Source: Agrococcus sp. SGAir0287 (GTDB lineage Bacteria; Actinomycetota; Actinomycetes; Actinomycetales; Microbacteriaceae). From it: a stretch of DNA of 64,000 nt. The notes under the pieces were generated by a model. The model did not search any database, was not told the origin of the DNA, and saw nothing but the letters and a program-made list of their open reading frames with translations. Position numbers and translations under genes: made by a program. Location of the stretch: the NCBI RefSeq assembly GCF_005484985.1, contig NZ_CP027942.1, positions 1,550,001 through 1,614,000 on the forward strand. The letters are read 5' to 3'. Positions 1 through 64,000 of the stretch are shown here, in pieces. The stretch's first letter is position 1, and every line of letters starts with the position of its first letter.

Positions 1-244
1 TGGGCTCGGTCGGCGGCGCCTGCTGGCCGAGCAGCCACCCCCGCCATCGCTTCGGCGACGGTCGTGGCGCGCGCTCGGGTCGGCGGGCGAGCAGCTCGAG
101 CGTGGCGGCCTTCGCCGCATCCGCGATCGCGATGGCCTCGGCACCACGGGCGTCGTCGCCGATCGCGGCGCGCTCCACGGCGGCGAGCCCGTCGAAGTGC
201 TCGACGGGCTCGCGGATCGTCGCGGCGAGGTCGACGGCGTTCAT
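1..244 (-). CDS. hypothetical protein, 3' part cut by window edge
   Basis: An open frame starts at the ATG at 244 and runs off the window after 81 codons. It begins MNAVDLAATIREPVEHF and ends in a basic, tryptophan-containing stretch (KRWRGWLL) before the edge. The start overlaps the stop of the upstream DUF885 gene in an ATGA arrangement, the usual coupling in this genome. This placement and the GC-rich third positions are the main reasons to call it a gene. I recognise no domain. The visible part looks soluble and helical, and it is probably cotranscribed with the DUF885 gene. Confidence 0.6.
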   Translation of the reverse strand, partial: MNAVDLAATIREPVEHFDGLAAVERAAIGDDARGAEAIAIADAAKAATLELLARRPERAPRPSPKRWRGWLLGQQAPPTEP

Positions 245-1923
245 CGGCCCCGCAGCACCGCGCCCTTCAGGGTGTCGAGACCGACGCCGCCGATGTTCAG
301 CACCCGCATGTGGAAGTCCTTGAGGTCGAACGCGTCGCCCTCGGCGGCCTTCGCCTCGTCGCGGATCTGCTCGAAGATGCGCTGGCCGATCTTGTACGAC
401 GGCGCCTGCCCCGGCCACCCGAAGTAGCGGTTCACCTCGAAGCGCACGAACGGCTCGTTCATGTTGACGTTCGAGCGCATGAACTCGAAGGCGTAGTCGA
501 AGTCCCACGTGCCCGCGCCGTCGAGGCGCGGCTTGCCGAGGTGCACGCCGATGTCGAGCACGACGCGCGCGGCGCGCATCCGCTGCCCGTCGAGCATGCC
601 CAGGCGGTCGGCCGGGTCGTCGAGGTACCCGAGCGACTCCATGAGGCGCTCGGCGTACAGCGCCCATCCCTCCGCGTGGCCCGACGTGCCGGCGAGGCGA
701 CGCCACGTGTTGAGCTGGGCGCGGTTGTACGTCGCCTGCGCGATCTGCAGGTGATGCCCCGGCACGCCCTCGTGGTAGACGGTCGTGAGCTCGCGCCACG
801 TGTCGAACTCCGTGACGCCCTTCGGCACCGACCACCACATGCGCCCGGGCCGCGAGAAGTCGTCGGCGGGTCCCGTGTAGTAGATGCCGCCCGTCTGGGT
901 GGGCGCGATCATGCACTCGAGCGCGCGGATCGGCTCGGCGATGTCGAAGTGCGTCCTGCCGAGCTCCTCGATGGCGGCGTCGCTCGTCTCCTGCATCCAC
1001 GCCTTGAGGGCGTCGGTGCCGTGCAGCTTGCGGGACGCGTCGCCGTCGAGGTGCGCGATGGCCTCGGCGACCGTCGCGCCGGGCAGGATCTCGCGCGCGA
1101 TGCGCTCCTGCTCGTCGCGCATCCGGGCGAGCTCCTCGATGCCCCACTCGTACGTCTCGTCGAGGTCGACCGTGGCACCGAGGAAGCGGCGCGACATGAG
1201 CTGGTAGAACTCCCGGCCCACCGCGTCCTCCTCGCGTGCCGCCGGCAGCAGCTCGTCGCGCAGGAAGTCGCGCAGCACGCCGTACGCGCGCGTCGCCGAC
1301 TGCGCGCCGCCCTGCAGGTCGCTGCGGAGCCCCTGGCTCAGCTCCCCCTCGTCGGTGCTCGCGTCGTTCGCGAGGTCGTGGAAGAAGCCCGCCCCCTCGC
1401 CCATGTCCTCGAGCTGCTCGAGCACCTGCTCGACCTGACGCCGCGCGGGCGTGTTGCCCGCCTCGATGCCGGCGCGCAGGCTGTCGACGTAGCCGTCGAT
1501 CGCTCCGCGCACGGTGCGCAGGCGACCCGAGATGTCGCTCCAGTGCTCCTCGGTCGCGGTGGGCATCATGTCGAAGACGTCGCGGATGCCCTGCGCCTCG
1601 GAGGCGATGTTGTTGAGGTCGCGCTGCCACCAGCCCGACTCCAGCGTCTCGATCTCGAGCTCGAGCTCGCGGGCGAGATCGGTCTTCGTGACCCAGTCGA
1701 CATCGTCGACGGGCTCCTCGGCCGCGAGGGCCGCGAGGGTGCCGCGCGCCGCCTCGAGCCGCGGCGCGATGCCCTCGCGCGACAGGTCGCCGTACTGCGT
1801 CTTGTCGCCCTCGGTGCCGAGCCAGACGCGCGTGCGCGGCTCGAGCTCGATCTCCTTCTGCACGACCGCCTCGGCGATCGCGTCGATGGGCGTGGGGGTG
1901 CGTTCCTGCGGGGTCTCCGTCAT
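241..1923 (-). CDS. DUF885 family peptidase-like protein
   Basis: A 560-residue protein of the DUF885 family, whose members resemble zinc-dependent peptidases and are usually soluble. The visible signature is HEGVPGHHLQ near residue 390, an HExxPGHH-type metal site, followed by GHAEGWALYAERLME with the conserved glutamate. The C-terminus contains the family-typical MNEPFVRFEVNRYFGWPGQA. No signal peptide is apparent, so it should act in the cytoplasm. Substrate is unknown. The ATG at 1923 is chosen because a TAGGGT -10 hexamer ends seven bases upstream, implying a leaderless start. The gene follows the LLM oxidoreductase by 46 bp and overlaps the next gene by ATGA. Confidence 0.85.
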   Translation of the reverse strand: MTETPQERTPTPIDAIAEAVVQKEIELEPRTRVWLGTEGDKTQYGDLSREGIAPRLEAARGTLAALAAEEPVDDVDWVTKTDLARELELEIETLESGWWQRDLNNIASEAQGIRDVFDMMPTATEEHWSDISGRLRTVRGAIDGYVDSLRAGIEAGNTPARRQVEQVLEQLEDMGEGAGFFHDLANDASTDEGELSQGLRSDLQGGAQSATRAYGVLRDFLRDELLPAAREEDAVGREFYQLMSRRFLGATVDLDETYEWGIEELARMRDEQERIAREILPGATVAEAIAHLDGDASRKLHGTDALKAWMQETSDAAIEELGRTHFDIAEPIRALECMIAPTQTGGIYYTGPADDFSRPGRMWWSVPKGVTEFDTWRELTTVYHEGVPGHHLQIAQATYNRAQLNTWRRLAGTSGHAEGWALYAERLMESLGYLDDPADRLGMLDGQRMRAARVVLDIGVHLGKPRLDGAGTWDFDYAFEFMRSNVNMNEPFVRFEVNRYFGWPGQAPSYKIGQRIFEQIRDEAKAAEGDAFDLKDFHMRVLNIGGVGLDTLKGAVLRGR

Positions 1924-1930
1924 GATCCCG

Positions 1931-1936
1931 ACCCTA
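1931..1936 (-). promoter_or_regulatory. -10 element, leaderless DUF885 transcript
   Basis: TAGGGT on the minus strand fits the actinobacterial TANNNT -10 consensus and lies seven bases before the ATG at 1923. That spacing puts the transcript start at or next to the start codon. Confidence 0.5.
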
Positions 1937-1969
1937 CCCGCGCGAGGTGGGAGGGGCCCGGGCAGCCGG

Positions 1970-2974
1970 CTACGCCAGCAGGGGCAGCACGGCCTCCTCG
2001 AAGGCGTCGATGCCCTCGTGCCCGTGGGCGACGTCGGGCATGTAGACGACGAGGTAGTCGCAGCCCGCCGCCTGGAGCGCCCGGATCCGCTCGGCGACCT
2101 GCTCGGGGCTGCCGACCGCGGCGCCGTCCGCCTTGAACGCGGCGCCCGCCTGGTCGTCGGGCAGGACGCGGTCGGTGCGCGCGTGCACCGCGTCGACGAC
2201 GCGACGCGCCTCCGCCTCGCTCTCGCGCACGACCACGTTGAGGTTCGTGGAGTGCGTGATGGTCGACGGGTCGCGACCCACGTCGTCGCAGTGCCGGTGC
2301 AGGATGTCGCGCTTCCGCGCGAACTGCTCGGGCGTGCCGCCGAAGTTCGACGCATCGCCCCACCGCGCGACGTAGCGCAGCGTGCGCTGCTCGCCGCCGC
2401 CGGCGATCCACGTGGGGATGTGCGGCGTGCCGTCGGCGCGGCGCTGCAGCGGCTGCGGCTGGCAGATGGCGCCGTCGACGGCGTACCACTCCCCCTCGAG
2501 CGTCGCCTCGCCCTCGTGCCACAGGCGCTGCATGATCTGCACGCCGTCGCGCAGCCGCCCGATGCGCTCGCCCGTGCCGGGGAATCCGTAGCCGTAGGCG
2601 CGGAACTCGTGCTCGTACCAGCCGGCGCCGATGCCCATCTCGAGGCGGCCGCCGGAGACGGCGTCGACCGTCGCGGCGATCTTCGCCAGATGCGCCGGAT
2701 GCCGGTAGCCCATGCACGTGCACATCTGCCCGAGCCGGATGCGCTCCGTCGCAGCGGCGAGCGCCGCCATGAGCGTCCACGCCTCGTGCGTCGCCTCGTG
2801 GGTGGGGTGCGGGGTGGTGTGGAAGTGGTCGTAGACCCACACCGACTCCCACGGCCCCGCCTCCGCACGACGGGCGACGTCGAGCATCGTGCGCCACTGG
2901 TCGGCGGGCTCGACGTCGACGAGGTCGAGGCGCCAGCCCTGCGGCACGAACAGTCCGGTGCGCAGCGTCGTCAT
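1970..2974 (-). CDS. LLM class flavin-dependent (F420-type) oxidoreductase
   Basis: A 334-residue protein of the bacterial luciferase-like monooxygenase family, a TIM-barrel that uses F420 or FMN to oxidise or reduce small organic substrates. Visible family features are the early VYDHFHTTPHPT segment, the ERIRLGQMCTCMGYRHPAHLAKIAATVD block, and the GRLEMGIGAGWYEHEFRAYG motif near residue 110 that is typical of F420-dependent members. The C-terminal GSPEQVAERIRALQAAG is also standard. Substrate cannot be deduced. The gene is preceded by a TAGGCT -10 seven bases before its ATG and sits downstream of polA with 60 bp between them. Confidence 0.88.
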   Translation of the reverse strand: MTTLRTGLFVPQGWRLDLVDVEPADQWRTMLDVARRAEAGPWESVWVYDHFHTTPHPTHEATHEAWTLMAALAAATERIRLGQMCTCMGYRHPAHLAKIAATVDAVSGGRLEMGIGAGWYEHEFRAYGYGFPGTGERIGRLRDGVQIMQRLWHEGEATLEGEWYAVDGAICQPQPLQRRADGTPHIPTWIAGGGEQRTLRYVARWGDASNFGGTPEQFARKRDILHRHCDDVGRDPSTITHSTNLNVVVRESEAEARRVVDAVHARTDRVLPDDQAGAAFKADGAAVGSPEQVAERIRALQAAGCDYLVVYMPDVAHGHEGIDAFEEAVLPLLA

Positions 2975-2981
2975 GCCTCGA

Positions 2982-2987
2982 AGCCTA
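2982..2987 (-). promoter_or_regulatory. -10 element, leaderless LLM oxidoreductase transcript
   Basis: TAGGCT on the minus strand lies seven bases before the ATG at 2974. No Shine-Dalgarno sequence is positioned for that ATG, which supports leaderless initiation. Confidence 0.55.
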
Positions 2988-3034
2988 CGACGGTCGGCGC
3001 GCGGTCGAGCCCCGGCCGTCCCTGGTCGCGCGGG

Positions 3035-5686
3035 TCAGTGGCCCGCGGCGTCCCAGTTCGGGCCGACGCCGACGGCCACGTCGAGCGGCACCGACAGGTC
3101 GGCGGCGCCGCCCATGCCGTCGCGGACGATCTCCGTCATGCGATCGAGCTCGCCCGGCGCGACCTCGAACACGAGCTCGTCATGCACCTGCAGCAGCATG
3201 CGCGACTGCAGTCCCTCGGCGAGGATCTGCGCGTCGATCGCGAGCATGGCGCGCTTGATGATGTCGGCGGCCGAGCCCTGGATCGGCGAGTTCAGCGCCT
3301 GACGCTCGGCGTTCTCGCGCAGCACGCGGTTGGCGGAGTGCAGGTCGGGGAACGGGCGGCGGCGACCGAAGATCGTCGTCGTGTAGCCGTCGTCCTTCGC
3401 CTGCATCACGACGCCGCGGAGGTAGTCGCGCACCCCGCCGAAGCGCGAGAAGTACTCGAGCATGAGCTGCTTCGCCTCGGACTGCGGGATGCGCAGCTGC
3501 TTCGAGAGGCCGAACGCGCTCAGCCCGTACGCGAGGCCGTAGGACATGGCCTTGACCTTCGTGCGCATGAGCGGCGTGACGTCGGCGGGGTCGACGCCGA
3601 AGACGCGCGAGCCGACGAACCGGTGCAGGTCCTCGCCCGAGTGGAAGGCCTCGATGAGGCCGGCGTCCTCGGACAGGTGCGCCATGATGCGCATCTCGAT
3701 CTGCGAGTAGTCGGCGGTGAGCAGGGTCTCGAATCCCTCGCCGTGCACGAACGCCGTGCGGATCTCGCGACTCACGTCGGTGCGGATCGGGATGTTCTGC
3801 AGGTTCGGGTCGTTCGACGAGAGGCGGCCCGTGTTCGAGCCCGTCTGGTCGTACGTCGTGTGGATGCGCCGGTCGGCCTGGATGCCCTTCTGCAGCGTCT
3901 CGATGATCTGCATGAGCTTCGTCGCCTCGCGATGCTGCAGCAGCAGGCCGAGGAAGGGATGCGGGCTCGACTCCTGCAGGTCGGCGAGCGCCTGCGCGTC
4001 GGTCGAGTAGCCCGTCTTCGTCGCACGCGTCTTCGGCATCCCCAGCTCGTCGAAGAGCACCGTCTGCAGCTGCTTCGGGCTGCCGAGGTTCACCTCGTGG
4101 CCGATCTCGGCGAAGGCGTCCTGCGCATGGCCGTCGGCGCGCGAGCGCATCTCGGCGTGGATGCGCTCGAGGACGGACGCGTCGATCGTGACGCCCGCGT
4201 TCTCCATCCGGGTGAGGACGGGCTGGAGCGGCAGCTCGATGTCGGCCTCGACGCCCTGCGTGCCCTCGTCGAGCGCATCCCGCAGCGGACCGGCGATGCG
4301 TGCGACGTACCAGGCGATCGTGCCGATCGCGCTCGCCTCGACGTCGGGCACGAGCTGGGCGGGATCGGGCTTCGGCATCGTCTCGCCGAGCACCGTGAAG
4401 ACCTGGTGGTCGAGCTCGTAGGTCTTGGCGAGCGCCGTGGGCGCCGCGAGCCACGCCGAGATGCGCGTGTCGAGCACGACGCCCCCGAGGTCGAGCCCCG
4501 CGGCCCAGAGCCAGCGGCGCTGGAGCTTCGCGTCGTGCAGCACCTTGGGGTGGTCGCCTGCGAGCCACTCGGCGAGCGCGACGTAGTCGCCCGTGCCCGC
4601 CTGGTACGGCACGTGGACGCTGGACGACTCGGTCGACAGGCCGATGCCCGCCAGCTCGTCGCCCACGCGCTCGACGTGCACGGCGACCTCGCCGGTCTGG
4701 CGCTCGAGCCAGGTGGCGAGCTCCTCGTCGACCATGGTGTGCACGGCGGGCGGCGTCGGCCCGTTCGCCGTCGGGGCGGCCTCGCCCGCGGGTCCGCCGC
4801 CCTCCTGCGTCAGCACGCGGTCGAGCAGCGTGCGGAACTGCAGGCGCTGCGAGAACATCTCGCGCACCTTCGCCTCGTCGATCGGCTGCCGCGCGAGGTC
4901 CTTCGGGCCGACGGGCAGGTCGACGTCGTCGACGAGCCGGTTGAGCCTGCGGTTGCGCACGGCGCGGTCCTGCTGCTCGCGCAGGTTGTTGCCGACGACG
5001 CCCTTGATCTCGTCGGCGTGGGCCAGGATCTCGTCGACGGTGCCCCACTGCTGCACCCACTTCACGGCGGTCTTCTCGCCGACCTTGTCGATGCCCTGCA
5101 GGTTGTCGCTCGTCTCGCCGACGAGCGCCGCGATCTCGGGGTACTGGTGCGGCTCGATGCCGTAGCGCTCGCGCACGGTCTCGGGCGTGTAGCGCTTCAG
5201 CTCGGAGACGCCGCGGGCGGACGGGTACAGCAGCGTCACGTCGTCGGTGACGAGCTGGATGGTGTCGCGGTCGCCCGAGACGACGAGCACGTCCATCCTC
5301 TCCTCGACGCCTCGCCGCGCCATCGTCGCGAGGATGTCGTCGGCCTCGAAGTCCTCCTTCGAGATCGTGCGGATGCCCATCGCCTGCAGGGCCTCCTCCA
5401 GCAGCGGGATCTGGCCCTTGAACTCCGGTGGCGTCTCGGCGCGCGTGCCCTTGTACTCGGCGTACTCGCGCGTGCGGAACGAGAAGCGGGAGATGTCGAA
5501 CGCGACGGCGAGATGCGTCGGCCGCTCGTTCTTGAGGATGAGCAGCAGCATCGAGATGAACCCGTGGATGGCGTTCGTGTGCTGCCCCTCGCTGTTGACG
5601 AAGTTGTCGAGCGGCAGCGCGAAGAACGCGCGGAACGCCAGCGAGTGGCCGTCGATGACCATGAGGGTAGGCTTCGTGTCCGGCAC
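3035..5686 (-). CDS. polA: DNA polymerase I
   Basis: An 883-residue DNA polymerase I, which fills gaps in Okazaki-fragment maturation and excision repair. The N-terminal third is the 5'-3' FEN-type nuclease (MVIDGHSLAFRAF near the start, then DRDTIQLV). The middle domain corresponds to the 3'-5' proofreading exonuclease but lacks the DTET acidic motif (EVAVHVERVGDEL occupies the position), as is usual in actinobacterial PolA. The polymerase domain carries DYSQIEMRIMAHLS, RTKVKAMSYGLAYGLS and LLQVHDELVFEV. The GTG at 5686 is chosen because TAGGCT lies seven bases upstream; in-frame codons further upstream would run through that promoter. It is divergent from the thioesterase gene. Confidence 0.97.
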   Translation of the reverse strand: MPDTKPTLMVIDGHSLAFRAFFALPLDNFVNSEGQHTNAIHGFISMLLLILKNERPTHLAVAFDISRFSFRTREYAEYKGTRAETPPEFKGQIPLLEEALQAMGIRTISKEDFEADDILATMARRGVEERMDVLVVSGDRDTIQLVTDDVTLLYPSARGVSELKRYTPETVRERYGIEPHQYPEIAALVGETSDNLQGIDKVGEKTAVKWVQQWGTVDEILAHADEIKGVVGNNLREQQDRAVRNRRLNRLVDDVDLPVGPKDLARQPIDEAKVREMFSQRLQFRTLLDRVLTQEGGGPAGEAAPTANGPTPPAVHTMVDEELATWLERQTGEVAVHVERVGDELAGIGLSTESSSVHVPYQAGTGDYVALAEWLAGDHPKVLHDAKLQRRWLWAAGLDLGGVVLDTRISAWLAAPTALAKTYELDHQVFTVLGETMPKPDPAQLVPDVEASAIGTIAWYVARIAGPLRDALDEGTQGVEADIELPLQPVLTRMENAGVTIDASVLERIHAEMRSRADGHAQDAFAEIGHEVNLGSPKQLQTVLFDELGMPKTRATKTGYSTDAQALADLQESSPHPFLGLLLQHREATKLMQIIETLQKGIQADRRIHTTYDQTGSNTGRLSSNDPNLQNIPIRTDVSREIRTAFVHGEGFETLLTADYSQIEMRIMAHLSEDAGLIEAFHSGEDLHRFVGSRVFGVDPADVTPLMRTKVKAMSYGLAYGLSAFGLSKQLRIPQSEAKQLMLEYFSRFGGVRDYLRGVVMQAKDDGYTTTIFGRRRPFPDLHSANRVLRENAERQALNSPIQGSAADIIKRAMLAIDAQILAEGLQSRMLLQVHDELVFEVAPGELDRMTEIVRDGMGGAADLSVPLDVAVGVGPNWDAAGH

Positions 5687-5693
5687 GGCAGCA

Positions 5694-5699
5694 AGCCTA
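5694..5699 (-). promoter_or_regulatory. -10 element, leaderless polA transcript
   Basis: TAGGCT on the minus strand lies seven bases before the proposed GTG start of polA. It decides the start codon, since no Shine-Dalgarno sequence is present. Confidence 0.55.
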
Positions 5700-5733
5700 G
5701 CCAGCACCTGCGACACCGACTTCGAGGAGTCCC

Positions 5734-6201
5734 TTGTCCGACGCGCCGGCCCCAGCGACTCCACCGCATCCCATCCCCGCGTCGGTCGCGGCCGACTCGG
5801 GCGCGTCGTCGCTGCTCGGCGAGCGCGGCCGCGGCGAGCTGGCCGAGCGCATGGGCATCGAGTTCACGGAGCTCTCCGCCGAGCGCTCGGTCGCGACGAT
5901 GCCCGCGGAGGGCAACCGGCAGCCGATCGGACTCATCCACGGCGGCGCCTACTGCGTGCTCGCCGAGTCGCTCGGCTCGATGTCGGCCAACGCGCACGCG
6001 ATCGGCCTCGGCCGCTACGCCGTCGGCATCGACATCAACGCGACGCACACGCGCTCGGTGCGCGAGGGCACGGTGACGGGTACGTGCACGGCCGTGCACC
6101 TCGGCTCGTCGATGACGGTGCACGAGATCGTCATCACCGACGAGTCGGGTGCGCGCGTCTCGACGGCGCGCATCACGAACCTGCTGCGCGACCGCCGCTG
6201 A
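5734..6201 (+). CDS. PaaI-type hotdog-fold thioesterase
   Basis: A 155-residue single hotdog-fold protein of the PaaI/YdiI acyl-CoA thioesterase type. The motif PIGLIHGGAYCVLAESLGSMSAN (about residues 67-89) contains the HGG of the active-site loop and the glutamate expected on the following helix. The later VREGTVTGTCTAVHLG strand is also typical. The start is a TTG preceded by GAGGAG five bases upstream, the only strong Shine-Dalgarno in the region. It lies head-to-head with polA across 47 bp. The physiological substrate is unknown; members hydrolyse aryl- or acyl-CoA thioesters. Confidence 0.88.
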   Translation: MSDAPAPATPPHPIPASVAADSGASSLLGERGRGELAERMGIEFTELSAERSVATMPAEGNRQPIGLIHGGAYCVLAESLGSMSANAHAIGLGRYAVGIDINATHTRSVREGTVTGTCTAVHLGSSMTVHEIVITDESGARVSTARITNLLRDRR

Positions 6202-6220
6202 GGGGCGCGGTGGTGGGTCC

Positions 6221-6341
6221 GATCGGTCGAACGGCCACTTCGTGCGCTCGATTGGCGCACATCGGCGCCACTCGCTCATCGATTGGCCCACATGGGCGCC
6301 GCTCGCTCGTCGATCGGCGCACATTGGCGCCAATCGACAGG
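6221..6341 (+). repeat. left array of degenerate 31-bp direct repeats
   Basis: Three consecutive 31-bp units begin with GATTGG or GATCGG at 6250, 6281 and 6312, preceded by a more diverged 29-bp unit at 6221. Shared core: GATTGGCGCACAT followed by GGCGCC. The innermost unit contains a perfect palindrome, ATTGGCGCCAAT, at 6323-6334. The units read toward the neighbouring DUF559 gene, and a matching array in the opposite orientation lies on its other side. A period of 31 is not a multiple of three, so this is not coding. Confidence 0.85.
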
Positions 6342-6372
6342 ACGTCGACACCCGCCCTCCCGACGACGGCCG

Positions 6373-7263
6373 TCAGACGCGTCGCCGTCGCATGGCCGCC
6401 TTCACGAGCGCGACCATGCGACGACCTCCGTCGTGCAGATCCGGCGCCGACACCCGGATGACCTCCCAGCCGGCCTCACGCAGGCGTCGATGCCGCTCCA
6501 CGTCGCGCGCGTACTGGCGAGCGTCCTCGCGGTGGTGCTGACCGTCGTACTCGAGCCCGAGGCGCAGGTCCCTCCATCCCATGTCGAGCCTCCCGATCGA
6601 CGACCCGTCGTCGTCCAGGACCGGCAGCTGCAGCTCCGGCTCCGGGATGCCGGCACGGACGACCAGGAGGCGGACCTTCGTCTCCTGCGGCGACTCCGAG
6701 CCGACGCGGATGGCACCGAGCGCTCGATGCACGCGTGCCATCCCCCGCGCCCCGCGGAACCGCCCGGCGTTGCGGACGAGGTCGCCGATCTCCAGTCGGT
6801 CGGCTCGCGTCCTGGCCACGATCGCGTCGCCGACCGCGACGAGCTCGTCATGGTCGAGCTGCGACGCCACATGCACGAAGCAATCCTCCAAGGACTCGAC
6901 GGGCATCCCGCCGACCTCGACGACGCGAGCTCGGATGCGGTGGCCCACCACATCGGGTCGACGCATCCGGGACGTGTACGAGGGCGATGCGACGTGGATG
7001 GGCAGCAGTCCGATCCGGCCTGGGAGCGGGAGGCCGTGCAAGCGCGCCGCCGTCGCGTGGGACAGGAACTGGTCCGACCTGCGGACCGCGTCGATCGCCG
7101 CCAGCAGGTCGCGATCAGGACCGTTCGACGGGCCGAGCATGCGCGCACCCCACGCCGGCGCGACCAGGGAGCGAGCTCGCAGCTCGTATCGCGTGAAGCC
7201 CTCGTCGAGCGCCTCGCGCACGCTGACGACCCTGTTCGATGCGCGGCGATGCTGCTGGTCCAT
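6373..7263 (-). CDS. AbiEi-like N-domain plus DUF559 endonuclease-fold protein
   Basis: A 296-residue protein. The N-terminal part (to about residue 180) resembles the AbiEi/type IV antitoxin-like module: a short helix-turn-helix region, then LSHATAARLHGLPLPGRIGLLPIHVA, and VESLEDCFVHVA. The C-terminal 110 residues match DUF559, a Vsr-like PD-(D/E)XK nuclease fold: ETKVRLLVVRAGIPEPELQ, then GRLDMGWRDLRLGLEYDGQHH, and DVERHRRLREAGWEVIRV. No AbiEii toxin gene is adjacent. The ATG at 7263 is the first start that gives only recognisable sequence; neither a Shine-Dalgarno nor a -10 is convincing. It is flanked on both sides by inverted 31-bp repeat arrays, suggesting a mobile or self-maintained cassette. 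The biological role is unknown. Confidence 0.8.
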   Translation of the reverse strand: MDQQHRRASNRVVSVREALDEGFTRYELRARSLVAPAWGARMLGPSNGPDRDLLAAIDAVRRSDQFLSHATAARLHGLPLPGRIGLLPIHVASPSYTSRMRRPDVVGHRIRARVVEVGGMPVESLEDCFVHVASQLDHDELVAVGDAIVARTRADRLEIGDLVRNAGRFRGARGMARVHRALGAIRVGSESPQETKVRLLVVRAGIPEPELQLPVLDDDGSSIGRLDMGWRDLRLGLEYDGQHHREDARQYARDVERHRRLREAGWEVIRVSAPDLHDGGRRMVALVKAAMRRRRV

Positions 7264-7410
7264 GCCGCCGACGGTCGCAGAGCGGCGACCAGACCGTGCC
7301 ACGCCCGGCCGACGCTGTGGACGCGAGCGCGCTGTTCGGGAGGCGCGGCCCCGAGGATGGTCGGACCCGAGCCTTCGCGGCAGGCGCATCCGCTGATCGG
7401 AGTCGATCAC

Positions 7411-7534
7411 GGCGACCGGTTGGCGCCAATCAGCGCCAACCGACGGGTCGCTGGCGCACATGCGGGCCAACCGACCGACCGGGGCCGCAGATGTCGGCCA
7501 ATCACCGACCTCGCAGCGCAGACGTCGACCAATC
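7411..7534 (-). repeat. right array of degenerate 31-bp repeats, inverted relative to the left array
   Basis: On the minus strand four exact 31-bp periods begin at 7534, 7503, 7472 and 7441 with GATTGG, GATTGG, GGTTGG and GGTTGG. Their interior matches the left array (GCATNTGCGCC). The unit nearest the gene carries TTGGCGCCAA at 7420-7429, the same palindrome found in the innermost unit of the left array. The 7264-7613 stretch holds no gene that I can support. Outside the repeats I see only unremarkable GC-rich sequence. Confidence 0.85.
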
Positions 7535-7613
7535 GGCAGCGCGACGACGCAGCGGAGTCGAGGTCGCGAGTCGACGGCGGACCGCGCGACCCGAGCCTCG
7601 AGCGGCGGCCGCG

Positions 7614-8258
7614 TCAGCCCTTCTTGCCCTCGCCGAGCTGCTCGATGACCGCGCGGGCGACCTCGCCCATCGTCAGGCGACGGTCCATCGACGCCTTCTG
7701 GATCCAGCGGAACGCCTCCGGCTCCGACAGGCCCATGCGCTGGCCGAGCAGGCCCTTCGCCCGGTCGACGAGCTTGCGCGTCTCGAAGCGCTCCGCGAGG
7801 TCGGCGACCTCGGACTCGAGCGCCTGGATCTGGTCGTAGCGGGCGAGCGCGATCTCGATCGCCGGCAGCAGGTCGTTCGGCGTGAACGGCTTCACGACGT
7901 ACGCGAGCGCACCCGCCTCCGACGCGCGCTCGACGAGCTCCTTCTGCGAGAAGGCCGTGAGCAGCACGACGGGCGCGATCTTGCCCTCCGACAGCCGCTC
8001 CGCCGCGGAGATGCCATCCATCTTCGGCATCTTCACGTCCATGACCACGAGGTCGGGGCGCAGCTCGGTGGCGAGCTCGACGGCACGCTCGCCGTCGCCG
8101 GCCTCGCCGACGATCTCGAAGCCGTTGTCCTGCAGCGTCTCGACGATGTCGAGGCGGATGAGCGACTCGTCCTCGGCGACGACGACGCGGCGCCTCGAGC
8201 CCCCCGTTGCGGCCTTCGGCTCTGGCAGCTCGGGCTCCAGGAACGTGGCATCGGTCAT
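7614..8258 (-). CDS. pdtaR: ANTAR-domain response regulator (PdtaR-like)
   Basis: A 214-residue response regulator. Receiver domain at about 25-140: acidic pair in VVVAEDESLI, phosphoacceptor aspartate in DLVVMDVKMPKMDG, threonine in LLTAF, lysine in YVVKPF. A coiled linker and an ANTAR RNA-binding domain follow (ETRKLVDRAKGLLGQRMGLSEPEAFRWIQKASMDRRLTMGEVA, which I cite as about residues 160-205). ANTAR proteins bind paired hairpins in nascent mRNA and act as antiterminators or translation regulators. The mycobacterial counterpart PdtaR pairs with the kinase PdtaS. No kinase gene is nearby. The transcript is predicted leaderless, from TAGGCT six bases before the ATG. Confidence 0.93.
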   Translation of the reverse strand: MTDATFLEPELPEPKAATGGSRRRVVVAEDESLIRLDIVETLQDNGFEIVGEAGDGERAVELATELRPDLVVMDVKMPKMDGISAAERLSEGKIAPVVLLTAFSQKELVERASEAGALAYVVKPFTPNDLLPAIEIALARYDQIQALESEVADLAERFETRKLVDRAKGLLGQRMGLSEPEAFRWIQKASMDRRLTMGEVARAVIEQLGEGKKG

Positions 8259-8263
8259 GCGAC

Positions 8264-8270
8264 TAGCCTA
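8264..8270. promoter_or_regulatory. overlapping divergent -10 elements (pdtaR and tRNA-Leu)
   Basis: The sequence CTAGCCTA reads TAGGCT on the minus strand, six bases before the pdtaR ATG. It also reads TAGCCT on the plus strand, about 28 bases before the tRNA-Leu 5' end. Both fit TANNNT. The two promoters would share five of six base pairs. Confidence 0.4.
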
Positions 8271-8297
8271 TGGGATGCGCGCGGCACCCCCGCCCGC

Positions 8298-8379
8298 GCC
8301 GGCATGGCGGAATTGGCAGACGCGGCGCACTCAAACTGCGCTTCCTCACGGAGTCAGGGTTCGAGTCCCTGTGCCGGCA
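8298..8379 (+). tRNA. tRNA-Leu (anticodon CAA)
   Basis: The seven-base acceptor arms pair (GCCGGCA at the 5' end, TGCCGGC at the 3' end, discriminator A). The D-arm contains AATTGGCAGA. The anticodon stem GCGCA/TGCGC encloses loop CTCAAAC, giving anticodon CAA. A variable arm precedes the TPsiC arm CAGGG-TTCGAGT-CCCTG. The 3' CCA is not encoded. A strong hairpin begins 14 bases downstream. Confidence 0.96.
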
Positions 8380-8392
8380 CCGCGGCGACGCG

Positions 8393-8429
8393 CGAACGCC
8401 CCCACCCGGATCCCGGGCGGGGGCGTTCG
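8393..8429 (+). terminator. hairpin terminator after tRNA-Leu, possibly shared with pyk
   Basis: CGAACGCC pairs with GGCGTTCG, extended inward by CCC/GGG runs and CCCGG around an AT loop. No T-run follows. It lies between the convergent tRNA-Leu and pyruvate kinase genes and could stop transcription from both sides. Confidence 0.7.
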
Positions 8430-8441
8430 TGCGCGTCGGCG

Positions 8442-9950
8442 TCAGAGAGCCGGCGTCGAGGCCGCTCGAGCGCGCTCCTGGGCGACGGTCGGCACCTGGA
8501 TGCGGCTGATGCCGTGGTACGCCTGCGCCGCCTCGTTGTGCACGTCGCCGACGACGTGCACGCGCAGGTCGTTCGTCGAGCCGGCGATGCCGGGAGGCGA
8601 GCCCGAGATGACGACGACCTTCTCGCCCATCGGCACGAGGCCGCGGCCGATGAGGATGTCGTCGGCGAGGCCCATCATGGCGTCGGTGTGCGTCACGCGG
8701 TCGACGAGGAAGGTCTGCATGCCCCAGATGAGCTGCATGCGCGACTCGATCTCCGGGTCGGGCGTGAGCGCGATCGTCGGGATGTGCGAGCGCAGTCGCG
8801 ACATGCGGCGCGCGGAGTCTCCCGACTCGGTGAAGACGACGATCGCCTTCGCCTCGACGAACTCCGCCACCTCGCGCGCGGCGAGCGTGATGGCGCCGCC
8901 CTGCGTGCGCGGCTTCGTGCCGAGCGGCGGGATGCGCGTGATGCCGTGCGCCTCCGTCGACTCGATGATGCGCGCCATGGTCTGGATCGTGACGATCGGG
9001 TACGCGCCCACGCTCGTCTCGCCCGACAGCATGACGGCGTCGGCGCCGTCGAGGATCGCGTTGGCGCAGTCGCTTGCCTCGGCGCGCGTCGGGCGCGGGT
9101 TCTCGATCATCGACTCGAGCACCTGCGTCGCGACGATGACGGGCTTCGCCCAGCGACGCGACAGCTCGACGGCGCGCTTCTGCACGAGCGGCACCTGCTC
9201 GAGCGGCAGCTCGACGCCGAGGTCGCCGCGCGCGACCATGATCGCGTCGAACGCGTCGATGATCTCGGCGAGGTTGTCGACGGCCTGCGGCTTCTCGATC
9301 TTCGCGACGACGGGCAGGCGACGCCCCTCCTCGTCCATGATCTCGTGCACGCGCTGGATGTCGGCGGCGTCGCGCACGAACGACAGCGCGATGATGTCGG
9401 CGCCGAGCTGGAGCGCCCAGCGCAGGTCGGCCTCGTCCTTGTCGGACAGCGCGGGCACGTTCACGGCGACGCCGGGCAGGTTGATGCCCTTGTTGTCGCT
9501 CACCTTGCCGCCCACGACGACCTTCGTCACGACGCGCACGCCGTCGGTCGACACGACCTCGAGCGCGATGCGCCCGTCGTCGATGAGCAGCGGGTCGCCG
9601 GGCTTCACGTCGGCGGGCAGGCCCTTGAACGTCGTGGAGACGACGTCCTTGTCGCCGGGCACGTCCTCCGTCGTGATCGTGAAGGTGTCGCCGTCGGCGA
9701 GCATCTGGGGGCCCGCGGCGATCTTGCCCAGGCGGATCTTCGGACCCTGCAGGTCGACGAGGATGCCCACGGGCATGCCCAGCTCGTCGGACGCCTTGCG
9801 GATGTCCTCGTAGACGGCCTCGTGCACCGGGTAGGCGCCGTGGCTCAGGTTCAGGCGGGCGACGTTGACGCCGGCCGCGATCGCGGCCTTCGTCTGCTCG
9901 TAGCCCGACAGCGCCGGCCCGAAGGTGGCGACGATCTTCGCTCGTCTCAT
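8442..9950 (-). CDS. pyk: pyruvate kinase
   Basis: A 502-residue pyruvate kinase, making pyruvate and ATP from phosphoenolpyruvate and ADP in the cytoplasm. The start MRRAKIVATFGPA is the canonical N-terminus; a longer frame upstream would read through the intergenic hairpin. Visible motifs: VARLNLSHG, MVARGDLGVELPLEQVPLVQK (Mg and substrate site), VIVATQVLESMIENPRPTRAE, and the C-terminal allosteric domain with VVISGSPPG. GAGAGAG lies a few bases before the ATG. The protein is slightly longer than the usual 470-480 residues because of a C-terminal tail. The gene is separated from gltD by a perfect 15-bp-stem hairpin, so it probably has its own promoter. Confidence 0.96.
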   Translation of the reverse strand: MRRAKIVATFGPALSGYEQTKAAIAAGVNVARLNLSHGAYPVHEAVYEDIRKASDELGMPVGILVDLQGPKIRLGKIAAGPQMLADGDTFTITTEDVPGDKDVVSTTFKGLPADVKPGDPLLIDDGRIALEVVSTDGVRVVTKVVVGGKVSDNKGINLPGVAVNVPALSDKDEADLRWALQLGADIIALSFVRDAADIQRVHEIMDEEGRRLPVVAKIEKPQAVDNLAEIIDAFDAIMVARGDLGVELPLEQVPLVQKRAVELSRRWAKPVIVATQVLESMIENPRPTRAEASDCANAILDGADAVMLSGETSVGAYPIVTIQTMARIIESTEAHGITRIPPLGTKPRTQGGAITLAAREVAEFVEAKAIVVFTESGDSARRMSRLRSHIPTIALTPDPEIESRMQLIWGMQTFLVDRVTHTDAMMGLADDILIGRGLVPMGEKVVVISGSPPGIAGSTNDLRVHVVGDVHNEAAQAYHGISRIQVPTVAQERARAASTPAL

Positions 9951-9967
9951 TGCTCTCTCTCGCACGT

Positions 9968-10001
9968 GACTCGACTGCGGCACGCATGCCGCAGTCGAGT
10001 C
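9968..10001 (-). terminator. hairpin terminator of the gltBD unit
   Basis: A perfect 15-bp stem (GACTCGACTGCGGCA with its complement) surrounds a four-base loop, ten bases past the gltD stop codon. No U-tract follows, as is common in GC-rich actinobacteria. Confidence 0.75.
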
Positions 10002-10010
10002 TTCCACTGG

Positions 10011-11465
10011 TTAGACGCGGATGGGCACGTCGGTCGCGCGCACCGGCGCCGGCAGGGTCGTCGACCCCTCCAGGTACCGGTCCACGGCCGCCGCGGCCGC
10101 CCGTCCCTCTGCGATCGCCCACACGATGAGCGATGCACCTCGACCGGCGTCGCCAGCCACGAAGACGCCTTCCGTCGAGGTCGCGTAGTCCGCGTCGCGC
10201 GCGAGCGCTCCGCGGGTGAAGTCCATGCCGAGCTGGTCCGAGAGGGTCTCCTGCTCGGCGCCGACGAAGCCGAGCGCCAGCAGCACGAGGTCCGCGGGGA
10301 TCTCGCGCTCGGTGCCCGCCTTCGGGCGTCGCACGCCGTCGACGATCTCGGTCTCGGCGACGCGCAGCGCGCGCACCTCCCCCACCTCGTTCGCGACGAA
10401 CTCGACGGTCGAGGCGAGGTAGGTGCGCTCGCCGCCCTCCTCGTGGCTCGACTGCACCTCGAAGACGGTCGGATGCGTCGGCCACGGCTGGTGCTCGGGG
10501 CGCTCGCTCGGCGGCTGCGCGCCGATCGCGAGGTTCGTCACGGACAGCGCGCCCTGACGGTGCGCGGTGCCGATGCAGTCGGCTCCGGTGTCGCCGCCGC
10601 CGAGGACGACGACGTGCTTGCCCTCGGCCGTGATCTGGCTCGACACCGCGGTCCCGGCGACGGCGCGGTTCTGCTGCGTGAGGTACTCCATCGCGAAGTG
10701 CACGCCGGCGAGGTCGCGCCCGGGGATCGGCAGGTCGCGCGGCACCATGGCGCCGGTGGCGACGACGATGGCGTCGAAGCGCTGGCGCAGGGCGTCCCAC
10801 GTGATGTCCGTGCCGATGTCGACGCCGGCGCGGAAGCGCGTGCCCTCGGCCTGCATCTGCGCGAGGCGCTGGTCGAGGGTGCGCTTCTCGAGCTTGAAGT
10901 CCGGGATGCCGTAGCGCAGCAGGCCGCCGATGCGGTCGTCGCGCTCGTACACGGCGACCGTGTGGCCGGCACGCGTGAGCTGCTGCGCCGCGGCGAGGCC
11001 GGCCGGGCCGGAGCCGACGACCGCGACGGTCTTCCCCGTGAGGCGCGCCGGCGGGTGCGGCTCGATCCAGCCGTGCTGGAAGGCGTCTGCCGCGATCGCC
11101 TGCTCGACCTGCTTGATCGTCACGGCGGGCTGGTTGATGCCGAGCACGCACGACGACTCGCACGGCGCGGGGCACAGCCGGCCCGTGAGCTCGGGGAAGT
11201 TGTTCGTCGCGTGCAGGCGGTCGGCCGCCGCGCGACCCTCGCCGCGCCACGTGAGGTCGTTGAACTCGGGGATGAGGTTGCCCAGCGGGCAGCCCTGGTG
11301 GCAGAACGGCACGCCGCAGTCCATGCAGCGACCCGCCTGGCGGCGCAGCACGGCCTTGTCGCCGAGCTCGCCGATCTCCTTCCAGTCCATGATGCGCACG
11401 GAGACCGGGCGCTTCGGAGCGAGCTCCCGCTCGGTGGTCTTCAGGAATCCGCGGGGGTCAGCCAC
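10011..11465 (-). CDS. gltD: glutamate synthase (NADPH), small subunit
   Basis: A 484-residue beta subunit that feeds electrons from NADPH through FAD and Fe-S clusters to GltB. N-terminal cysteine cluster: CMDCGVPFCHQGCPLGNLIPE at about residues 42-62. FAD-binding motif: VAVVGSGPAGLAAAQQL near residue 147. NAD(P)H loop: VVVLGGGDTGADC near residue 285. C-terminal FAD motif: GVFVAGDAGRGASLIVWAI. It starts at a GTG overlapping the gltB stop by eight bases, so translation is likely coupled. It closes the operon, and a hairpin terminator follows. Confidence 0.97.
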   Translation of the reverse strand: MADPRGFLKTTERELAPKRPVSVRIMDWKEIGELGDKAVLRRQAGRCMDCGVPFCHQGCPLGNLIPEFNDLTWRGEGRAAADRLHATNNFPELTGRLCPAPCESSCVLGINQPAVTIKQVEQAIAADAFQHGWIEPHPPARLTGKTVAVVGSGPAGLAAAQQLTRAGHTVAVYERDDRIGGLLRYGIPDFKLEKRTLDQRLAQMQAEGTRFRAGVDIGTDITWDALRQRFDAIVVATGAMVPRDLPIPGRDLAGVHFAMEYLTQQNRAVAGTAVSSQITAEGKHVVVLGGGDTGADCIGTAHRQGALSVTNLAIGAQPPSERPEHQPWPTHPTVFEVQSSHEEGGERTYLASTVEFVANEVGEVRALRVAETEIVDGVRRPKAGTEREIPADLVLLALGFVGAEQETLSDQLGMDFTRGALARDADYATSTEGVFVAGDAGRGASLIVWAIAEGRAAAAAVDRYLEGSTTLPAPVRATDVPIRV

Positions 11466-14400
11466 CGGTCACCTCCAGGATGCGCGTCCAGATCTGGTCG
11501 GAGTCGGGGTCGATCCCCGCATCCTCGGCCTGCTTGCGGATGTCCCGCACGGCGGCCCAGTCGCGCGGCACGATCTTCGTGAACCCCGCGAGCCCGCCGC
11601 GCGCATCGAGGAGCCGCTGTGCGACGCTCGACTCCGTGAGCTCGACGTGGCGCTCGAGGATCGCGCGCAGCTCGATCTCGTCCTCCTCGCCGAGCCGTTC
11701 GAGCAGCAGCTCGCCGGCGTGCAGCGCGTCGCGGTTGATGCGCGCGGCGTCGAGGTCCAGCACGTAGGCGACGCCGCCGGACATGCCGGCGCCGAGGTTG
11801 CGTCCCGTCTGCCCGAGGATGACGGCGATGCCGCCCGTCATGTACTCGAGCGCGTGGTCGCCCGTGCCCTCGCACACGGCGGTCGCGCCGGAGTTGCGCA
11901 CGAGGAAGCGCTCGCCGACGATGCCGCGGATGTGGAGCGAGCCCGAGGTCGCGCCGTAGCCGATGACGTTGCCGGCGATGACGTTGCGCTCGGCGACGAA
12001 CGGCGCCGTCGGATCGGGGCGCACGGTGATGAGGCCGCCGGAGAGGCCCTTGCCGACGTAGTCGTTCGCGTCGCCCACGAGGCGCAGCGTGATGCCGCGC
12101 GGGATGAACGCGCCGAACGACTGGCCGGCGGAGCCGCGCAGCGTGATGTCGATCGAGTCCGGCGGCATGCCGGCCTCGCCGTGGCGCTTCGTGACCTCGT
12201 TGCCGAGCATCGTGCCCACGGCGCGGTCGGTGTTCGCGACCGGGATGTCGAGGCGCACGGTCTCGCCGGCGTGGTGGGCGCGCAGCACCTGGTCGAGCAG
12301 GCGCATGTCGAGCTGCTCGTCGAGCTCGTGGTCCTGCACAGTCGTGTTGCGTCGCTCGCCGTGGACGACGGGCACGTCGAGCACCTTCCGCAGGTCGAGG
12401 CCGTCGGCCTTCCAGTGGTGGATGGCCTCGTCGACGTCGAGCAGCTCGGAGCGGCCGATGGCCTCGTCGATCGAGCGCAGCCCGAGCGAGGCGAGCAGCT
12501 CCCGCACCTCCTGCGCGACGTACTCGAAGAACGTCACGACGAACTCCGGCTTGCCCGTGAACCGCTCGCGCAGCGTCGGGTTCTGCGTCGCGACCCCGAC
12601 GGGGCACGTGTCGAGGTGGCACACGCGCATCATGATGCAGCCGGAGACGACGAGCGGGGCGGTCGCGAAGCCGTACTCCTCCGCGCCGAGGAGCGCGCCG
12701 ATCAGCACGTCGCGGCCCGTCTTCAGCTGGCCGTCGACCTGCACGACGACGCGCTCGCGCAGGCCGTTGACCATGAGCGTGTGCTGCGCCTCGGCGAGGC
12801 CGATCTCCCACGGCGTGCCCGCGTGCTTCAGCGAGTTCAGGGGGCTCGCGCCCGTGCCGCCGTCGTGGCCCGAGACGAGCACGACGTCCGCCTTCGCCTT
12901 CGCGACGCCCGCCGCGACCGCGCCGATGCCCGACTGCGACACGAGCTTCACGTGGATGCGCGCCTCGCGGTTGGCCCGCTTGAGGTCGAAGATGAGCTGC
13001 TTGAGGTCCTCGATCGAGTAGATGTCGTGGTGCGGCGGCGGCGAGATGAGCCCCACGCCGCTCGTCGCGTGCCGCGTGCGCGCGACCCACGGGTACACCT
13101 TCGCCGGCGGCAGCTGGCCGCCCTCGCCGGGCTTCGCGCCCTGCGCCATCTTGATCTGGATGTCGTCGGCGTGCGTGAGGTACATCGACGTCACGCCGAA
13201 GCGGCCGGACGCCACCTGCTTGATCGAGGAGCGGCGCTCGGGGTCGAGCAGACGGTCGACATCCTCGCCGCCCTCGCCCGTGTTGGACTTCGCGCCGAGC
13301 CGGTTCATCGCGATCGCGAGCGTCTCGTGCGCCTCCTTGGAGATGGAGCCGTACGACATCGCGCCGGTCGAGAACCGCTTGACGATCTCGGAGACCGGCT
13401 CGACCTCGTCGATCGGGATGGGCGTCACGCCCTCGGTCCGCAGGCGGAACATGCCGCGCAGCGTCTTCAGCTCGCGCGACTGCTCGTCGACGGCGCGCGA
13501 GTACTCGCGGAACACGTCGTACTGGCGCGTGCGCGTGGAGTGCTGGAGGCGGAAGACCGTCTCGGGGTTGAACAGGTGCGGCGAGCCGTCGCGACGCCAC
13601 TGGTACTCGCCACCCGTCGGCAGCCCCTCGTGGGCGAACGGCGCCTTCTCGGCCGGGTAGGCGATGGCGTGGCGCTGCGCCGACTCCGCGGCGAGCACGT
13701 CGATGCCGACGCCGCCGAGGCGCGTGGGCGTGCCCTCGAAGTAGCGCTCGACGAGCTCCTCGGAGAGGCCGACCGCCTCGAACGCCTGCGCGCCCGCGTA
13801 CGACCCGACCGTCGAGATGCCCATCTTGGACATGATCTTCGTGACGCCCTTGCCGAGCGCCTTGATGACGTTGTGGACGGCCTCCTCGGGCCCGATGCCC
13901 GGGATGCGGCCCGTGATCGCGAGCTGCTCCGCCGTCTCCATCGCGAGGTACGGGTTGATGGCCGAGGCGCCGTAGCCCACGAGCAGCGCGACGTGGTGCA
14001 CCTCGCGCACGTCGCCGGTCTCGACGACGAGGCCCACGCGCATGCGCGTCTCGGCGTCGATGAGGTGGTGGTGCACGGCCGAGACCGCGAGCAGGCTCGG
14101 GATCGGCGCGAGCTGCTCGTTCGAGTCGCGGTCGGAGATCACGACGTACTGCGCGCCCTCGGCGATCGCCTCGTCCACCTCGGTGCACATGTCGCCGAGG
14201 CGCGCGACCATCGCGTCCGCTCCCCCGTCGACGGGGTAGAGCGCCGAGATCGTCACGGTGCGCCGCGAGCCGGGCGTGCGATCGATGTGCCGGATCTTCG
14301 CGAGCTCGTCGTTGTCGATGACGGGGAAGTCGAGGATGACCTGGCTCGCGTGCGCCGCCGACGCCGTGAGCAGGTTGCGCACGGGACCGAGGCCGAGGCG

Positions 14401-16002
14401 CATCGACGTCACCACCGACTCGCGGATGGAGTCGAGCGGCGGGTTCGTCACCTGCGCGAAGGCCTGCGCGAAGTAGTCGAACAGCAGCCGCGGACGCTCG
14501 GAGAGGACGGCGATGGGCGTGTCGGAGCCCATGGCCCCCAGCGGCTCGGCGCCGGTCGCCGCCATGGGCGTGAGGAGGATGCGCACCTCCTCCTCCGTGT
14601 AGCCGAAGGTGCGCTGGCGACGCGTGACGGACGCGGGCGTGTGGATGACGTGCTCGCGGTCGGGCAGCTCGGACAGGTGGATGCGGCTCGACTCGAGCCA
14701 CTCGCCCCACGGCTGCGAGCGCGCGAGCTCCATCTTGGTCTGGAAGTTGTCGAGCAGGCGGCCGTGCTCGGTGTCGACGAGGAAGAGCCGGCCGGGCTGC
14801 AGGCGTCCGCGCTGCACGACGCGCGCGGGGTCGATCGGCAGGACACCGGTCTCGGAGGCGACGACGACGAGGCCGTCGTCGGTGACGAGCCACCGCCCGG
14901 GGCGCAGGCCGTTGCGGTCGAGCGTGGCGCCGACGAGCGTGCCGTCGGTGAACGCGATCGCGGCGGGGCCGTCCCACGGCTCGAGCAGCAGCGAGTGGTA
15001 CTCGTAGAACTCGCGCAGCTCCTGCGGCAGGTCGGTGGCGTTCTCCCACGCCTCCGGCACCATCATCATCATTGCGTGCGGCAGGCTGCGGCCCGACAGC
15101 GTCAGCAGCTCCAGCACCTCGTCGAACGAGCCGGAGTCGGAGATCCCCGGGGTCACGATCGGGAAGAGCGGCTTGAGGTCGCCCAGCAGCTCGCTGCGCA
15201 GCTGCGACTGGCGCGCGCGCATCCAGTTGCGGTTGCCCTCGACCGTGTTGATCTCGCCGTTGTGCGCGATCATGCGCAGCGGCTGCGCGAGCGGCCACGA
15301 CGGGAAGGTGTTCGTGGAGTAGCGGGAGTGGACGATCGCGAGCCGCGTCGCGAAGCGCTCGTCCGACAGGTCGGGGTAGAACGGCTCGAGCTGCAGCGTC
15401 GTGACCATGCCCTTGTAGGTGATGGTGCGGGCGGACAGCGACGGCAGGTAGTCGCCGATCTCGCGCTCGATGCGCTTGCGCAGGCGGAAGGTGAGCCGGT
15501 CGAGGTCGATGCCGGTCGCCTGCGTGCCCGCGGACGCGACGAACAGCTGCTCGATCGCGGGCATCGCGGCGCGCGCGAGGTCGCCGAGCGTCTCGGGACG
15601 CACGGGCACCTCGCGCCAGCCGAGCACCGTGAGGCGCTCCTCGCCGGCGATGCGCTCGATCTCGCGCTTGGCGTCCGCGCGCTCGGCGTCGTCGACGGGC
15701 AGGAAGGTCAGGCCCGCGGCGTACGCGCCGACCGGCGGCAGCGCGAAGCCCGCGACGGCGCGCAGGAACTCGTCGGGCATCTGCGTGAGGATGCCCGCGC
15801 CGTCGCCCGTGCCCGCGTCCGAGCCCACGGCACCGCGGTGCTCGAGGTTGCGGAGCGCGTCGAGGGCGTTGACCACGATGTCGTGGCCGGCGCTGCGGCG
15901 CAGCGTCGCCACCATGGCGAGGCCGCACGAGTCGCGGTCGAGGTCGGGGTCGTACATGCCGACCTCGGGGTGGCCACCGAGGTGGCGGAGCATGGGAGCC
16001 AT
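11458..16002 (-). CDS. gltB: glutamate synthase, large subunit
   Basis: A 1514-residue alpha subunit that makes two glutamates from glutamine and 2-oxoglutarate. The nucleophilic cysteine of the glutaminase domain is Cys26 in DRDSCGLAMVA, exposed after removal of a propeptide in this family. The synthase domain carries the FMN-binding KMAQGAKPGEGGQLPPAKV segment and the 3Fe-4S cysteines in CIMMRVCHLDTCPVG near residue 1130. The C-terminal beta-helix GXGXG domain follows. Length is standard. GGAGG lies six bases before the ATG at 16002. It lies downstream of lgt with a 55-bp gap and is coupled to gltD. Confidence 0.98.
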   Translation of the reverse strand: MAPMLRHLGGHPEVGMYDPDLDRDSCGLAMVATLRRSAGHDIVVNALDALRNLEHRGAVGSDAGTGDGAGILTQMPDEFLRAVAGFALPPVGAYAAGLTFLPVDDAERADAKREIERIAGEERLTVLGWREVPVRPETLGDLARAAMPAIEQLFVASAGTQATGIDLDRLTFRLRKRIEREIGDYLPSLSARTITYKGMVTTLQLEPFYPDLSDERFATRLAIVHSRYSTNTFPSWPLAQPLRMIAHNGEINTVEGNRNWMRARQSQLRSELLGDLKPLFPIVTPGISDSGSFDEVLELLTLSGRSLPHAMMMMVPEAWENATDLPQELREFYEYHSLLLEPWDGPAAIAFTDGTLVGATLDRNGLRPGRWLVTDDGLVVVASETGVLPIDPARVVQRGRLQPGRLFLVDTEHGRLLDNFQTKMELARSQPWGEWLESSRIHLSELPDREHVIHTPASVTRRQRTFGYTEEEVRILLTPMAATGAEPLGAMGSDTPIAVLSERPRLLFDYFAQAFAQVTNPPLDSIRESVVTSMRLGLGPVRNLLTASAAHASQVILDFPVIDNDELAKIRHIDRTPGSRRTVTISALYPVDGGADAMVARLGDMCTEVDEAIAEGAQYVVISDRDSNEQLAPIPSLLAVSAVHHHLIDAETRMRVGLVVETGDVREVHHVALLVGYGASAINPYLAMETAEQLAITGRIPGIGPEEAVHNVIKALGKGVTKIMSKMGISTVGSYAGAQAFEAVGLSEELVERYFEGTPTRLGGVGIDVLAAESAQRHAIAYPAEKAPFAHEGLPTGGEYQWRRDGSPHLFNPETVFRLQHSTRTRQYDVFREYSRAVDEQSRELKTLRGMFRLRTEGVTPIPIDEVEPVSEIVKRFSTGAMSYGSISKEAHETLAIAMNRLGAKSNTGEGGEDVDRLLDPERRSSIKQVASGRFGVTSMYLTHADDIQIKMAQGAKPGEGGQLPPAKVYPWVARTRHATSGVGLISPPPHHDIYSIEDLKQLIFDLKRANREARIHVKLVSQSGIGAVAAGVAKAKADVVLVSGHDGGTGASPLNSLKHAGTPWEIGLAEAQHTLMVNGLRERVVVQVDGQLKTGRDVLIGALLGAEEYGFATAPLVVSGCIMMRVCHLDTCPVGVATQNPTLRERFTGKPEFVVTFFEYVAQEVRELLASLGLRSIDEAIGRSELLDVDEAIHHWKADGLDLRKVLDVPVVHGERRNTTVQDHELDEQLDMRLLDQVLRAHHAGETVRLDIPVANTDRAVGTMLGNEVTKRHGEAGMPPDSIDITLRGSAGQSFGAFIPRGITLRLVGDANDYVGKGLSGGLITVRPDPTAPFVAERNVIAGNVIGYGATSGSLHIRGIVGERFLVRNSGATAVCEGTGDHALEYMTGGIAVILGQTGRNLGAGMSGGVAYVLDLDAARINRDALHAGELLLERLGEEDEIELRAILERHVELTESSVAQRLLDARGGLAGFTKIVPRDWAAVRDIRKQAEDAGIDPDSDQIWTRILEVTGG

Positions 16003-16057
16003 GTCGGACCTCCGAGAGGAGAGGGCGGCACGGAACGTCGTCGGCCCGTGTGGCGGA

Positions 16058-17050
16058 TCAGGTGGTGGTCGTCGCGGTTCCCGCAGCCACCGCCGGCTCG
16101 GCCGTTGTGTCGGCCTCGTCGAGCTCGGAGTACACGTCGGAGTCTACCGCGTCGTCCTCCGGCTCCCGACCAGGCTGCCAGGGCGAGGGCTCGAGGCCGG
16201 GGTGGCGACGGCTCTGGACGACCCAGATGATCACGCCGAGCGCCACGGCGCCGATCGCCGCCCAGACGTTCACGCGGATGCCGAAGAACACCTCGGACGG
16301 GTTGATGCGCAGCGTCTCCCACACGATGCGGCCGACGCCGTACCAGACGAGGTAGAAGCCTGCCGCCTTGCCCCACTGCACGTCGCGCTTGCGGTCGAGC
16401 CACAGGATGATGACGGCCGCACCGATGAGGTTCCAGACGATCTCGTAGAGGAACGTCGGGTGGAAGAGCGTCCCGTCGGGCAGCCCGACGGGGAACGCCG
16501 GATTCGACGGGCTGATCTCGAGGCCCCAGGGCAGGCCCGTCGGCTGGCCGAAGAGCTCGTTGTTCACGTAGTTGCCGACGCGGCCGGCCGCCTGCGCGAC
16601 GAGCATGCCCGGCGCGAGCGCGTCGACGAAGGTCGTGAACCTGAGGCCCGTGTACCGGCAGCCGATCCAGATGCCGAGCGCGCCGGCGATGAGGGCGCCG
16701 AAGATCGCGACGCCGCCGTTCCACACCGCGATGACGTTGTAGAGGTCGAAGTTGTCGCCGAGGTACTCGTCCGGGTACGTGAGCACGTGGAAGAGTCGCG
16801 CACCGACGATGCCGAGGATGACGGCGAAGACGGCGACGTCGATCACGAGGCCCCCGTCGACGCCGCGCTGCCGCAGGCGTCGGGCGGTGATCCAGGCGGC
16901 GAGGAGGATGCCGGCCAGGATGCACAGGGCGTACGTGCGGATCGAGAAGGTCTCGACGACGTCCGGCAGGAACGGCAGCAGGGCGTGCAGCCACTCGCCG
17001 ACGGGGACGCCCTGCCACTCGGGCGTGGGGCTGGGGATGCTCTGGAGCAC
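16058..17050 (-). CDS. lgt: prolipoprotein diacylglyceryl transferase
   Basis: A 330-residue integral membrane enzyme that transfers diacylglycerol from phosphatidylglycerol to the lipobox cysteine of prelipoproteins. It has seven hydrophobic segments. The Lgt signature is GRVGNYVNNELFGQPTGLPWG near residue 157, with the essential arginine and asparagines. The HPTFLYEIVWNL segment is also diagnostic. The C-terminal 50 residues are an acidic, disordered cytoplasmic tail common in actinobacteria. The GTG start has GGAGG five bases upstream. Placement between trpA and gltB is typical of this lineage. Confidence 0.96.
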   Translation of the reverse strand: MLQSIPSPTPEWQGVPVGEWLHALLPFLPDVVETFSIRTYALCILAGILLAAWITARRLRQRGVDGGLVIDVAVFAVILGIVGARLFHVLTYPDEYLGDNFDLYNVIAVWNGGVAIFGALIAGALGIWIGCRYTGLRFTTFVDALAPGMLVAQAAGRVGNYVNNELFGQPTGLPWGLEISPSNPAFPVGLPDGTLFHPTFLYEIVWNLIGAAVIILWLDRKRDVQWGKAAGFYLVWYGVGRIVWETLRINPSEVFFGIRVNVWAAIGAVALGVIIWVVQSRRHPGLEPSPWQPGREPEDDAVDSDVYSELDEADTTAEPAVAAGTATTTT

Positions 17051-17084
17051 GGATCCTCCGGGTTCGGTGCAGACCGACCGAGTG

Positions 17085-17882
17085 TCAGTGGGACTGGACG
17101 AGTGTACCCGCGGCGAGGTCGGCGACCCGCGCGCGCAGGCCCTCCAGACCGCCGTCGCGGAGGGCGGCGACGAGCGCCGAGCCCGTGATGGCGCCCTCGG
17201 CGTACCCGAGCACGTCGGCGACCTGGGCGCCGGTCGAGATGCCGAGGCCGACGCAGCGGGGCAGGTCGATGCCGAGCGCCTCGCGGCGGACGGCCAGGCG
17301 ATCGGCGAGCGTGCGGGCGGCGGCGTCCATCGAGCCGCGCGCGCCCGTCGTGCCCATCGTCGAGACCGTGTAGACGAAGCCGCGGGATGCCTGCAGGACC
17401 GCGTCGATGCGCGCGTCGGACGACGACGGGGCGGCCAGGAAGACGCGATCGAGGTCGTGGTGCCTCGCCGCGTCGATCCACTCGCGGCCGTTCTCCGGCA
17501 CGAGGTCGGGCGTGATGAGCCCGGCGCCGCCGGTCGCGGCGAGCCGCTCCGCGAAGCGATCCACGCCCCAGCGCAGCACGGGGTTCCAGTACGTCATGAC
17601 GAGCACGGGCACCGTGGTGCGCCGCGTGATCTCCTCGATGGCCTCGAACGCCTCGTCGATGCGGAACCCGCGGTCGAGCGTCGCCTGCGTCGCGGCCTGG
17701 ATGACCGGGCCGTCGAGGCTCGGGTCCGAGTACGGCAGGCCGAGCTCGATCGCCGTGACGCCACCCTCGGCGAGCGCGACGCACGCCTCGACGCAGCCCT
17801 CCGGGTCGGGGAAGCCGGCGGGCAGGTACCCGATGAGCGCACGATCGCCCGCGGCGGCGATCGCCTGCTGCGTGGCGCTCAC
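17085..17882 (-). CDS. trpA: tryptophan synthase alpha chain
   Basis: A 265-residue TIM-barrel that cleaves indole-3-glycerol phosphate to indole and glyceraldehyde 3-phosphate and channels indole to TrpB. The catalytic glutamate and aspartate lie in [20 protein letters not shown] (about residues 43-62). The phosphate loop is in [11 protein letters not shown] and GSALV. The GTG start overlaps the trpB stop by four bases (GTGA), giving tight stoichiometric coupling. Confidence 0.97.
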
Positions 17883-19090
17883 GACTGCGTCGCCGACTCG
17901 TCGAGCACGTCGAACCAGCGCGCGGCGGTCGCCACGTCCTTGTCGCCGCGGCCGGAGAGCGAGACGAGCAGCACCGCGTCGGGTCCGAGCTCGCGCGCGA
18001 GGCGCATGGCGCCCGCGACGGCGTGCGCCGACTCGATCGCGGGCATGATGCCCTCCAGCCGCGTGAGCTCGCGGAACGCGTCCATCGCCTCCGCGTCGGA
18101 GATCGGCTGGTACTCGGCGCGGCCGATGTCGTGCAGCCACGCGTGCTCCGGGCCGACGCCCGGGTAGTCGAGGCCCGCGGAGATCGAGTGCGAGTCGCGC
18201 GTCTGCCCGTCGGCGTCCTGCAGCATGTACGAGCGCGAGCCGTGCAGCACGCCGGGCGTGCCGTGGCCGATCGACAGGGCGTGCCGCTCGGTGTCGGGGC
18301 CGTCGCCGGCCGCCTCGAGGCCGATGAGGCGCACGTCGGCGTCGTCGAGGAAGGCGTGGAAGATGCCCATGGCGTTCGAGCCGCCGCCGACGCACGCGAG
18401 CACGGCATCCGGCAGCCTGCCGACCTGCTCGAGCATCTGCGCGCGGGCCTCCTCGCCGATCTGCGCGTGGAAGTCGCGCACCATGACCGGGTACGGGTGC
18501 GGACCCGCGACGGTGCCCATGAGGTAGTGGCTCGTCTCGACCGTGCGGACCCAGTCGCGCAGGCCCTCGTTGATCGCGTCCTTCAGCGTGCGCGCGCCGG
18601 TCGTGACGGGCACGACCTCCGCGCCGAGCAGGCGCATGCGGGCGACGTTGAGCGCCTGGCGCTCGGTGTCGACCTCGCCCATGTAGATCGTGCACTCCAT
18701 GCCGAAGAGCGCCGCGGCGGTCGCGGTGGCGACGCCGTGCTGGCCGGCGCCCGTCTCGGCGACGAGGCGCGTCTTGCCAAGGCGCTTCGCCAGCAGCGCC
18801 TGGCCGAGCACGTTGTTGATCTTGTGGCTGCCGGTGTGGTTGAGGTCCTCGCGCTTCAGCAGGATCCGCGCGCCGCCGACGGACGCCGACAGGCGCGGCG
18901 CCTCGGTGAGCAGCGACGGACGTCCCGTGTACTCGCGGCCGAGCCGTGCGAGCTCCTCGCCGAAGGCCGGATCCTCCCGCGCCTCCTCGTACGCCGCGGC
19001 GAGCTCGTCGATCGCGGCCATGAGCGGCTCGGGCATGTGGATGCCGCCGAAGGCGCCGAAGTCGGGGCCGCGCTCGGCCCGCAGGCTCAC
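17879..19090 (-). CDS. trpB: tryptophan synthase beta chain
   Basis: A 403-residue PLP enzyme that joins indole and serine to give tryptophan. The PLP lysine is in [20 protein letters not shown] near residue 90. The catalytic-loop glutamate is in [20 protein letters not shown]. The phosphate-binding loop is [18 protein letters not shown]. It is of the TrpB1 type, the partner of TrpA. It starts at GTG with a four-base overlap on trpC and ends in a four-base overlap with trpA. Confidence 0.98.
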
Positions 19091-19866
19091 GATGCGCTCC
19101 GGAACGCGGCGACGCGTGCGGCCGGGTCGCCGTCGCGCACGAGCGCCTCGCCGACGAGCACCGCGTGCGCGCCCGCCGTGCGGTACGCGCGCACGTCGTC
19201 GACGCCCTGCACGCCCGACTCCGCGACGGCGACGACGCCCTCGGGGATGAGGGGCCGCAGCTCGGCGAAGCGCTCGGGATGCATCTGGAACGTCTGCAGG
19301 TCGCGCGTGTTCACGCCGACGATGCGGGCGCCGACGGCGAGCGCGCGACGCACCTCGTCGGCGTCGTGCACCTCGACGAGCACCGACAGGCCGAGCCCCG
19401 TCGCGAACGCGTGAAGGTCGGCGAGGGTCGCGTCGTCGAGCGCGGCGACGATGAGCAGCACGAGGTCGGCGCCCGCGGCACGCGCCTCGAGCAGCTGGTA
19501 GCGCGATGCGAGGAAGTCCTTGCGCAGCACGGGCACGTCGACGGCGCCGCGCACGGCGCGCAGGTCGTCGAGCGTGCCGAGGAAGCGGCGCCCCTCCGTG
19601 AGGACGGAGATGACGCTCGCGCCGCCGGCCGCGTAGGCGGCGGCGAGCTCCGCGGGCTCGGGGATGTCGGCGATGCGGCCCTTCGACGGGCTCGCCCGCT
19701 TCACCTCGGCGATGACGTGCACGCCGTCGACGGGCTGCGACAGCAGCGCGACGACGTCGATGGGGGTGCGGGATGCGCGCGCGAGCGCGTCGAGCTCGTC
19801 GTACGGCAGCGAGCCGCGACGGGTCTCGGCGTCTTCGAGCGCCCCGGCGGTCAGGGCGTCGAGCAT
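19087..19866 (-). CDS. trpC: indole-3-glycerol phosphate synthase
   Basis: A 259-residue TIM-barrel converting CdRP to indole-3-glycerol phosphate. Diagnostic motif [13 protein letters not shown] near residue 50 holds the catalytic lysine. [24 protein letters not shown] and [12 protein letters not shown] are also standard. It is monofunctional, with no TrpF domain. The ATG at 19866 touches the stop codon of the preceding small membrane protein. Confidence 0.97.
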
Positions 19867-20111
19867 CAGTGCCCCTTGGGGGTGTACTTCGGTCCGTCCA
19901 CGCCGTAGCCGGCCCGCTTCAGGCCCCAGCCCACGAGCGCGCCGACGGGGATGAAGGCAGCCGAGATCCAGACGAGGAGCGGCATGTCGAGCCAGAAGAA
20001 CAGCGTGCCGGCCGCGATGGCGACGAGCATGATGATGACGGCCGTCCAGGCGGCGGGCGAGTGGCCCTCGCCGGGCTCGGCGTGCGCTTCGATCGCGGTC
20101 TGGTCGCTCAC
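19866..20111 (-). CDS. HGxxPAAW-family small membrane protein of the trp cluster
   Basis: An 81-residue membrane protein. The conserved segment is EGHSPAAW at residues 15-22, a variant of the HGxxPAAW motif that names a family found next to actinobacterial trp genes. Two hydrophobic helices follow at about 23-42 and 44-62, with a short basic, charged C-terminus. The GTG start is chosen because GAGGAG lies five bases upstream; the earlier in-frame ATG lacks a ribosome site. Function is unknown. Constant association with tryptophan synthesis suggests a supporting membrane role. Confidence 0.8.
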
Positions 20112-20143
20112 GGTGCTCCTCGAATCCATGGGTGCTCCCCAGT

Positions 20144-20716
20144 CTACCGGTCGTCGGCGCGGCGGCCGTCCGCGTCGTCGCCGAGGGCCGTGGGGTCCTC
20201 GCCGTCGTCGAGGGCATCCCAGGCGAGGCCCGACTCCGCGCGCTCGAAGCGCTGCTGGGCCTGCCGCCGCTGCCATGCACCCGCGGTGATGAGCGCCCAG
20301 ATCGCGGCGGCGGTCGCGACGAGGAGACCGACGACGGCGAGCGCGGGTGCAGCGGTCGTCGTCGCGGGCGCGTCGAGCGTCGTGACGCCCGTCGCGGCGC
20401 TCGCGGCCTCGGCGATCGTCTCGCCGAGCGTCGCGACGCGCTGCACGAGGTGCGTCGCGCCGATCGCGACGACCCCGAGGCCGAGGACGGCGAGCACGCG
20501 GGCGACGACGGGCGAGGCGAGCGTGAGCGCGAGACCGAGCGCGCCGAGCGTGAGCGCCACGGGCGCGAGGGCCGGCGCGACCGCCGTGCCGTCGAGCTCG
20601 ACGGCGGGCGCCTCCGGCGGCGACGCCGTCGCCCACGTCACGACCGAGCCGGCGAGGATGAGCGCGCCGCCGAGGAGCAGCGCCAGCACGGCGAGCAGTC
20701 GGCCGCGCGCCCTCAC
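20144..20716 (-). CDS. Trp biosynthesis-associated membrane protein (TIGR02234-like)
   Basis: A 190-residue protein. It has about four hydrophobic segments: residues 6-28, then two around 48-85 separated by a short basic loop, and one near 125-147. A short charged cytoplasmic tail follows. Position immediately after trpE and composition match the actinobacterial Trp-region conserved membrane protein family (TIGR02234). The start GTG overlaps the trpE stop by four bases. Function is not established for this family. I infer the family from context and topology rather than from a strong motif. Confidence 0.75.
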   Translation of the reverse strand: MRARGRLLAVLALLLGGALILAGSVVTWATASPPEAPAVELDGTAVAPALAPVALTLGALGLALTLASPVVARVLAVLGLGVVAIGATHLVQRVATLGETIAEAASAATGVTTLDAPATTTAAPALAVVGLLVATAAAIWALITAGAWQRRQAQQRFERAESGLAWDALDDGEDPTALGDDADGRRADDR

Positions 20717-22230
20717 CGGACGATCCTGCGCATCGCGTCGGCGCGCGCCGTCGCCCGCAGCGGCGCGGCGGCCTTGCTGCGCACCTCGGCGTGCTCGGTC
20801 GCGGGCACGCTGTCGGCGACGAGACCCGCACCCGCCTGCACGTGCGCCATGCCGTCGACGATCGTGACGGTGCGGATGGCGATGGCGAGGTCGGCGTCGC
20901 CCGCGAAGTCGAAGTAGCCGACGACGCCGCCGTACACGCCGCGCTGCGCGGGCTCGAGCGCGTCGATGATCTCGAGCGCGCGCGGCTTCGGCGCGCCCGA
21001 GAGCGTGCCGGCGGGGAACGTCGCGCGGAACGCGTCGACGGCGGATGCGTCCTCGCGCATCCGCCCCTCCACCGTGGAGACGATGTGCATGATGTGGCTG
21101 AAGCGCTCGATCGCCATGAACTCCGTGACCGCGACCGAGCCGGCCTCGCACACCTTGGCGAGGTCGTTGCGGGCGAGGTCGACGAGCATGACGTGCTCGG
21201 AGCGCTCCTTGGGATCGGCGAGCAGCTCCTCCGCGAGGGCGTTGTCGGCGGCGGCGTCCACGCCGCGCGGCCGCGAGCCCGCGATGGGATGCATCGTCGC
21301 GAGGCCGTCGTGCACCGTGACGAGCGCCTCGGGGCTCGAGCCGACGACCTGGTACGGCCGTCCGCTCCGGTCCTCGAGCGTCAGCAGGTAGAGGTACGGC
21401 GAGGGGTTGAGCAGGCGCAGCACCCGGTACACGTCGAGCGGATGCGCGGCGAGCGGCACGTCGAAGCGGCTCGAGAGGACGACCTGGAAGACGTCGCCGT
21501 CGACGATGTGCTGCTTCGCGCGCTCGACCATGCCGGCGAAGCCCTCCGCCGTCACCGATGCGGCGGGCTCGGGCTCGACGTCCGCGAGCGGCTCCGCGAG
21601 CCACGTCGGTGCATCCTCGGCGAGGCGCGCCTGCATGTCGTCGAGCTGCCGCTGCGCGCCCGCCCACAGCCGGTCGGCATCCTCGACCCCGTCGGCGAGC
21701 GCCGTCGCGATGAGCAGGGCGGTTCCGGTGCGATGGTCGAGCACGACGAGCTCGGCGACGAACGACAGGCCGATCGCGGGCACGTCGACCTGCCGCGGCG
21801 GCGGGCTCGGCAGGTGCTCGAGCTCGCGCACCGCCTCCCAGCCCACGTGGCCGACGAGCCCGCCCGTGAGCCGCGGCAGGCCCGCGACGCGCGGCGTGCG
21901 CCACCGCTCGAGCACGTGCGCGACCGTCTCAAGCGGCGTGCGCTCGACCTCGTCGCCCAGCAGCCGCTCGAGGCTCAGCCCGTGGCTGCGCCACGTCACC
22001 TCGCCCTCGTCGGCGGTGAGCTGACCGAACGAGGAGACGCCGACGAACGAGAAGCGGTTCCACACGCCCTGCTCGGCCGACTCGAGCAGGAACGAGCCCG
22101 GCCGGTCGACCGCGAGCTTGCGGTAGACGCCCACGGGGGTCTCGGTGTCGGCGAGGATCTCGCGCACGACGGGCACGACGCGGTGCGTCGGCAGCAGCGC
22201 GTCGAACGCCTCGCGCGTCGTCGTGGTCAC
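20713..22230 (-). CDS. trpE: anthranilate synthase component I
   Basis: A 505-residue chorismate-using enzyme that makes anthranilate with ammonia from TrpG. The regulatory LLES motif, part of the tryptophan feedback site, lies in [12 protein letters not shown] near residue 45. Catalytic-domain motifs: [59 protein letters not shown]. No trpG or trpD is in this window, so the amidotransferase subunit must be encoded elsewhere. The GTG start overlaps the hisI stop (GTGA), tying trp expression to the his genes upstream. Confidence 0.97.
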
Positions 22231-22559
22231 GACGTCACCTCGATGGGCGTGAAGAAGCACGTGCGGTTGCCGGTGTGGCAGGCGGGGCCCGTCTGCTCGA
22301 CGCGCACGAGCAGCGTGTCGGCGTCGCAGTCGATCGCGATCGACACGGGCACCTGCACGTTGCCCGAGGTGTCGCCCTTGCGCCAGTACTCCTGCCTCGA
22401 CCGCGACCAGAACGTCACGCGCCCCTCGGTCGCGGTGCGACGCAGCGCCTCGGCGTCCATGTAGCCGACCATGAGCACGTCGCCCGTCGCGTCGTCCTGG
22501 ATGACGGCGGGCACGAGCCCGTGCTCGTCCGTCCTCAGCCGCGGGATCGTCACCGTCAT
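22227..22559 (-). CDS. hisI: phosphoribosyl-AMP cyclohydrolase
   Basis: A 110-residue HisI that opens the adenine ring of PR-AMP, the third step of histidine synthesis. The Mg-binding aspartates are in [14 protein letters not shown]. The zinc cysteines are in [14 protein letters not shown] and [22 protein letters not shown] is the substrate loop. The monofunctional form lacks HisE, which is encoded separately at 24.2-24.5 kb. ATGA overlap with hisF upstream and GTGA with trpE downstream. Confidence 0.97.
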
Positions 22560-23314
22560 CGCACCGTCACCCCCGCCGCGCGCATCGCGGCCTTCACCTC
22601 GTCGATCGTGCACTGCCGCGAGTGGAAGATGCTCGCGGCGAGCACGGCGTCCGCCCCCGCGTCGACCGCGGGCGCGAAGTGCTCGGGGACGCCCGCTCCC
22701 CCGCTCGCGACGACCGGCACGCTCGTCGCGTCGCGCACGGCGCGGATGAGGGCGAGGTCGAAGCCGGCCTTCGTGCCGTCGGCGTCGATCGAGTTCACGA
22801 GCAGCTCGCCCGCGCCGCGCCGGTCGACCTCGGCGGCCCACGTGATGGCGTCGATGCCGGTGCGGCGTCGGCCGCCGTGCGTCGTGACCTCGAAGCCGCT
22901 CGGCGTCTGGGCGGAGCGCAGCACGTCGAGCGACACGACGAGCACCTGCGCGCCGAACGCGCTCGAGATCTCGTCGACGACCTCGGGACGCGCGATGGCG
23001 GCCGAGTTCACGCCCACCTTGTCGGCGCCGTGCGCGAGCAGCCGCGAGACGTCGGCGACGGTGCGGACGCCCCCGCCGACGGTGAGCGGGATGAAGACCT
23101 GCTCGGCGCATCGCTCGACGACCTCGAGGATCGTGTCGGCGCCCTCGACCGTCGCGGTGACGTCGAGGAACGTGAGCTCGTCGGCGCCCTCGGCCGCGTA
23201 GCGCGCCGCGAGCTCGACGGGGTCGCCCTGGTCGGCGAGATCCTGGAATCGCACGCCCTTCACGACGCGGCCGCCGGCCACGTCGAGGCACGGGATGACG
23301 CGCGTCGTGAGCAT
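22556..23314 (-). CDS. hisF: imidazole glycerol phosphate synthase, cyclase subunit
   Basis: A 252-residue TIM-barrel synthase subunit that makes IGP and AICAR using ammonia from HisH. It opens with [20 protein letters not shown], which includes catalytic Asp11. The second half-barrel has [19 protein letters not shown] with the other catalytic aspartate. GVNSAAI and the C-terminal [15 protein letters not shown] are standard. hisH and hisA are not in the window. ATGA overlaps exist on both sides. Confidence 0.97.
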
Positions 23315-24153
23315 CAGATCCTCGCCGCGTGGATGCGCGTGACGATGATCGCCTTCGCGCCGGCGGCCTCGAGCGCATCCATGACGCGGTTGACGTCGTG
23401 CGACTCGGTCATGACCCGCACGGCGACCCAGTCGTCGTCGCGCAGCGGGGAGATCGTCGCCGACTCCTTGCCGGGGCACACGCGCACGGCGGCGTCGAGG
23501 TCCTCGCGCCGCACGTCGTAGTCGACCATGACGTAGCGGCGTGCGACGAGCACGCCCTCGAGCCGACGGCGCAGCGTGTGCAGCCCCTCGCTCGCGGCGC
23601 CCGACGAGATGAGCACGGCCTCGGACGACAGGATCGGCTCGCCGAAGGTCTCGAGCCCCTGCTTCCTCAGGGTCGCACCGGTCTCGACGACGTCCGCGAT
23701 CGCGTCCGCGACGCCGAGGCGCACGGCGGACTCGACGGCGCCGTCGAGGTGCACGAGCGTGGCGTCGAGCCCGCGCGCATCGAGCCACGAGCGCACGAGC
23801 CCCGTGTAGCTCGACGCGATGCGCACGCCCGCGAGCTGGTCCTGCGAGGCGAAGGCGCCCACGGGGCCGGCGAAGCGGAACGTGGAGCGTCCGAAGCCGA
23901 GGCCCTGCACCTCGACGGCCGGCGAGCCGGAGTCGAGCAGCAGGTCGCGGCCCGTGATGCCGACGTCGATGACGCCGGAGCCGACGTAGGTGGCGATGTC
24001 GCGGGGGCGAAGGTAGAAGAACTCGACGTCGTTCGACGGGTCGGAGACGATGAGCTCCTTGCCGTCGCGGCGACCGTGGTACCCGGCCTCCTCGAGCATC
24101 CCGGCGGCGGTCTCGGAGAGCGCGCCCTTGTTGGGCACGGCGATCTTCAGCAT
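23314..24153 (-). CDS. hisG: ATP phosphoribosyltransferase, long form
   Basis: A 279-residue HisG catalysing the first and feedback-controlled step of histidine synthesis, from ATP and PRPP. Opening: [16 protein letters not shown]. The PRPP loop region is [33 protein letters not shown]-terminal regulatory ACT-like domain at about residues 210-279 makes it the long, HisZ-independent form expected to bind histidine. AAGAG lies upstream of the ATG. It begins 42 bp after hisE. Confidence 0.97.
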
Positions 24154-24195
24154 GTGCGTCTCTTCTGGGTCTGCGGGGAAGGGTGAGCGGCAGGC

Positions 24196-24456
24196 TCAGA
24201 GATGTCGGTAGACGTCCTGCAGGGTGAGGCCCTTGGCGAGCATGAGCACCTGCAGGTGGTAGAGCAGCTGCGAGATCTCGAGCGCCGTCTGCTCGTCGCC
24301 CTCGTGCTCGGCGGCCATCCAGACCTCCGCGGCCTCCTCGACGATCTTCTTGCCGATCTCGTGGACGCCGGCGTCGACGCGCGCGAGGGTGTTGCCCTCG
24401 CGACGCTCGGCGACGGTCCGCTCGAGCTCGGCGAACAGCGCGTCGAAGGTCTTCAC
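24196..24456 (-). CDS. hisE: phosphoribosyl-ATP pyrophosphatase
   Basis: An 86-residue all-helical MazG-fold enzyme that removes pyrophosphate from PR-ATP, the second step of histidine synthesis. The metal-binding motif is in [36 protein letters not shown]. It is separate from HisI, as usual in actinobacteria. The GTG at 24456 overlaps the rpe stop by four bases. It also has a TACCCT -10 six bases upstream, so both readthrough from rpe and an independent leaderless transcript are possible. Confidence 0.96.
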
Positions 24457-25118
24457 GATCCCAGGGTATCGGCCGCGGCGAGCACGTCGCGCAGCGCCTG
24501 GATGCGCGGCGCAGGGTCGCCGTGGCCGTAGACCGCGCTGCCCGCGACGAACGTGTCCGCACCTGCGGCCGCGGCCTCGCCGATCGTCTCGGCCGAGATG
24601 CCTCCGTCGACCTGCAGCAGCACCGGCACGCCCGCGTCGTCGGCCGCGCGGCGCAGCGCACCGAGTTTCGGCAGCACCTCGGGCATGAACGACTGCCCGC
24701 CGAAGCCGGGCTCGACCGTCATGACGAGCACCATGTCGAACGCGTCGATGCGGTCGGCGTACGGCGCGACGTCGGTGCCGGGCTTGATGGCGACGGCGGC
24801 GGCGACGCCCCGGTCGCGCAGCGTGCGGGCGAGCGCGAACGCATCGCGCGTCGCCTCCGCGTGGAACGTGACGCTCGCGACGCCGGGCAGCACGTACCGC
24901 GGCGCCCACCGGTCCGCGTCGTCGATCATGAGGTGCACGTCGAGCGGCAGCGGCGAGACCTGCCCGATGCGCTCGACGACGGGCAGGCCGAGCGTGAGGT
25001 TCGGCACGAAGTGCCCGTCCATGACGTCGACGTGCACCGCGTCGGCGCCGTCGATGGCGTGCAGCTCGCGCTCGAGGTTCGCGAAGTCGGCGGAGAGGAT
25101 GCTCGGGTGGATGCGCAC
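24453..25118 (-). CDS. rpe: ribulose-phosphate 3-epimerase
   Basis: A 221-residue TIM-barrel interconverting ribulose and xylulose 5-phosphate in the pentose phosphate pathway, the source of PRPP for his, trp and pyr genes. Motifs: [17 protein letters not shown] with the catalytic aspartate region, [15 protein letters not shown] with a metal aspartate, and [18 protein letters not shown]. The phosphate loop is in [12 protein letters not shown]. The GTG at 25118 is favoured by a TAGCCT -10 seven bases upstream. It starts 10 bp after rsmB. Confidence 0.96.
24463..24468 (-). promoter_or_regulatory. -10 element inside the 3' end of rpe, leaderless hisE
   Basis: TACCCT on the minus strand lies six bases before the hisE GTG and inside the last codons of rpe. 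It would start the hisEG-hisFI-trp unit independently of rpe. Confidence 0.45.
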
Positions 25119-25125
25119 GTGCTCG

Positions 25126-25131
25126 AGGCTA
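25126..25131 (-). promoter_or_regulatory. -10 element overlapping rsmB stop codon, leaderless rpe
   Basis: TAGCCT on the minus strand lies seven bases before the rpe GTG. Its first three bases are the TAG stop codon of rsmB. Confidence 0.45.
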
Positions 25132-26538
25132 TCGAGCCTCGGCGGTGCCGCCGTCCGCGCCGGGCCGGCGCAGCAGCTGCACGAACATGGCGTCCGTGCC
25201 GTCGCGGTGCGGCCACAGCTGCGCCGCGGCGCCCGTGCCGCCGAGGGCGACGCCCGGAGCGAGCCGGGCGAGCACCGCGCGCGTGTCGACGGGGTCCGCG
25301 CCGTCGACGACGGCGCCCTGGACGATCGCGCGCGTCTCGGCGAGGTGCGGGGAGCACGTGACGTAGGCGACGAGGCCGCCGGGGCGCACGGCGCGCAACG
25401 CCGCGCGCAGCAGCTCCGACTGCAGGCGCGCGAGCTCGGGCACGTCGCTCGGCTGCTTGCGCCAGCGCGCCTCGGGGCGGCGCCGCAGCGCGCCGAGGCC
25501 CGTGCAGGGCGCGTCGAGCAGGATGCGGTCGTAGACGCCGTCGACGTCGGCGTAGCGTCGTCCGTCGCCGACGGCGACCTCGACGGTCGGATCGACGGCG
25601 CGCAGCGCCTGGCGCACGAGGCCGGCACGCGTGGGCACGAGCTCGTTCGCCTCGAGCCGGGCGCCGTGCATCCGCGCCTCGGCGGCGAGCAGCGCCGCCT
25701 TGCCGCCCGGTCCTGCGCACAGGTCGAGCCAGCGCTCCCCCGCGACGACGGGCTCGGCGCGCGTGAGGGCGAGCGCCGCGAGCTGGCTGCCCGCGTCCTG
25801 CACGCGCGCGCGTCCCTCGCGCACCGCCGGCACGAGCGTCGGGTCGCCGGACGGCGCGAGCCTGCCCAGCGGCGAGGCCGTGGGCTCGTCGCCGAGCTCC
25901 TCCGGCTCGGCGAGCCCGGGCAGCGCGACGAGCTGCACGCGCGGCGCGTCGTTGTCGGCCGCGAGCAGCGCGGGCAGCTCGTCGCCGGCGTCCTCCGCCT
26001 CGAGCGCCCGGCGCATCGCGCGCAGCACCCACGTGGGATGTCCCGTGCGCAGCGCGAGCGCGTCGTCGTCGGACATCGTCCGGGCGAGCGCGTCGACCTG
26101 CGCGTCGACGGGCGTCGCCGCGACGCGGCGCAGCACGGCGTTCGCGAAGCCGCGCCGGCCGCGATGGTCGCCGAGCAGCTCGATCGACTCGTGGACGGCA
26201 GCGTGCGCGGGCACGCGCATCCGCGCGAGCTGCTGCACCGCGATGCGCAGCACCGAGCGGGTCGTCGGGTCGATCTCGCCGATCGGTCGGCCCGCCGCGG
26301 CGGCGATGACGGCGTCGAGCTGCCCCTGCCAGCGCAGCGTGCCGTAGGCGAGATCGGTGGCGAAGCCGGCGTCCTGCGCGTCGAGCCGTGCCTCGCGGAT
26401 CCGCGCGGGCAGCAGGAGGTTCGCGTACGCGTCGTCCATGTCGACGGCGTGCACGACCTCCTGCGCGACGCGCCGGGCGCTCGGCCGCTCGGTCGTGCGA
26501 CGCCGCTGCGGCTGCCTCGTCGATCGGCGATCAGGCAT
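25129..26538 (-). CDS. rsmB: 16S rRNA (cytosine-967-C5) methyltransferase
   Basis: A 469-residue RsmB/NOL1-NOP2-Sun family protein. A NusB-like RNA-binding domain occupies about residues 20-150 (RRVAQEVVHAVDMDDAYANLLLP, then RGRRGFANAVLRRVA). The SAM-dependent methyltransferase domain follows. SAM loop: WLDLCAGPGGKAALLAAEA. Catalytic and release cysteines: LLDAPCTGLGALRRRPEARW and YVTCSPHLAETRAIV. The ATG at 26538 overlaps the fmt stop by eight bases, and upstream in-frame codons lie inside fmt. Confidence 0.95.
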   Translation of the reverse strand: MPDRRSTRQPQRRRTTERPSARRVAQEVVHAVDMDDAYANLLLPARIREARLDAQDAGFATDLAYGTLRWQGQLDAVIAAAAGRPIGEIDPTTRSVLRIAVQQLARMRVPAHAAVHESIELLGDHRGRRGFANAVLRRVAATPVDAQVDALARTMSDDDALALRTGHPTWVLRAMRRALEAEDAGDELPALLAADNDAPRVQLVALPGLAEPEELGDEPTASPLGRLAPSGDPTLVPAVREGRARVQDAGSQLAALALTRAEPVVAGERWLDLCAGPGGKAALLAAEARMHGARLEANELVPTRAGLVRQALRAVDPTVEVAVGDGRRYADVDGVYDRILLDAPCTGLGALRRRPEARWRKQPSDVPELARLQSELLRAALRAVRPGGLVAYVTCSPHLAETRAIVQGAVVDGADPVDTRAVLARLAPGVALGGTGAAAQLWPHRDGTDAMFVQLLRRPGADGGTAEAR

Positions 26539-27442
26539 CGAGCACGACCTCTCCCCCGCGTCCGCGCAGCCAGTCGGCCGCGCGCATCGCCTGCCTGCCC
26601 GCCGGCTGCACCTCGCCGAGCGCGAGGGCGGCCGTCGCCGTGCCGAGCACGGCATCCTTGCCGACCAGCCGGGCGGTGCCGGCGGGCAGCGGGTCGGCGG
26701 CGCTGCGCGTCAGGGCGAGCACCTTGACGCGCTCGCCGCCGAGCAGCACGTGCGCGCCCGGCTCGGGCGTGACGCCGCGGAACCGGTCGAGCACGGCGGG
26801 TGCAGGCTCGTCGAGGCGCAGCAGCCCGTCGGCGAGGGCCAGCTTCGGCGCGAAGGACGGCTCGCCGACCTGCGGCTCGAACGTCGCGGTGCCGACCTCG
26901 ATCGCGTCGACGGCGTCGACGAGCACGTCGGCGCCGGACGCGGCGAGCGTCTCGAGCAGCTCGCCCGCCGTCGCGAGCGGCGGCACGGGCGAGGCGACCA
27001 TCCGCACGATCGGTCCGGCGTCGAGCTCCGGCACGAGCCGGAAGACGCTCACGCCCGTCTCGTCCTCGCCCGCCATGAGCGCGCGCTGCACGGGCGCCGC
27101 GCCGCGGTAGGCGGGCAGCAGCGAGAAGTGCAGGTTGATCCAGCCGTGCGCGGGCGTCGACAGCAGCGGCTCGCGCACGAGGCCGCCGTACGCGACGACG
27201 ACGCCGAGCTCCGCGCCGACGCCGGCGATCGCCTCGGCCGCCGCGGCGTCGAGCCGATCGGCCTCGAGCACGGTCAGACCGAGCCGCTCGGCCGCCGCGG
27301 CCACCGGGGTCGGAGTCACGACGCGCCTGCGCCCCTGCGGCGAGGCGCCGCGCGTGACGACGAGCGCGACCTCGTGCCGGCGCGCGAGCGCCTCGAGGCT
27401 CGGCACGGCGGCGGCCGGGCTCCCGGCGAAGACGATGCGCAT
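26531..27442 (-). CDS. fmt: methionyl-tRNA formyltransferase
   Basis: A 303-residue enzyme that formylates initiator Met-tRNA using 10-formyl-THF. N-terminal Rossmann formyltransferase domain: [19 protein letters not shown]. Catalytic asparagine, histidine and aspartate region: HGWINLHFSLLPAYRGAAPVQ and TGVSVFRLVPELDAGPI. The C-terminal OB-like domain carries the tRNA-binding PGAHVLLGGERVKVLAL. The start shares one base with the priA stop (TGATG). Association with priA and rsmB is the common actinobacterial order. Confidence 0.97.
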   Translation of the reverse strand: MRIVFAGSPAAAVPSLEALARRHEVALVVTRGASPQGRRRVVTPTPVAAAAERLGLTVLEADRLDAAAAEAIAGVGAELGVVVAYGGLVREPLLSTPAHGWINLHFSLLPAYRGAAPVQRALMAGEDETGVSVFRLVPELDAGPIVRMVASPVPPLATAGELLETLAASGADVLVDAVDAIEVGTATFEPQVGEPSFAPKLALADGLLRLDEPAPAVLDRFRGVTPEPGAHVLLGGERVKVLALTRSAADPLPAGTARLVGKDAVLGTATAALALGEVQPAGRQAMRAADWLRGRGGEVVLDA

Positions 27443-29345
27443 CAGATCCCCTCGAACGGCTCGTGGTCGTCGACGTGCACGCGCACGGGAGCGCCCTTCG
27501 CGACGCGCGAGCGCGACTGCGTCGCGGCACGCACGATCTCGGCGCGCAGCGCGTGCGCGACGTCGACGCCCGCTCCGTAGTCGAAGCGGACCATCGACCG
27601 TACCGCGCCGTCGCCGACGTCGACGGGCCCGAGCGCATCCGTCGCACCGATGTCGCCGACGGCGCGCACGACGCGTTCGACCTCGTCGGGTCCGCCGACG
27701 ACGGAGGCGACGCGCACGGCCGGCGGGAAGCGCAGCGCGCGTCGATCCGCGAGCTCGGCCGCGGCGAACGCCGCGGGATCCCGCGCCGTCATGGCGGTCG
27801 CGATGCGTCCGACCGCGCCCGTCAGCACGATCGACGCGTCGTCGCGTGCGAGCGCCCGCGCGGTCGACCAGGCGCGGACGGCGTCCTCCGCGACGCGCAG
27901 GCTCTCGCGGGCGAGGATGCGCTCGCCGTCGAGCAGCAGCACGGCGCGGTATCCGCCCGCCGCGACGGGCTCCGCGCCGCGCGTCGCGACGACGAGCATG
28001 GGCCGGTCGTCGACCTCGAGCCGCTCGTGCTGGCCGTCCGCGACGACGACCGGCACGTTCGGGAACGCGCGACCGAGCTCGTCGGCCGTGCGCACCGAGC
28101 CGCGGCCGAGCTCGACGAGCGCACGACCTCCGCACGACGAGCACGCCCATGCCGCGTGCACGGCGCCGCACCACGCGCACGACGGCGAGGCGTCGGCCCG
28201 TGCACGCCGGAGCGGGCCCTGGCAGCGACGGCATCGCGCGCGCTCGCCGCAGCGCGCGCACGCGAGCGCCGGAGCGTGGCCCGGCCGCGCGACCTGCACG
28301 AGCACGGGTCCGTCCGCGATCGCCTCCTTGGCGACCTGGAACGCGATCGCCGGGATGCGACCCGCCTGGCCGTCCTGCAGCGCCGTCGGGAGCGTGCGAG
28401 GCGGCCGGCCGCGCACGACGGGCTCGAGGAAGCCGAGCTCGACGAGGCGCTGGACCTCGGTCGAGCGCGCGTGGCCGGCGAGCACGAGCGCGCAGCCGGA
28501 CTGCTGCTGCCGCACGAGGGCGACGTCGCGCGTCGTCGCGTACGGCGAGAGCGGCTCGTCGTGCAGCGGGTCGCCGTCCTCCCACACCGCGAGCAGGCCG
28601 AGGCTCGCGGCGGGCGCGTACACGGCGCTGCGCGGACCGACGATCGCGATCGGGCCGCCGTCGATCGCGCGCAGGAAGGCGCGGTAGCGATCGGGGTTCG
28701 ACTGCCGCGCGTCGAGCTCGACGACGCGGTCGCCCACGACCGCCTGCAGCGCGGCGACGAGCTGCCGCTGCTCGCGGTGGTCGGGCACGACGAGGATGGC
28801 CTGCTCGCCCCGTGCGAGCGCGTCGCGTGCGAGCCCCGCCAGCTCGACGGCCCATCGGCCCACCCAGCGCGTCGCCGACGCGTCGCCGCCGGGCTCCGCG
28901 GCCACGGCGACGACGCCCGGCTCCGAGCGGAGCGCGATCCGGCCGCGGCGCTCGACGAGGCCGGGCAGGATGCTCTCCCCGGGCTCCGGCGGCGCGGGCA
29001 CGACCGCCTCTCGCTGCAGCCACGCCGTCTCGGGCCGCGCCTGGCGTCCGGGGATCGCGACGCGCAGCACGTCGACGGCCGACCCCGCGGCGCGATCGGC
29101 GACGGCGCGCGCCAGCGCCCACACCTCGGGGCGCAGCACGGGCACCGGCGAGAGCATGCGCTCCACGCGGTGCAGCTCGCCGCCGAAGTCGCTCTCGGCG
29201 GCCGTCTCGACCACGAAGCCGGGCAGCATGCGTCCGCCGAACGGCACCCGCACGCGCACGCCGGGCACGACATCGTCGTCCGCGCGGAAGTCGAAGAGGC
29301 GATCCAGCTGCGGCAGCCGCGACTCGACGACGACGCGCGCGACGC

Positions 29346-29349
<4 letters not shown>
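27442..29349 (-). CDS. priA: primosomal protein N' (PriA), helicase motifs degenerate
   Basis: A 635-residue PriA-like protein that recognises stalled forks for replication restart. The N-terminal 3' DNA-binding domain ([17 protein letters not shown]) and the zinc-binding region with paired cysteines ([37 protein letters not shown], at about residues 360-420) are intact. No Walker A GxxGSGKT occurs where helicase motif I should be ([16 protein letters not shown] is present instead). The DEEH box is replaced by [11 protein letters not shown]. This degenerate ATPase is known for actinobacterial PriA, so a structural rather than a helicase role is likely. ATGA overlap with metK. Confidence 0.93.
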
Positions 29350-30532
<1,183 letters not shown>

Positions 30533-30536
<4 letters not shown>

Positions 30537-31729
30537 GCGTGCTCCTGCAGGGTGGATCGGACGGTGTCGAGGATGGCATCGGCCACCGACGCCTTGGCGC
30601 CGGCGGCCGTCGCGACGACGCCCGAGGCGTCGAGGATCTCGACCGCGGTGTCGACGTCGCCGAAGCCCAGGTCCACGCCGACCTGGTTCAGCACGAGCAG
30701 GTCGCAGCCCTTGCGCGCGAGCTTCGCCTGCGCGATCGCACGGCGCTCGTCGGCATCCGGCTCCGTCTCGGCGGCGAACCCCACGACGACGCCGCGCGGC
30801 GCGCGCGCCGAGAGCTCGGCGAGCACGTCGGGGTTCTGCGTCAGGCGGAGCGTGGGCTCCGCGCCCCACGCCTCCTTCTTCAGCTTCGCGTCGCTGACCT
30901 CGGCGACGCGGTAGTCGGCGACGGCGGCCGCCATGATCGTGGCGTGCGCGTCGCGGCTCGCCAGCAGCATCGCGTCGCGCAGCTGCGCCGTCGTCGAGAC
31001 CTCGACGAGGCGCACGCCGGTCGGTGCGGGCACCTGCAGGTTCGCGCCCACGAGGGTCACGTCCGCGCCACGCGCCGCGGCGCGTGCGGCGAGCGCCACG
31101 CCATGCGCACCCGACGAGCGGTTGCCGAGGAATCGCACGGGATCGATCGGCTCGCGGGTGCCGCCCGCGCTGATCGCGATGCGCATGCCGGCGAGGTCGC
31201 GCGCCGGGGCGACGACCGCGTAGGCCGCCTCGACGACGTCGTCGGGCTCGACCATGCGGCCCGGGCCGGAGTCCGGACCCGTGAGCGGTCCGTCCGCCGG
31301 GCCGACGATCGTGACGCCGCGCTCGCGCAGCGTGGCCACGTTCGCCTGCGTCGCCGGATTGCGCCACATCTCGGTGTGCATCGCGGGCGCGAGGACGAGC
31401 GGCGCCTCGGAGGCGAGGATCGTCGTGCCGAGGAGGTCGTCGGCGATGCCGTGCGCGATGCGCGCGATCGTCGACGCCGTCGCGGGCAGCACCACGACGA
31501 GGTCGGCGGACTGCCCGAGGGCGACGTGCCGCACCTCGGCGACGTCGTCGAAGAGGTCGGTCGTCACCGGGTTGCGGCTGAGCGCCTCGAAGGTCGGGAT
31601 CCCGACGAACCGCACGGCTGCAGCCGTGGGCACGACGTGGACGTCGTGCCCGTCCCTCACGAGTCGCCGGATCGCGTGGGCGGCCTTGTAGGCCGCGATC
31701 CCGCCGGCGACGCCGACGACGACGCGCAC
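30533..31729 (-). CDS. coaBC: bifunctional PPC synthetase/decarboxylase (CoaBC)
   Basis: A 398-residue bifunctional protein of CoA synthesis. The N-terminal flavoprotein decarboxylase domain (CoaC) starts [15 protein letters not shown], has the catalytic histidine in [19 protein letters not shown] and the substrate clamp [16 protein letters not shown]. The C-terminal CoaB synthetase domain has [24 protein letters not shown] and KLKKE. The ACGD cysteine loop of E. coli CoaC is replaced here by [11 protein letters not shown], so the lid cysteine is missing. I believe other actinobacterial CoaBC proteins share this. The GTG start abuts the rpoZ stop. Confidence 0.95.
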
Positions 31730-31986
31730 TACGCCGAGGGCTGCGCGGGCTTGAGGAGGAGCTTGTCCTCGTGGATCTCGTGGAGCGCCACCGACAGCGG
31801 CTTGTCCTCGAGCGTCGAGTCGACGAGCGGCCCGACGTTGTCGAACATGCTGCCCTCGTGGAGGTCGGTGTAGTAGTCGTTGATCTGGCGCGCGCGCTTG
31901 GCGGCGAAGATCACGAGCTGGTACTTCGAGTCGACCTTCGACAGCAGGTCGTCGATCGGCGGGTTGATGATGCCCTTGTCGGCCAT
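31729..31986 (-). CDS. rpoZ: RNA polymerase omega subunit
   Basis: An 85-residue omega subunit that helps assemble beta' into RNA polymerase. The conserved segment is [31 protein letters not shown], with AAKRARQIN as the hallmark. A short acidic C-terminal part ends [29 protein letters not shown] lies just before the ATG. Its stop codon shares one base with the coaBC start. Downstream of gmk, as in most bacteria. Confidence 0.97.
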
Positions 31987-32059
31987 GGGGTCTCCTCGAG
32001 AGGTCGGGCTGGTGGAGGCGTGCGCGCTCGAGCCTCGTGGAGAGACGGCGCAGTGGAAC

Positions 32060-32065
32060 AGTCTA
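32060..32065 (-). promoter_or_regulatory. candidate -10 element for rpoZ overlapping gmk stop codon
   Basis: TAGACT on the minus strand begins with the TAG stop codon of the gmk fusion gene. A transcript would start near 32053 and give rpoZ a leader of roughly 67 bases. Confidence 0.35.
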
Positions 32066-32920
32066 GCGCCCGATGAGCGCGACGACCTCGGCGGCGGCCT
32101 CGGCCACGTCGCGGTTCACGACGACGGCGTCGAACTCGTCCTGGCTCGCGAGCTCGACCTCGGCGGTCGCGAGGCGGCGGTCGCGCTCCTCGGCGTCCTC
32201 CGTGCCGCGTCCGACGAGCCGGCGCACGAGCTCGTCCCACGACGGCGGCGCGAGGAAGACGAGCAGCGCCTCGGGCATGCGCTCGCGGATCTGCCGCGCG
32301 CCCTGCAGGTCGATCTCGAGCAGCACGGAGTCGCCGGTGTCGAGCACGGCCTGCACCTGCGCGCGCGGCGTGCCGTAGCGGTGGGAGTTGTGCACCTTCG
32401 CCCACTCGAGGAACGCGTCCTCGGCGAGGGCCTCGTCGAACTCGGCGTCCGAGACGAACGTGTAGTGCACGCCGTCGATCTCGCCCGGGCGCGGCGCGCG
32501 CGTCGTCCACGACACCGAGTGGCGGATCCACGGGTAGTGGTCGCGCACGTGCTGCGCCACGGTGCCCTTGCCGACGGCGGTCGGACCCGCGAGCACGATG
32601 AGCCTCGCGGGGGCCGGGTCGACGTCGAGCCACTCGCGCAGGCGCTCGCGCTGCCGCGAGCCGAGGCCGCCCACGCGCTTGCGCGGCGAGATCTCGAGGC
32701 GCTCGAGCACGCGCCCCATGCGGTGCCGGCCGATGCCGGGGATGGCGTCGACGAGCTCCGTCACGCGCATGCCGGCCTCGACGGAGCCGGGGTGCTCCCA
32801 CGCGTGCTCGGCGACCTCGAGCGCCGTGCGCTCGCGGGCGTGGATGGCGCGCTTCACCTCGGCGCGGGCGCGGCGTGCGCGGAGGGCGGCCTCCGCCCCG
32901 AGCGCGGGATCGAGCGTCAT
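32063..32920 (-). CDS. gmk: mIHF-guanylate kinase fusion protein
   Basis: A 285-residue fusion in one frame. Residues about 8-98 match actinobacterial integration host factor m[43 protein letters not shown], then [14 protein letters not shown], the helix-two-turn-helix DNA-binding part. Residues about 105-285 are guanylate kinase, which phosphorylates GMP to GDP: P-loop [32 protein letters not shown], and [17 protein letters not shown]. In mycobacteria these are adjacent genes; here no stop, frameshift or ribosome site separates them. ATGA overlap with pyrF upstream. Confidence 0.93.
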
Positions 32921-33725
32921 CGCGCCTCCTCCACGGCGGCGTCGATCGCGGCGGCGACCCCGTCGCGCGCCGCGGTGACCGCGCGCGACGTGCTCGCGAG
33001 CACGATCGTCCCCTCCGGATAGAGCGACCGGAGCTCGGAGAGCCTCGCGCCCTGATGGCCGAAGCCGGGCGCCAGGACGGGCGTCGACGGCGTCAGCGTG
33101 ACGCCGAGGTCGGCGGCGACGACCGTCGCGCCGACGACGAGGCCGACCGCGCCGACGGCGCCGGGGGCGTGCTCGGCGTTCCAGGCGTCGACGCCGCGAG
33201 CGATCGAGGCGGCCACGGACTCCCCCGACGCGTCGGCACGCGACTGCAGGCCCGCACCCTCGGGGTTGGACGTCGCGCAGAGCACGAAGACGCCCTTGCC
33301 GTGCCGCTCGGCGAGCGCCAGCGCAGGCTCGAGCGAGCCGAGGCCCAGGTACGGCGAGGCCGTCACGGCGTCCGCCTCGAGGGGCGCGCCGGGCGTGAGC
33401 CACGCCTGCGCGTACGCATCCATCGTCGAGTCGAGGTCGCCGCGCTTCGCGTCGGCGAGCACGAGGAGGCCGCGCTCGCGCGCGACGCGCATGACGTGCT
33501 CGAGCGCCACGAGCCCCGCCGAGCCGTGCCGCTCGAAGAACGCGACCTGGGGCTTCACGACCGCGACGCGGTCCGCGGCGGCCTCGACGACCTCGAGGCC
33601 GAACGCCTCGGCGCCCGCGGCCGTGTCCGGCAGGCCCCACGCCTCCAGCAGATGCGCGTGCGGGTCGATCCCGACGCACACCGGGCCGCGGTCCGCGACC
33701 GCAGCGGCGAGGCGCGCGCCGAACG

Positions 33726-33729
<4 letters not shown>
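32917..33729 (-). CDS. pyrF: orotidine 5'-phosphate decarboxylase, type 2
   Basis: A 270-residue enzyme that decarboxylates OMP to UMP, the last step of de novo UMP synthesis. The catalytic lysine and aspartates are in [18 protein letters not shown] near residue 92. This spacing and length mark the long actinobacterial/myxobacterial subfamily. Other motifs: VCVGIDPH near the start, and [11 protein letters not shown] with the phosphate-binding loop. ATGA overlaps exist with carB upstream and gmk downstream. Confidence 0.96.
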
Positions 33730-37000
<3,271 letters not shown>

Positions 37001-37001
<1 letters not shown>

Positions 37002-38125
37002 CAGGCGTCCTTCCGCTCGCGCACGAGCTGCGCGAAGCGATCGAAGAGGTACATGGAGTCGTGGGGGCCGGCGGCGGCCTCGGGGTGGTACTGCACGCTG
37101 AACGCCGGCAGGTCGAGCGCGCGCAGACCCTCGACGACGCGGTCGTTCAGCGAGTAGTGGCTCACCTCGACGCGGCCGAAGCCCGCGGGACTGTCGACGA
37201 CCTCGCCGATGGGCGCGTCGACGGCGAAGCCGTGGTTCTGGCTCGTGATCTCGACGGTGCCGGTGGCGACGTCGAGCACGGGTTGGTTGATGCCGCGGTG
37301 GCCGAAGGGCAGCTTGTACGTGCCGAAGCCGAGCGCGCGGCCGAGCAGCTGGTTGCCGAAGCAGATGCCGAAGAACGGCAGCCCGGCGCGCAGCAGCGCC
37401 TGCAGCAGCTCGACGTACTGGTCGGATGCAGCCGGGTCGCCGGGACCGTTCGAGTAGAACGCGGCGTCGACCCCGAGGGCCAGCACCTCGTCGGCGGTCA
37501 CGGAGTGCGGCAGCACCGTGAGGTCGAAGCCGTGGTCCTGCAGGTAGCGCAGCGTCGACGTCTTCACGCCGAGGTCGAGCACGGCGAGGTGGCCGACGCG
37601 CTCGGCGGTCGCGGGCAGCGTGTACGCCTCGGGCGTCGAGACGACGTCGGCGAGCCGACGGCCGGCCATCGGCGGGCTCTGGAGCACCGCGTCGAGCATC
37701 TCGGCGTCGGTGCCGACGGCGTCGCCCGAGAAGATCCCGGCGCGCATGCTGCCCGCATCCCGCAGGCGGCGCGTGAGCGCGCGCGTGTCGATCCCCTGGA
37801 TGCCGACGATGCCGTCGCGGGTCAGGCGCGCGTCGAGCGACTCGGTCGCGCGCCAGCTCGACACGACGCGGCTCGCCTGGCGCACGGCGTAGCCGGCGAC
37901 CCAGATGCGTCGCGACTCGGGGTCCTCGTCGTTCACGCCGGTGTTGCCGATCTGCGGCGCGGTCTGGACGACGATCTGGCCCGCGTACGACGGGTCGGTG
38001 ATCGTCTCCTGGTAGCCGGTCATGCCGGTGGCGAAGACGGCCTCGCCGAGCGTGCGGCCGATGGCGCCGTAGGCGCGGCCCCGGTAGATGGTGCCGTCCT
38101 CCAGCACGAGGTGGGCGATGGTCAT
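37001..38125 (-). CDS. carA: carbamoyl-phosphate synthase, small subunit
   Basis: A 374-residue glutaminase subunit. N-terminal CPSase small-chain domain: [41 protein letters not shown]. Class I glutamine amidotransferase: catalytic cysteine in [18 protein letters not shown], and catalytic histidine and glutamate in [20 protein letters not shown] overlap with the preceding PH-like protein gene and TGATG with carB. Confidence 0.98.
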
Positions 38126-38619
38126 GCTGCAGCTCCTGAAGCGGTCGGATGCGGCTGGATGTCGCGGATGGCGGCGAGCACGGGTGCGTCGTCGCCGGTC
38201 ACGCGGAGGTAGGTGTCGAGGTCGCGGGCGCCGAGGCGCCACGTGACCTTGAGGAGCCCGCCGGGCTCGACGACGCGATCGATCGTCCAGGTCGCGCGCT
38301 CGACGCCGAGCAGGTCGGTGGTCGGCACGAGCACGGCGGTGCCCGGCAGGTCGAGCACGACGCCCGCGGGGCCGACGGCCACGCGGCCGCGGGCGCGGAA
38401 GCCGAGGCCGTGCACCGCGACGCGGTCGTACGGGTCGCCGGCCGTCGTCGTGGCGACGTAGAGGATGGGCGCGTCGAGCACGGCCTCGAAGCCCTCGGGC
38501 GAGCGCGGCGCGACGAGGTCGCGATGGCGTCGTCGACGCGCGCGCCAGCCGAGGACGCCTGCGGCGAGCAGGACGACGACGAGGGCCGCGCTCAGGAGGA
38601 TGAAGGTCTCGTAGCTCAT
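38122..38619 (-). CDS. membrane-anchored PH-like domain protein in the pyr operon
   Basis: A 165-residue protein. One transmembrane helix lies at about residues 5-23 ([20 protein letters not shown]) followed by an RARRRRHR basic stop-transfer patch. The remaining 130 residues are soluble and beta-rich, resembling the bacterial PH-like domain seen in the same pyrC-carA position in other actinobacteria. ATGA overlaps exist on both sides, so it is translated with the pyrimidine enzymes. Function is unknown. The domain call is by position and character rather than by a sharp motif. Confidence 0.78.
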
Positions 38620-39902
38620 GCGACCACTCCATCCTGCACCGTCGCGCGCCCGCGGTAGACGGTGTGGACGACGCGGCCGGGCAGCGTACGGCCGAGGAAC
38701 GGCGAGTTCGTCGAGCGCCCGTGGAGGTGCTCGAGGTCGACGGGCGTCGAGCCGTGCGGGTCGACGAGCGCGAGGTGCGCGGGGGCGCCGACCTCGATCG
38801 CGCCGCCGAAGCCCTCGAGCCGGCCGATGCGCGCCGGCGCGCTCGCCATGACGCGTGCGACGCCTGCCCAGTCGAGGAGCCCCGTGTCGACCATCGCCTC
38901 CTGCACGACGGCGAGGGCGGTCTCGAGGCCGACCATGCCCATGGCCGCGTCGGCCCATGCCGCGCGCTTCGCCTCCATCGGGTGCGGTGCGTGGTCGGTG
39001 GCGACGACGTCGATCGTGCCGTCGGCCAGCGCGGCGCGCAGTGCCTCGACGTCGGATGCGGCGCGCAGCGGCGGGTTCACCTTGAAGCGCGCGTCGTAGC
39101 CGCGCACCTCCTCCTCGGTGAGCACGAGGTGGTGCGGCGTGACCTCCGCCGTGACGCGGATGCCGCGCGCCTTCGCCCAGCGCAGGACGTCGACCGTCTC
39201 GGCCGTCGAGACGTGGCACACGTGCAGGCGTGCGCCCGTCGCCTCGGCGAGCAGCACGTCGCGTGCGACGATCGACGACTCGGCGACCGACGGCCAGCCC
39301 GCGAGGCCGAGCTCGCCGGAGAGCGGCGACTCGTGCATCTGCGCGCCGACGGTGAGCGCCGGCTCCTGCGCGTGCTGCGCGATGACGCCGTCGAAGGGCG
39401 CGACGTACTCGAGCGCGCGGCGCATGAGCTGCGCGTCGTGCACGCAGTGCCCGTCGTCCGAGAAGACGCGCACCTGCGCGGCGGAGCGAGCCATCATGCC
39501 GAGGTCCGCGAGGCGCTCTCCTGCGAGGCCGACGGTGACGGCGCCGATGGGCTGCACGTGCGCGAGCCCCGCGCGCCTGCCGAGCTCGGCGACCTGCTCG
39601 ACGACGGCGACGGTGTCGGCGACCGGCTTCGTGTTCGCCATGGCGAAGACGGCCGCGTAGCCGCCGGCGGCTGCGGCGCGCACGCCGGTCGCGACCGTCT
39701 CCGACTGCTCGAAGCCCGGCTCGCGCAGGTGCGTGTGGAGGTCGACGAGCCCGGGCAGGGCGACGAGCCCGTCCGCGTCGAGCACCGTCGCGTCAGCTGG
39801 CGCCGACGCCGTGCCGATGGCCGTGACGACGCCGTCCTCGATGGTGAGGTCGGCGGCGTCGAGCCCGAGGATGCGCGCTCCGCGCACGACGAGGGTGGTC
39901 AC
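38616..39902 (-). CDS. pyrC: dihydroorotase, class I
   Basis: A 428-residue amidohydrolase closing carbamoyl aspartate to dihydroorotate. Metal ligands: [22 protein letters not shown] near residue 57; further histidines in [11 protein letters not shown] and [12 protein letters not shown]; metal aspartate in [15 protein letters not shown]. The usual carboxylated lysine position of class II is not expected here. The GTG at 39902 overlaps the pyrB stop (GTGA), and the pairing of pyrB with pyrC suggests the ATCase-DHO assembly known for class I enzymes. Confidence 0.96.
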
Positions 39903-40837
39903 GACTGGGTCCTTCCTGCCAGGAGTCGGTAGAGCACGGCCATGCGCACCGACACGCCGGCGCGCACCTGCTCGAGCACGAGCGAGGCGGCGGCGTCGGC
40001 GGCGACCGACGAGATCTCGAGGCCGCGGTTCATGGGCCCGGGATGCATGACGAGGGTCTCGCCCCCGAGGCGCGCGAAGCGCTCGGCCGTCAGCGACCAG
40101 CCACCGACGTACTCGCCCGCGCTGGGCACGAAGGCGCCCGTCTGCCGCTCGAGCTGCACGCGCAGCATCATGAGCGCGTCGGGACGATCGTCGACGACGG
40201 CGTCGAGGTCGGTCGTGTGGTGCACGTCCCAGGCGTCGATGCCGGGCGGCAGCATCGAGGGCGGCCCGACGATCGTCACCTCGGCCCCGAGCGCCGGCAG
40301 CAGCAGGGCGTTCGAGCGCGCGACGCGGCTGTGCAGCACGTCGCCGGCGATCGCGACGCGCACGCCGTCGAGACCCTTCCCGCGCGACGCGTCGCCGTGG
40401 ATGCGTCGGCGCAGCGCGAAGGCGTCGAGCAGCGCCTGCGTCGGGTGCTCGTGCGTGCCGTCGCCGGCGTTGACGATCGGCTGCGGGACCCACGAGGCGA
40501 CGAGCTGCGGTGCTCCCGAGGCGCCGTGCCGCATGACGATGCCGTCGACGCCCATCGCCGCGATGGTCGTGACGGTGTCGCGCAGATCCTCGCCCTTCGA
40601 CACGCTCGAGCCCTTGCCGGAGACGTTGATGACGTCGGCGGAGAGCCACTTGCCGGCGATCTCGAAGGACGAGCGCGTGCGGGTGGAGTCCTCGAAGAAG
40701 AGGTTCACGACCGTGCGGCCCCGCAGCGCCGGCAGCTTCTTCTGGTCGCGGTCATGGATCTGGTCCATGTCCTCGGCGATGTCGAGGAGCGCGATCGCGT
40801 CGTCGCGCTCGAGCGCCGCGGTGAGCAGTCCCGTCAT
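39899..40837 (-). CDS. pyrB: aspartate carbamoyltransferase, catalytic chain
   Basis: A 312-residue enzyme joining carbamoyl phosphate and aspartate. The carbamoyl-phosphate loop is [19 protein letters not shown] near residue 50. [16 protein letters not shown] carries the second-subunit loop. [19 protein letters not shown] and [10 protein letters not shown] follow. No regulatory PyrI gene is present. ATGA overlap with pyrR, which likely controls it. Confidence 0.97.
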
Positions 40838-41382
40838 CGTCCGCTGCCCTCCTGGATCGTCACGGCGTCCTGGCCGTCGACCTCGGCGAGCAGGATCGAG
40901 ACGTGCTCGCTCGCTGCGCTCGGCAGGTTCTTGCCGACGTAGTCGGCGCGGATCGGCAGCTGTCGGTGCCCGCGGTCGACGAGCACGGCGAGGCGGACGG
41001 CGGCGGGCCGGCCGAGGTCCGCGAGCGCGTCGAGGGCTGCGCGGATCGTGCGGCCCGAGTAGAGCACGTCGTCGACGAGCACCACGGTCTGGCCGTCGAT
41101 CCCGGACTCGGGGATGCGGGTGGGCTGCGTGGGCCGAGCGCCCGTGCGGGCGAGGTCGTCGCGGTGCATCGTCACGTCGAGCGCACCCGTCCGCGCGGCG
41201 AAGTCGGTGCCGGTGATCTCGCCGAGGCGGGCGCCGATGCGGTCGGCGAGGAGGGCGCCTCGCGTCGGGATGCCGAGGATCACGAGGGACTCGGACCCGC
41301 GGTTGGCCTCGAGGATCTCGTGAGCGATGCGCGTGAGCGCGCGGGCGATGTCCGCCTCCTGCAGCACGGTGCGCGCAGGCAT
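40834..41382 (-). CDS. pyrR: pyr operon regulator/uracil phosphoribosyltransferase
   Basis: A 182-residue PyrR, an RNA-binding attenuator with weak UPRT activity. The PRPP motif is [20 protein letters not shown] near residue 100. Early [12 protein letters not shown] and [23 protein letters not shown] sequence ([16 protein letters not shown]) match the family. The ATG at 41382 is chosen for the [17 protein letters not shown]-terminus and an upstream AGGAAGGGGG. It is the first gene of the pyr operon, and its leader contains two PyrR-type hairpins. Confidence 0.95.
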
Positions 41383-41455
41383 GCAGACCCCCTTCCTGCC
41401 TCTCAGGGCGTCGCGGCCGTCTCGCAGGACGGCACGAAAGGTTGTCGGTGCCTCC
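41383..41455 (-). promoter_or_regulatory. pyr operon leader with two PyrR-binding-type hairpins
   Basis: On the minus strand, 41433-41416 folds as GCCGTC-CTGCGA-GACGGC, and 41409-41398 as GCC-CTGAGA-GGC. Both loops fit the CNGNGA part of the PyrR consensus ARUCCNGNGAGGYU. The second hairpin lies immediately before the AGGAAGGGGG ribosome-binding region, so PyrR binding could block translation. This resembles the actinobacterial translational mode. Confidence 0.6.
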
Positions 41456-41461
41456 ACCCTA
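41456..41461 (-). promoter_or_regulatory. candidate -10 element of the pyr operon
   Basis: TAGGGT on the minus strand would start transcription near 41449, just upstream of the PyrR-type hairpins. A 10-bp-stem inverted repeat at 41470-41492 lies directly upstream and overlaps the expected -35 region. Confidence 0.45.
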
Positions 41462-41500
41462 TCGAACGCGCCGCGTGCCATCGGCACGCGGCACGCACGG

Positions 41501-41538
41501 CGACGGCGCCGCGACGAGGGCTCGTCGCGGCGCCGTCG
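41501..41538 (-). terminator. hairpin terminator after nusB
   Basis: A perfect 18-bp stem (CGACGGCGCCGCGACGAG with its complement) around GG, beginning 16 bases past the nusB stop codon. There is no U-tract. It separates the aroQ-efp-nusB unit from the pyr operon. Confidence 0.75.
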
Positions 41539-41554
41539 TGGTGCGCAGCGCGCG

Positions 41555-41977
41555 TCAGCCGACCTGCGCGGCGACCTTCGCGAGCACGCCGTTCACGAAG
41601 GGCCCGGAGCGCTCGGTCGACAGCTCGCCCGCGAGGTGCACCGCCTCCGAGATCGCGACCTCGTGCGGCACCGCGGGGTTGTGCGCGAGCTCCCACGCGC
41701 CGACGCGCAGGATCGCGAGGTCGATGCGCGCCATCCGCTCGAGCGACCAGTGCTCGCTCGACTGCTCGACGAGCTCGTCGAGCTCGTCGCGGTGGTGCGC
41801 GACGCCCGTCACGAGCTCCTCGCAGTACGCGAACCACGGGTGGCGCGCCCAGCCCTGGTCGAGGGCCGTGACGCGCAGCAGCTCGAGCGCGTCGGCGTCG
41901 CGCACGATGGCGGAGTAGCCGACCTCGACGGCGTGCTTGCGGGCCTTGCGGCGGGACGGGTAGACCTGGTCGCCCAC
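41555..41977 (-). CDS. nusB: transcription antitermination factor NusB
   Basis: A 140-residue all-helical protein that binds boxA RNA with NusE (S10) in rRNA antitermination. It contains the basic N-terminal SRRKARKHAVEVGYSA, which corresponds to the family's xRRxARxxAVQxLY, then WSLERMARIDLAILRVGAWEL and VAISEAVHLAGELSTERSGPFVNGVL. The GTG at 41977 lies one base past the efp stop. A strong terminator follows. Confidence 0.96.
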   Translation of the reverse strand: MGDQVYPSRRKARKHAVEVGYSAIVRDADALELLRVTALDQGWARHPWFAYCEELVTGVAHHRDELDELVEQSSEHWSLERMARIDLAILRVGAWELAHNPAVPHEVAISEAVHLAGELSTERSGPFVNGVLAKVAAQVG

Positions 41978-41978
41978 G

Positions 41979-42542
41979 TCAGTCGGTGACGCGACCGAGG
42001 TACGAGCCGTCGGTCGTGTTGATCTTCACGCGCGTGCCCTGCTCGACGAAGAGCGGCACCTGGATCTCGGCGCCCGTCTCGACGGTCGCGGGCTTCGTGC
42101 CGGCGTTCGAGCGGTCGCCCTGCAGGCCGGGCTCGGTGTACGTGACCTCGAGCACGACCGACGGCGGCAGCTCGACCTGGAGCGCCTCCGACTCGTGCAT
42201 CGTGATCTGCGCCGTGGCGCCGTCGAGCAGGTACTTCGCGGCGTCACCGACGATCTCGGGGCTCACGGAGAACTGCTCGTACGTGTCGTTGTCCATGAAC
42301 ACGTAGTCGGTGCCGTCGTTGTAGAGGAACTGGTAGTCGCGGCGATCGACCGTCGCGAAGTCCATCTTCGTGCCGGCGTTGAACGTCTTGTCGACGACCT
42401 TGAGGCTGCGGACGTTGCGGAGCTTCGTGCGGACGAACGCGCCGCCCTTGCCGGGCTTGACGTGCTGGAACTCGATCACGCTCCAGAGCTGTCCGTCGAT
42501 GCTGAGCACCGCGCCGTTCTTGATGTCGTTCGTCGTCGCCAT
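41979..42542 (-). CDS. efp: elongation factor P
   Basis: A 187-residue three-domain OB-fold factor that relieves ribosome stalling at polyproline. Standard EF-P features: the domain I loop [17 protein letters not shown] with the modified-lysine position (Lys32), and the C-terminal signature [41 protein letters not shown] lies upstream of the ATG. Cotranscribed with nusB, which begins one base after its stop. Confidence 0.98.
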
Positions 42543-42591
42543 GTGTCCCTCGAGGATGGAAGTCGTCACGGCCCATCGGGGCCGACAGAGC

Positions 42592-42597
42592 ATCCTA
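42592..42597 (-). promoter_or_regulatory. candidate -10 element for efp
   Basis: TAGGAT on the minus strand would start transcription near 42585 and give a leader of about 43 bases. The leader begins with a small hairpin, CGGCCC-loop-GGGCCG, at 42569-42584. Confidence 0.4.
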
Positions 42598-42628
42598 TCC
42601 GACGGACGATGCGCGGCCCTGACGAGGA

Positions 42629-43063
42629 TCAGTCGCGACGGGCGAGGATGGCGAGGGCCGCGAGGCGGTAGCCGTCGAGCCCGAAGCCCGCGACGACGCC
42701 GGTCGCGACGCCCGAGATCGTCGACGTGTGCCGGAACGCCTCGCGCGCGTGCGGGTTCGTGATGTGCACCTCGACGAGCGGGATGCCGGCCTTCGTCACG
42801 AGCGCGCACGCGTCGCGCAGCGCGTACGAGTAGTGCGTGAAGGCCGCCGGGTTGAGGATCACGGGCGTCGACGTGTCGACGGCCTCGTGGATCCAGTGCA
42901 CGAGCTCCGCCTCGTCGTCGGTCTGACGCAGGTCGACCTCGACGTCGGATCCGCTCGACGCGACGACGCGCTCGACCTCGTCGAGCCCGGCCGAGCCGTA
43001 CACGTCGGGCTCGCGGGAGCCGAGCCTGCCGAGGTTGGGGCCGTTGAGCACGAGGATGCGCAT
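42629..43063 (-). CDS. aroQ: 3-dehydroquinate dehydratase, type II
   Basis: A 144-residue flavodoxin-fold dehydratase, third step of the shikimate pathway. It opens [23 protein letters not shown], with the catalytic arginine and tyrosine in the lid. The substrate loop is [17 protein letters not shown]. The catalytic histidine is in [18 protein letters not shown]. The ATG at 43063 is supported by a TAGGCT -10 seven bases upstream. It is separated from aroB by an 899-bp repeat-filled gap, so it has its own transcription start. Confidence 0.96.
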
Positions 43064-43070
43064 GGGCACG

Positions 43071-43076
43071 AGCCTA
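43071..43076 (-). promoter_or_regulatory. -10 element, leaderless aroQ transcript
   Basis: TAGGCT on the minus strand lies seven bases before the aroQ ATG. It fits the leaderless pattern seen elsewhere in the window. Confidence 0.55.
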
Positions 43077-43111
43077 GGGCGCGCGTGCCCGCGCCGACGA
43101 CGGTGCCCGGG

Positions 43112-43945
43112 CCGGGCGGGCACGGCACGAGGTCTCGTGACGGCAGCAGCCTGCGGCTGCGGCCTCCTCGACCAGCTGGTGGAAGGCACGCCGATACTCG
43201 GGACCCTTTCGAGGCTCGCTGCGCTCGCACCTCAAGGGCCGGTAGTGCGGCAGTCGCGCCCTGTCAGCCGGTCGAGGAGCGCGCGAGCCGCCAGGCGAGC
43301 ACGCATCACGAGACCACGCGAGCACCGCTCCCACCGAGCCGCGCGCGTGGCTAGGTCGGGCGGGCACGGCACGAGGTCTCGTGACGGCAGCAGCCTGCGG
43401 CTGCGGCCTCCTCGACCAGCTGCGTGCGGGCACCCCTGGACGAGGATCGGCACCCCCACAGCCGGTCGAGGAGCGCGCGAGCCGCCAGGCGAGCACGCGT
43501 CACGAGACCACGCGACCGCCGCTCCCGCCCAGCCACGCGCCAGGCCGGATCGGGCGGGCACGGCACGAGGTCTCGTGACGGCAGCAGCCTGCGGCTGCGG
43601 CCTCCTCGACCAGCTGCGTGCGGGCACCCCTGGACGAGGATCGGCACCCCCACCAGCCGGTCGAGGAGCGCGAGCCGCCAGGCGAGCACGCGTCACGAGA
43701 CCACGCGACCGCCGCTCCCGCCCAGCCACGCGCCAGGCCGCGCCGAGCGGGCACGTCACGAGGTCTCGTGACGGCAGCAGCCTGCGGCTGCGGCCTCCTC
43801 GACCAGCTGCGTGCGGGCGCCCCTGGACGAGGATCGGCACCCCCCACCAGCAGGTCGAGGAGCGCGAGCCGCCAGGCGAGCACGCGTCACGAGACCACGA
43901 GACCGCCGCTCCCACCCAGCCGCGCGCGCGGTCGGGTCGGGCGAC
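43112..43945. repeat. four-copy REP/BIME-like repeat array between aroB and aroQ
   Basis: Four copies of a compound repeat start with GAGGTCTCGTGACGGCAGCA at 43129, 43373, 43567 and 43760, giving spacings of 244, 194 and 193 bp. Each copy has a left arm (GGTCTCGTGACG to CTCCTCGACCAGCT) and an inverted right arm (AGCCGGTCGAGGAGC to CGTCACGAGACC), so single strands could form long hairpins. The first copy has a different, longer central spacer. No gene is supported in the 43064-43962 gap. Open frames across it simply mirror the repeat. Confidence 0.9.
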
Positions 43946-43962
43946 CGCCGGGGACCGCGCGC

Positions 43963-45027
43963 TCAGTCGGCGAGCGACTGGTACGCCGTGAAGAGCATCG
44001 ACTCGTCGGGGCCCTCGAGCACGCGCGGGCGGGCGACGTCGTCGAGCACGATGAAGCGCAGCATGGCGCCGCGCGCCTTCTTGTCGCGCCGCATCGTCGC
44101 GAGCAGCGTCTGCCACCGCCCGATCGGGTACGACGTGGGCAGCTCGAGCGACTCGAGGATCGCCCGGTGGCGGTCGACGACCGACTCCGGCAGCCGACCG
44201 GCCAGCCGGCCGAGCTCCGCCGCGAACATGAGGCCGATCGCGACGGCCGCCCCGTGCCGCCACCGGTAGCGCTCGGTGTGCTCGATCGCGTGGCCGAGCG
44301 TGTGCCCGTAGTTGAGGATCTCGCGCAGCCCCTGCTCCGTGAAGTCCTGGGCGACGACGTCTGCCTTCACGCGGATCGCGCGAGCGACGACGTCCGCGAA
44401 CTCCGGCGTCGTGGGATCCGTCGCCTCGTCGAGATGCTGCTCGAGCAGCGTGAGGATCTCGGGGTCGGCGATGAACCCGGCCTTCACGATCTCGGCGAAC
44501 CCGGTGAGCAGCTCGTTGCGCGGCAGCGTGTCGAGCAGCGCGAGGTCGCAGATCACGCGAGCGGGATGGTGGAAGGCGCCGACGAGGTTCTTGCCCTGCT
44601 CGGTGTTGATGCCGGTCTTGCCGCCGACGGCCGCGTCGACCATGCCGAGGACGCTCGAGGGCGCGAGCACGACGGGCACGCCGCGCAGCCACGTCGCGGC
44701 GACGAAGCCCGCGAGGTCGGTGACGGCGCCGCCTCCGAGGCCCACGACCACGTCCGTGCGCGTGAAGTCGGCCTGACCCATGATCTGCCACAGGAACTGC
44801 GCGACCTCGATGCGCTTCGCGGCCTCCGCATCCGGCACCTCCGCGAGCAGCACGTGGTCGCCGAGGCGCTCCTTGATGGCGTCGGCCTGTCGCGCCATGG
44901 CCGGCTGATGCACCACGAGCACCTGCGCGGCGTCGGCGACGGCGCCTGCGATCTGGTCGAGCAGCACGTCGCGACCCACGACGACGTCGTAGGGGCGCTC
45001 GGTGCGGACGGGGATGACGGTGGTCAC
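43963..45027 (-). CDS. aroB: 3-dehydroquinate synthase
   Basis: A 354-residue NAD- and zinc-dependent enzyme closing DAHP to 3-dehydroquinate, second step of the shikimate pathway. Motifs: VVVGLGGGAVTDLAGFVAATWLRGV, VDAAVGGKTGINTEQGKNLVGAF, and zinc ligands in GFAEIVKAGF, NYGHTLGHAIEH and RHGAAVAIG. The GTG at 45027 overlaps the aroK stop by four bases. The ordering aroE-aroC-aroK-aroB is the normal actinobacterial cluster. Confidence 0.97.
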   Translation of the reverse strand: MTTVIPVRTERPYDVVVGRDVLLDQIAGAVADAAQVLVVHQPAMARQADAIKERLGDHVLLAEVPDAEAAKRIEVAQFLWQIMGQADFTRTDVVVGLGGGAVTDLAGFVAATWLRGVPVVLAPSSVLGMVDAAVGGKTGINTEQGKNLVGAFHHPARVICDLALLDTLPRNELLTGFAEIVKAGFIADPEILTLLEQHLDEATDPTTPEFADVVARAIRVKADVVAQDFTEQGLREILNYGHTLGHAIEHTERYRWRHGAAVAIGLMFAAELGRLAGRLPESVVDRHRAILESLELPTSYPIGRWQTLLATMRRDKKARGAMLRFIVLDDVARPRVLEGPDESMLFTAYQSLAD

Positions 45028-45521
45028 TGCGCGGCCTCCAGCCAGGTGGCGATCTCGGCGACGACGTCGCTCATGGGACGGCGCGACGCGTCGACCTCGA
45101 GGTCGGCGAGCGCACGGTAGATGGGCTCGCGGTCGGCGAGGATGCGGCGCCAGGCGTCGATGCCCCCGTCGGCGAGCAGCGGCCGCGTCGAGCCGCCGAT
45201 GCGCCATTGTGCCTGCCGGTCGTCGATCATGAGCAGCACGACGTGCGCATCGGCGAGCAGCGCCTGCGTCGCGGGCGCGAGCGGCGCTCCCCCGCCGAGC
45301 GACACGACGGCGTCGTCGACGAGCGACGAGGCGACGACCTCGGCCTCGATGGCGCGGAACGCCGGTTCGCCGCGACGGGCGAACAGGTCGGCGATGGGGC
45401 CGTGCTGACGCACGATCTCGCGGTCGGTGTCCACGAACGAGCGGCCGAGGGTGCGCGCGAGCTTGCGACCGACGCTGGACTTGCCCGCCGCCATCGGTCC
45501 GATGAGCGCGACGGGCCTCAC
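45024..45521 (-). CDS. aroK: shikimate kinase
   Basis: A 165-residue P-loop kinase phosphorylating shikimate. Walker [18 protein letters not shown]. Shikimate-binding residues: FVDTDREI and the glycine-rich [10 protein letters not shown]. Lid arginine region: [11 protein letters not shown]. The GTG start overlaps the aroC stop (GTGA) and its own stop overlaps aroB, so three enzymes are translated in series. Confidence 0.96.
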
Positions 45522-46705
45522 GCGGTCGTGGCCAGCGTCTCGGGGATCGCGGCCAGGTAGGCGTCGAGGTTGCGGCGCACCTCGGCCACCGAGTCGCCGC
45601 CGAGCTTCTCGAGCATCGCGTCGGCGAGCACGAGCGCGACCATCGCCTCCGCGACGACGCCCGACGCGGGGACGGCGCACACGTCGCTGCGCTGATGATG
45701 GGCGGACGCGGCCTCGCCGGTCGTGGTATCGATCGTGCGCAGCGCGCGCGGCACGGTGGCGATGGGCTTCATGCCCGCCCGCACGCGCAGCACGGTGCCG
45801 GTGGTCATGCCGCCCTCGGTGCCGCCCGCGCGGTCCGTGAGGCGCTCGATGCCGTGCTCCCCCGGCACGAGCTCGTCGTGGGCGACGGAGCCGCGGCGCC
45901 GGGTCGTCTCGAAGCCATCGCCGACCTCCACGCCCTTGATGGCCTGGATGCCCATGAGCGCGCCCGCGAGCCGCGCGTCGAGGCGACGGTCCCAGTGCAC
46001 GTACGAGCCGAGCCCCGGCGGCAGCCCGTAGGCGCACACCTCGACGACGCCGCCGAGGGTGTCGCCCGAGGAGCGCGCGTCGTCGACCTCGGCGAGCATG
46101 CGCTCGCTCGTGGCGGGATCGTGGCAGCGCAGCGGGTCCGCGTCGAGCGCACGCACGTCGTCCGGCGTCGGGATCGGCGCGCCGTCGGGCACGCGCACGG
46201 GCCCGATCGCGAGGGTGTGGCTGACGAGGCGGACCCCGAGCTCGCCGAGGAACGCCTTGGCGACCGCGCCGAGCGCGACGCGCGCCGCGGTCTCGCGGGC
46301 GGAAGCGCGCTCGAGCACGGGCCGTGCCTCGTCGAAGCCGTACTTCTGCATGCCCACGAGGTCGGCATGGCCCGGCCTCGGCCGCGTGAGCGCGGCCGCG
46401 CGGGCGCCCGTCGGGGCCTCGTCGAGCGGCGCGGGGCTCATGACCTCGGTCCACTTCGGCCACTCGGTGTTGCCGATGCGCAGCGCGACGGGCGAGCCCA
46501 TCGAGCGGCCGTGGCGCACGCCGCCCGAGATCGACAGCGCATCCTGCTCGAACTTCATCCGGGCGCCCCGCCCGGCGCCGAGCTTGCGACGCTGCAGGTC
46601 GGCCTGGATGGCCTCGGCCGTCACGGGCACGTCGGCGGGGAGGCCCTCGAGGATCGCGAGGAGCTCGGGGCCATGGCTCTCGCCTGCGGTCAGCCATCGA
46701 AGCAT
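45518..46705 (-). CDS. aroC: chorismate synthase
   Basis: A 395-residue FMNH2-dependent lyase forming chorismate, the precursor for trpE. Signatures: [22 protein letters not shown] at the start, [17 protein letters not shown], and [19 protein letters not shown]-terminal: [26 protein letters not shown]. The ATG at 46705 is preferred over one three codons upstream because GGAAGG then sits nine bases away. It begins 50 bp after aroE. Confidence 0.97.
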
Positions 46706-46755
46706 GGCATCCATCCTTCCATCCCGCAGAAGCGCGGATGCGCACGCCGCCGGTG

Positions 46756-47532
46756 TCAGGCGGCGGCGACCATCGCGGCCCAGACCTCGTCCTCGCGCTC
46801 GACGGGCGCCTCGGGATCGCCGTGCACGAAGATGCGCACCTGCCGCAGCGCCTGGTGCAGCAGCATCGCGAGGCCCGGCACGAGCGGCGCGACGCCCTCG
46901 TACCTGCTGCTGCCGGAGGCGTAGTCGGCGTCGAGGATCGCGCGCGGGCCCTCGAGCGCGGGCGTCACCTGCGCGGCGGCGGGCAGCGTGCTGACGACCG
47001 CGTCGCCGACGAGCGGCGCCGCGTCGGGACCGAGCACGCGGACATCGACGCCGAGCTCCGCGCCCAGCGCGGCCAGGCGATCGCCCTTCGTCGGGGTGCG
47101 CAGCCACGCGTCGACGCGGTCCGCGCCCATCTGCGCGAGGGCGCACAGCGCCGACAGGGCCGTCGCTCCTCCGCCGACGATGGCGCCCCGGTGGACGCCC
47201 CCGACGCCGGAGGCAGCGAACGCGTCGACGATGCCCGCGACGTCGGTGTTCCACGCGGCCCGCAGGTCGACGCGCAGCGTGTTGGCGGCGCCCGTGCGGG
47301 TCACGAGTGCGTCGCGCTCGCTCGCCCACGCCGCGGCCGCCTCCTTGAGCGGCGCCGTCACCGACAGGCCGCGCCAGTCGGGGCCGAGCCCGTCGACGAA
47401 GCCCACGACCTCGTCGGCCGCGAGCCGCTCGCGCCCGTAGGCCCAGTCCAGCCCGAGCACGCGGTACGCGGCGACGTGGATGCGCGGCGAGCGCGAGTGG
47501 TCGATCGGATCGCCGATCACTGCGAGCCGCAT
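46756..47532 (-). CDS. aroE: shikimate dehydrogenase
   Basis: A 258-residue NADP-linked reductase of 3-dehydroshikimate. Substrate site: [20 protein letters not shown] and the catalytic-lysine motif [13 protein letters not shown]. The substrate-binding asparagine and aspartate are in AANTLRV and WNTDVAGI. The dinucleotide loop is [22 protein letters not shown] lies six bases before the ATG. The start region, including codons 1-7, is tandemly duplicated upstream with a 71-bp period. It lies downstream of mltG. Confidence 0.95.
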
Positions 47533-47784
47533 GACGCACCTCCCAGCCATCCAATGCTTGTGGACGTGCACGTCGGCCGGCTTCCGATCACCGCGAGCCG
47601 CATGACGCACCCCCCAGCCATCCAGCCCTTGTGCACGTGCACGTCGACCGGCTTCCGATCACCGCGAGCCGCATGACGCACCCCCCAGCCATCCAGCCCT
47701 TGTGCACGTGCACGTCGACCGGCTTCCGATCACGGCGAGCCGCATGACGCACCCCCTGAGGATCCGCTCCCGATCACCGCGAGC
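47513..47784. repeat. 71-bp tandem repeat duplicating the aroE start region
   Basis: The marker CATGACGCACC recurs with exact 71-base spacing, its ATGACG beginning at 47531, 47602, 47673 and 47744. A short remnant of the unit's first 15 bases follows at 47770. Read on the minus strand, each copy repeats a ribosome site, ATG CGG CTC and the next few aroE codons. Two interior copies are nearly identical. Each contains GTGCACGTGCAC, a 12-bp palindrome, with one mismatch in the copy nearest aroE. The array fills most of the mltG-aroE gap; no gene is supported there. Confidence 0.88.
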
Positions 47785-47805
47785 GAGGTCACCCGCGGCC
47801 GCCCA

Positions 47806-49386
47806 TCAGCTGCCGTACTCGGGGTTGTCGCGCAGCCACTGCTGGAAGCGCAGCACGGCCTGGTTGTGCTCGGCGAGCGTGTTCGAGAACACCGTCTCGC
47901 CCGTGGACGGGTCGACGGTCACGAAGTACAGCCAGTCGCCCTCGGCCGGGGAGAGCACCGCGTCGATCGCCGCGTCGCCCGGCGCGCCGATCGGACCGAC
48001 CGGCAGACCCGCGTAGACGTAGGTGTTATAGGGGTTGTTCGCGTCCGCGCGCTCCTCGTCGGTCGTCGTGATGACGCCGAAGTCGCCGATGCCGTAGTGG
48101 ACGGTGGCGTCGGACTGCAGCAGCATCCCGATGTCGAGGCGGTTCTGGAAGACGCGCGCGACCTGCGGGAAGTTCGTCGTCGGGCCGCCCTCGCGCTCCA
48201 CGAGCGAGGCGAACGTCACGACCTCCTGCCACTGGTCCTGCGGCACGCCGCGGTCGGTGAGCGCCTGCCGCATGCGGTCGACCATGGCCTGCAGCATCTG
48301 CTGGGCCGTCGTGCCGCCGTCGAACGTGTAGGTCGCAGGGAACAGCCAGCCTTCGAGCGTCGATCCCGGCACGCCGTAGGCGCTCGGGTCGCTCGCCGCC
48401 TGCACGATGTCCGCCTCGGCGATGCCGGTCTGCTCGGCGAGCCTCGCGAACACCTGCTGGATGACGAAGCCCTCCGGGATCGTGACCTGCAGCACGACGC
48501 GGCTCGACTCGTCCTGCAGCGCGTCGAGCGCGGCCTGCGCGGACATCTCGAGGGCGAGCCGGTACGAGCCCGGCTGGAAGCCGATGCTCGGATCCGCGAC
48601 GAGGAGGTCGTAGAACGCCTCCTGGTCGGCGATGACGCCCTCCTCCTCGAGCATCGTCGCGACCTGCGCACCCGTCCAGCCCTGCTCGATGCGCACGACG
48701 ACCTCGCCGGTGCCCGCGCCCTCGTAGTCGGCCGGCTCGGCGAATCGATCGATGATCGCGGGACCGAAGAGCAGCCATCCTCCGCCGAAGACGGCGGCGA
48801 GGATCGCGACGAGCGCGACGATGATGACGATGCCGCCGCGTCGGCCGCTGCGCTGCCGCGGCGCCTTGCGAGCCTTCTCGGGTCGCGGTGCGCGCTCGCG
48901 CGGCGCGCGCGGCGACTCCGGCGCCGACGCGCTCGTGGCCGTCGCCCACGGGGTCTGGGAGGTCGAGGCGCCGACGGCGTCGGCGAGCGCGTCGACGGCC
49001 GACGGCCCGTCCTGCCGGCTCGAGGACGTCGCATGCTCGGACGCGACGGGCTCGCTCGGCCGCGACCGGCGCGACTCGGCTCGGGGCAGCTCCGGCTCCG
49101 GCGCGTCGGGGGTCGGCGTGCCGAAGATGTCCTCGAAGGTCGGCTCGGGCTGCGACGCAGGGGTGCGCTCGGCCTCCGACGCTCGGGTCGGCTCGCGCTC
49201 CGACGCAGCGGGCCGCTCGGGCACGACGGGCTGCTTCACCGTCGGCGGATCGACGGGCTCCTCGGGGGCCGGCGTCGATCGCAGCGGCGGCGTCGGCGGC
49301 ACCGCGGGCTCGATCGGCTCGGATGCGTCGCCGAACGGCTCGCTCCCCGGCTCGGGCGTGCCCGGCGGCCTCCCACGACGTCCCAT
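47806..49386 (-). CDS. mltG: endolytic transglycosylase MltG
   Basis: A 526-residue membrane-anchored lytic transglycosylase that cuts nascent peptidoglycan strands. The first 180 residues are a low-complexity Pro/Glu/Ser-rich cytoplasmic tail, a common actinobacterial addition. One transmembrane helix is at about 182-205 (GIVIIVALVAILAAVFGGGW). The extracellular LysM-like and YceG domains follow. The catalytic glutamate is in VTFASLVEREGGPTTNFPQVARVFQNRL. DATVHYGIG and NNPYNTYVYAGLPVGPIGAPG are family hallmarks. The start shares one base with the ruvX stop. Confidence 0.95.
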   Translation of the reverse strand: MGRRGRPPGTPEPGSEPFGDASEPIEPAVPPTPPLRSTPAPEEPVDPPTVKQPVVPERPAASEREPTRASEAERTPASQPEPTFEDIFGTPTPDAPEPELPRAESRRSRPSEPVASEHATSSSRQDGPSAVDALADAVGASTSQTPWATATSASAPESPRAPRERAPRPEKARKAPRQRSGRRGGIVIIVALVAILAAVFGGGWLLFGPAIIDRFAEPADYEGAGTGEVVVRIEQGWTGAQVATMLEEEGVIADQEAFYDLLVADPSIGFQPGSYRLALEMSAQAALDALQDESSRVVLQVTIPEGFVIQQVFARLAEQTGIAEADIVQAASDPSAYGVPGSTLEGWLFPATYTFDGGTTAQQMLQAMVDRMRQALTDRGVPQDQWQEVVTFASLVEREGGPTTNFPQVARVFQNRLDIGMLLQSDATVHYGIGDFGVITTTDEERADANNPYNTYVYAGLPVGPIGAPGDAAIDAVLSPAEGDWLYFVTVDPSTGETVFSNTLAEHNQAVLRFQQWLRDNPEYGS

Positions 49387-49841
49387 CAGTCCTCCTCGTG
49401 GTCCACCATCATGCCGGGTGCGCGCCCGGAGCGCTCGGCGTCGAGCGCGTGCTGCAGGATGACGACGGCGGCCGCCTGGTCGATGACGTCCTTCTGGCGC
49501 CTGGTCGATCGGCCCGCCTGTCGCATGCCGGCCTGCGCGGTCACGGTCGAGAGCCGCTCGTCGACGAGCCGCACGGGCACGACGGCGGCGAGCGCGTCGG
49601 CGACGTCGCGCGCGTCCTTCGTGCTGGGCGTGTCGACGCCCGACAGCGACAGCGGCAGCCCGACGACGACCTCGATCGCGTCGAGCTCGTCGACGAGGGA
49701 GCGGATGCGCGCGACGAGCGCACCCAGCTCGCTGCGCTGGATCGTCTCGACCGGCGTCGCGAGCAGCCCGTCGCGGTCCGACCGTGCGACGCCGACGCGG
49801 ACCCTGCCCACGTCGACGCCCAGGCGGACGCCCTGGCGCAT
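49386..49841 (-). CDS. ruvX: Holliday junction resolvase-like protein RuvX (YqgF)
   Basis: A 151-residue RNase H-fold protein of the YqgF family, implicated in pre-16S rRNA 5' end processing and possibly junction resolution. Motifs: RLGVDVGRVRVGVARSDRDGLLATPVETI with the first acidic residue, VVVGLPLSLSG with the conserved PL, and VRLVDERLSTVTA with the DE pair. The C-terminal aspartate is in KDVIDQAAAVVILQHAL. One-base overlaps exist with alaS upstream and mltG downstream. Confidence 0.95.
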   Translation of the reverse strand: MRQGVRLGVDVGRVRVGVARSDRDGLLATPVETIQRSELGALVARIRSLVDELDAIEVVVGLPLSLSGVDTPSTKDARDVADALAAVVPVRLVDERLSTVTAQAGMRQAGRSTRRQKDVIDQAAAVVILQHALDAERSGRAPGMMVDHEED

Positions 49842-52495
49842 CAGGCCAGGCCCTCCGCGATCGCGCGCAGCGCCTCGGGCATGCGAGCGGCGTCCGTGCC
49901 GCCGCCCTGCGCCAGGTCGGGCTTGCCGCCGCCACCGCCGCCGAGGACGGCCGAGGCCGCCTTCGCGAGCGGACCGGCCTGCACGCCCGCGTCGCGCGCG
50001 GCCTGGTTCGTCGCGACGACGACGACGGGCTTGCCGCCCACCGTCGCGCCGAGCGCGACCGTCGCCGGCTCGGCGCCGAGGCGCTCGCGCACCTGCAGCA
50101 CGAGCGATCGGACGTCGTCGGCGGAGCCGACCGCTCCGAGGTCCGCCGCGACGAGCCGCGAACGACCCTCGCGCGACGCCGACTGCGCGAGCTCGGGCAC
50201 GCGCAGCGCCAGGCGCTGCGCCTCGAACTCGGCGACCTTGCGCTCCGCCGCCTTCAGCGACGCGACGAGGTCGTCGATGCGCGCGGGCAGCTGGTCCTTC
50301 GGCGTCCGCAGGCTCTGCGAGATGGTCTGCACGAGCGCTCGCTCCGCGGCGAGCTCGCGGAACGCATCCTGGCCGACGATCGCCTCGACGCGGCGGTTCG
50401 TCGCGCCGACGCTCGACTCGCCCGTGATGGCGATGAGGCCGATCTGGCCGGACGACGCGACGTGCGTGCCCGCGCACAGCTCGCGCGACCACGGGCCGCC
50501 GATGTCGACCATGCGCACGGTGTCGCCGTACTTCTCGCCGAAGAGCGCCATCGCGCCCGCCTCGCGGGCCTCGTCGAGCGGCAGGACGCGCGTGGTGACG
50601 GCGAGGTCGTCGGCGATCGCCGTCGAGGCGATCTCCTCGAGCTCCGAGCGCGTGTCGGCGCTCAGCGGGCTCGACCACGAGAAGTCGAGGCGCATGTAGC
50701 CCGCCTTGTTGTACGAGCCGGACTGGTGCGCGTCGTCGCCGAGCACCTGTCGGAGCGCGGCGTGGATGACGTGCGTCGCCGAGTGCGCCTGCGTCGCGCC
50801 GCGACGGTAGGCCGCGTCGACGATCGTGTGCGCGCGGTCGCCCACGCCGATCTCGCCGGAGGCGATCGTGACGGTGTGGCTCGTCAGGCCCGGCACGGGG
50901 CGCTGGACGTCGACGACGTCCGCCTCGAACGCGTCGCCGACGAGGCGGCCCTCGTCGGCGTCCTGGCCGCCCGACTCGGCGTAGAGCGCCGTGGCGGTGA
51001 GGATGACCTCGACGGTCTCGCCCATGCCTGCGCGCTGCACGCTCGCGCCGTCCTTGAGGATGCCGACGACGCGGCCCTCGGCCTCGAGCTCCTCGTAGCC
51101 GAGGAACGTCGTCTCGCCCGTCGCGCGAAACTCGCCGTACACGGAGCGGTCGGCGAGCGCGCCGCGCTTCGCCTTCGCGTCGGCCTTGGCGCGCGAACGC
51201 TGCTCGCCCATGAGCCGATCGAACGCGGCGCGATCCACCGTGAGCCCCTGCTCCTCGGCGATCTCGAGCGTCAGGTCGATCGGGAAGCCGTAGGTGTCGT
51301 GCAGCAGGAACGCCGTGTCGCCGGCGAGCTGCGCACGGCCGTCGTCCTTCGTCGCCGCGACGGCGCCGTCGAGCACGGCGGAGCCCGCCTCGAGCGTCTT
51401 GAGGAAGGTCTCCTCCTCCGCGAACGCGAATCGGGACAGCCGCGACCACTCGGTGGCGAGCTCGGGGTAGGCCGACTGCATCGCGTCGCGCGACGCAGCG
51501 AAGAGCGCCGGGAAGGTCGGCTCCGTGACGCCGAGGAGTCGCATCGCGCGGATCGCACGACGCATGAGGCGACGCAGGATGTACCCGCGCCCCTCGTTGC
51601 CGGGCGTGACGCCGTCGGACAGCAGCATGAGCGACGAGCGCACGTGGTCGGCGACGACGCGCATCCGCACGTCGTCCTCGTGGTCGGCGCCGTACGCGCG
51701 GCCCGAGAGCTCGGCCGCGAGGTCGAGCACGGGACGCACCTGGTCGATCTCGTACATGTTCTCGACGCCCTGCTTGAGGAACGCGATGCGCTCGAGGCCC
51801 ATGCCGGTGTCGATGTTCCTCGCGGGCAGGTCGCCCACGATGCGGAAGTCGGTCTTCGACCGCACGTCGGCGATCTGGTCCTGCATGAAGACGAGGTTCC
51901 AGATCTCCACGTAGCGGTCGTCGTCGGTCGCGGGGCCGCCGTCGACGCCGTACGCGGGGCCGCGGTCGAAGAAGATCTCCGAGCAGGGACCCGCGGGGCC
52001 GGGCTGCCCCGTCGACCAGTAGTTCGTGTCGCGGCCGAGGCGCTGGATGCGCTCGTCGGGCAGGCCCGCGATCTCCTTCCAGAGCGCGACGGCCTCGTCG
52101 TCGGTCTCGAAGACCGTGACCCACAGGTCGTCCGGCGAGAAGCCGAGGTTGCCGTCCTCCTCCGAGCCCGTGAGGAACTCCCACGCGTACTCGATGGCGC
52201 CGCGCTTGAAGTAGTCGCCGAACGACCAGTTGCCCGTCATCTGGAAGAAGGTGCCGTGCCTGGGCGTGCGGCCGACCTCCTCGATGTCGTTCGTGCGGAT
52301 GCACTTCTGCACGTCGGCGGCGCGCGGGAACGGCGCGGGCTCCTGCCCGGTGAGGTACGGGATGAAGGGCACCATGCCGGCGATCGTGAACATGATCGTC
52401 GGGTCGTCGCTCACGAGCGATGCCGACGGCACGATCGTGTGGTCCTTGCGCTCGAAGAAGCGCAGGAAGCGGTCATGGATCTCGGCGGTCTGCAT
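49841..52495 (-). CDS. alaS: alanyl-tRNA synthetase
   Basis: An 884-residue class II synthetase charging tRNA-Ala. N-terminal aminoacylation domain: FFERKDHTIVPSASLVSDDPTIMFT, and TFFQMTGNWSFGDYFK. The editing domain has the zinc ligands THSATHVIHAALR-like HxxxH (AHSATHVIHAAL) and CAGTHVASSG. A C-Ala domain of about 150 residues ends in the glycine-rich GGGGGGKPDLAQGGG, the DHHA1 motif. Full length with no truncation. It lies 83 bp after a small membrane protein. Confidence 0.98.
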   Translation of the reverse strand: MQTAEIHDRFLRFFERKDHTIVPSASLVSDDPTIMFTIAGMVPFIPYLTGQEPAPFPRAADVQKCIRTNDIEEVGRTPRHGTFFQMTGNWSFGDYFKRGAIEYAWEFLTGSEEDGNLGFSPDDLWVTVFETDDEAVALWKEIAGLPDERIQRLGRDTNYWSTGQPGPAGPCSEIFFDRGPAYGVDGGPATDDDRYVEIWNLVFMQDQIADVRSKTDFRIVGDLPARNIDTGMGLERIAFLKQGVENMYEIDQVRPVLDLAAELSGRAYGADHEDDVRMRVVADHVRSSLMLLSDGVTPGNEGRGYILRRLMRRAIRAMRLLGVTEPTFPALFAASRDAMQSAYPELATEWSRLSRFAFAEEETFLKTLEAGSAVLDGAVAATKDDGRAQLAGDTAFLLHDTYGFPIDLTLEIAEEQGLTVDRAAFDRLMGEQRSRAKADAKAKRGALADRSVYGEFRATGETTFLGYEELEAEGRVVGILKDGASVQRAGMGETVEVILTATALYAESGGQDADEGRLVGDAFEADVVDVQRPVPGLTSHTVTIASGEIGVGDRAHTIVDAAYRRGATQAHSATHVIHAALRQVLGDDAHQSGSYNKAGYMRLDFSWSSPLSADTRSELEEIASTAIADDLAVTTRVLPLDEAREAGAMALFGEKYGDTVRMVDIGGPWSRELCAGTHVASSGQIGLIAITGESSVGATNRRVEAIVGQDAFRELAAERALVQTISQSLRTPKDQLPARIDDLVASLKAAERKVAEFEAQRLALRVPELAQSASREGRSRLVAADLGAVGSADDVRSLVLQVRERLGAEPATVALGATVGGKPVVVVATNQAARDAGVQAGPLAKAASAVLGGGGGGKPDLAQGGGTDAARMPEALRAIAEGLA

Positions 52496-52578
52496 CGTGG
52501 ATCGTTCCTGACGTGCCCGGACGGGCGTCGCGACCGCCGCGGCGGGCGTCGCGTGCTCGGTGATGGAGAGGGTGCGCG

Positions 52579-52758
52579 CTACTCGCCGCGCAGCTCGCGG
52601 TCGCGGCTGGAGTAGCCGTCCTTGACCGCGTCGGTGAACTCGCGCACGCGCGAGTCCGCGGCGTCGAGGACCTCCCTGCCCTTCGGCGTCTGCTGCATGC
52701 GCGTGACGACGACGGCGCCGACGACGGCACCGACGGCGAGCAGGGCGATGGTCCTCAT
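52579..52758 (-). CDS. small membrane-anchored protein (DUF6167-like)
   Basis: A 59-residue protein. Residues 1-20 form one hydrophobic helix (MRTIALLAVGAVVGAVVV). A charged, helical cytoplasmic part follows, with QQTPKGREVLDAADSRVREF. GAGGAG lies upstream of the ATG, and a TAGACT -10 lies further upstream at 52791-52796. It fits the short YtxH/DUF6167-like proteins seen just upstream of alaS in actinobacteria, but 59 residues give little signal. Function is unknown. Confidence 0.7.
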   Translation of the reverse strand: MRTIALLAVGAVVGAVVVTRMQQTPKGREVLDAADSRVREFTDAVKDGYSSRDRELRGE

Positions 52759-52790
52759 GATGTGACGCTCCTCGTGGGAAGTGAGCGGCC

Positions 52791-52796
52791 AGTCTA
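52791..52796 (-). promoter_or_regulatory. candidate -10 element for the small protein-alaS unit
   Basis: TAGACT on the minus strand would give a start near 52784 and a leader of about 26 bases carrying GAGGAG. Confidence 0.4.
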
Positions 52797-52820
52797 TCTT
52801 TCGCGACATGGCCGCACGAC

Positions 52821-52859
52821 GCACGAGGGCCGTCCGGGAAGCCCGGACGGCCCTCGTGC
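52821..52859 (-). terminator. hairpin terminator after rpsD
   Basis: A perfect 18-bp stem (GCACGAGGGCCGTCCGGG with its complement) around AAG, beginning nine bases past the rpsD stop codon. It separates rpsD from the small protein-alaS unit. There is no U-tract. Confidence 0.8.
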
Positions 52860-52868
52860 TGCGCGCGA

Positions 52869-53489
52869 TCAGCGCGCGGCGTAGTACTCGACGACGAGCT
52901 GGACGTCGCAGACGATCGGCACCTCGGCGCGCTTGGGCCGACGCACGAGGCGCGACTGCAGGCGGTCGAGGGTCACGTCGAGGTAGCCCGGGACGGGCGG
53001 CAGGACCTGGGCGTGGCCGCCGGCGGCCGCGACCTGGAACGGCTCCATGCCCTCGGAGCGCTCGTGCACGCCGATGGTCTGGCCCTCCTTGACACGGAAC
53101 GAGGGGCGGTCGACGCGCTGGCCGTCGACGGTGATGTGCCGGTGCACGACGAGCTGGCGCGCCTGCGCCATCGAGCGTGCGAAGCCGGAGCGCAGCACGA
53201 GCGCGTCGAGGCGCATCTCGAGCAGCTCGACGAGGTTCTCACCCGTCAGGCCGGCCTGGCGGCGGGCCTCGTTGAACGTGAGGCGCAGCTGCTTCTCGCG
53301 GATGCCGTACTGGGCGCGCAGGCGCTGCTTCTCGCGGAGGCGGACGGCGTAGTCGCTGTCGGCCTTGCGCTTCGTGCGGCCGTGCTGGCCGGGGCCGTAG
53401 GGCCGCTTCTCGAGGTACTTGGCGGCCTTCGGGGTGAGGGCCACGCCGAGCGCACGCGACTTGCGCGTGATGCTGGTCTTCGTGGTCAT
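52869..53489 (-). CDS. rpsD: 30S ribosomal protein S4
   Basis: A 206-residue primary rRNA-binding protein of the small subunit. The S4 RNA-binding domain is ALVLRSGFARSMAQARQLVVHRHITVDGQRVDRPSFRV near residues 100-140. YGPGQHGRTKRKADSDYAVRLREKQRLRAQYGI is the conserved N-terminal part. No zinc-binding cysteines occur in the first 50 residues, so this is the Cys-less form. GGAAG lies upstream of the ATG at 53489. S4 often represses its own mRNA; the leader here contains two hairpins. Confidence 0.97.
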   Translation of the reverse strand: MTTKTSITRKSRALGVALTPKAAKYLEKRPYGPGQHGRTKRKADSDYAVRLREKQRLRAQYGIREKQLRLTFNEARRQAGLTGENLVELLEMRLDALVLRSGFARSMAQARQLVVHRHITVDGQRVDRPSFRVKEGQTIGVHERSEGMEPFQVAAAGGHAQVLPPVPGYLDVTLDRLQSRLVRRPKRAEVPIVCDVQLVVEYYAAR

Positions 53490-53577
53490 GCGTTGCTTCC
53501 TTCGCATCGCGGCTGCGCGAGCAGCCAGCCGGTCTCCCGGCAAAAGGATGGATGTCGGTCCGAGTGGACCGTCGTCC

Positions 53578-53583
53578 AGGCTA
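53578..53583 (-). promoter_or_regulatory. candidate -10 element of rpsD and structured leader
   Basis: TAGCCT on the minus strand would start transcription near 53571. The roughly 80-base leader contains two perfect hairpins, CGGTCC-loop-GGACCG at 53556-53571 and GCCGG-loop-CCGGC at 53528-53541. Confidence 0.4.
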
Positions 53584-53615
53584 CCAGACGCCGTGGCCGG
53601 CGCCGCCGTCGCGCG

Positions 53616-54971
53616 TCAGTCGCCGCGCAGGATCGCGCGGATCCGCTCGAGCCGGGCGGCGACCTCGCGCTCGTAGCCGTGGGGCCCCGGGTCGTAGTAG
53701 ACGGTGCCGACGAGCTCGTCGGGCAGGTACTGCTGCGTCGCGACGCCGTGCGGCGCGTCGTGGGCGTAGCGGTAGCCCTTCCCGTGCCCGAGCCGCTTCG
53801 CGCCCGGGTAGTGCGCGTCGCGCAGATGCGTGGGCACGCGCCCGAAGGCGCCCCGCCGCACGTCGGCGATCGCGGCGTCGACGCCCCGGTACGAGCGGTT
53901 CGACTTCGGCGCCGTCGCGAGGTAGACCGTCGCCTCCGCGAGCGGGATGCGGCCCTCGGGCATGCCGATGAGCTGCACGGCCTGCGCGGCGGCCGTCGCG
54001 ATCACGAGGCCCTGCGGATCGGCCATGCCGACGTCCTCCGACGCGAGGATGATGAGGCGACGGGCGATGAACCGCGGATCCTCGCCTGCCTCGATCATGC
54101 GCGCGAGCCAGTGCAGCGAGCCGTCAGGGTCGGAGCCGCGCACCGACTTGATGAACGCGCTGATGACGTCGTAGTGCTCGTCGCCCTGCCGGTCGTAGCG
54201 CAGCAGCGCCGCGTCGACGCTCTCGCCGACGATCGCATCCGTGATCGTCGGCACGGCCGCGTCGTCGGCCACGTCGGCCTCGTCGTCCCGGGCGCTCTCG
54301 GCGACGGCGAGGACGTGGGAGCCGGAGGCCTCGAGGATCGTGAGCGCGCGCCGGGCGTCGCCCGAGGCGAGCCGCACGATCGACGCCCGCGCCGCGTCGT
54401 CGAGCGCGACGCGGCCGCCGAAGCCGCGCGGGTCGCCGATCGCGCGGTCGAGCAGGCCGGCGAGCTCGTCGTCCGGCAGCTGCTCGAGCGTCAGCAGCAG
54501 CGAGCGCGACAGCAGCGGGCTGATGACGCTGAACGACGGGTTCTCGGTCGTCGCCGCGATGAGCAGCACCCAGCCGTTCTCGACGCCCGGCAGCAGCGCG
54601 TCCTGCTGCGCCTTCGTGAACCGGTGGATCTCGTCGAGGAAGAGCACGGTCTGCGTGTCGTAGAGGTCGCGCGTCGACAGCGCCTCCTCCATGACCTGAC
54701 GCACGTCCTTCACGCCCGCGGTGACGGCGCTCAGCTCGACGAAGCGCCGGTCGCTCGATGCCGCGATGGCCTGCGCGATCGTCGTCTTGCCCGTGCCGGG
54801 AGGGCCCCAGAGGATGACGGACTGGCCGCTGCGCGTGCCGGGCGTCGCGAGCCGCCGCAGCGGCGAGCCCTCGCGCAGCAGGTGCGCCTGGCCCACGACC
54901 TCGTCGAGCGAGCGCGGTCGCATGCGCACCGCGAGCGGCGCGGTCGACGATCCGAGCCCCGCGTTCGCCAT
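53616..54971 (-). CDS. rarA: replication-associated recombination protein A (RarA/MgsA)
   Basis: A 451-residue AAA+ ATPase of the clamp-loader-like RarA/WRNIP1 family, acting at stalled forks. N-terminal: [20 protein letters not shown]. Walker [19 protein letters not shown]. Walker [23 protein letters not shown]. Sensor 1: [20 protein letters not shown]. The C-terminal tetramerisation domain has YKPPHDAPHGV-like sequence ([21 protein letters not shown]). A TACGAT -10 lies six bases before the ATG, implying a leaderless transcript. It is divergent from the cyclophilin gene. Confidence 0.95.
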
Positions 54972-54977
54972 GCCTCG

Positions 54978-54983
54978 ATCGTA
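54978..54983 (-). promoter_or_regulatory. -10 element, leaderless rarA transcript
   Basis: TACGAT on the minus strand lies six bases before the rarA ATG, with no ribosome-binding site in between. Confidence 0.5.
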
Positions 54984-55038
54984 CGAGAGACCTCCGACGC
55001 CCGACGTCCGCTCGGCGACCGCGCACAGTCGCAGGCGT

Positions 55039-55044
55039 TACGCT
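55039..55044 (+). promoter_or_regulatory. candidate -10 element of the cyclophilin gene
   Basis: TACGCT on the plus strand lies about 30 bases before the GTG at 55075. The leader contains GGGAG, consistent with a conventional ribosome site. Confidence 0.35.
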
Positions 55045-55074
55045 CGTGCGAGCATCCAGACGGGAGACGGATCG

Positions 55075-55857
55075 GTGACGAGCACCAAGGAGCAGCAGCG
55101 GCGCGTCCGCGACTACCGCGCACGCCGCGCGGTGCACGAGGGCAAGCAGCGCAGGCTCAGGCGCGACAACGTCATCGCGATCGTCGCCGTCGTGCTCGTC
55201 GGCACCGCGGCGGGCCTCGGTCAGTGGTGGTACGCCGACTCGCAGCCGAGCGACGAGGCCGCGGCCTCGCCCTCCCCCAGCCCCGAGGCGGAGGGCACCG
55301 CGACCGACGCCGTCCCCGACCCGTCGCTCGCCGAGGGTCGCGACTGGACGGGCACGATCACGATCGACGGCGTCGAGCTCGGCATCGAGCTCGACGGCGC
55401 GGCCGCGCCGCAGGGCGTGTCCGCCGTGATCAACGACATCCAGACGGGCTACTACGTCGGCAAGACGTGCCACCGCCTCACGACGTCGCCGCGCTTCGAG
55501 GTGCTGCAGTGCGGCTCGATCGACGGCACGGGCGCCGGCGACCCGTCGTACCAGTACGGCCCCATCGAGAACGCGCCGGCCGACGACGTCTACCCCGCCG
55601 GCACGATCGCGATGGCGCGCGCGGGCGGCGACGCGAACTCCAACGGGCACCAGTTCTTCATCGTCTACGGCGAGACCGACATCCCCTCGGACGCCGCGGG
55701 CGGCTACACCGTGGTCGGGCAGGTGACGAGCGGCCTCGACCAGCTCGTGGCCGACGTCATCTCGGCGGGCACCGCGGTCGATCCGGCCACGGGCGTCGCA
55801 CCGCAGGACGGCGCTCCGGCCGAGCCCGTGACGATCGACGCCGCGACGGTGCAGTGA
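55075..55857 (+). CDS. membrane-anchored cyclophilin-type peptidyl-prolyl isomerase
   Basis: A 260-residue protein. The cytoplasmic N-terminus is rich in arginine (residues 1-31). One transmembrane helix lies at about 33-53 (VIAIVAVVLVGTAAGLGQWW). A Ser/Pro/Glu-rich linker follows. The extracellular cyclophilin domain covers about 85-250. Domain motifs: KTCHRLTTSPRFEVLQCGSIDGTGAG, GTIAMARAGGDANSNGHQFFIVYG and YTVVGQVTSGLDQLV. It should assist folding of exported proteins. The GTG start has GGGAG upstream. It is followed 28 bp later by the DUF349 gene. Confidence 0.92.
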   Translation: MTSTKEQQRRVRDYRARRAVHEGKQRRLRRDNVIAIVAVVLVGTAAGLGQWWYADSQPSDEAAASPSPSPEAEGTATDAVPDPSLAEGRDWTGTITIDGVELGIELDGAAAPQGVSAVINDIQTGYYVGKTCHRLTTSPRFEVLQCGSIDGTGAGDPSYQYGPIENAPADDVYPAGTIAMARAGGDANSNGHQFFIVYGETDIPSDAAGGYTVVGQVTSGLDQLVADVISAGTAVDPATGVAPQDGAPAEPVTIDAATVQ

Positions 55858-55873
55858 CGCGCTCCGCGTGAAG

Positions 55874-55879
55874 TAGCCT
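55874..55879 (+). promoter_or_regulatory. -10 element, leaderless DUF349 transcript
   Basis: TAGCCT on the plus strand lies six bases before the ATG at 55886, with no ribosome-binding site. Confidence 0.55.
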
Positions 55880-55885
55880 GGGCGC

Positions 55886-57115
55886 ATGGACGCGAACCCG
55901 TGGGGCCGCGTCGACGAGCACGGCACCGTCTCCGTCCGCGAGGGCGAGCAGTGGCGTGAGGTCGGCCAGTACCCCGACGCGAGCCCCGATGAGGCGCTCG
56001 CCTACTTCCAGCGCAAGTACGCAGACCTCGAGGGGCAGGTGCGCCTGCTCGAGCAGCGGTCGCGCGCCGGCGCCTCGGCGAACGACGTGCAGAAGGCCGC
56101 GAGGCACCTGCGCGAGTTGGTCGTCGGCGCGAACGCCGTGGGCGACCTCGAGGCGCTGCTGACGCGGCTCGACGCCCTCGGCGCGAAGCTCGAGGAGCTG
56201 AGCGCCGAGCAGAAGGCGGAGGCGGAGCAGCAGGCGCAGGCCGCGATCGCCGACCGCGAGGCCATCGTCGCCGAGGCGGAGGCGCTCGCCGCTCGCGATC
56301 CCAAGCAGGTGCAGTGGAAGCAGGCGAGCGCCGAGCTCGACGCCCTCTTCCAGCGCTGGCAGAGCGCGCAGAAGGACGGCCCCCGCATCCCGAAGTCGGT
56401 CGGCGACGCGCTGTGGAAGCGGTTCCGCGACGCGCGCCAGACGGTCGAGCAGGGCCGTCGGGCCTTCTTCTCCGAGCTCGACTCGCAGCACAAGGACGCG
56501 CGCACGCGCAAGCAGTCGCTCGTCGAGCGCGCGCAGGCGCTCGCGCCGAAGGGCGCCGACGGCATCCCGGCGTACCGGTCGCTGCTCGACGAGTGGAAGG
56601 CGGCCGGCCGCGCAGGCCGCAAGGTCGACGACGCGCTGTGGGCCGAGTTCAAGGCCGCCGGCGACGTGCTCTTCCAGGCGAAGTCGGAGGCGAACGCCGT
56701 CGTCGAGGGCGAGCAGGGCGAGAACCTCGCCGCCAAGCGCGCCATCCTCGAGGAGGCGCAGCCGCTGCTGCAGGTCACCGACCGCGTCAAGGCGCGCGAG
56801 ACGCTCACGGCGCTGCAGCGCCGGTGGGACGAGATCGGTCGCGTCCCGCGCGATGCCGTGCGCGAGGTCGAGGACGGCATGCGTCGCATCGAGGCGCACG
56901 TGCGCAGGCTCGACGACGAGCACTGGGACCGGACGAACCCCGAGCGCAAGGCGCGGTCGGAGGGGCTCGCCGGCCAGCTCGAGGAGTCGATCGAGCAGCT
57001 GGAGGCCGCGATCGAGGCCGCGAGGGCGTCGAAGGATGCCGCGAAGGTCAAGGGCCTCGAGGCCGAGCTGCAGACGAAGCGCGAGTGGCTCGCGGTCGTC
57101 GCCGCCGCGCGCTGA
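55886..57115 (+). CDS. DUF349 domain coiled-coil protein
   Basis: A 409-residue, highly charged, mostly helical protein built of DUF349 repeats. The N-terminus (WGRVDEHGTVSVREGEQWREVGQYPDASPDEALAYFQRKY) is the conserved actinobacterial head. Repeats recur with the pattern LxxRWxxxxKxGPRIPKSVGDALWKRFRDAR (about residues 150-185), then DEWKAAGRAGRKVDDALWAEFKAAGD, and LQRRWDEIGRVPRDAVREVEDGMRR. Long heptad stretches with Glu/Ala imply coiled coils. No transmembrane segment. Function is unknown; members have been linked to RNA-related or stress roles. A TAGCCT -10 implies a leaderless message. Confidence 0.9.
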   Translation: MDANPWGRVDEHGTVSVREGEQWREVGQYPDASPDEALAYFQRKYADLEGQVRLLEQRSRAGASANDVQKAARHLRELVVGANAVGDLEALLTRLDALGAKLEELSAEQKAEAEQQAQAAIADREAIVAEAEALAARDPKQVQWKQASAELDALFQRWQSAQKDGPRIPKSVGDALWKRFRDARQTVEQGRRAFFSELDSQHKDARTRKQSLVERAQALAPKGADGIPAYRSLLDEWKAAGRAGRKVDDALWAEFKAAGDVLFQAKSEANAVVEGEQGENLAAKRAILEEAQPLLQVTDRVKARETLTALQRRWDEIGRVPRDAVREVEDGMRRIEAHVRRLDDEHWDRTNPERKARSEGLAGQLEESIEQLEAAIEAARASKDAAKVKGLEAELQTKREWLAVVAAAR

Positions 57116-57134
57116 CCCTCTCCACAGCCCGAGC

Positions 57135-57173
57135 CGAGGCGCCGCTCTCCACAACCGGGAGCGCGGCGCCTCG
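57135..57173 (+). terminator. hairpin terminator after the DUF349 gene
   Basis: CGAGGCGCCGC pairs with GCGGCGCCTCG, extended by CTCC/GGGAG around ACAACC, 19 bases past the DUF349 stop codon. Confidence 0.65.
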
Positions 57174-57206
57174 TCGCATCCGCGCGCACGGTGCACCCTC
57201 GCCGGC

Positions 57207-57710
57207 ATGCTCTCCATCGCCGAACGCTCCGCCATGCGCCTCGACGGCGACCTCGTCGACCTCGCCGACTCGGCGCGGCACGTCGACCGCCTCGTCTCCC
57301 CCGCCGATCGCCTGCGATCGCTGCGCCTGCCGCTCGCGCCCGTGCACATCGTCTCCGGCCTCGCCGCCGCGTGGATCCACGGCGCCGCGCCGCTGCCGCG
57401 CACGATCGACGTCGCGACCCTGCGCCATCGCCGCGCGGACGTGCCCGCGGGCTGCCGCGCGCTCATCCGCCGCATCGCCCTCGACACGTGCCTCGTCGTC
57501 GACGGCGTGCGCGTGACGTCGCCGCGGCGCACCGCGGTCGACCTGCTGGCCGACGACCCCTACGACGAGGTGGCGCGGGCGGCGATCCGCCTGCTTGTCG
57601 ACGACGTGCGCGAGGTGCGCTGGGCGATCCCGGGCTCGGGACGCAGCCGCATCGAACGATCGATCGCGCGGCTCGACGCGCTGGCGCTGCCGCCGATCAG
57701 CCGCCCGTGA
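57207..57710 (+). CDS. AbiEi antitoxin-like protein
   Basis: A 167-residue protein resembling the central part of the AbiEi antitoxin-like family: PVHIVSGLAAAWIHGAAPLPRTIDVATLRH, then RRIALDTCLVVDGVRVTSPRRTAVDLLADDPYDEVARAAIRLLV in residues about 90-135. It lacks the DUF559 nuclease-like end seen in the longer relative at 6.4-7.3 kb. No AbiEii-type toxin is adjacent. No convincing ribosome site precedes the ATG. It is convergent with rel and overlaps its stop region by 14 bases. It could be a degenerate orphan. Confidence 0.7.
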   Translation: MLSIAERSAMRLDGDLVDLADSARHVDRLVSPADRLRSLRLPLAPVHIVSGLAAAWIHGAAPLPRTIDVATLRHRRADVPAGCRALIRRIALDTCLVVDGVRVTSPRRTAVDLLADDPYDEVARAAIRLLVDDVREVRWAIPGSGRSRIERSIARLDALALPPISRP

Positions 57711-59919
57711 CGCGGTAGACGTCGTAGACGGCGTCGATGCGTCGGACCGCGTTCAGCACGCGGTCGAGGTGCGTCGTATCGCCCATCTCGAAGACGAAGC
57801 GGCTGATCGCCAGGCGGTCCGTGCCCGTCTGCACCGACGCGGAGAGGATGTTCACGTGGTGCTCGCTGAGCACGCGCGTGACGTCCGAGAGCAGCCCCGA
57901 GCGGTCGAGCGCCTCGACCTGGATGTGCACGAGGAAGACGCTCTTGACGTTGTCCGCCCATGACACCTCGATCATGCGCTCGGGCTCGGCGAGCAGCCCC
58001 TGCACGTTGGGGCAGGAGCGCTGGTGGACGCTGACGCCCTGACCGCGTGTGACGAAGCCGACGATGTCGTCGCCGGGCACCGGGGTGCAGCACTTCGACA
58101 GCTTCACGAGGATGTCGTCCGCGCCGCGCACGAGCACGCCCGACGACGATGTGCGCGACTGCACGCCGCGCGAGGGGCTGACGGGGATGAACTCGTCGTC
58201 GTCGACGGTGCCCGGCAGCCCGGCCACGACCTTCTCGAGCACCGACTGCGTGGAGACGTGCCCCTCGCCCACCGCCGCGTAGAGCCCGTTGACGTCGTCG
58301 TAGCCCATCGCGGAGGCGACGGCGACGAACGACTCGCGGCTCATGAGCTGCTGCAGCGGCAGGTTGTGCCGGCGCATCGCCTTCGCGATCGCGTCGCGAC
58401 CCTGCTCGATCGCCTCGTCGCGACGCTCGCGCGTGAACCACTGGCGGATCTTGTTGCGGGCGCGCGCGCTCTGCACGAACGAGAGCCAGTCCTGGCTCGG
58501 ACCCGCGTCGGGGTTCTTCGACGTGAAGACCTCGACGACGTCGCCCGTCTGCAGCGCGGTGTCGAGCGGCACGAGCCGGCCGTTGATCTTCGAGCCCATC
58601 GTCCGGTGCCCGACCTCGGTGTGCACCGCGTACGCGAAGTCCACGGGCGTCGCGCCCTTCGGCAGGCCGATGACCTTGCCCTTGGGCGTGAAGACGTAGA
58701 CCTCCTTCGCGCCGATCTCGAAGCGCAGCGAGTCCAGGAACTCGCCGGGGTCCTGCGTGTCCGCCTGCCAGTCGTTGAGGTGCGCGAGCCACGCCATGTC
58801 CTCGCCCGTGACCGCCTGGCCGCCGCCCTGCTTGTACTTCCAGTGCGCCGCGACGCCGTACTCGGCGCGGCGATGCATCTCCTCGGTGCGGATCTGGATC
58901 TCGACGTGGCGCCCCTCGGGACCGATCACGGTCGTGTGGAGCGACTGGTACAGGTTGAACTTCGGCGTCGCGATGTAGTCCTTCATGCGCCCGGGCATGG
59001 GCTTCCATCGCGCGTGGATCTGGCCGAGCACCGCGTAGCAGTCGCGCACGGTGGGCACGATGACGCGGACGCCGACGAGGTCGTAGATGTCGGAGAACTC
59101 GTGGCCCCGCACCTGCATCTTGTTGTAGATCGAGTAGTACTGCTTCGGCCTGCCGGTGACGCGACCCTTGATGCGAGCGCCGCGCATGTCCTCGACGAGG
59201 GCGTGCACGACCTCCTCCATGTACCGGTCGCGCTCCGGAGCGCGCCCCTCCACGAGGTTCTTGATCTCGACGTAGACCTTCGGGTTCAGCACCGCGAACG
59301 AGAGGTCCTCGAGCTCGGTCTTCATCGCCTGGATGCCGAGGCGGTGCGCAAGCGGAGCGTAGATCTCGATCGTCTCGCGCGCCTTGCGCTGCGCGGACTC
59401 GCTCGACACGAAGCCCCAGGTGCGCGCATTGTGCAGGCGATCGGCGAGCTTGATGACGAGGACGCGGATGTCCTTGGCCATCGCGACGACCATCTTGCGC
59501 ATGGTCTCGGCCTGCGCGGCCTCGCCGTACTGCAGCTTGTCGAGCTTCGTGACGCCGTCGACGAGCATCGCGACCTCGTCGCCGAAGTCCGCCCGGCACT
59601 GGTCGAGCGTGTACTCCGTGTCCTCGACGGTGTCGTGCAGCAGCGCCGCCGCGATCGTCACGGGCCCGATGCCGAGGTCGGCGAGGATCTGCGCGACGGC
59701 GACGGGATGCGTGATGTACGGCTCGCCCGACTTCCGGAACTGCCCCTGGTGGGCGCGCTCGGCGACGATGTACGCACGCTGGATGAGCCCGGTGTCGGCC
59801 TTCGGGTGATGGCCCTTGACCGTGCGGATCAGGTCGTCGATCGCGCCCGCGCGGTTCGACCGCGAGAACAGGAAGGGCAGCAGGGTGCGAAACGCGCCGG
59901 TGGTCTGCGTCTCGCTCAT
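57697..59919 (-). CDS. rel: bifunctional (p)ppGpp synthetase/hydrolase
   Basis: A 740-residue RelA/SpoT homolog. The hydrolase HD domain has AAALLHDTVEDTEYT near residue 90. The synthetase domain has FSDIYDLVGVRVIV and GRMKDYIATPKFNLYQSLHTTV; the RxKD version is typical of bifunctional Rel enzymes. TGS, zinc-finger (KLSKCCTPVPGDDIVGFVTRGQGVSVHQRSCPN) and ACT domains complete the C-terminus. An AGGA site lies upstream of the ATG. It follows secF by 29 bp, as in most actinobacteria, and is the last gene of the ruvB-yajC-secDF-rel run. Confidence 0.97.
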   Translation of the reverse strand: MSETQTTGAFRTLLPFLFSRSNRAGAIDDLIRTVKGHHPKADTGLIQRAYIVAERAHQGQFRKSGEPYITHPVAVAQILADLGIGPVTIAAALLHDTVEDTEYTLDQCRADFGDEVAMLVDGVTKLDKLQYGEAAQAETMRKMVVAMAKDIRVLVIKLADRLHNARTWGFVSSESAQRKARETIEIYAPLAHRLGIQAMKTELEDLSFAVLNPKVYVEIKNLVEGRAPERDRYMEEVVHALVEDMRGARIKGRVTGRPKQYYSIYNKMQVRGHEFSDIYDLVGVRVIVPTVRDCYAVLGQIHARWKPMPGRMKDYIATPKFNLYQSLHTTVIGPEGRHVEIQIRTEEMHRRAEYGVAAHWKYKQGGGQAVTGEDMAWLAHLNDWQADTQDPGEFLDSLRFEIGAKEVYVFTPKGKVIGLPKGATPVDFAYAVHTEVGHRTMGSKINGRLVPLDTALQTGDVVEVFTSKNPDAGPSQDWLSFVQSARARNKIRQWFTRERRDEAIEQGRDAIAKAMRRHNLPLQQLMSRESFVAVASAMGYDDVNGLYAAVGEGHVSTQSVLEKVVAGLPGTVDDDEFIPVSPSRGVQSRTSSSGVLVRGADDILVKLSKCCTPVPGDDIVGFVTRGQGVSVHQRSCPNVQGLLAEPERMIEVSWADNVKSVFLVHIQVEALDRSGLLSDVTRVLSEHHVNILSASVQTGTDRLAISRFVFEMGDTTHLDRVLNAVRRIDAVYDVYRVTGG

Positions 59920-59948
59920 GCGTCCATCCTGCTCCCGCGGGCGTGCCG

Positions 59949-60923
59949 TCAGACGACTGCGCCGCGCTCCGAGGCGCGCTTGACCCTCGCCTCGCCGATC
60001 TCGTCGCCCTTGCGCATCTGCGCGTAGAGCGGCGCGGCGACGAAGAGCGTCGCCCAGGCGCCCACGAGCGTGCCGATGAGCAGGGCGAGGGAGATGTCGC
60101 GCAGGGTGCCGGCGCCGAGCAGGAACGATCCGATGAAGAGGATCGACGCGGTCGGCAGCGCCGCGATCACGGAGGTGTTGATCGAGCGCACGAGCGTCTG
60201 GTTCACCGCGAGGTTGATGTTGTCGAGGAAGGAGCCGGAGGTGCCCGGTGCCGTGTTCTCGCGGATCTTGTCGAACACGACGACGACGTCGTAGAGCGAG
60301 TACGACAGGATCGTGAGGAAGCCGATGACCGCGGCGGGCGTGATCTCGAAGCCGAGCGTGCCGTAGACGCCGAGGGTCACGATGAGCGTGAAGAACAGCG
60401 ACGCGAGCGCCGCGACCGACATCTTCCAGGTGCGGAAGTAGAAGGCCATGATGATCGCCGCGAGCAGCACGAACGCGATGAGGCCGATGATCGCCTGGCG
60501 CGTGATGTCCTGTCCCCACGAGGGGCCGACGAACGACGAGGTGATCTCGTCCTGCGACACGTCGAGCGCGGATGCGAGGGCGTCGCGGATCTCGACGGTG
60601 TCGGCGTCCGAGAGCTGCTCGGTCTGCACGCGCAGGCCGTCCTGGCCGACGCGGGCCACGTTCGGCACGGCGTTCGCACCGAGGACGCCGGTCACGGCAT
60701 CGGAGGCGACCTGCTCGTCGACCTGCTCGACGCCCGAGATGCGGAACTCGCTGCCGCCGCGGAACTCGATGCCGAACTCGAAGCCGCCGCGCAGCAGCGG
60801 TCCGAGGACGCTGAGCACGATGACGGCGAGCGCGACGAGGAACCACGTCCTCCGCTTGGCGACGAAGGGGAACGAGGACTCGCCCGTGTAGAGGCGGTTG
60901 CCGAACTGGGTGAGGGATGCCAT
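59949..60923 (-). CDS. secF: protein translocase subunit SecF
   Basis: A 324-residue RND-type membrane protein that uses proton motive force, with SecD, to pull substrates through SecYEG. It has six hydrophobic segments. The periplasmic P1-like loop carries GIEFRGGSEFRI. DVVVVFDKIRENT in TM region 4-5 is the SecF hallmark. AAVIGFLTILSYSLYD includes the conserved polar residues of TM4. The ATG shares one base with the secD stop. Confidence 0.97.
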   Translation of the reverse strand: MASLTQFGNRLYTGESSFPFVAKRRTWFLVALAVIVLSVLGPLLRGGFEFGIEFRGGSEFRISGVEQVDEQVASDAVTGVLGANAVPNVARVGQDGLRVQTEQLSDADTVEIRDALASALDVSQDEITSSFVGPSWGQDITRQAIIGLIAFVLLAAIIMAFYFRTWKMSVAALASLFFTLIVTLGVYGTLGFEITPAAVIGFLTILSYSLYDVVVVFDKIRENTAPGTSGSFLDNINLAVNQTLVRSINTSVIAALPTASILFIGSFLLGAGTLRDISLALLIGTLVGAWATLFVAAPLYAQMRKGDEIGEARVKRASERGAVV

Positions 60924-62599
60924 CACCGCTCCTGCTCTGCCGAGGCGGATGCCTTGCGCTCGGCGATCGACTGGCGGCGCTGCGCCTCGCGCGAGCTCCT
61001 CGCGCCCTTGCCTGCTGCGACGGGGTCGCGGAACTGCGCGCGGCCGCGGTAGACCGCGCCGAGCGCCTTCGGGTCGAGGCCCGACATCGGGTGCCCGCTC
61101 GAGAAGAACCGCGTCCTGGCGACGAGCTGCAGCATCGGGTGCGTGAAGAGCGCCACCACGATGAGGTCGATGATCGCCGTGATGCCGATCGTGAAGGCGA
61201 AGCCGCGCACGTTGCCGACGGCCACGAGGTAGAGCACGATCGCCGCGAGCAGGTTGAGCGCCTTCGACGCGAGGATCGTGCGCCAGGCGCGGCGCCAGCC
61301 GGCCTCGACCGCGCTCGTGAGCGCCCGACCGTCGCGCAGCTCGTCGCGCACGCGCTCGAAGTACACGATGAACGAGTCGGCGATGAGGCCGATCGAGATG
61401 ATGAGGCCCGTCACGCCGGCGAGCGAGAGGCGATAGCCCTCGGCCGACGACAGCCACGTGATCACGAGGTACGTGATGCCGCCTGCGATGACGAGGGACG
61501 CGATCGTCACCGACGCGAGCGCGCGGTACTGGAAGATCGAGTAGCCGACGACGAGGATGAGGCCGATGATGCCGGCGACGATGCCCGCCTGGAGCTGGCT
61601 CTCGCCGAGCGTCGCCGCGATCGTCTCCTCCGACTGCACCTCGAAGCCGATGGGCAGCGAGCCGAACTTCAGCTGGTCGGCGAGCGACGACGCCTCCGCC
61701 TGCGTGAAGCCGCCCGTGATGGACGCCTCGCCGTTCGTGATGACGGCGTTCGACTGCGGCGCGATGATCACGGCGCCGTCGAGCACGACCGCGAACTGGT
61801 TGCGCGGGCTCTCGAGGCTCGTGATGCGGCTCGTGACCTCGTCGAAGGCCTCGGTGCCTCGCGCGTCGAGCTGGAGGCGGACCTCCCACTCGCCCGTGGG
61901 CGTGCCGGTCGAGGTCGTGGCCTGGCCGAAGCTCGCGTCCGAGATGTCGGAGCCCTCGACCTCGACGGGGCCGAGGATGTAGCGGGCCGTGCCGTCCTCC
62001 GAGCACGTGATGAGCGGCTCGTCGGCGGGCTGCTCGCCGCGGTCGGGATCCTGCAGCGTCGCGCAGTCGAACGTGTCGTACTCGGCCTGCAGGGTCGGCG
62101 TGATCCACGCGAGGTCGGAGGCGTCGGCGGGCGCGGGGGCGTTCGGGTCGTCGACGGGCGGCGTCGCCTCGATCGTCTCCTCGTTCGTCGCGATCTCGTC
62201 GGGCGTCAGCGCGGCCGCGACCGTGAGCACGGGGCGGAACTCCATGCGGGCGCTCGACTGCAGACGGTCCATGGTCGCGTCGTCGACCTCGCCGGGGATC
62301 GACACGACGATGTTCTGGCCGCCCTGCGTCGTGATCTCGGACTCCGAGACGCCGGACGCGTCGACGCGCTGGCGGATGATCTCGACCGCCTGGTTCAGCT
62401 GCTCCTCGGTGACCTGCTGCCCCTCCTGGAGCTGCGGCGACAGGATGACCTGCGTCCCACCCTCGAGGTCGAGCGCGAGCCGGGGCGTCCACTCGCCGTT
62501 CGCGGTGGCGACCGACACCCAGTTCAGCCCCGCGAAGAGGGCGCCGATGACCAGGAGCCAGATGAATGCGCGCCCGGTGCGCGCCCGCGCCTTCGCCAC
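60923..62599 (-). CDS. secD: protein translocase subunit SecD
   Basis: A 558-residue partner of SecF. One N-terminal transmembrane helix (residues 11-30) precedes ALDLEGGTQVILSP, the SecD opening motif. A large external domain covers about 40-350. A five-helix RND core follows, with GLIISIGLIADSFIVYFERVRDELR as the conserved proton-path segment. The external domain includes an inserted acidic, low-complexity stretch (PPVDDPNAPAPADASDL) and cysteines in FDCATLQDP and LITCSEDG. GTG start sharing one base with the yajC stop. Confidence 0.96.
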   Translation of the reverse strand: MAKARARTGRAFIWLLVIGALFAGLNWVSVATANGEWTPRLALDLEGGTQVILSPQLQEGQQVTEEQLNQAVEIIRQRVDASGVSESEITTQGGQNIVVSIPGEVDDATMDRLQSSARMEFRPVLTVAAALTPDEIATNEETIEATPPVDDPNAPAPADASDLAWITPTLQAEYDTFDCATLQDPDRGEQPADEPLITCSEDGTARYILGPVEVEGSDISDASFGQATTSTGTPTGEWEVRLQLDARGTEAFDEVTSRITSLESPRNQFAVVLDGAVIIAPQSNAVITNGEASITGGFTQAEASSLADQLKFGSLPIGFEVQSEETIAATLGESQLQAGIVAGIIGLILVVGYSIFQYRALASVTIASLVIAGGITYLVITWLSSAEGYRLSLAGVTGLIISIGLIADSFIVYFERVRDELRDGRALTSAVEAGWRRAWRTILASKALNLLAAIVLYLVAVGNVRGFAFTIGITAIIDLIVVALFTHPMLQLVARTRFFSSGHPMSGLDPKALGAVYRGRAQFRDPVAAGKGARSSREAQRRQSIAERKASASAEQER

Positions 62600-62985
62600 T
62601 ACGGGCGCTCGGTGGTGGTGCCGTCGCCGCCGGTCTCGGCGTCGTCGACGGACGACTCCTCAGGCGTCGACTCGTTCTCGACGACGCGCGCGAGGGTCTG
62701 CCGGTGCACGCGCAGCGTGGTGCCGGGCGCGACCTCGATGAGGGCCTCGTTCGTGTCCTCGTCGACGGCGACGAGGGTGCCGAAGAGTCCGAAGTTCGTC
62801 ATGACGTCGGCGCCGGGCACCATCTTCGTCTGCAGCTCCTGCTGCTGCGCCTTGCGCTTCTTGCTGTTGCGGAACATGAAGAAGATCAGCACGGCGAGGA
62901 TCAGCAGCATGCCGATCGTCAGCGGGTCGAACGGGATGCCGCCGGTCTGGGCGTTGTCGTTCGCGGACTGGATGAGGGTGTGCAT
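62599..62985 (-). CDS. yajC: preprotein translocase subunit YajC
   Basis: A 128-residue SecDF accessory protein. One transmembrane helix lies at about 23-41 (LTIGMLLILAVLIFFMF). A basic RNSKKRKAQQQELQ patch follows, then KMVPGADVMTNFGLFGTLVAVDED, the YajC signature. The tail after residue 105 is acidic and disordered. The ribosome site is weak. Translation is coupled to secD by a one-base TAG/GTG overlap. Confidence 0.95.
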   Translation of the reverse strand: MHTLIQSANDNAQTGGIPFDPLTIGMLLILAVLIFFMFRNSKKRKAQQQELQTKMVPGADVMTNFGLFGTLVAVDEDTNEALIEVAPGTTLRVHRQTLARVVENESTPEESSVDDAETGGDGTTTERP

Positions 62986-63056
62986 GTGAAGGTCGCTTCA
63001 GTCGAAGTTCGGATGGGTCCACGCCACCGCGCACGGCGCGGGCACGGACCCGTCGA

Positions 63057-64000
63057 TCATAGTCGATCGTCCAACGTGGGGTGCACGACGACCCCCGCGT
63101 GAGCGAGCCCCTCGGGCGTCGCGATGCGCCCGCGCGGCGTGCGCGCGAGCAGTCCCTCGCGCACGAGGTACGGCTCGACGACGGCCTCGATCGTGTCCGC
63201 CTCCTCGCCGACGGACGCGGCGAGCGTCGAGAGCCCCACGGGTCCCCCGCGGAAGCGATGCGCGATCGTGTGCAGCACGGCGCGGTCGAGGCGGTCGAGC
63301 CCCGCCTCGTCGACGTCGTAGAGGCGCAGCGCGGCCTGGACGGCCTCGACGCCGTCGCTCCCCTCGTGCACGAGCAGCCAGTCGCGCACGCGTCGCAGCA
63401 GCCGGTTCGCGATGCGCGGCGTGCCGCGGCTGCGCCGAGCGAGCTCGCCGATGGCGTCGGGCGGCAGCGGCACGCCCAGCAGCGAGGCGGAGCGCTGCAG
63501 CACGCGCTCGAGGTCGCTCGGGTCGTAGAACTCGAGGTGGGCGGTGAACCCGAATCGATCGCGCAGCGGGCTCGGCAGCATGCCCGAGCGCGTCGTGGCC
63601 GCCACGAGCGTGAACGGCGCGAGCTCGAGCGGGATCGACGTCGCGCCGGCGCCCTTGCCGACCATGATGTCGATGCGGAAGTCCTCCATCGCGAGGTAGA
63701 GCATCTCCTCCGCGGAGCGCGCCATGCGGTGGATCTCGTCGACGAAGAGCACGTCGCCGGGCGTGAGTGCCGACAGGACGGCGGCGAGGTCGCCCGCGTG
63801 CTGGATCGCCGGGCCCGACGAGAGGCGCACCGAGCGTCCCGTCTCCGCGCCGATGATCATCGCGAGCGTCGTCTTGCCGAGGCCGGGAGGACCGGCGAGC
63901 AGGATGTGGTCGGGGCTGCGGTCCTGCAGCGCCGCGGCGCGCAGCAGCACCTCGAGCTGGCCGCGCACCTTCGGCTGGCCGACGAACTCCGCGAGCGAGC
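63057..64000 (-). CDS. ruvB: Holliday junction DNA helicase RuvB, 5' end outside window
   Basis: The C-terminal 313 residues of RuvB, the hexameric AAA+ motor for branch migration. Visible: [15 protein letters not shown] at the edge, Walker [17 protein letters not shown], Walker [11 protein letters not shown], and sensor 1 with arginine finger in [20 protein letters not shown]. The winged-helix DNA-binding end is [21 protein letters not shown]. Roughly the first 40 residues are beyond the window. The stop at 63057 is followed after 71 bp by yajC. Confidence 0.97.

What the first reader, a model, noticed from the sequence alone, without database searches (positions are those of the whole stretch)
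6221..7534. DUF559/AbiEi-like gene enclosed by two converging arrays of 31-bp repeats
Left array units start at 6250, 6281 and 6312 on the plus strand. Right array units start at 7534, 7503, 7472 and 7441 on the minus strand. Both have an exact 31-bp period and share the core GATTGGCGCACAT...GCGCC, and both point inward to the same gene. There are no spacers, and 31 is not a multiple of three. Matched, oppositely oriented arrays around a single nuclease-fold gene suggest a cassette whose product recognises or maintains the repeats. I infer mobility or self-regulation; the sequence shows only the arrangement.
Basis: partly seen in the sequence, partly recalled or inferred. Interest (0 to 1): 0.72.

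Follow-up and report, generated by a model that had tools for sequence, protein, structure and literature searches.

The report
Nuclease gene with dispersed partner repeats
In Agrococcus and some other actinobacteria, small genes for a likely DNA-cutting enzyme sit between palindromic or tandem repeats, and the same repeats are scattered through genomes that carry the matching gene, which suggests an enzyme-and-repeat partnership.

Summary
The two converging 31-bp arrays are real, and the arrangement recurs. The gene encodes an AbiEi-like half joined to a Vsr/I-Bth0305I-type nuclease half (Pfam MTES_1575/DUF559). Of 82 homologous loci in 24 Agrococcus genomes, 53 have matching inverted repeats on both flanks above the 99% level of 1705 random blocks, 55 after correcting two misplaced flanks. 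Nuclease lineages have their own repeats: a palindrome, or an array mostly of period 20. Seven flank-derived repeats were searched in whole genomes. They concentrate in genomes holding a nuclease of that lineage and are rare elsewhere, with two discrepancies (G021, G022). Of 36 dispersed palindromes, none lay inside a gene. RAYT-type transposases: 0 of 24 genomes. The cassette keeps fixed sites but is reversed between species at three. Repeat similarity tracks the AbiEi-like half more than the nuclease half. It looks like a REP/RAYT-type partnership built on an unrelated enzyme. Association is shown; recognition and nuclease-driven spread are inferred. Mobility of the 1.3-kb block itself is not supported, and the window's own repeat has only one further exact copy in its genome.

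The parts
6373..7263 (-). Nuclease gene, 296 aa: AbiEi-like half plus Vsr-type nuclease half (MTES_1575/DUF559)
   Evidence: conserved residues
6706..7263 (-). Codes residues 1-186: AbiEi-like fold, candidate repeat-recognition half
6376..6699 (-). Codes residues 189-296: nuclease domain
6248..6340 (+). Left array: three 31-bp units, beyond the gene's 3' end
6310..6337 (.). Palindromic innermost unit of the left array; similar copy at G000:C1:742385
7411..7534 (-). Right array: four degenerate 31-bp units, upstream of the gene
7418..7441 (.). Palindromic innermost unit of the right array
5734..6201 (+). Flanking thioesterase-superfamily gene (Pfam 4HBT): one edge of the conserved site
7614..8258 (-). 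Flanking response-regulator gene with ANTAR domain: other edge of the conserved site

Best explanation
The block is the source locus of a repeat-enzyme partnership that works like a REP/RAYT 'REPtron' but uses an unrelated enzyme. Shown: many nuclease genes of this family are flanked on both sides by inverted copies of a lineage-specific palindrome or tandem array, and that repeat is dispersed, mainly between genes, in genomes that hold a nuclease of that lineage and little elsewhere. Inferred: the AbiEi-like half binds the repeat; the Vsr/homing-type half then nicks or cuts at or beside it. Repair copies repeat units between sites, which would spread new copies, lengthen arrays, keep copies within a genome alike and flip the gene between its inverted flanks. 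Array periods, mostly 20 and some 31/32 (near two or three helical turns), would put neighbouring units on about the same DNA face. The upstream copy probably also serves as operator for self-repression. The gene stays at fixed sites; the repeat is the moving part.
For: Both-flank inverted repeats: 53 of 82 loci above the 99% null, 27 of 31 among homologs at 44% identity or more; 55 and 29 after the flank correction; 12 of 29 survey loci above the same score. Dispersal: TGAGGTTTTCGGCCC 24/18/50 hits in G000/G009/G022, 2 in the other 21 genomes; GTGTCAGSTTGTTGC 26 in G002, 6 in the other 23, two of these beside related nucleases, backwards control 3 in all; GATTGGGCAGTARTGGTTCG 17 and 21 in G000/G009, 1 in G022, 0 in 21; GATGGAAAAGTCCCGAC 10 in G013, 0 in 23; 20-bp unit 24-86 hits in 10 genomes, 0-3 in 14, control 0-6; in another family AGAAGTGGGGCACCTGAG 10 in G040, 1 in the other 21. 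Window palindrome exact only in G000/G009/G022. No Y1 transposase in 24 genomes. Reversed orientation with flanks 90-94% identical at one site, 78-83% and 68-83% at two others. Repeat similarity and N-half identity: Spearman 0.46, partial given C-half 0.35, permutation p 0.001; partial with C-half 0.06. Different nucleases in one genome have dissimilar repeats (44 pairs, median score 16, highest 43).
Against: No binding, cutting or copying was observed. 27 of 82 congeneric loci fail the flank test even after correction, among them 8 of the 10 loci of one orthologous site, S1. Only 12 of 82 have a long hairpin on both sides. In the wider survey 17 of 29 loci fail. The window's own palindrome has one further exact place in its genome. 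In G021 the 20-bp unit is abundant although its sampled nuclease carries a related but different unit; in G022 the dispersed core palindrome differs from the core beside its nuclease. Three dispersed sites compared across three sister species were occupied in all, one copy being worn, so fresh insertion was not caught cleanly. Much of the repeat-protein covariation comes from orthologs sharing descent; the N-half may simply resolve phylogeny better. Reversals at the more diverged sites could be separate insertions.
Confidence: 0.55

Rival explanations
1. Sequence-specific regulator: the AbiEi-like protein binds its flanking repeats to repress itself and binds dispersed copies to shape transcription or chromosome structure. 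Copies arise by ordinary slippage and gene conversion; the nuclease half acts elsewhere (e.g. on invading DNA).
For: N-half resembles AbiEi, whose S. agalactiae member autoregulates through inverted repeats (PMC7319586, start of abstract in a search listing); in the examples aligned the upstream repeats mostly lie within about 300 bp before the estimated start; dispersed sites are shared between sister species.
Against: Does not explain the equal copy on the 3' side, the restriction of each family to cognate genomes, or copies between convergent genes (17 of 36). Nuclease motif residues are conserved.
Confidence: 0.2
2. The repeats are ordinary host terminators or REP-like elements spread by something else, and the nuclease gene merely sits between two of them.
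For: Dispersed copies lie mostly between convergent or codirectional genes, 33 of 36, and form strong hairpins.
Against: No run of four T within the 25 bases beyond either arm in 36 of 36 copies; the same stretches hold other hairpins without the family motif. In G000, G009 and G022 the closest pair of sites in the list, about 1.05 kb apart, is the nuclease pair. Sampled nuclease lineages have their own repeat families. No Y1 transposase; other transposases were not searched.
Confidence: 0.12
3. The cassette is an insertion element: arrays are terminal inverted repeats and the nuclease is its transposase; lone repeats are remnants.
Confidence: 0.06
4. Anti-phage or toxin-antitoxin unit in which chromosomal repeats mark self DNA or titrate the nuclease.
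For: AbiEi is an antitoxin of an abortive-infection system (PMC3985639, start of abstract in the listing); PMC3710099 (passages) describes MTES_1575 as a Vsr-type REase in a multidomain HEPN protein.
Against: No PADLOC match; the two neighbouring genes are a thioesterase and a response regulator; fixed sites.
Confidence: 0.07

Closest known systems
REP/RAYT (TnpA-REP) systems, 'REPtrons'
   Same: Gene that mostly stays single and shows no mobility, flanked by palindromes that are also dispersed, extragenic and mainly downstream of ORFs; abundance depends on the cognate gene, with deviations where gene-flanking copies mutated (PMC3733652 abstract and passages; PMC8266576 passages; PMC3686654 abstract).
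   Different: Enzyme is an AbiEi/Vsr-type protein, not an HUH tyrosine transposase; no GTAG tag (4 of 36 copies have GTAG near the palindrome); long palindromes or tandem arrays; tens of hits per genome, where PMC3686654 speaks of tens to over a thousand.
Homing endonuclease I-Bth0305I / Vsr endonuclease
   Different: Fused to an AbiEi-like half; flanked by its own repeats; no intron was looked for or seen.
AbiEi antitoxin (type IV TA)
   Different: No toxin gene next to it; C-terminal nuclease; repeats on both sides and dispersed.
CGTC-tagged REPs
   Same: Dispersed palindromes for which no dedicated transposase is known (PMC3733652 abstract).
   Different: CGTC occurs near 18 of 36 copies, position not checked; here a flanked partner gene exists.

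Membership tests
REP/RAYT system | Encodes a Y1/HUH tyrosine transposase (PF01797) | tested here: not met
   0 of 24 Agrococcus genomes at E <= 0.001; 5 of 14 control genomes match
REP/RAYT system | Gene flanked by inverted copies of the repeat | tested here: met
   53 of 82 loci above the 99% null, 55 after correction; 12 of 29 in the survey; not universal
REP/RAYT system | Repeats dispersed, extragenic, tied to the cognate gene | tested here: met
   with exceptions G021 and G022; 0 of 36 fetched sites inside a gene, 1 undetermined, by a rough gene finder
REP/RAYT system | GTAG tag next to the palindrome | tested here: not met
   GTAG within 40 bases of the centre in 4 of 36 copies
CGTC-tagged REPs | CGTC tag next to the palindrome | tested here: inconclusive
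   CGTC within 40 bases in 18 of 36 copies; position and chance level not examined
MTES_1575 / DUF559 nuclease family | Profile match above the curated cut-off | tested here: inconclusive
   Window protein 32 vs 38.2 and 19.1 vs 20.6 bits; its database entry P0001 carries PF18741 precomputed; 40 and 34 of 56 members match at E <= 0.01
MTES_1575 / DUF559 nuclease family | Vsr-type fold with conserved acidic residues | tested here: met
AbiE type IV toxin-antitoxin | AbiEi-like DNA-binding protein | tested here: inconclusive
AbiE type IV toxin-antitoxin | Adjacent AbiEii toxin gene | tested here: not met
   Both adjacent genes are other families
Insertion sequence / transposon | Same element at differing sites, with target duplication | tested here: inconclusive
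   Homologs at several sites, but sites shared between species; target duplication not searched systematically
CRISPR or other spacer array | Repeats separated by unique spacers | tested here: not met
   Head-to-tail units without spacers

The most novel reading that the evidence does not exclude
A second, independent class of REP-like systems: an AbiEi-Vsr nuclease recognises its palindrome as double-stranded DNA, cuts there, and spreads the palindrome or its tandem arrays by break repair. Enzyme specificity and genome-wide repeat sequence evolve together, and many unexplained palindromic or short tandem families in Actinomycetes belong to such pairs.
Probability: 0.4. Interest if true: 0.9.

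Novelty: new variant of a known kind. Interest (0 to 1): 0.8.

Why it matters
[quoted passage not shown] A nuclease-type partner with repeats in cis and trans would give many natural enzyme-repeat pairs with differing sequences, so recognition and spread can be tested directly by swapping halves between paralogs. It would also give a role to part of a very common actinobacterial family now named only DUF559 or 'endonuclease domain-containing' (107 of 148 class genomes have a homolog at E <= 1e-20).

Tried and rejected
CRISPR-like array: no spacers. RAYT-driven REPs: no PF01797 in 24 genomes. Known defence system: no PADLOC match. Simple wandering transposon: fixed sites. A hairpin-only criterion was too narrow, because array-type flanks lack long hairpins (12 of 82 on both sides, 29 of 82 on at least one; background 28 hairpins in 218,711 bases). 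The 29 loci that failed the first flank test were re-read for hairpins: 8 have one downstream, 3 upstream. Two of those 29 (L067, L092, interrupted copies) had failed only because my script placed the upstream flank inside the gene; with the flank corrected they score 169 and 54. Three loci have flanks cut by contig ends: L047 and L084 fail, L086 passes. The 82 loci are those I fetched; one search counts 94 matches in these 24 genomes, some being pieces of one gene, and G000's fifth match was not examined. The 2 hits outside the three sister genomes lie in sequence shared by two species and show no palindrome. A direct in/out comparison of dispersed sites was tried at A, B and D: all three species were occupied at each (G000's copy at D is worn); at A, G022 holds one extra palindrome beside one shared with G009. 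In the class survey the cross-locus null is inflated at its top by shared motifs (99% = 81, 3 of 29 pass; 95% = 34, 17 of 29 pass), so I quote the Agrococcus-block threshold beside it; two of these 29 (L254, L259) are places already seen. Foldseek alone gave no match at E <= 0.001, and its two top rows were mitoribosome entries. Profile against PDB: 3hrl E 8.6e-5, 3r3p 0.047. Literature: searches listed no paper that I recognised as linking DUF559/MTES_1575 to dispersed palindromes; only open-licence PMC papers are searched.

Full report
What is there. The window is bases 1,550,001-1,614,000 of a 3.08-Mb genome (G000). The genus is taken to be Agrococcus: the closest named locus is A. jejuensis DE0131, whose contig has the same length as a contig of G009, a congener. 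The gene at 6373-7263 (-) lies between two head-to-tail arrays with an exact 31-bp step, converging on it. Neither array's lag-31 identity is reached elsewhere in the window. The right array is degenerate. In both arrays the unit nearest the gene is a palindrome.

The arrangement recurs. 48 of 60 relatives hold homologs, often several per genome. I compared upstream flank with reverse-complemented downstream flank (450 nt each) at 82 loci from 24 Agrococcus genomes. 53 exceed the 99th percentile of 1705 overlapping random blocks: 27 of 31 among homologs at 44% identity or more, 6 of 9 at 36-44%, 20 of 42 below. Two interrupted copies had been tested with a misplaced flank; corrected, they pass, giving 55 of 82 and 29 of 31. 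Flanks are tandem arrays or single long palindromes. Among 39 flanks of passing loci with a detected array the period is 20 in 31, 21, 31 or 32 in 4, and 25, 36 or 41 in 4. Units differ between loci, while left and right match. Outside the genus six of twelve loci reach the same score, with somewhat longer flanks (L024, L026, L027, L030, L033, L140). In a class-wide search 107 of 148 genomes have a homolog; of 29 non-self loci fetched there 12 exceed the threshold. The 27 remaining failures in the genus include 8 of the 10 loci of one orthologous site, so the pairing is common, not universal.

The repeats are dispersed. Seven repeats taken from nuclease flanks were searched in whole genomes. 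TGAGGTTTTCGGCCC (flanks of L037, L053, L051): 24, 18 and 50 hits in G000, G009 and G022, 2 in the other 21 genomes, those two without palindrome. GTGTCAGSTTGTTGC (L059): 26 in G002, 6 in the other 23, of which those in G001 and G005 lie beside nucleases of the same clade; the backwards control gives 3. GATTGGGCAGTARTGGTTCG (L035, L041): 17 in G000, 21 in G009, 1 in G022, 0 in 21. GATGGAAAAGTCCCGAC (L079): 10 in G013, four at the gene, 0 in 23. AGAAGTGGGGCACCTGAG (L024, another family): 10 in G040, four at the gene, 1 in the other 21; the six distant copies are imperfect palindromes. The 20-bp unit GAGTGGCGCCTCCCGC: 24-86 hits in ten genomes, 0-3 in fourteen, control 0-6; all nine further places fetched in G012 are arrays. 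The window's own palindrome: exact only in G000 (3 places, two of them its own arrays), G009 (3, two at its nuclease) and G022 (10); looser hits elsewhere are near the control level. Exceptions: G021 has the 20-bp unit although its sampled nuclease carries a related but different one; G022's dispersed core differs from the core beside its nuclease.

Where the copies lie. By a simple codon-usage gene finder of mine, checked on part of the window, 36 dispersed palindromes with fetched loci gave 17 convergent, 16 codirectional, 2 divergent and 1 undetermined context, none inside a gene. None has a run of four T within the 25 bases beyond either arm; GTAG lies near 4 and CGTC near 18 of them. The same stretches contain other hairpins without the family motif.

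Site history. Between the response-regulator and thioesterase genes 18 of 24 genomes hold the cassette, 5 do not, 1 is cut by a contig end. At this spot G013 has about 10 bp, and G002 has a lone palindrome of the L059 family. Clusters of 18, 10, 8, 5, 4 and fewer loci share both flanks, so cassettes are mostly inherited in place. At three sites the gene is reversed relative to its neighbours between species: 19 pairs, five checked with one collinear control. For L035 against L043 the flanks are 93% and 90% identical and the switch points fall within the repeat elements. The tree, whose support values I did not read, groups the window-site genes of G000, G009 and G022 with the genes at another site (S3) of the same genomes rather than with the other window-site genes, as gene conversion between paralogs would give. 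At three dispersed sites compared (A, B, D) all three sister species are occupied, with inner halves or cores differing between them.

Repeat and protein vary together. Over 52 passing loci (53 less one near a contig end) repeat similarity correlates with identity of the N-half (0.46) more than of the C-half (0.32); partial correlations 0.35 and 0.06; permutation p 0.001 for the first. Orthologs contribute much of this signal, so it supports but does not prove recognition. Different nucleases within one genome have dissimilar repeats (median score 16 over 44 pairs).

Reading. The layout resembles REP/RAYT systems: a stay-at-home gene flanked by palindromes, with extragenic copies whose abundance follows the cognate gene (PMC3733652 abstract and passages; PMC3686654 abstract; PMC8266576 passages). 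The defining enzyme is missing: 0 of 24 genomes have PF01797. It therefore works like a REPtron but is not a member. The likeliest mechanism is repeat recognition by the AbiEi-like half, cutting by the Vsr-like half, and repair-driven copying, homogenising and flipping. Binding, cutting and copying are inferred. A regulator-only reading is the main rival.

For the window's own cassette the case is indirect: its right array is worn, and its exact palindrome occurs at one other place in its genome, beside a glycosyltransferase gene together with units of a similar motif.

Noticed in passing
window 43265-43943: Tandem repeat of 194 bp, 3.5 copies, 93% matches.
   Followed up: no
window 47513-47756: Tandem repeat of 71 bp, 3.4 copies, 95% matches.
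   Followed up: no
window 9968-10001: 34-bp palindrome near the start of the gene at 8442-9950 or 8442-10007 (-).
   Followed up: no
L067 (G006) and L092 (G018): Nuclease copies whose reading frame is interrupted, yet with matching repeats still on both flanks (scores 169 and 54).
   Followed up: partly
L038 (G000:C1:740000-745000): Two clusters of GATTGGCGACTTC-like units about 2.6 kb apart around a glycosyltransferase gene; no nuclease homolog found there by tblastn.
   Followed up: partly
L255, L256, L258, L262, L264, L267: Nuclease-flanking repeats in other genomes of the class share GATCAT, perhaps one widespread repeat type.
   Followed up: no
L222:7466-7585 (G022): Two palindromes of different subfamily side by side where G009 has only the second: a possible single-palindrome gain or loss.
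   Followed up: partly
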